Assembly: GCA_002868985.1 (NCBI GenBank)
Contig: PKTV01000088.1
Location: 1 to 12,227 of the forward strand
From: Desulfobacteraceae bacterium
GTDB lineage: Bacteria; Desulfobacterota; Desulfobacteria; Desulfobacterales; UBA11574
Length of the DNA stretch: 12,227 bases
Direction of reading: 5' to 3'
Shown: positions 1-12,227 of the stretch, one piece after another
Numbering within the stretch: position 1 is the first letter of the stretch
Layout: every line of letters begins with the position of its first letter
Position numbers and translations under genes: made by a program
Notes under the pieces: model-generated
The model's input: the letters and a program-made list of their open reading frames with translations, nothing else
What the model was told of the DNA's origin: nothing
The model's database searches: none

Positions 1-264
1 ACCAAAAAAGACTACCAGCAGATGATTAAGGACAGAAATCTAGAAGAAGAAATGGACCTCTATTGCAAGCAGTGGCATTTTTTTGAAAACAGGGTCTTTG
101 AAGAAAACCTTTATGATGTTCCACACGATGCACTCGTAATTCTGGGTGCCTTTGGACATGGCGTCATTCGAAACTTTGTTTTTGGAAGTAAGATGGAGAA
201 GATACAATCCACGATTTCCAACAACCTGTTAATCGCAGGGCCTAATTACACGACAATTCGTTAA
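1..264 (+). CDS. Universal stress protein (UspA family), C-terminal part, 5' truncated by window edge
   Basis: The reading frame is open from the first base, so the gene begins upstream of the window; the ATG at 22 is an internal methionine and not the likely start. About 87 residues are visible before the TAA at 262-264. They carry the typical C-terminal half of a Usp fold: a hydrophobic strand (ALVILGAFGHG), then G-x-x-G-(x9)-G-S, here in GAFGHGVIRNFVFGS, followed by a short helix and a last strand (NNLLIAG). In the family this glycine-rich stretch binds the ATP phosphates, so an ATP-binding Usp is likely. Such proteins are cytosolic and are linked to stress survival; the ligand and role here cannot be told from the fragment. 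No clear T-rich terminator follows. Confidence 0.85.
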   Translation, partial: TKKDYQQMIKDRNLEEEMDLYCKQWHFFENRVFEENLYDVPHDALVILGAFGHGVIRNFVFGSKMEKIQSTISNNLLIAGPNYTTIR

Positions 265-265
265 T

Positions 266-524
266 TCTCAATTGAGCGTAAACAAAATACTGACAAATAT
301 AAAAAAGAAAACATACATACAGGCTTTTACGCTGTTATAAATTGGTTGAGATAAAACGGGTATAGAAGAGTTGTCGTCAGATGTTTATTTCATTATTTTG
401 TTTATCCTACAGAAAAGCCGATGATCCCCCATCTCTTTTGTTATCAAGAACTCGCAGTAGGCGACTACGGCTTCGCCCTTGATGCCGCAGATATGGAGCA
501 TCCTCGACTTTCGCTCAATTGAGA
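266..524. repeat. Spacer bounded by 13-bp inverted repeats (possible MITE-like element)
   Basis: The bases at 266-278 (TCTCAATTGAGCG) are the exact reverse complement of those at 512-524 (CGCTCAATTGAGA). Each copy contains the self-palindrome CTCAATTGAG (267-276 and 514-523). The 259-bp interval fills almost the whole gap between the usp gene and the GT9 gene. Inside it, AGCGTAAA at 275-282 pairs with TTTACGCT at 326-333, and TTGAGATAAAA occurs twice (346-356 and 519-529). I see no clear target-site duplication. The part at 421-510 is visibly richer in G+C than the AT-rich part at 280-360. This could be a small non-autonomous mobile element or decayed gene. The GAG of the right-hand repeat sits 7 bases before the GT9 ATG and may act as its ribosome binding site. 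Confidence 0.45.
385..501 (-). CDS. Doubtful small ORF, 38 residues, not recognised
   Basis: On the minus strand an ATG at 501 opens 38 codons ending in TAA at 385-387. The peptide begins MLHICGIKGEAVVAYCEF and ends basic (RINKIMK). The frame stays open upstream through the inverted repeat at 512-524, at least to a TTG at 535-537, so a longer form is possible. In favour of coding: the stretch is richer in G+C than its surroundings and has varied, ordinary codons. Against: it is very short, the only purine-rich bases (GAGG) touch the start codon, and it lies inside a repeat-bounded spacer. It may be a remnant of a longer gene or part of a dispersed element. I do not recognise a family and assign no function. 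Confidence 0.2.
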   Translation of the reverse strand: MLHICGIKGEAVVAYCEFLITKEMGDHRLFCRINKIMK

Positions 525-530
525 TAAAAT

Positions 531-1493
531 ATGACAAAAAACCATATTCTTGTTATCCATCACGGCGCACTGGGTGATGTTGTCTCCACCTTCCCGGCAC
601 TTTTAAGACTTAAAAAATCATACGGTTCCATAGCAATTATCTGTCAAAGCAGCATTGGACAACTTGCCGAGGAACTCGATATTGTAGATAAATGGTTTCC
701 ATTAGAGGCTGCAGCCTTTGCAACCCTCTATTCGAGTCATATCGATCCGATTGTAAAAAATATTCTGCTTTCTTATCGTAAAATCATTCTTTTTTCCCGT
801 TCCCGTCCGCTTGAAAAGACGCTGCTTTCAATTTCGGAAAATGAAGTTTATCGTATACCACCCCGCCCGGATTTGGGTGAAAAAATCCATGTCACTCGAC
901 ACATTTTGTCAAATATTGTCAGAGAAAGGTTGCTTGAAGAATCTGATAAAAACACCCGTATGATGTTGTCTTTATCCGTTTATTCGGATCGGAGAACCCC
1001 TCAATACGACCCGTCAAAAATTATTATCCATCCCGGATCCGGAAGCCGAAAAAAATGCTGGCCCATTTCCAATTTTGTCAAAGTTGCTTCGTCAATCGAC
1101 GCAAACGGCAAACAGCCGGAGTTTATTCTCGGCCCCGCAGAATATGATTTGTACGACATTTTGCTGCAGTCCAAAAGGCTCAACGCAAAGGTTCATAAAA
1201 TAGAAAGGTTGACGGAACTGACCGGACTGCTCAAAACCGGCGGCGGTTTTATTGGAAATGATTCCGGAGTCAGCCATCTTGCAGCATTTATAGGCCTTCC
1301 TACGGTTGCCGTTTTCGGTCCTTCTTATCCTGAAATATGGAAACCGATGGGTCGAGCCGTAAACGTTGTTCGACCTGACGTTGACTGCAGTCCCTGTTTT
1401 GAAACAGGAACGGTTGGATGTGAAGACATGGAATGTTTTAACGGAATAACTCAAGAAGATGTTTTGGCGGCGTTTTACGGGCTGGTGCGCTGA
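531..1493 (+). CDS. Glycosyltransferase family 9 (ADP-heptose:LPS heptosyltransferase-like)
   Basis: The 320-residue protein has the size and two-domain GT-B layout of the WaaC/WaaF/WaaQ group, which transfers heptose from ADP-heptose to the lipopolysaccharide inner core on the cytoplasmic face of the inner membrane. Residues 6-20 (ILVIHHGALGDVVST) match the family N-terminus, with Asp16 in the position of the catalytic base. Residues 164-178 give strand and loop IIIHPGSGSRKKCWP, and 242-251 (GNDSGVSHLA) form the nucleotide-sugar loop. Four cysteines (286, 289, 297, 302) near the C-terminus are a pattern often seen in this family. The ATG at 531 is used; its only weak ribosome binding site is GAG at 521-523. 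The gene stands alone, convergent with the mla operon. Acceptor and exact sugar are unknown, so no symbol is given. Confidence 0.88.
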   Translation: MTKNHILVIHHGALGDVVSTFPALLRLKKSYGSIAIICQSSIGQLAEELDIVDKWFPLEAAAFATLYSSHIDPIVKNILLSYRKIILFSRSRPLEKTLLSISENEVYRIPPRPDLGEKIHVTRHILSNIVRERLLEESDKNTRMMLSLSVYSDRRTPQYDPSKIIIHPGSGSRKKCWPISNFVKVASSIDANGKQPEFILGPAEYDLYDILLQSKRLNAKVHKIERLTELTGLLKTGGGFIGNDSGVSHLAAFIGLPTVAVFGPSYPEIWKPMGRAVNVVRPDVDCSPCFETGTVGCEDMECFNGITQEDVLAAFYGLVR

Positions 1494-1538
1494 GACGGTA
1501 TTTATTAGTCCTGAAAAACCTGGTCTTTTGGGTTAGAT

Positions 1539-1556
1539 CAGAGGCCTATGGCTCTG
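1539..1556. terminator. Short hairpin after the GT9 gene, weak terminator candidate
   Basis: A seven-pair stem (CAGAG-CC against GGCTCTG) with one bulged G and a three-base TAT loop lies 46 bases beyond the GT9 stop codon, between convergent genes. Neither strand has a run of T after the stem, so it is not a classical intrinsic terminator. Confidence 0.25.
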
Positions 1557-1586
1557 CCGAAATTAATTGATACAAAATTAGAAGCA

Positions 1587-1709
1587 CGAAATCCGAAAGA
1601 CGAAACAAACTCTAATGACCAAAATTTTAATATTCAAAACAAATTCACCGTTATGAAATGAATACGTTCTTGATTGTTTCGAGCATTTGAGCATTCGAAT
1701 TTCGGATTT
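1587..1709. repeat. Imperfect inverted-repeat element in the convergent intergenic region
   Basis: AAATCCGAAA at 1589-1598 is the exact reverse complement of TTTCGGATTT at 1700-1709. Nested inside, GAAACAA at 1602-1608 pairs with TTGTTTC at 1674-1680. The interior is AT-rich and made of near-repetitive words such as TTCAAAAC, AAATTC, GAGCATT and GCATTCG. From memory, words of this kind (CGAAATCCGAAA, ATTCGAATTTCGG) recur in non-coding repeats of environmental Desulfobacterota and related genomes; that is recollection and was not searched. A 61-codon ORF on the minus strand crosses this element and is judged not to be a gene. Confidence 0.5.
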
Positions 1710-1754
1710 AATCCGTTCAACAGTAAAATATCCCCTTCCATGGGTAACCCAAAG

Positions 1755-1784
1755 ATTGGACAAAAGGGGGCGTTTTTCAAAGGT
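1755..1784 (-). repeat. Copy of the repeat end found at 11971-12000, inverted
   Basis: Read on the minus strand from 1784 to 1755, this 30-bp stretch (ACCTTTGAAAAACGCCCCCT followed by TTTGTCCAAT) matches 11971-12000 on the plus strand at 27 of 30 positions. Similarity stops beyond 1755, so only the end module is shared, not the whole element at 11967-12110. It lies right at the 3' end of the lipoprotein gene (stop at 1786-1788). Confidence 0.65.
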
Positions 1785-1785
1785 T

Positions 1786-2421
1786 TCAACGATCTTTTAG
1801 GCAATCATATACATCTTTAATCATCTCTTCTGAAATTTTAGACAGTGCCTGACTCATGGCTTCGGCCACTGCTCTCGGCTTTTTCTGCTGACATACTTCT
1901 GCTTTCCGATAGGTTTTCTGATATAAAATCCTATTTTTGATATCATTTTTGTTTTTCTCGGTTAAAATAATGCTGACCGTAAGGATTGCTTTCCATTCAT
2001 TTTGAGTATCCCATTCGAAAAATTCATCTACCGTCCCTTCAATCATATGCGAAGACGAAAATCGACTGCCAGGTTCTAACACAGCTTTAAAAAGGCCTGA
2101 ATTTTTGATGTCACGGTTTAGCAGCGTGGTTACGATAGCCCCGGGGTTGGGCTGCCATCTATAATAAACATATGTATCTCTTTTAAAAGATCGATCCCTG
2201 TAAATGATTTGACTGGTATTATATGGTGGTGCCACTGTGAAACGGTCCATTCGGATGACATGGGGCAAAGGACTTAAGGTTTTCATTTGTGGAGGAGGAT
2301 ATTCCAGCGTATAGTACTCGATTTTATTTACCGGTTGTTTCAGACTCACGCAAGCCCCAAAGAGTATGGGAAGACTGATAAATATGAGAAATAAAAGATA
2401 GATTTTATTGAACCATTTCAT
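1786..2421 (-). CDS. ABC-type transport auxiliary lipoprotein, PqiC-like
   Basis: The protein has 211 residues. Residues 7-23 are a hydrophobic signal (IYLLFLIFISLPILFGA) ending at Cys24, which fits a lipoprotein signal although Phe21 at the -3 position is a poor lipobox residue. After it come IEYYTLEYPPP and a conserved-looking VIRMDRFTVAPPYNTSQIIYR, the usual opening of the PqiC/YmbA-type auxiliary family. The family places this protein at the outer membrane as partner of an MCE protein. The C-terminal half (strand-rich, then helix AVAEAMSQALSKISEEMI) also fits. It is the last gene of the five-gene mla operon, starting 10 bases after the mlaD-like stop codon, which suggests translational coupling. 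Its proposed job is to dock the MCE tube to the outer membrane; that is inference from the family and context. Confidence 0.78.
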   Translation of the reverse strand: MKWFNKIYLLFLIFISLPILFGACVSLKQPVNKIEYYTLEYPPPQMKTLSPLPHVIRMDRFTVAPPYNTSQIIYRDRSFKRDTYVYYRWQPNPGAIVTTLLNRDIKNSGLFKAVLEPGSRFSSSHMIEGTVDEFFEWDTQNEWKAILTVSIILTEKNKNDIKNRILYQKTYRKAEVCQQKKPRAVAEAMSQALSKISEEMIKDVYDCLKDR

Positions 2422-2431
2422 AAAACTGTTT

Positions 2432-3448
2432 TTACCTTTCGCCGTCGGTCTGATCCACTATTCTTGGAGCCGGCGGTTCTCCAAACATGACTTGAGACGG
2501 ATGATCAGCAACAATCTCGATTAATCTGTTCAGGTTTTCACTTGCCTTTTCCAAATTTTGGGTAATGATTAAAATTTGTCCCTTGAGTTGTGATATTGAA
2601 TCGTCTGTTTTGTCCGTCAGAAAATTACCTTTCTTTAAAAGTGTGTTGGCATTTTCCATGGATAGTCTAAAATCTTCAATGGCGGTTTTAATGCTCTGTT
2701 CCTTTTCAACGGTGATTCCTTCCATTCGAAGAATGGTGTTTTCAACATGATTCATGCTGTTGCTGGTTTTATCCATTATGTCATTAAGAGATTGACCGGC
2801 TTCGTCCGCAGATGCCATGATGCTGTCCCATCTTTTATCCTCCAAAATTTGACCGGCACGATCAATCGATTTTTCAATTTTTTCAGAAATATCTTTTACA
2901 TTGGCATGGGCTGTCACCTGCTCTATACTTTGGAGCGTCAATTGAATTTTTTCAGAGATTTTTTCTAAATCCATTGCCCTGATCTGGTTAAGTGCGTCAT
3001 CTATGCTATGTAACATTTTGGAGATATTAGATGGTTTTGAGGCGACGATGGGATATTCCGAAGGGAAACTTAAAGGTGGTGAAAGATCAGGTGCACCATT
3101 TGTCTTGCGATCCAGTTCTACAAACATACTTCCGGTAATCCCAACGGATTTCAACTGAGCAAAGATATTGTTGTCAAGTTTTTGATCGGACTCGATTTTT
3201 AATACGACTTGTATCAAATTTGCGTCAGGGGCAACAACAATACGTTCCACCCGGCCAACGGATACACCCCGGTATTTTACCGGGGAATCCGCATCCAATC
3301 CCTGAACGGACTCATTAAAATAGGTCGCGTAATAGTGACCCTTTTTAAAATATCGTGACATGCCCAACCATATGACGGCTAGAAAAATCATGCCAATGCC
3401 ACAGGTCACAAATAATCCAAGGGCAAATTTAGTTTTTTGAGAGGCCAT
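2432..3448 (-). CDS. mlaD: MlaD/MCE family substrate-binding protein with long helical C-terminus
   Basis: The 338-residue protein starts with a short cytosolic tail, one membrane segment (about residues 8-30) and one MCE domain (about 38-115; note VQGLDADSPVKYRGVSVGRV and SVGITGSMFVELD). A helical region follows (about 141-315), with heptad-like hydrophobic spacing (ISEKIQLTLQSIEQV, LNDIMDKTSNSMNHV), then a tail DHPSQVMFGEPPAPR of the kind common at the end of MCE proteins. E. coli MlaD is about 180 residues, so the extra helix is the notable part: MCE proteins of this build can assemble into a hexameric lipid tunnel. The start has a good ribosome binding site (AAGGA, 7 bases before the ATG). 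It sits between mlaF and the lipoprotein gene, in the usual family order. Expected role: moving lipid across the periplasm. Confidence 0.88.
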   Translation of the reverse strand: MASQKTKFALGLFVTCGIGMIFLAVIWLGMSRYFKKGHYYATYFNESVQGLDADSPVKYRGVSVGRVERIVVAPDANLIQVVLKIESDQKLDNNIFAQLKSVGITGSMFVELDRKTNGAPDLSPPLSFPSEYPIVASKPSNISKMLHSIDDALNQIRAMDLEKISEKIQLTLQSIEQVTAHANVKDISEKIEKSIDRAGQILEDKRWDSIMASADEAGQSLNDIMDKTSNSMNHVENTILRMEGITVEKEQSIKTAIEDFRLSMENANTLLKKGNFLTDKTDDSISQLKGQILIITQNLEKASENLNRLIEIVADHPSQVMFGEPPAPRIVDQTDGER

Positions 3449-3495
3449 TAAGATATCCTTACAAAAGCGGTATTAAACCTTTCAGGTTCTTTTTT

Positions 3496-4251
3496 TTAAT
3501 TTTCTGACTTACGGTTGAAAAAGTTCCTAACAAATAGATTTTCGCTATGATCTTTCAGATGCTCGGGATTACCTTCGGCGATGATCCCTTTGGTTTGTTT
3601 GTCCAGCATGATGACCCTGTGCGCTACATTAAAAATGCTTTGAAGTTCGTGTGTTACGATTACCATTGTCGTCCCGAGACTCTTGTTGAGATGTATAATA
3701 AGGTTGTCGAGTTCGACAGATGTTACTGGATCGAGTCCGGCAGAAGGCTCGTCGAAAAATAGAATTTTAGGGTTAAGGGCCATTGCTCTTGCCAATCCTG
3801 CCCGCTTTCTCATTCCTCCACTGATTTCAGACGGTAAATGGTTTTCATACCCTTTTAGATTCACCATATTTAGCTTCATTTTGACCAGTGTATCCACTGA
3901 TCTTTGAGGCAAGTCGGTGTATTCTTTTATAGGAAGAGACACATTCTCAGCAATTGTCATTGAGCCGAAAAGGGCTGTGCTCTGGTAGAGGACGCCGATT
4001 TTTCTCAAAATATTTTTAAATGCTGTCTCATCACAGTTGGATAGTTCTTCCCCATCAATGTTTATCTGGCCGGATAGAGGGGGTATTAGTCCAATCAGGT
4101 GTTTCAGTAATGTGCTTTTTCCGCACCCACTTCCCCCTAAAACAATAAATATTTCTCCCTCCAGAACATCAAATGATATATTTTCAAGGATAATATCGGT
4201 TCCATAGCCGACAGTAAGATCTCGGACTTGGATTATTTTATGTTTTTCCAA
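3496..4251 (-). CDS. mlaF: MlaF-like ABC transporter ATPase
   Basis: The 251-residue protein carries a complete ABC ATPase set: Walker A GGSGCGKST (39-47), Q-loop Gln90, signature SEISGGMRKR (141-150), Walker B ILFFDEPSAGLD (163-174) with catalytic Glu168, and switch His201. The signature with GGM followed by KR, and the SAGLDPVTS that follows Walker B, are typical of the MlaF/Mkl branch that powers MlaE permeases. The start is TTG at 4251, supported by GGAG 8 bases upstream; the nearby ATG at 4257-4259 is out of frame. The gene lies 61 bases downstream of the mlaE-like gene. It should hydrolyse ATP in the cytosol to drive lipid movement through the STAS-MlaE permease. Confidence 0.93.
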   Translation of the reverse strand: MEKHKIIQVRDLTVGYGTDIILENISFDVLEGEIFIVLGGSGCGKSTLLKHLIGLIPPLSGQINIDGEELSNCDETAFKNILRKIGVLYQSTALFGSMTIAENVSLPIKEYTDLPQRSVDTLVKMKLNMVNLKGYENHLPSEISGGMRKRAGLARAMALNPKILFFDEPSAGLDPVTSVELDNLIIHLNKSLGTTMVIVTHELQSIFNVAHRVIMLDKQTKGIIAEGNPEHLKDHSENLFVRNFFNRKSEN

Positions 4252-4259
4252 ATTGTCAT

Positions 4260-4263
4260 CTCC
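4260..4263 (-). promoter_or_regulatory. Ribosome binding site fixing the TTG start of the mlaF-like gene
   Basis: GGAG on the minus strand lies 8 bases before TTG at 4251. The ATG inside this spacer (4257-4259) reads a different frame, and no in-frame ATG follows before the conserved N-terminal strand of the ATPase, so TTG is the best start. Confidence 0.6.
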
Positions 4264-4312
4264 ACGTTATTAAATACCGATTATGAAATACATATGGTAT
4301 AGAGTAGCTAAA

Positions 4313-5449
4313 TCAGCTCAAGTACGTCAATATAACCGCAAAAATTGAATCAAAAGCGATGATCAAAAAAATACTGCTGACAACGGCAGAGGTTGTCGCA
4401 TGGCCCACAGCGGCCGCCCCGCCTTTAACGCGAAAGCCCCTTAAACACCCAATCCAGGATATAAGCAGTGCAAAAACACCGCTTTTGAAGATTCCCAAAA
4501 GGATGTCAAAAAGGCTCAAGGTCTTAAGCGTTTGTAAAATGTATGCGTTTGCTGTCAAATCCAGCATGAAGACACCCACCGTCATCCCTCCCAATATGGC
4601 AAAGACGTCGGAAAATAAGGTCAGGATGGGAACCACAAGAACAGAAGCCATGATCTTGGGAACGACCAGATACCGTGTAGGGTCAAATCCCATGGTAAAA
4701 AGAGCGTCGACTTCTTCGGATATCTTCATTGTACCTATCTCTGAGGCAAATGCTGAACCGGATCGTCCAGCGACAACAATTGCCGTCATAATGGGACCTA
4801 ATTCTCGAGTCATCGCCAGACTTACCAGTGAAGCCACATAAATATTAGCACCAAACATCTGGAGTTGAATTGATGACATAAAGGCCATGATGAGGCCCAT
4901 CATAAAACTGATCATTCCCACAATCGGAACGGCATCAACCCCTGTTTTTTGCATGTAAAGAAACGTGTTGTCCATCCGCAATGTTTTAGGATGAAGAATG
5001 GAATAAACAAATGCCAGACAGACAGATCCCACAAATGAAATCTGATATTTAACCTCTGTTGCAAACTTTAGAATAGCATCTCCAAACCTGATAAACATAG
5101 AAGGAGGGCGAACTTTGATCAATGGAGGTGTTTCAGCCAAAGCGCCTGAATTGAGAATAAAAAGCACTTCTTCTCTAGCGTTTTTTAAATTAAATTGACC
5201 TTTTGCAGCGGTCATCATATCTTTTAATTCAACAAGCACGAGCGCCCCGAAATCATCCAGGTAAGTCACCTTTTTAAGATCTATGGTTAGTGAAACAGGT
5301 TTCCGATCTTTTATCAGCGAGCCAAACAATTCGATCATTTGAGAGGCATTGGTAGAATCGATTCTACCCTGGAGATAGAATGTAATTTCTCCATCATTGC
5401 TTTCTGAAATTTCATATTGGCAAGACTGAATATCTTTAAAACTATCCAT
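4313..5449 (-). CDS. mlaE: MlaE-type lipid transport permease with fused N-terminal STAS domain
   Basis: The 378-residue protein joins two domains. Residues about 10-105 are a STAS domain (VSLTIDLKKVTYLDDFGALVLVEL), the counterpart of separate MlaB in E. coli. Residues about 120-378 are an MlaE permease with hydrophobic helices and the family's most conserved stretch at 215-250 (RELGPIMTAIVVAGRSGSAF, then SEEVDAL). E. coli MlaE is about 260 residues, so the extra length is the STAS domain. At the STAS position usually holding a phosphorylatable Ser or Thr (Asp-[Ser/Thr]-x-Gly), this protein has Asp65-Asp66-Phe67-Gly68, so the switch residue appears replaced by acid. It should sit in the inner membrane, bind MlaF and the MCE protein, and pass lipid. 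The ribosome binding site is weak (AGGA about 11 bases upstream). Confidence 0.92.
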   Translation of the reverse strand: MDSFKDIQSCQYEISESNDGEITFYLQGRIDSTNASQMIELFGSLIKDRKPVSLTIDLKKVTYLDDFGALVLVELKDMMTAAKGQFNLKNAREEVLFILNSGALAETPPLIKVRPPSMFIRFGDAILKFATEVKYQISFVGSVCLAFVYSILHPKTLRMDNTFLYMQKTGVDAVPIVGMISFMMGLIMAFMSSIQLQMFGANIYVASLVSLAMTRELGPIMTAIVVAGRSGSAFASEIGTMKISEEVDALFTMGFDPTRYLVVPKIMASVLVVPILTLFSDVFAILGGMTVGVFMLDLTANAYILQTLKTLSLFDILLGIFKSGVFALLISWIGCLRGFRVKGGAAAVGHATTSAVVSSIFLIIAFDSIFAVILTYLS

Positions 5450-5510
5450 GTAAGACGTTGTCCTATCAAATTGTTATGTTTCGTCCGCCATAAATCCGAT
5501 TCTAAGGATC

Positions 5511-6812
5511 CTAAAAAATAAATTGCTTTGAGCCTGACACATCCGTGCCATAGTCCGTCTTCAATCGATGAAGATCTAATTGAAAAATCAACCAGCCGAT
5601 TCGACGATTGTTTTTGTTCACTTCAAAGGCGATCTCAATGCTTTTCTGGCCCATGGGATGATCTTTGTCTGCTCGATAAAGGGTGAGTACGCTGTGGGTA
5701 GCGTTCTTGCCGTCTTCAAAATCTATCCCTTTATAACTGCCTTTTATTGTTGGCGAAATATTTGTACCGGTGCTTATTGAACATGCATCAAATACGGTCT
5801 TGTTCTTATCCAGTAATACGAGACCGTTATATGGCACTTTGTCCGGTTTTTGAATGTTGAGAAAATCCTTCATCAACCGGCTTGTTTTTGACCGGTCGCC
5901 GGATTCAAAAGGATTTACCAACATTGATTTCAACAAAAGGTAATCTTTGTTTAATCGGTTTTTCAATCCCAGATGATTAACATCCATTATCCGGGGTCTT
6001 TTTGAGAAGTGCGAATGACCCCAAAAAACACCTAAGGCCAGAAGAAAAATTAAAATCAAGGATGGGAAAAGCCAGTAACGGGTCTGACGGTATTTCTTTT
6101 CTAACGTTTTAACAGATGTGATATCACGACCCAATGAAAGAATTCCCTGAAAGTTATCGTGATCGTCGTGAAGGAGGGTTGAGCTGGTGGATATAAACCG
6201 AACCCCGTTTTTAGGATGTCTGATACTAAGGATTTTTTCTCTTACAGAATGTTTTTTCTTAACCTCTTCAAGCAATTTTTTATAAACTTGTGGTTTTTCG
6301 TAGATTTCTTCCACTGACTTGTTGCACATCTGATCCCAGGACCTGCCGTATACTTCTTCTGCCGCAGCATTCCATGTGATGATTTTTCCTTCTTTATCGG
6401 TTGCAATAACCGCATCAGGCAATTGGTCGCAAAACTCTTTGAGCCCATAGAGTATCCGGCTCGTTTCATCAAGACGTTTGGCCAGAAGCTTTGATATTTC
6501 TCCAGCCACTTCGGGAAAATCATGAAGAAAGGCAGTGATCTCATCCTTGGGTATTCGGATCGCGGTTACATTCTCCCCTGCTTTTATCGTTGCCGTTCGT
6601 TTGGCTTTAAGAAGGAAAGACATTTCTCCAAACAACGATCCCTTCTCGGTGATTTCGGCTATTTTTGTATTTCCTTTGAAGACATTGAGCTGGCCGGATA
6701 CAAGAATAAATAGATCCTGTGAATCATCATTTTCCAGAAATATCGCCTTTCCTTCCTCAAAAGGGGTGATATATCGATTTACTTTAACATTTTTGATAAC
6801 TTCTTCTAACAT
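5511..6812 (-). CDS. Membrane-anchored sensor: cNMP-binding domain, PAS domain, one TM segment, periplasmic Cache-like domain
   Basis: The 433-residue protein reads in order: a cyclic-nucleotide-binding domain (about 10-115) with phosphate-binding cassette FGEMSFLLKAKRTATI (61-76; Glu63, Arg72 and Thr73 kept); a PAS domain (about 125-235; LPDAVIATDKEGKIITWNAA, ILSLGRDIT); one membrane helix (about 247-266); and a C-terminal domain (about 270-433) with strands GLVLLDKNKTV and RIGWLIFQLDL that resembles a single Cache fold. There is no histidine kinase, GGDEF, EAL, HTH or methyl-accepting domain. The predicted layout puts ligand-binding domains on both sides of the membrane but shows no known output. 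It is first in the operon, 61 bases before the STAS-MlaE gene, and follows the sigma-54 promoter, so it may tune lipid transport. The start lacks a clear ribosome binding site. Domain assignments are firm for cNMP and PAS, weaker for Cache. Confidence 0.82.
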   Translation of the reverse strand: MLEEVIKNVKVNRYITPFEEGKAIFLENDDSQDLFILVSGQLNVFKGNTKIAEITEKGSLFGEMSFLLKAKRTATIKAGENVTAIRIPKDEITAFLHDFPEVAGEISKLLAKRLDETSRILYGLKEFCDQLPDAVIATDKEGKIITWNAAAEEVYGRSWDQMCNKSVEEIYEKPQVYKKLLEEVKKKHSVREKILSIRHPKNGVRFISTSSTLLHDDHDNFQGILSLGRDITSVKTLEKKYRQTRYWLFPSLILIFLLALGVFWGHSHFSKRPRIMDVNHLGLKNRLNKDYLLLKSMLVNPFESGDRSKTSRLMKDFLNIQKPDKVPYNGLVLLDKNKTVFDACSISTGTNISPTIKGSYKGIDFEDGKNATHSVLTLYRADKDHPMGQKSIEIAFEVNKNNRRIGWLIFQLDLHRLKTDYGTDVSGSKQFIF

Positions 6813-6896
6813 AAATTTGCGTTTTGACTAATGGATTGATCTCATATCAGGTGTATTCAAAAAATTCAGATCTTACTGTGAAACATGAACATCCGA

Positions 6897-6912
6897 TGCA
6901 ATAGATGTGCCA
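6897..6912 (-). promoter_or_regulatory. Sigma-54 (RpoN) promoter of the mla operon
   Basis: The minus strand reads TGGCACATCTATTGCA, which is TGGCAC-N5-TTGCA, an exact match to the -24/-12 consensus with the essential GG and GC ten bases apart. Transcription would start near 6886 and give a leader of about 74 bases before the ATG at 6812. It points straight into the five-gene operon. Sigma-54 promoters need an AAA+ enhancer-binding protein; none is encoded in this window. Confidence 0.8.
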
Positions 6913-7136
6913 CAGTTTGGATGAAAGAGATAAGTTTGATAACATATTAAAAAAGGATATCAATTCAATGTGATACGTAGATAAAACACGAAGCTTTTGA
7001 AGGTGTGGGAAGGTGTGTTGAAATGAAAGGGCATTGGGGTGCCAAATTTTTGACAGAAATTGTTTTTAATAATTAAACTTCGTCGATGAAAGACTGAATT
7101 TAAAAATCGCTTTTTTCCTCCAAAGGCGGGTTTCCG
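6913..7136. other. Upstream region of the sigma-54 promoter, no gene seen
   Basis: No credible ORF lies here. The region holds TTGATA (6936-6941) facing TATCAA (6958-6963), a small TATCA/TGATA inverted pair near 6958-6975, a tandem GAAGGTGTG repeat (6999-7017), and a T-rich stretch past 7041. These may be activator or IHF contacts for the sigma-54 promoter, or trailer sequence of the J/HTH gene ending at 7137. No convincing intrinsic terminator is visible. Confidence 0.4.
6999..7017. repeat. Tandem GAAGGTGTG repeat, possible enhancer site
   Basis: GAAGGTGTG occurs at 6999-7007 and again at 7009-7017, one helical turn (10 bp) apart. This is about 113-131 bp upstream of the predicted sigma-54 start site, a usual distance for enhancer-binding-protein sites. 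The repeat is seen directly; the role is inference. Confidence 0.35.
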
Positions 7137-7808
7137 TCATTTTGGGTCTGAATCATTTGTTTTTTTAGAAAGAGAAATGGTTTTTAAATAACCGTCGATA
7201 ATTTTCTGAGGATTTATCTGTAGAACTTTTGCATAGGATCTCAAAAAACTTCTTAAGTAAGTATCCGGAGGGAGCTCTTCAAACCGGTTTTCTTCGATGG
7301 CTTTTAAAACAGAGGCGCTTATTTTAGTAATATATTGAATTTCTGTTATTTTGACACCAACGGCGTTTCTTAGCTTTTTTAAATCATCTCCTGAAAGACG
7401 CTCTTTTAAAAGAATTTCATCTGATAGTGCTTTAACGTCTTTTGTGAGAAGTTTATCTTTAACCCTTGAATATAAATGGTTCTCATTTACACTTACATGC
7501 GTGGAGGATAGAGAGGGTGATGAGTCTTGTTTTTCCCTGGATGGAATCGACGTTTCCACTTGCCCTGAATCGACAAGCATCCGATCGTATGCCGCCCTTC
7601 TTTGGTCATCAGTTAGCGTCGAAAAAGCATTTTTGATATCTTCTATGATCTTGTCCCTTTCCTCATTTGAAAACAAAGAATATGTAACAATAGAATCTTC
7701 GTTATATAACGAAAGTGCATCTTTATATGCCCGCTTTATTTCAAAATAAGATGAAGTCATCGGAATTTTCAATATTTCATAATAATTCAATCCGTCAAAT
7801 TTTTTCAT
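7137..7808 (-). CDS. J-like domain plus RodZ-type helix-turn-helix protein
   Basis: The 223-residue protein has three parts. Residues about 8-80 resemble a J domain (NYYEILKIPMTSSYFEIKRA at the start, AFSTLTDDQRRAAYDRML at the end), but the His-Pro-Asp triad is absent: the loop reads LYNEDSIVTY. Residues about 81-125 are a polar, Ser-rich linker. Residues about 137-210 form a helix-turn-helix of the RodZ N-terminal kind (LKKLRNAVGVKITEIQYITK, ELPPDTYLRSFLRSYAKVL). Without HPD it should not stimulate DnaK ATPase activity, so the fold probably serves binding. There is no membrane segment, unlike RodZ. Its ATG overlaps the TGA of the MinD-like gene by 4 bases (ATGA), so the two are translationally coupled and probably partners. 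Target and function are unknown. Confidence 0.75.
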   Translation of the reverse strand: MKKFDGLNYYEILKIPMTSSYFEIKRAYKDALSLYNEDSIVTYSLFSNEERDKIIEDIKNAFSTLTDDQRRAAYDRMLVDSGQVETSIPSREKQDSSPSLSSTHVSVNENHLYSRVKDKLLTKDVKALSDEILLKERLSGDDLKKLRNAVGVKITEIQYITKISASVLKAIEENRFEELPPDTYLRSFLRSYAKVLQINPQKIIDGYLKTISLSKKTNDSDPK

Positions 7809-8725
7809 AACATATCTTTCGCGAATGATGCAGATGGTATTTTGCTCATAATCTGGGTTGCGATTTTTTTTAAATCGGCAGCAGATTGTGTATGAGGATA
7901 TTTATGGATATAAAGTATTTTTGAAAAAATCGCATCATGAATCCGACTGTCATAACTAATATTACCTAGAAATTGAAAAATAGAATAAAAATGCCGATTG
8001 CAGATGTTTTCAAATTGAGCGCCCAGGGTTGCATCTACGTTGTTGCGAAATTGATTGAAAATAAGCTTGAATTTAAATTCGCTTAATGTGTTTCTCAAAA
8101 ACGCTTCCTTCCCAGGGTCATATTTTAAAACAGTTTCTATAATATCAGGAGGATTAATTCTCGATCCATTTAAATCTGAAGAAGGGTCTTTGAACACCGA
8201 ATCAAATGTGTTTTTTTTCATCATTTGTTTTAATTTTCTAAAATAGACGGTTTTGATAAAACGAAAAGAATTTTCGATGGAGGTGGGTTCGGGTGTGCAG
8301 ATCAGGATTCCTTTTTTGGAAGTTAAGAAAAAATCCAGCGTGTTAAAGTTTGTCCCGGGACCTAAATCCAGAAGAATATAATCAAACGGAAGTTTTTTTA
8401 TGGCATCAATTATTTTTAGCTTTTGTGCATAAAATAAATTTGCAATTTCCATGTAGCAATGGAAAGAACTGATAAGAAATAAATTGGGGATCATCGTTGG
8501 AACCGCCGCGCTTTCAAGATTTTTCACGGTTTTGTTTAAGAAGCTGTTTAAACCGATTTTCGGGCTTTTCATTCCCAGCAAGGTATGAAGGTTTGGAGCG
8601 CCCAGATCCAAATCGATAAGCACGACTTTTTTACCCCATTTAGCGAGTAATACGCCGAGACTGGCCGTTATGAAACTTTTTCCAACACCACCCTTTCCAC
8701 CACCGATGGGATATATTTCTGCCAT
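7805..8725 (-). CDS. MinD/ParA-like P-loop ATPase (FlhG/MinD branch)
   Basis: The 306-residue protein opens with the deviant Walker A GGGKGGVGKS (8-17), whose signature lysine marks the MinD/ParA/FlhG group. It continues with LIDLDLGAPNLHTLLG (37-52; Asp40 in switch I) and DYILLDLGPGTN (115-126; Asp120 in the Walker B/switch II). CTPEPTSIENSFRFIK (143-158) matches the FlhG/MinD-type helix region. A clear C-terminal amphipathic membrane helix of the MinD type is not evident. Such ATPases dimerise on ATP and position cell structures or DNA. Here the only coupled partner is the J-like/HTH gene it overlaps by 4 bases; no flagellar, chemosensory or min genes are in view. The start is ATG at 8725 with a weak GGAA upstream, 65 bases after the gate-domain gene, so it may belong to the same transcript. 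Confidence 0.87.
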   Translation of the reverse strand: MAEIYPIGGGKGGVGKSFITASLGVLLAKWGKKVVLIDLDLGAPNLHTLLGMKSPKIGLNSFLNKTVKNLESAAVPTMIPNLFLISSFHCYMEIANLFYAQKLKIIDAIKKLPFDYILLDLGPGTNFNTLDFFLTSKKGILICTPEPTSIENSFRFIKTVYFRKLKQMMKKNTFDSVFKDPSSDLNGSRINPPDIIETVLKYDPGKEAFLRNTLSEFKFKLIFNQFRNNVDATLGAQFENICNRHFYSIFQFLGNISYDSRIHDAIFSKILYIHKYPHTQSAADLKKIATQIMSKIPSASFAKDML

Positions 8726-8790
8726 ATAAAATTTTCCAGGCCTGTGACGCTTTATTGACGTTGCTGAGAATATAGGGCGTTAAACTTTAG

Positions 8791-9762
8791 TCATAATTTT
8801 CGGTCACAATTTGAAACACTCAGTTTAGGACTATATATCCTCTTGAGTTTATAGTATATGTCAAGCAAACGCACGGCAACGATTGCCAGGATAAACCGGG
8901 GCACCCAGAGCCAGAAGGCACTCAGTCCCAGTGATAAGAACAACGCCGGATCCTCAATCATGGAATGATTAATTCCGATGGAAAGATGAAGTTTTTCAAG
9001 TTCTTCTTTTTTAATATGCCCTTCCTTTGCTTCTTCTACAATGACGGCGCCACCGTATGCGACGCCGAAGACAATGGCTGTAAGCCATAACAAACCTACT
9101 TTTTGATTGAGTCCCATGGCCTTTAAAAGAGGATTCAAAACCTTAACGATATGATGAATAATATGAAATGCTTTCATTATTTCAAGCAGAATCATAATGA
9201 CCATGATGATCACAAATATTTTTAGGCTAAGATATAATGTTGCCATAAACCAGCTTTTCATCATGATAAACAGCGGTTGCTGTATTGCATCAGACAGATT
9301 TTTTTCGACCAAACGTGCAGGTTCGGATTCAAGGAATCTGGCGACAATGATAACCGTAACACTGGAAGCTGTTAGACGGAAAAGTGTGGCTTTAAAAGGA
9401 TTCAGCCCGGACTGACCCTGAATAATCCCTTCCTGGATAAGGTTGTGAGAGATGAGAAGAAAGATGGCAATCAGGGTCATTTCATTATTTGTCAGTGGAA
9501 GGACCACCATGGAAGCGATGCCCCCATAAATTCCTGTAAGCATTCCAACGATCAGCGGAAGGGCAGCCATGGGCGGAAGGCTCAAAAGGTTCATGGCAGG
9601 CTTTAGAATAAAATCTATATTGTGTATCCAGCCGCTATACTCTAATAGAACGGTAAGAAAAGATATGGGTACGATAATTTTGAGCATCCAGACAAATCCG
9701 CGCCATCCTTTTTGAATTCCGGAATTCAGGCCATATCGGAGTTTATTTTGATTAGGATTCAT
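8791..9762 (-). CDS. Gate-domain (nucleoside-recognition, SpmA/B- or FeoB-like) membrane protein
   Basis: The 323-residue protein is strongly hydrophobic, with about eight membrane segments in two similar halves. The first half (about 20-145) contains MLKIIVPISFLTVLLEYSGW and GMLTGIYGGIASMVVLPL; the second (about 170-305) contains FVIIMVIMILLEIMK, VFGVAYGGAVIVEEAKEGHI and the loop GINHSMIEDPALFL. Paired G-x-Y-G-G elements and an H-x-x-x-E loop (H106-E111 region, and HSMIED) recur in the halves. This is the pattern of the gate or nucleoside-recognition family (PF07670-like), found in transporters and in SpmA/SpmB. Substrate is unknown. It starts 2 bases after the stop of the GT4 gene, so the two are almost certainly co-transcribed and probably translationally coupled. 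No own ribosome binding site is clear. Confidence 0.75.
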   Translation of the reverse strand: MNPNQNKLRYGLNSGIQKGWRGFVWMLKIIVPISFLTVLLEYSGWIHNIDFILKPAMNLLSLPPMAALPLIVGMLTGIYGGIASMVVLPLTNNEMTLIAIFLLISHNLIQEGIIQGQSGLNPFKATLFRLTASSVTVIIVARFLESEPARLVEKNLSDAIQQPLFIMMKSWFMATLYLSLKIFVIIMVIMILLEIMKAFHIIHHIVKVLNPLLKAMGLNQKVGLLWLTAIVFGVAYGGAVIVEEAKEGHIKKEELEKLHLSIGINHSMIEDPALFLSLGLSAFWLWVPRFILAIVAVRLLDIYYKLKRIYSPKLSVSNCDRKL

Positions 9763-9764
9763 AA

Positions 9765-11063
9765 TTATTGTTTTAAGTTTTCCGGATTGCAGGAAATACC
9801 GTCATAAATGAGGTTTTTAAGTTTCTGCCTCAAGACAGAGTAAGAATAACAGCGTTTTGCAATGTCATAATTTTTTTCAACCATATTTTTGCAAAGCTCT
9901 GAATTTTCAAGAACATCTCTGGTCATTCGAACAGCATCTTCTGTAACAAATCCGTCAATCTCTATGGTCGAAAACCCTTTGGGTTCAATGTCGTAAGTGT
10001 AAATTGAATATTTGTTTACCACGATGGGTTTTTTAAAGTAAACGGCTTCTAAAAAGGCATTTCCAAACCCTTCAAAGGTCGATGGATACGTAACCAGATC
10101 GGCATGCGGATAGATGTCGTTCAATGTATAAATCTTCTTTCCTTTTTTGGTATACCCTCTTTTTTCATTAATGATATCCGACACGAAAAGGGTGTTAACA
10201 TTTAACAGCCTTGAATATTCCTTGACCCTTTGCTCGTAGTCATAACCCTCATCCCCTGAAGCGTGTGAAATAACCAGCTTGGCTTTTTTCCCCAGTCGAT
10301 GCACAAGCTCAATGGCATGTTCTATTCCCTTTCGTTTTACGACCCGGGTCGGCTGAAGGATAAAAAGTTCATCATCTTCAATGCTGAGTGCCTTTCGCAC
10401 GTCCAAGGCATAATCGTCAATGGGTGAAGGTGGGTTTTCAAAGTCCATAACGTTGGGAATAATAGTCGCAGAAATACCGGTTCTGAGGCTCAGTTGGTTG
10501 TCTCCGGAAGAGTTAATGGTCACATGTTGTATGGACGATAAATGTGGCGGAAAGGCCATATTTAAGTACTCCCAGACCCCGTTTGTCAGAAACTGCTGTC
10601 GTTCCCAGAAAAAGTCGTGATGATGGGCGATGGTTGGGATTTCAGTTTCGGAAATGACTTCAGTGATGGCAAGCCCAAGGGGTATATTTAATGGGATGGT
10701 GAGTGAATTTTCAGGCACCAAAAGATCGATACTGAATTTTTCGATAAAGCTGTAGATTTCATCTTTTAATCGTTCTTTTGCGGCATGAATTTTTTGTGTG
10801 ATGCGGCGCTCGCGCTTATGAACACCAAAACAATGATTGTAGATATATTTTATATCCGGGTGTGTAAAATTAGCTTCTTCCACCAGATATGAACAATCCG
10901 GAGGCCGATCCAGTTCACCGGCAAAATAGAAACAGGAAAACCCTTCCTTTTGAAATACATCGGCCCATTTTGTGGTTTCCAGGGATACCCCGTCTGTTCC
11001 TGCAAAACGCGTTGATATAAATCCGACATTGTGTGTTAAACAGCAGATTGAACATGCAACCAT
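9765..11063 (-). CDS. Glycosyltransferase family 4 (GT-B, retaining)
   Basis: The 432-residue protein has a GT-B N-terminal domain with NVGFISTRFAGTDGVSLET (12-30), the region that usually contacts donor phosphate and acceptor, and a distinctive HHHDFFWER (147-155). The C-terminal domain holds QPTRVVKRKGIEHAI (237-251) and the E-x7-E motif EGFGNAFLE (Glu331, Glu339), the nucleotide-sugar binding and catalytic signature of GT4. It should be cytosolic or loosely membrane-bound and transfer a sugar with retention of configuration. Donor and acceptor cannot be told; a compatible-solute, glycolipid or polysaccharide role are all possible. The ATG at 11063 has a good ribosome binding site, although the first 11 residues (four cysteines excepting none of the core fold) look like an extension ahead of the first beta strand. 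It leads a 2-bp-spaced pair with the gate-domain gene. Confidence 0.88.
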   Translation of the reverse strand: MVACSICCLTHNVGFISTRFAGTDGVSLETTKWADVFQKEGFSCFYFAGELDRPPDCSYLVEEANFTHPDIKYIYNHCFGVHKRERRITQKIHAAKERLKDEIYSFIEKFSIDLLVPENSLTIPLNIPLGLAITEVISETEIPTIAHHHDFFWERQQFLTNGVWEYLNMAFPPHLSSIQHVTINSSGDNQLSLRTGISATIIPNVMDFENPPSPIDDYALDVRKALSIEDDELFILQPTRVVKRKGIEHAIELVHRLGKKAKLVISHASGDEGYDYEQRVKEYSRLLNVNTLFVSDIINEKRGYTKKGKKIYTLNDIYPHADLVTYPSTFEGFGNAFLEAVYFKKPIVVNKYSIYTYDIEPKGFSTIEIDGFVTEDAVRMTRDVLENSELCKNMVEKNYDIAKRCYSYSVLRQKLKNLIYDGISCNPENLKQ

Positions 11064-11071
11064 ATTTTTCG

Positions 11072-11077
11072 TTCCTT
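11072..11077 (-). promoter_or_regulatory. Ribosome binding site of the GT4 gene
   Basis: AAGGAA on the minus strand lies 8 bases before the ATG at 11063. It supports this start even though the first GT4 core strand begins only at residue 12. Confidence 0.6.
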
Positions 11078-11378
11078 TTTATGTAGAAGAATATACTTAA
11101 GTTTTGCATCCGAATGATTTTACCTTAAAAAATTTATTTTGGCCTAATGTTCTGTGGCGGTGTTGGTAAAATTAAGGGTGCGGAACTATAGTTTTGAGAG
11201 ATATTTTTGAAACCATCTGCATTTACAATGTGTTGTATGCAACAAATCGGCCATTTTTTCAATCTATATTTTCTGTTTTTGGGTGGGCCGCTTTTTTAAT
11301 GACCGACGTTTCAATGGAATCAAAATTTCGTTGCGTGTTTTTCGTTATACTTAAATGGTTATCGGGCTATAAATGTCA
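11078..11378. other. Non-coding region between divergent GT4 and PilZ genes
   Basis: About 300 AT-rich bases separate the GT4 gene from the PilZ promoter region. The minus-strand promoter of the GT4 operon should lie here. TATAGT on the minus strand (the complement of ACTATA near 11185-11190) is a possible -10, but no good -35 is seen at the right distance. A 69-codon TTG-start ORF on the plus strand (11194-11403) lacks a ribosome binding site and is judged spurious. No RNA gene or riboswitch was recognised. Confidence 0.4.
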
Positions 11379-11415
11379 ATATATTGTGCTATTTTTTTCT
11401 TGACACACAATATAT
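11379..11415. promoter_or_regulatory. Inverted repeat over the PilZ promoter, candidate operator
   Basis: ATATATTGTG at 11379-11388 is the exact reverse complement of CACAATATAT at 11406-11415, with 17 bases between. The interval covers the whole -35 box (11400-11405), and the right arm lies in the -35/-10 spacer, so a dimeric regulator bound here would block the promoter. In RNA it could only form upstream of the start site, so a DNA role is more likely. Confidence 0.4.
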
Positions 11416-11428
11416 ATCAACCTATAGT
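11400..11428 (+). promoter_or_regulatory. Sigma-70-type promoter for the PilZ gene
   Basis: TTGACA (11400-11405, perfect -35) is followed after exactly 17 bases by TATAGT (11423-11428, five of six bases of the -10). The start site should be near 11435, giving a leader of about 89 bases before the preferred ATG at 11524. This is the best housekeeping-type promoter in the window. Confidence 0.72.
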
Positions 11429-11513
11429 CAACTAGGATTTAAAGCGTCAAGAGATGCGACTTACAACGATTCTTTAAATTTTAAAAATAAATCATCTAAT
11501 CATATTATGTGAT

Positions 11514-11517
11514 GGAG
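11514..11517 (+). promoter_or_regulatory. Ribosome binding site choosing ATG 11524 for the PilZ gene
   Basis: GGAG is followed by 6 bases and ATG at 11524. The in-frame alternatives, GTG at 11509 and ATG at 11512, have no purine-rich sequence upstream and would overlap this site, so 11524 is preferred. Confidence 0.6.
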
Positions 11518-11523
11518 CTTAAG

Positions 11524-11907
11524 ATGATAAATAGCGAGAAGGTAATTGAACGAAGATCCCAAGAGCGGTTTCAGGTTCAGCAAGGCTTATATGCTCTGCT
11601 TAAAAATGGTTCATCAAAACTGGGCCAGATTAAAAATATCAGTAAAGGCGGCCTTGCCTTTATGTACATTAACGATGGAGAGCAAATAAATGAACCGACT
11701 AAGGTCGACATATTTTTAAGCGGTTATGGTTTTATTTTAAAAGGTATACCGTGTAAAAAAATTTCAGATAACCATGTAAATAATTTTGTCCCTTTCAGTA
11801 CGTTTGAAATGAGGCAACTGGGCATTCAATTCGGCGAAGTAGGTCTGCACCAGTTGGCTCACTTGGATACGTTTATTGAGAAATACACAACAAGGCCCGA
11901 AGTTTAA
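11524..11907 (+). CDS. PilZ-domain protein (putative c-di-GMP receptor)
   Basis: The 127-residue protein is a single PilZ domain. The c-di-GMP binding elements are visible near the N-terminus: arginines in VIERRSQERFQV (an R-x-x-x-R arrangement) followed by KNISKGGLAF, the N-x-S-x-x-G box. The remainder (TKVDIFLSGYGFILKGIPCK, then MRQLGIQFGEV) fits the beta-barrel. Both halves of the binding motif are kept, so binding of cyclic di-GMP is likely; the target is unknown. Stand-alone PilZ proteins act by binding partners in motility, polysaccharide export or transcription. The start at 11524 is chosen for its ribosome binding site; GTG 11509 would add five residues. It is monocistronic within the window, with its own strong promoter and possible operator. 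Confidence 0.85.
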   Translation: MINSEKVIERRSQERFQVQQGLYALLKNGSSKLGQIKNISKGGLAFMYINDGEQINEPTKVDIFLSGYGFILKGIPCKKISDNHVNNFVPFSTFEMRQLGIQFGEVGLHQLAHLDTFIEKYTTRPEV

Positions 11908-11966
11908 ATAATCCTCTCCCGTCACACGATTTTCCATATATAACGCATCGTTTTGATTGTTTGATT

Positions 11967-12110
11967 CGAGACCTTTGAAAAACATCCCCTTTTGCCCAAT
12001 TCCAGCGTCAGGTTCAGATTTTAATCCTCAAAATACTCAATGTATTCATGTGGTTATAAATTTCACCTTCCTTGGCCTTTAACAAAATTGAACAGTTTTC
12101 AAAGGTCTCG
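11967..12110. repeat. MITE-like element with 15-bp terminal inverted repeats
   Basis: CGAGACCTTTGAAAA at 11967-11981 is the exact reverse complement of TTTTCAAAGGTCTCG at 12096-12110. The 144-bp unit contains no ORF of note. Its left end (11971-12000) recurs inverted at 1755-1784 with 27 of 30 bases identical. Immediately outside the repeats GATT (left) and ATTC (right) continue the symmetry imperfectly; no clear target-site duplication is seen. The sequence resembles intergenic repeats I remember from Desulfobacterales genomes, which is unverified. The remaining bases to 12227 are AT-rich and show nothing recognisable. Confidence 0.6.
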
Positions 12111-12227
12111 ATTCCCAATTGTTGCCCACAAAAACCTATCATCTTTCTCTTGATAATAAATACCGGATAAGTTAAAGAATACATTTTAAATACGCGTTAT
12201 TCAGCATGTCAAATAATGTCTTTAAGT

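Follow-up and report, generated by a model that had tools for sequence, protein, structure and literature searches.

A membrane-anchored cNMP-PAS-Cache sensor heads an Mla-like operon, and profile comparison relates its periplasmic half to a lipoprotein leader of the same operon

In the stretch of DNA analyzed here (12,227 nucleotides, hereafter the window), the first gene of an operon for an Mla-like (MCE) lipid transporter encodes a membrane-anchored sensor with putative ligand domains on both sides of the membrane. Profile comparison indicates that the periplasmic half of this sensor, together with its C-terminal tail, is a remote homologue, end to end, of a Cache lipoprotein that heads mla operons in other classes. 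That the sensor's periplasmic half and a second type of leader for this operon are related is new and was unsuspected before. We propose, with a probability of roughly 0.45, that the sensor is a membrane-anchored receptor of its own operon's transporter, whose Cache domain works with the complex and to which cAMP and PAS inputs have been added. Control of Mla and other MCE lipid transporters is an open field, and the finding addresses it: if the proposal is true, an MCE transporter would be under second-messenger control by a subunit without a classical output domain, and cyclic nucleotide and the periplasm would, by way of a dedicated partner, tune one kind of bacterial lipid transporter.

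The sensor gene (5511..6812) encodes 433 amino acids and, like all of its features given here, lies on the minus strand. The layout described in an earlier sequence-only reading was confirmed: a cNMP-binding domain, a PAS domain, one membrane helix, and a C-terminal Cache fold. The cNMP-binding domain (residues 17-97; 6522..6764) matches PF00027 (E = 1.9e-15; 57 bits against a curated cutoff of 27.5), and its phosphate-binding cassette (residues 58-74; 6591..6641; placed by alignment) is intact, as that reading had held. Among the 33 sensors uncut by contig ends, Glu63 is kept in 32 and Arg72 in all 33; we take these to be the phosphate-cassette Glu and Arg of cNMP domains. A helical linker (residues 101-126; 6435..6512), located by alignment and a modeled helix at residues 100-119, with low model confidence at residues 114-127, leads into the PAS domain (residues 127-235; 6108..6434; PF00989, E = 2e-13, 50.8 bits against a curated cutoff of 22.6). 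Hydropathy and positive-inside counts place the single membrane helix (approximately residues 247-265; 6018..6074) with the N terminus inside in 35 of 35 sensors, and the C-terminal domain is periplasmic, as the same reading had supposed. This outer half comprises the Cache-fold domain (residues 275-412; 5577..5990) and a tail (residues 413-433; 5514..5576) that aligns with the corresponding tail in Cache lipoprotein leaders. No Pfam Cache model scored above cutoff on the sensor, the match to HK_sensor_dom_bact being weak (E = 0.21). A search of PDB sequences with two Cache profiles gave best matches at E = 0.5 and E = 0.017, the latter a stretch of helical apolipoprotein, and no Cache entry under E = 0.21.

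The cNMP domain has the fold and phosphate cassette of CRP-type domains; unlike in those proteins, a CRP/FNR-type C-terminal DNA-binding domain was not found on the window's sensor (Pfam up to E = 1). Its score against the transport-associated cNMP model TIGR03896 (29.7 bits) is under the NCBIfam cutoff of 161.05. The ligand of the cNMP pocket is probably cAMP, and the host genome holds 8 class III cyclase matches and 9 PF00027 matches, the sensor counted, which makes cyclic-nucleotide signaling plausible in this organism. Neither the window's sensor nor its relative L007 yielded a kinase, cyclase, or methyl-accepting output domain in the Pfam scan, so the claim that the window's protein lacks an output domain stands. 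In CitA, DcuS, DctB, and WalK, the Cache (PDC) domain has the same fold as the sensor's C-terminal half, and in kinases of this type it precedes the membrane helix and feeds a cytosolic kinase; in the sensor it follows the helix at the C terminus, with no kinase domain found. It could be argued that the sensor is a degenerate histidine kinase or chemoreceptor, its output domain lost, that survives by chance beside mlaE, since its PAS part is like that of AtoS-type kinases, albeit far under that model's cutoff, and one relative (L008) is broken. However, the domain order is reversed, with PAS before the helix and Cache after it, and the 33 uncut members align along the sensor profile (L130 only to residue 408), with invariant residues in the cNMP, PAS, and Cache domains of an 18-row alignment. 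Conservation over such deep divergence contradicts this explanation, which we consider highly improbable.

The sensor is the first of five codirectional minus-strand genes, and the four transporter genes follow in the order previously described: a STAS-MlaE permease (4313..5449; PF02405, E = 2.5e-73; PF01740, E = 4.9e-11), an MlaF-like ATPase (3496..4251; MlaF is the best NCBIfam model, under its cutoff), an MCE (MlaD-like) protein (2432..3448; PF02470, E = 1.7e-16), and an ABC_trans_aux auxiliary lipoprotein (1786..2421; PF03886, E = 2.7e-7). A gap of 324 bp (6813..7136; no strand assigned) separates the start of the sensor from the next gene on the minus strand and has no listed minus-strand open reading frame of at least 80 amino acids. 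This gap likely carries the operon promoter; a promoter scan of it returned matches equal to those in shuffled sequence. Farther upstream (7137-8725, minus strand), a DnaJ domain is fused to HTH_25 (RodZ-like), adjoining a MinD/ParA-like ATPase, and the same genome holds a second MlaE paralogue at 42% identity (G000:C55:2841-3656).

To collect the family, a scan of GTDB species genomes (8 relatives) was followed by profile searches of class and phylum samples, which gave sensor matches in 16 of 389 and 18 of 395 genomes, respectively; one phylum genome (G585) matched in the cNMP part only and was left out, leaving 17 usable. Including the window's, there are 36 distinct sensor genes, made up of 35 tree rows and the broken gene L008, with L006 and L027 cut by contig ends. 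The Pfam scan covered the window's protein and L007; the remaining uncut members were judged by profile alignment. The expectation that homologues would neighbor mlaE held for 23 of the 36, in which mlaE lies directly downstream in the same direction (14 of the 16 members from the class sample and 7 of the 17 usable ones from the phylum sample), and failed for 13 solo sensors that are not beside mla genes. On the sensor tree (35 rows, 22 linked), the linked label takes 2 changes compared to 10.8 for shuffled labels; 20 linked rows form one group (support 88/91), with L129 and L130 placed outside it. The genomes with linked members belong either to the window's order or to a set assigned no closer than the same phylum, and therefore span more than one class. 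The sensor is thus a real, conserved family with a nonrandom link to mlaE.

The solo members bear on an alternative explanation, that the effector of the receptor is unlinked (a kinase, a cyclase, or some other protein) and the shared operon serves only co-timed production with the transporter. In its favor are the 13 of 36 sensors that stand alone, two of which (L007 and L121) have an uncharacterized protein directly downstream in place of mla genes, and the loss of the sensor while mlaE stays (L008, L133). Against it, the spacing between sensor and mlaE is tight (61 bp in the window and mostly -23 to +61 bp across the compared loci, where MlaE starts were estimated from the profile match) and is kept across families beyond one class, and a related Cache protein occupies the same position in other classes. 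We therefore consider an unlinked effector unlikely. MlaE is present elsewhere in 12 of the 13 solo-sensor genomes, the L007 genome lying outside that test; these comprise 10 of 10 genomes with the solo sensors of the phylum sample, from families f88 and f143, and the class-sample genomes G097 and G120. At L008 (1090-1899), the sensor has an in-frame stop and a missing middle beside open mla genes, reflecting either natural loss or an assembly fault. The MlaE of G424 (L133) nests among sensor-led MlaE, yet this genome is absent from the 18 sensor matches of the phylum sample, and the 1.5 kb preceding its mlaE shows no sensor remnant. Since mlaE is kept in both cases, the transporter can evidently do without the sensor. 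At L130/L197 (G763:C153), the sensor frame continues into MlaE, of which the final 44 aligned residues are present ahead of MlaF, through a deletion or an assembly fault.

The Cache lipoprotein has approximately 190 amino acids and takes the same operon position as the sensor. Unlike the sensor, it has a lipobox-like Cys (invariant in 15 of 15 aligned lipoproteins) and no cytosolic part; the sensor has no lipobox or lipid anchor and instead has cytosolic domains and a membrane helix. Comparison of the sensor's periplasmic part with the lipoprotein (hhalign) gave a probability of 96.8% (E = 2.6e-10) over 150 columns, reaching the last residues of both. The match held whichever sensors were used, at 96.8% with 16 sensors, 96.3% with 22 linked, 98.1% with 13 solo, and 97.8% (E = 9.8e-13) with the Cache domains of all 35. 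Controls scored low: the reversed alignment gave 0.6%, eight column shuffles gave 0.0 to 3.8%, and the sensor PAS domain against the lipoprotein gave 20.8%. Without its last 35 columns the match fell to 92.3%. A generic Cache relation as the sole cause was weakened by a dCache_1 control, built from 29 domains of the order taken from 30 fetched loci (the partial L246 was left out), which matched the sensor Cache domain at 17% (16 sensors), 29% (22 linked), 68% (13 solo), and 64.5% (35); however, the lipoprotein itself scored 95.8% against the dCache_1 profile. With a single-profile HMM built from the lipoprotein, the sensor was recovered from only 2 of 12 genomes (G700, E = 2e-7; G663, E = 2e-4), and the reverse search with the sensor HMM found the lipoprotein in 0 of 14, and the homology is therefore remote. 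Because it covers the Cache domain and tail, the element common to both leaders is periplasmic, not cytosolic.

Searching 297 genomes for the lipoprotein gave 21 matches spread over 16 genomes. Of these matches, 15 lie immediately before mlaE, and 6 are found away from it (L208, L212, and L217 to L220). In L217, L218, and L220, the lipoprotein directly follows a frame of approximately 370 to 380 amino acids with a stretch rich in His close to its start. The lipoprotein leads mlaE in 7 of the 10 genomes of the phylum sample that carry a solo sensor, although a contig end truncates the G571 copy and an in-frame stop interrupts that of G663. Across the phylum sample, MlaE was present at E = 1e-85 or better in 70 of 395 genomes, in which mlaE was led by the sensor in 6, the Cache lipoprotein in 22, a short protein with four cysteines (Cys4) in 4, and neither in 33, with 5 at contig edges. 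A 131-row MlaE tree, in which sensor-led loci are overrepresented, many of them having been found through the sensor, held 22 sensor-led, 22 lipoprotein-led, 40 Cys4-led, 40 neither, and 7 edge rows; 21 sensor-led rows fell in one 23-row group (support 86) with L133 and the long-branch L144, and the sensor-led L141 sat apart. Within the neither class, seven loci of family f125 (L149, L150, L151, L153, L155, L160, and L166) have an NtrC-like response regulator, recognized by eye, directly upstream of mlaE. The Cys4 protein (approximately 55 to 80 amino acids; core SPCx2Cx6-7PxCx3C) leads many mla operons of the order (L046 to L066 and others) and had no Pfam or NCBIfam match above cutoff. It was considered as a mutually exclusive, swapped-in Mla regulator and rejected, given that 137 of 194 genomes in the order carry it. 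It also precedes genes other than mla, and the window's own genome has two copies away from mla (G000:C341:4186-4350 and G000:C337:10123-10308); given this wide distribution and these copies, the Cys4 leader is not used as evidence.

Coinheritance with the lipid transporter, together with the kinship of its outer half to a lipoprotein in the same position in other bacteria, suggests that the sensor probably tunes the transporter directly. We propose that cytosolic conditions are read by the cNMP pocket (probably binding cAMP) and the PAS domain, and that the Cache domain and tail work with the transporter, either by contacting the MlaE/MCE complex or by sensing the transporter's substrate. As the sole part common to both leaders, the Cache part is the best candidate for such a role. 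The state of the cAMP and PAS domains could then be relayed outward through the helical linker and the membrane helix, and the relayed signal would raise or lower lipid flux. More broadly, the phylum may have Cache-based regulators of MCE transporters to which one lineage has added cNMP and PAS domains, so that a cyclic nucleotide and an outer small molecule would jointly set flux; we hold this extension more tentatively. The lipoprotein and the sensor would be natural one-sided and two-sided versions of the same partner, which makes the question of regulation testable. Counting against the receptor proposal are the 13 solo sensors, the 6 of 21 lipoproteins away from mlaE, the 33 of 70 mlaE genes with neither leader, and a Cache half that shows weaker conservation than either the cNMP or the PAS half.

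Known systems offer partial parallels. As described in the parts of the MlaFB study drawn on here (PMC7367683), E. coli MlaFEDB has the same core of MlaE, MlaF, MCE/MlaD, and STAS, the last as a separate protein, MlaB, unlike the fused STAS-MlaE of the window. MlaB is a small partner that controls the complex after translation, as proposed for the sensor, and how active MlaB is itself controlled is called an open question there. The sensor would be an extra membrane-anchored protein with ligand domains on both sides, and none such is named for MlaFEDB in those parts. A precedent for a membrane protein acting directly on an MCE transporter is mycobacterial Mce1N, which spans the membrane with two helices and blocks ATPase binding by means of its cytoplasmic domain; the portions of that report used here name no cNMP, PAS, or Cache domain, and the comparison with the sensor is by description only (PMC10517005). 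A search of the full-text literature, with most subscription journals and preprints outside its coverage, brought up no MCE transporter with an associated cNMP, PAS, or Cache protein, and the sections consulted of a study of MCE gene neighborhoods (PMC5561183) name no such leader. Relative to the literature searched, a sensor-type regulator of an MCE transporter would be new.

The sequence-only reading had suggested that the sensor signals through the STAS domain. In this arrangement, the cytosolic cNMP-PAS half would bind STAS (or MlaF) and set transporter activity from inside, with the Cache domain as input only. The sensor and STAS-MlaE share an operon, and E. coli MlaB, a STAS protein, binds MlaF, which depends on it for stability, and is also required for the complex to assemble, according to the parts of PMC7367683 used above. 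Within the linked clade, PAS (0.64) and cNMP (0.60), along with the linker, are the best-conserved parts, compared to 0.51 for Cache, and STAS is more conserved in sensor-led than in Cys4-led operons (0.43 versus 0.29 at MlaE-core identities of 0.70 to 0.75 and 0.43 versus 0.33 at 0.75 to 0.80). However, at equal MlaE-core divergence, STAS is not more conserved than in lipoprotein-led operons (0.43 versus 0.43 and 0.43 versus 0.49), whose aligned leaders have no cytosolic part. None of the four MlaE substitutions specific to the sensor clade falls in STAS, a weak indication with only 8 testable STAS sites, and solo sensors keep the cNMP domain too (0.50 among themselves). With the shared part periplasmic, contact through STAS thus finds no specific support, and we regard it as somewhat unlikely.

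At two solo loci, the protein directly downstream of the sensor (L007:6287-7147 and L121, approximately 2883-3833) is conserved, with approximately 290 amino acids. The L007 copy had no Pfam match up to E = 0.1; by eye, the start of the protein is receiver-like (FCFIDDAAFELDNF).
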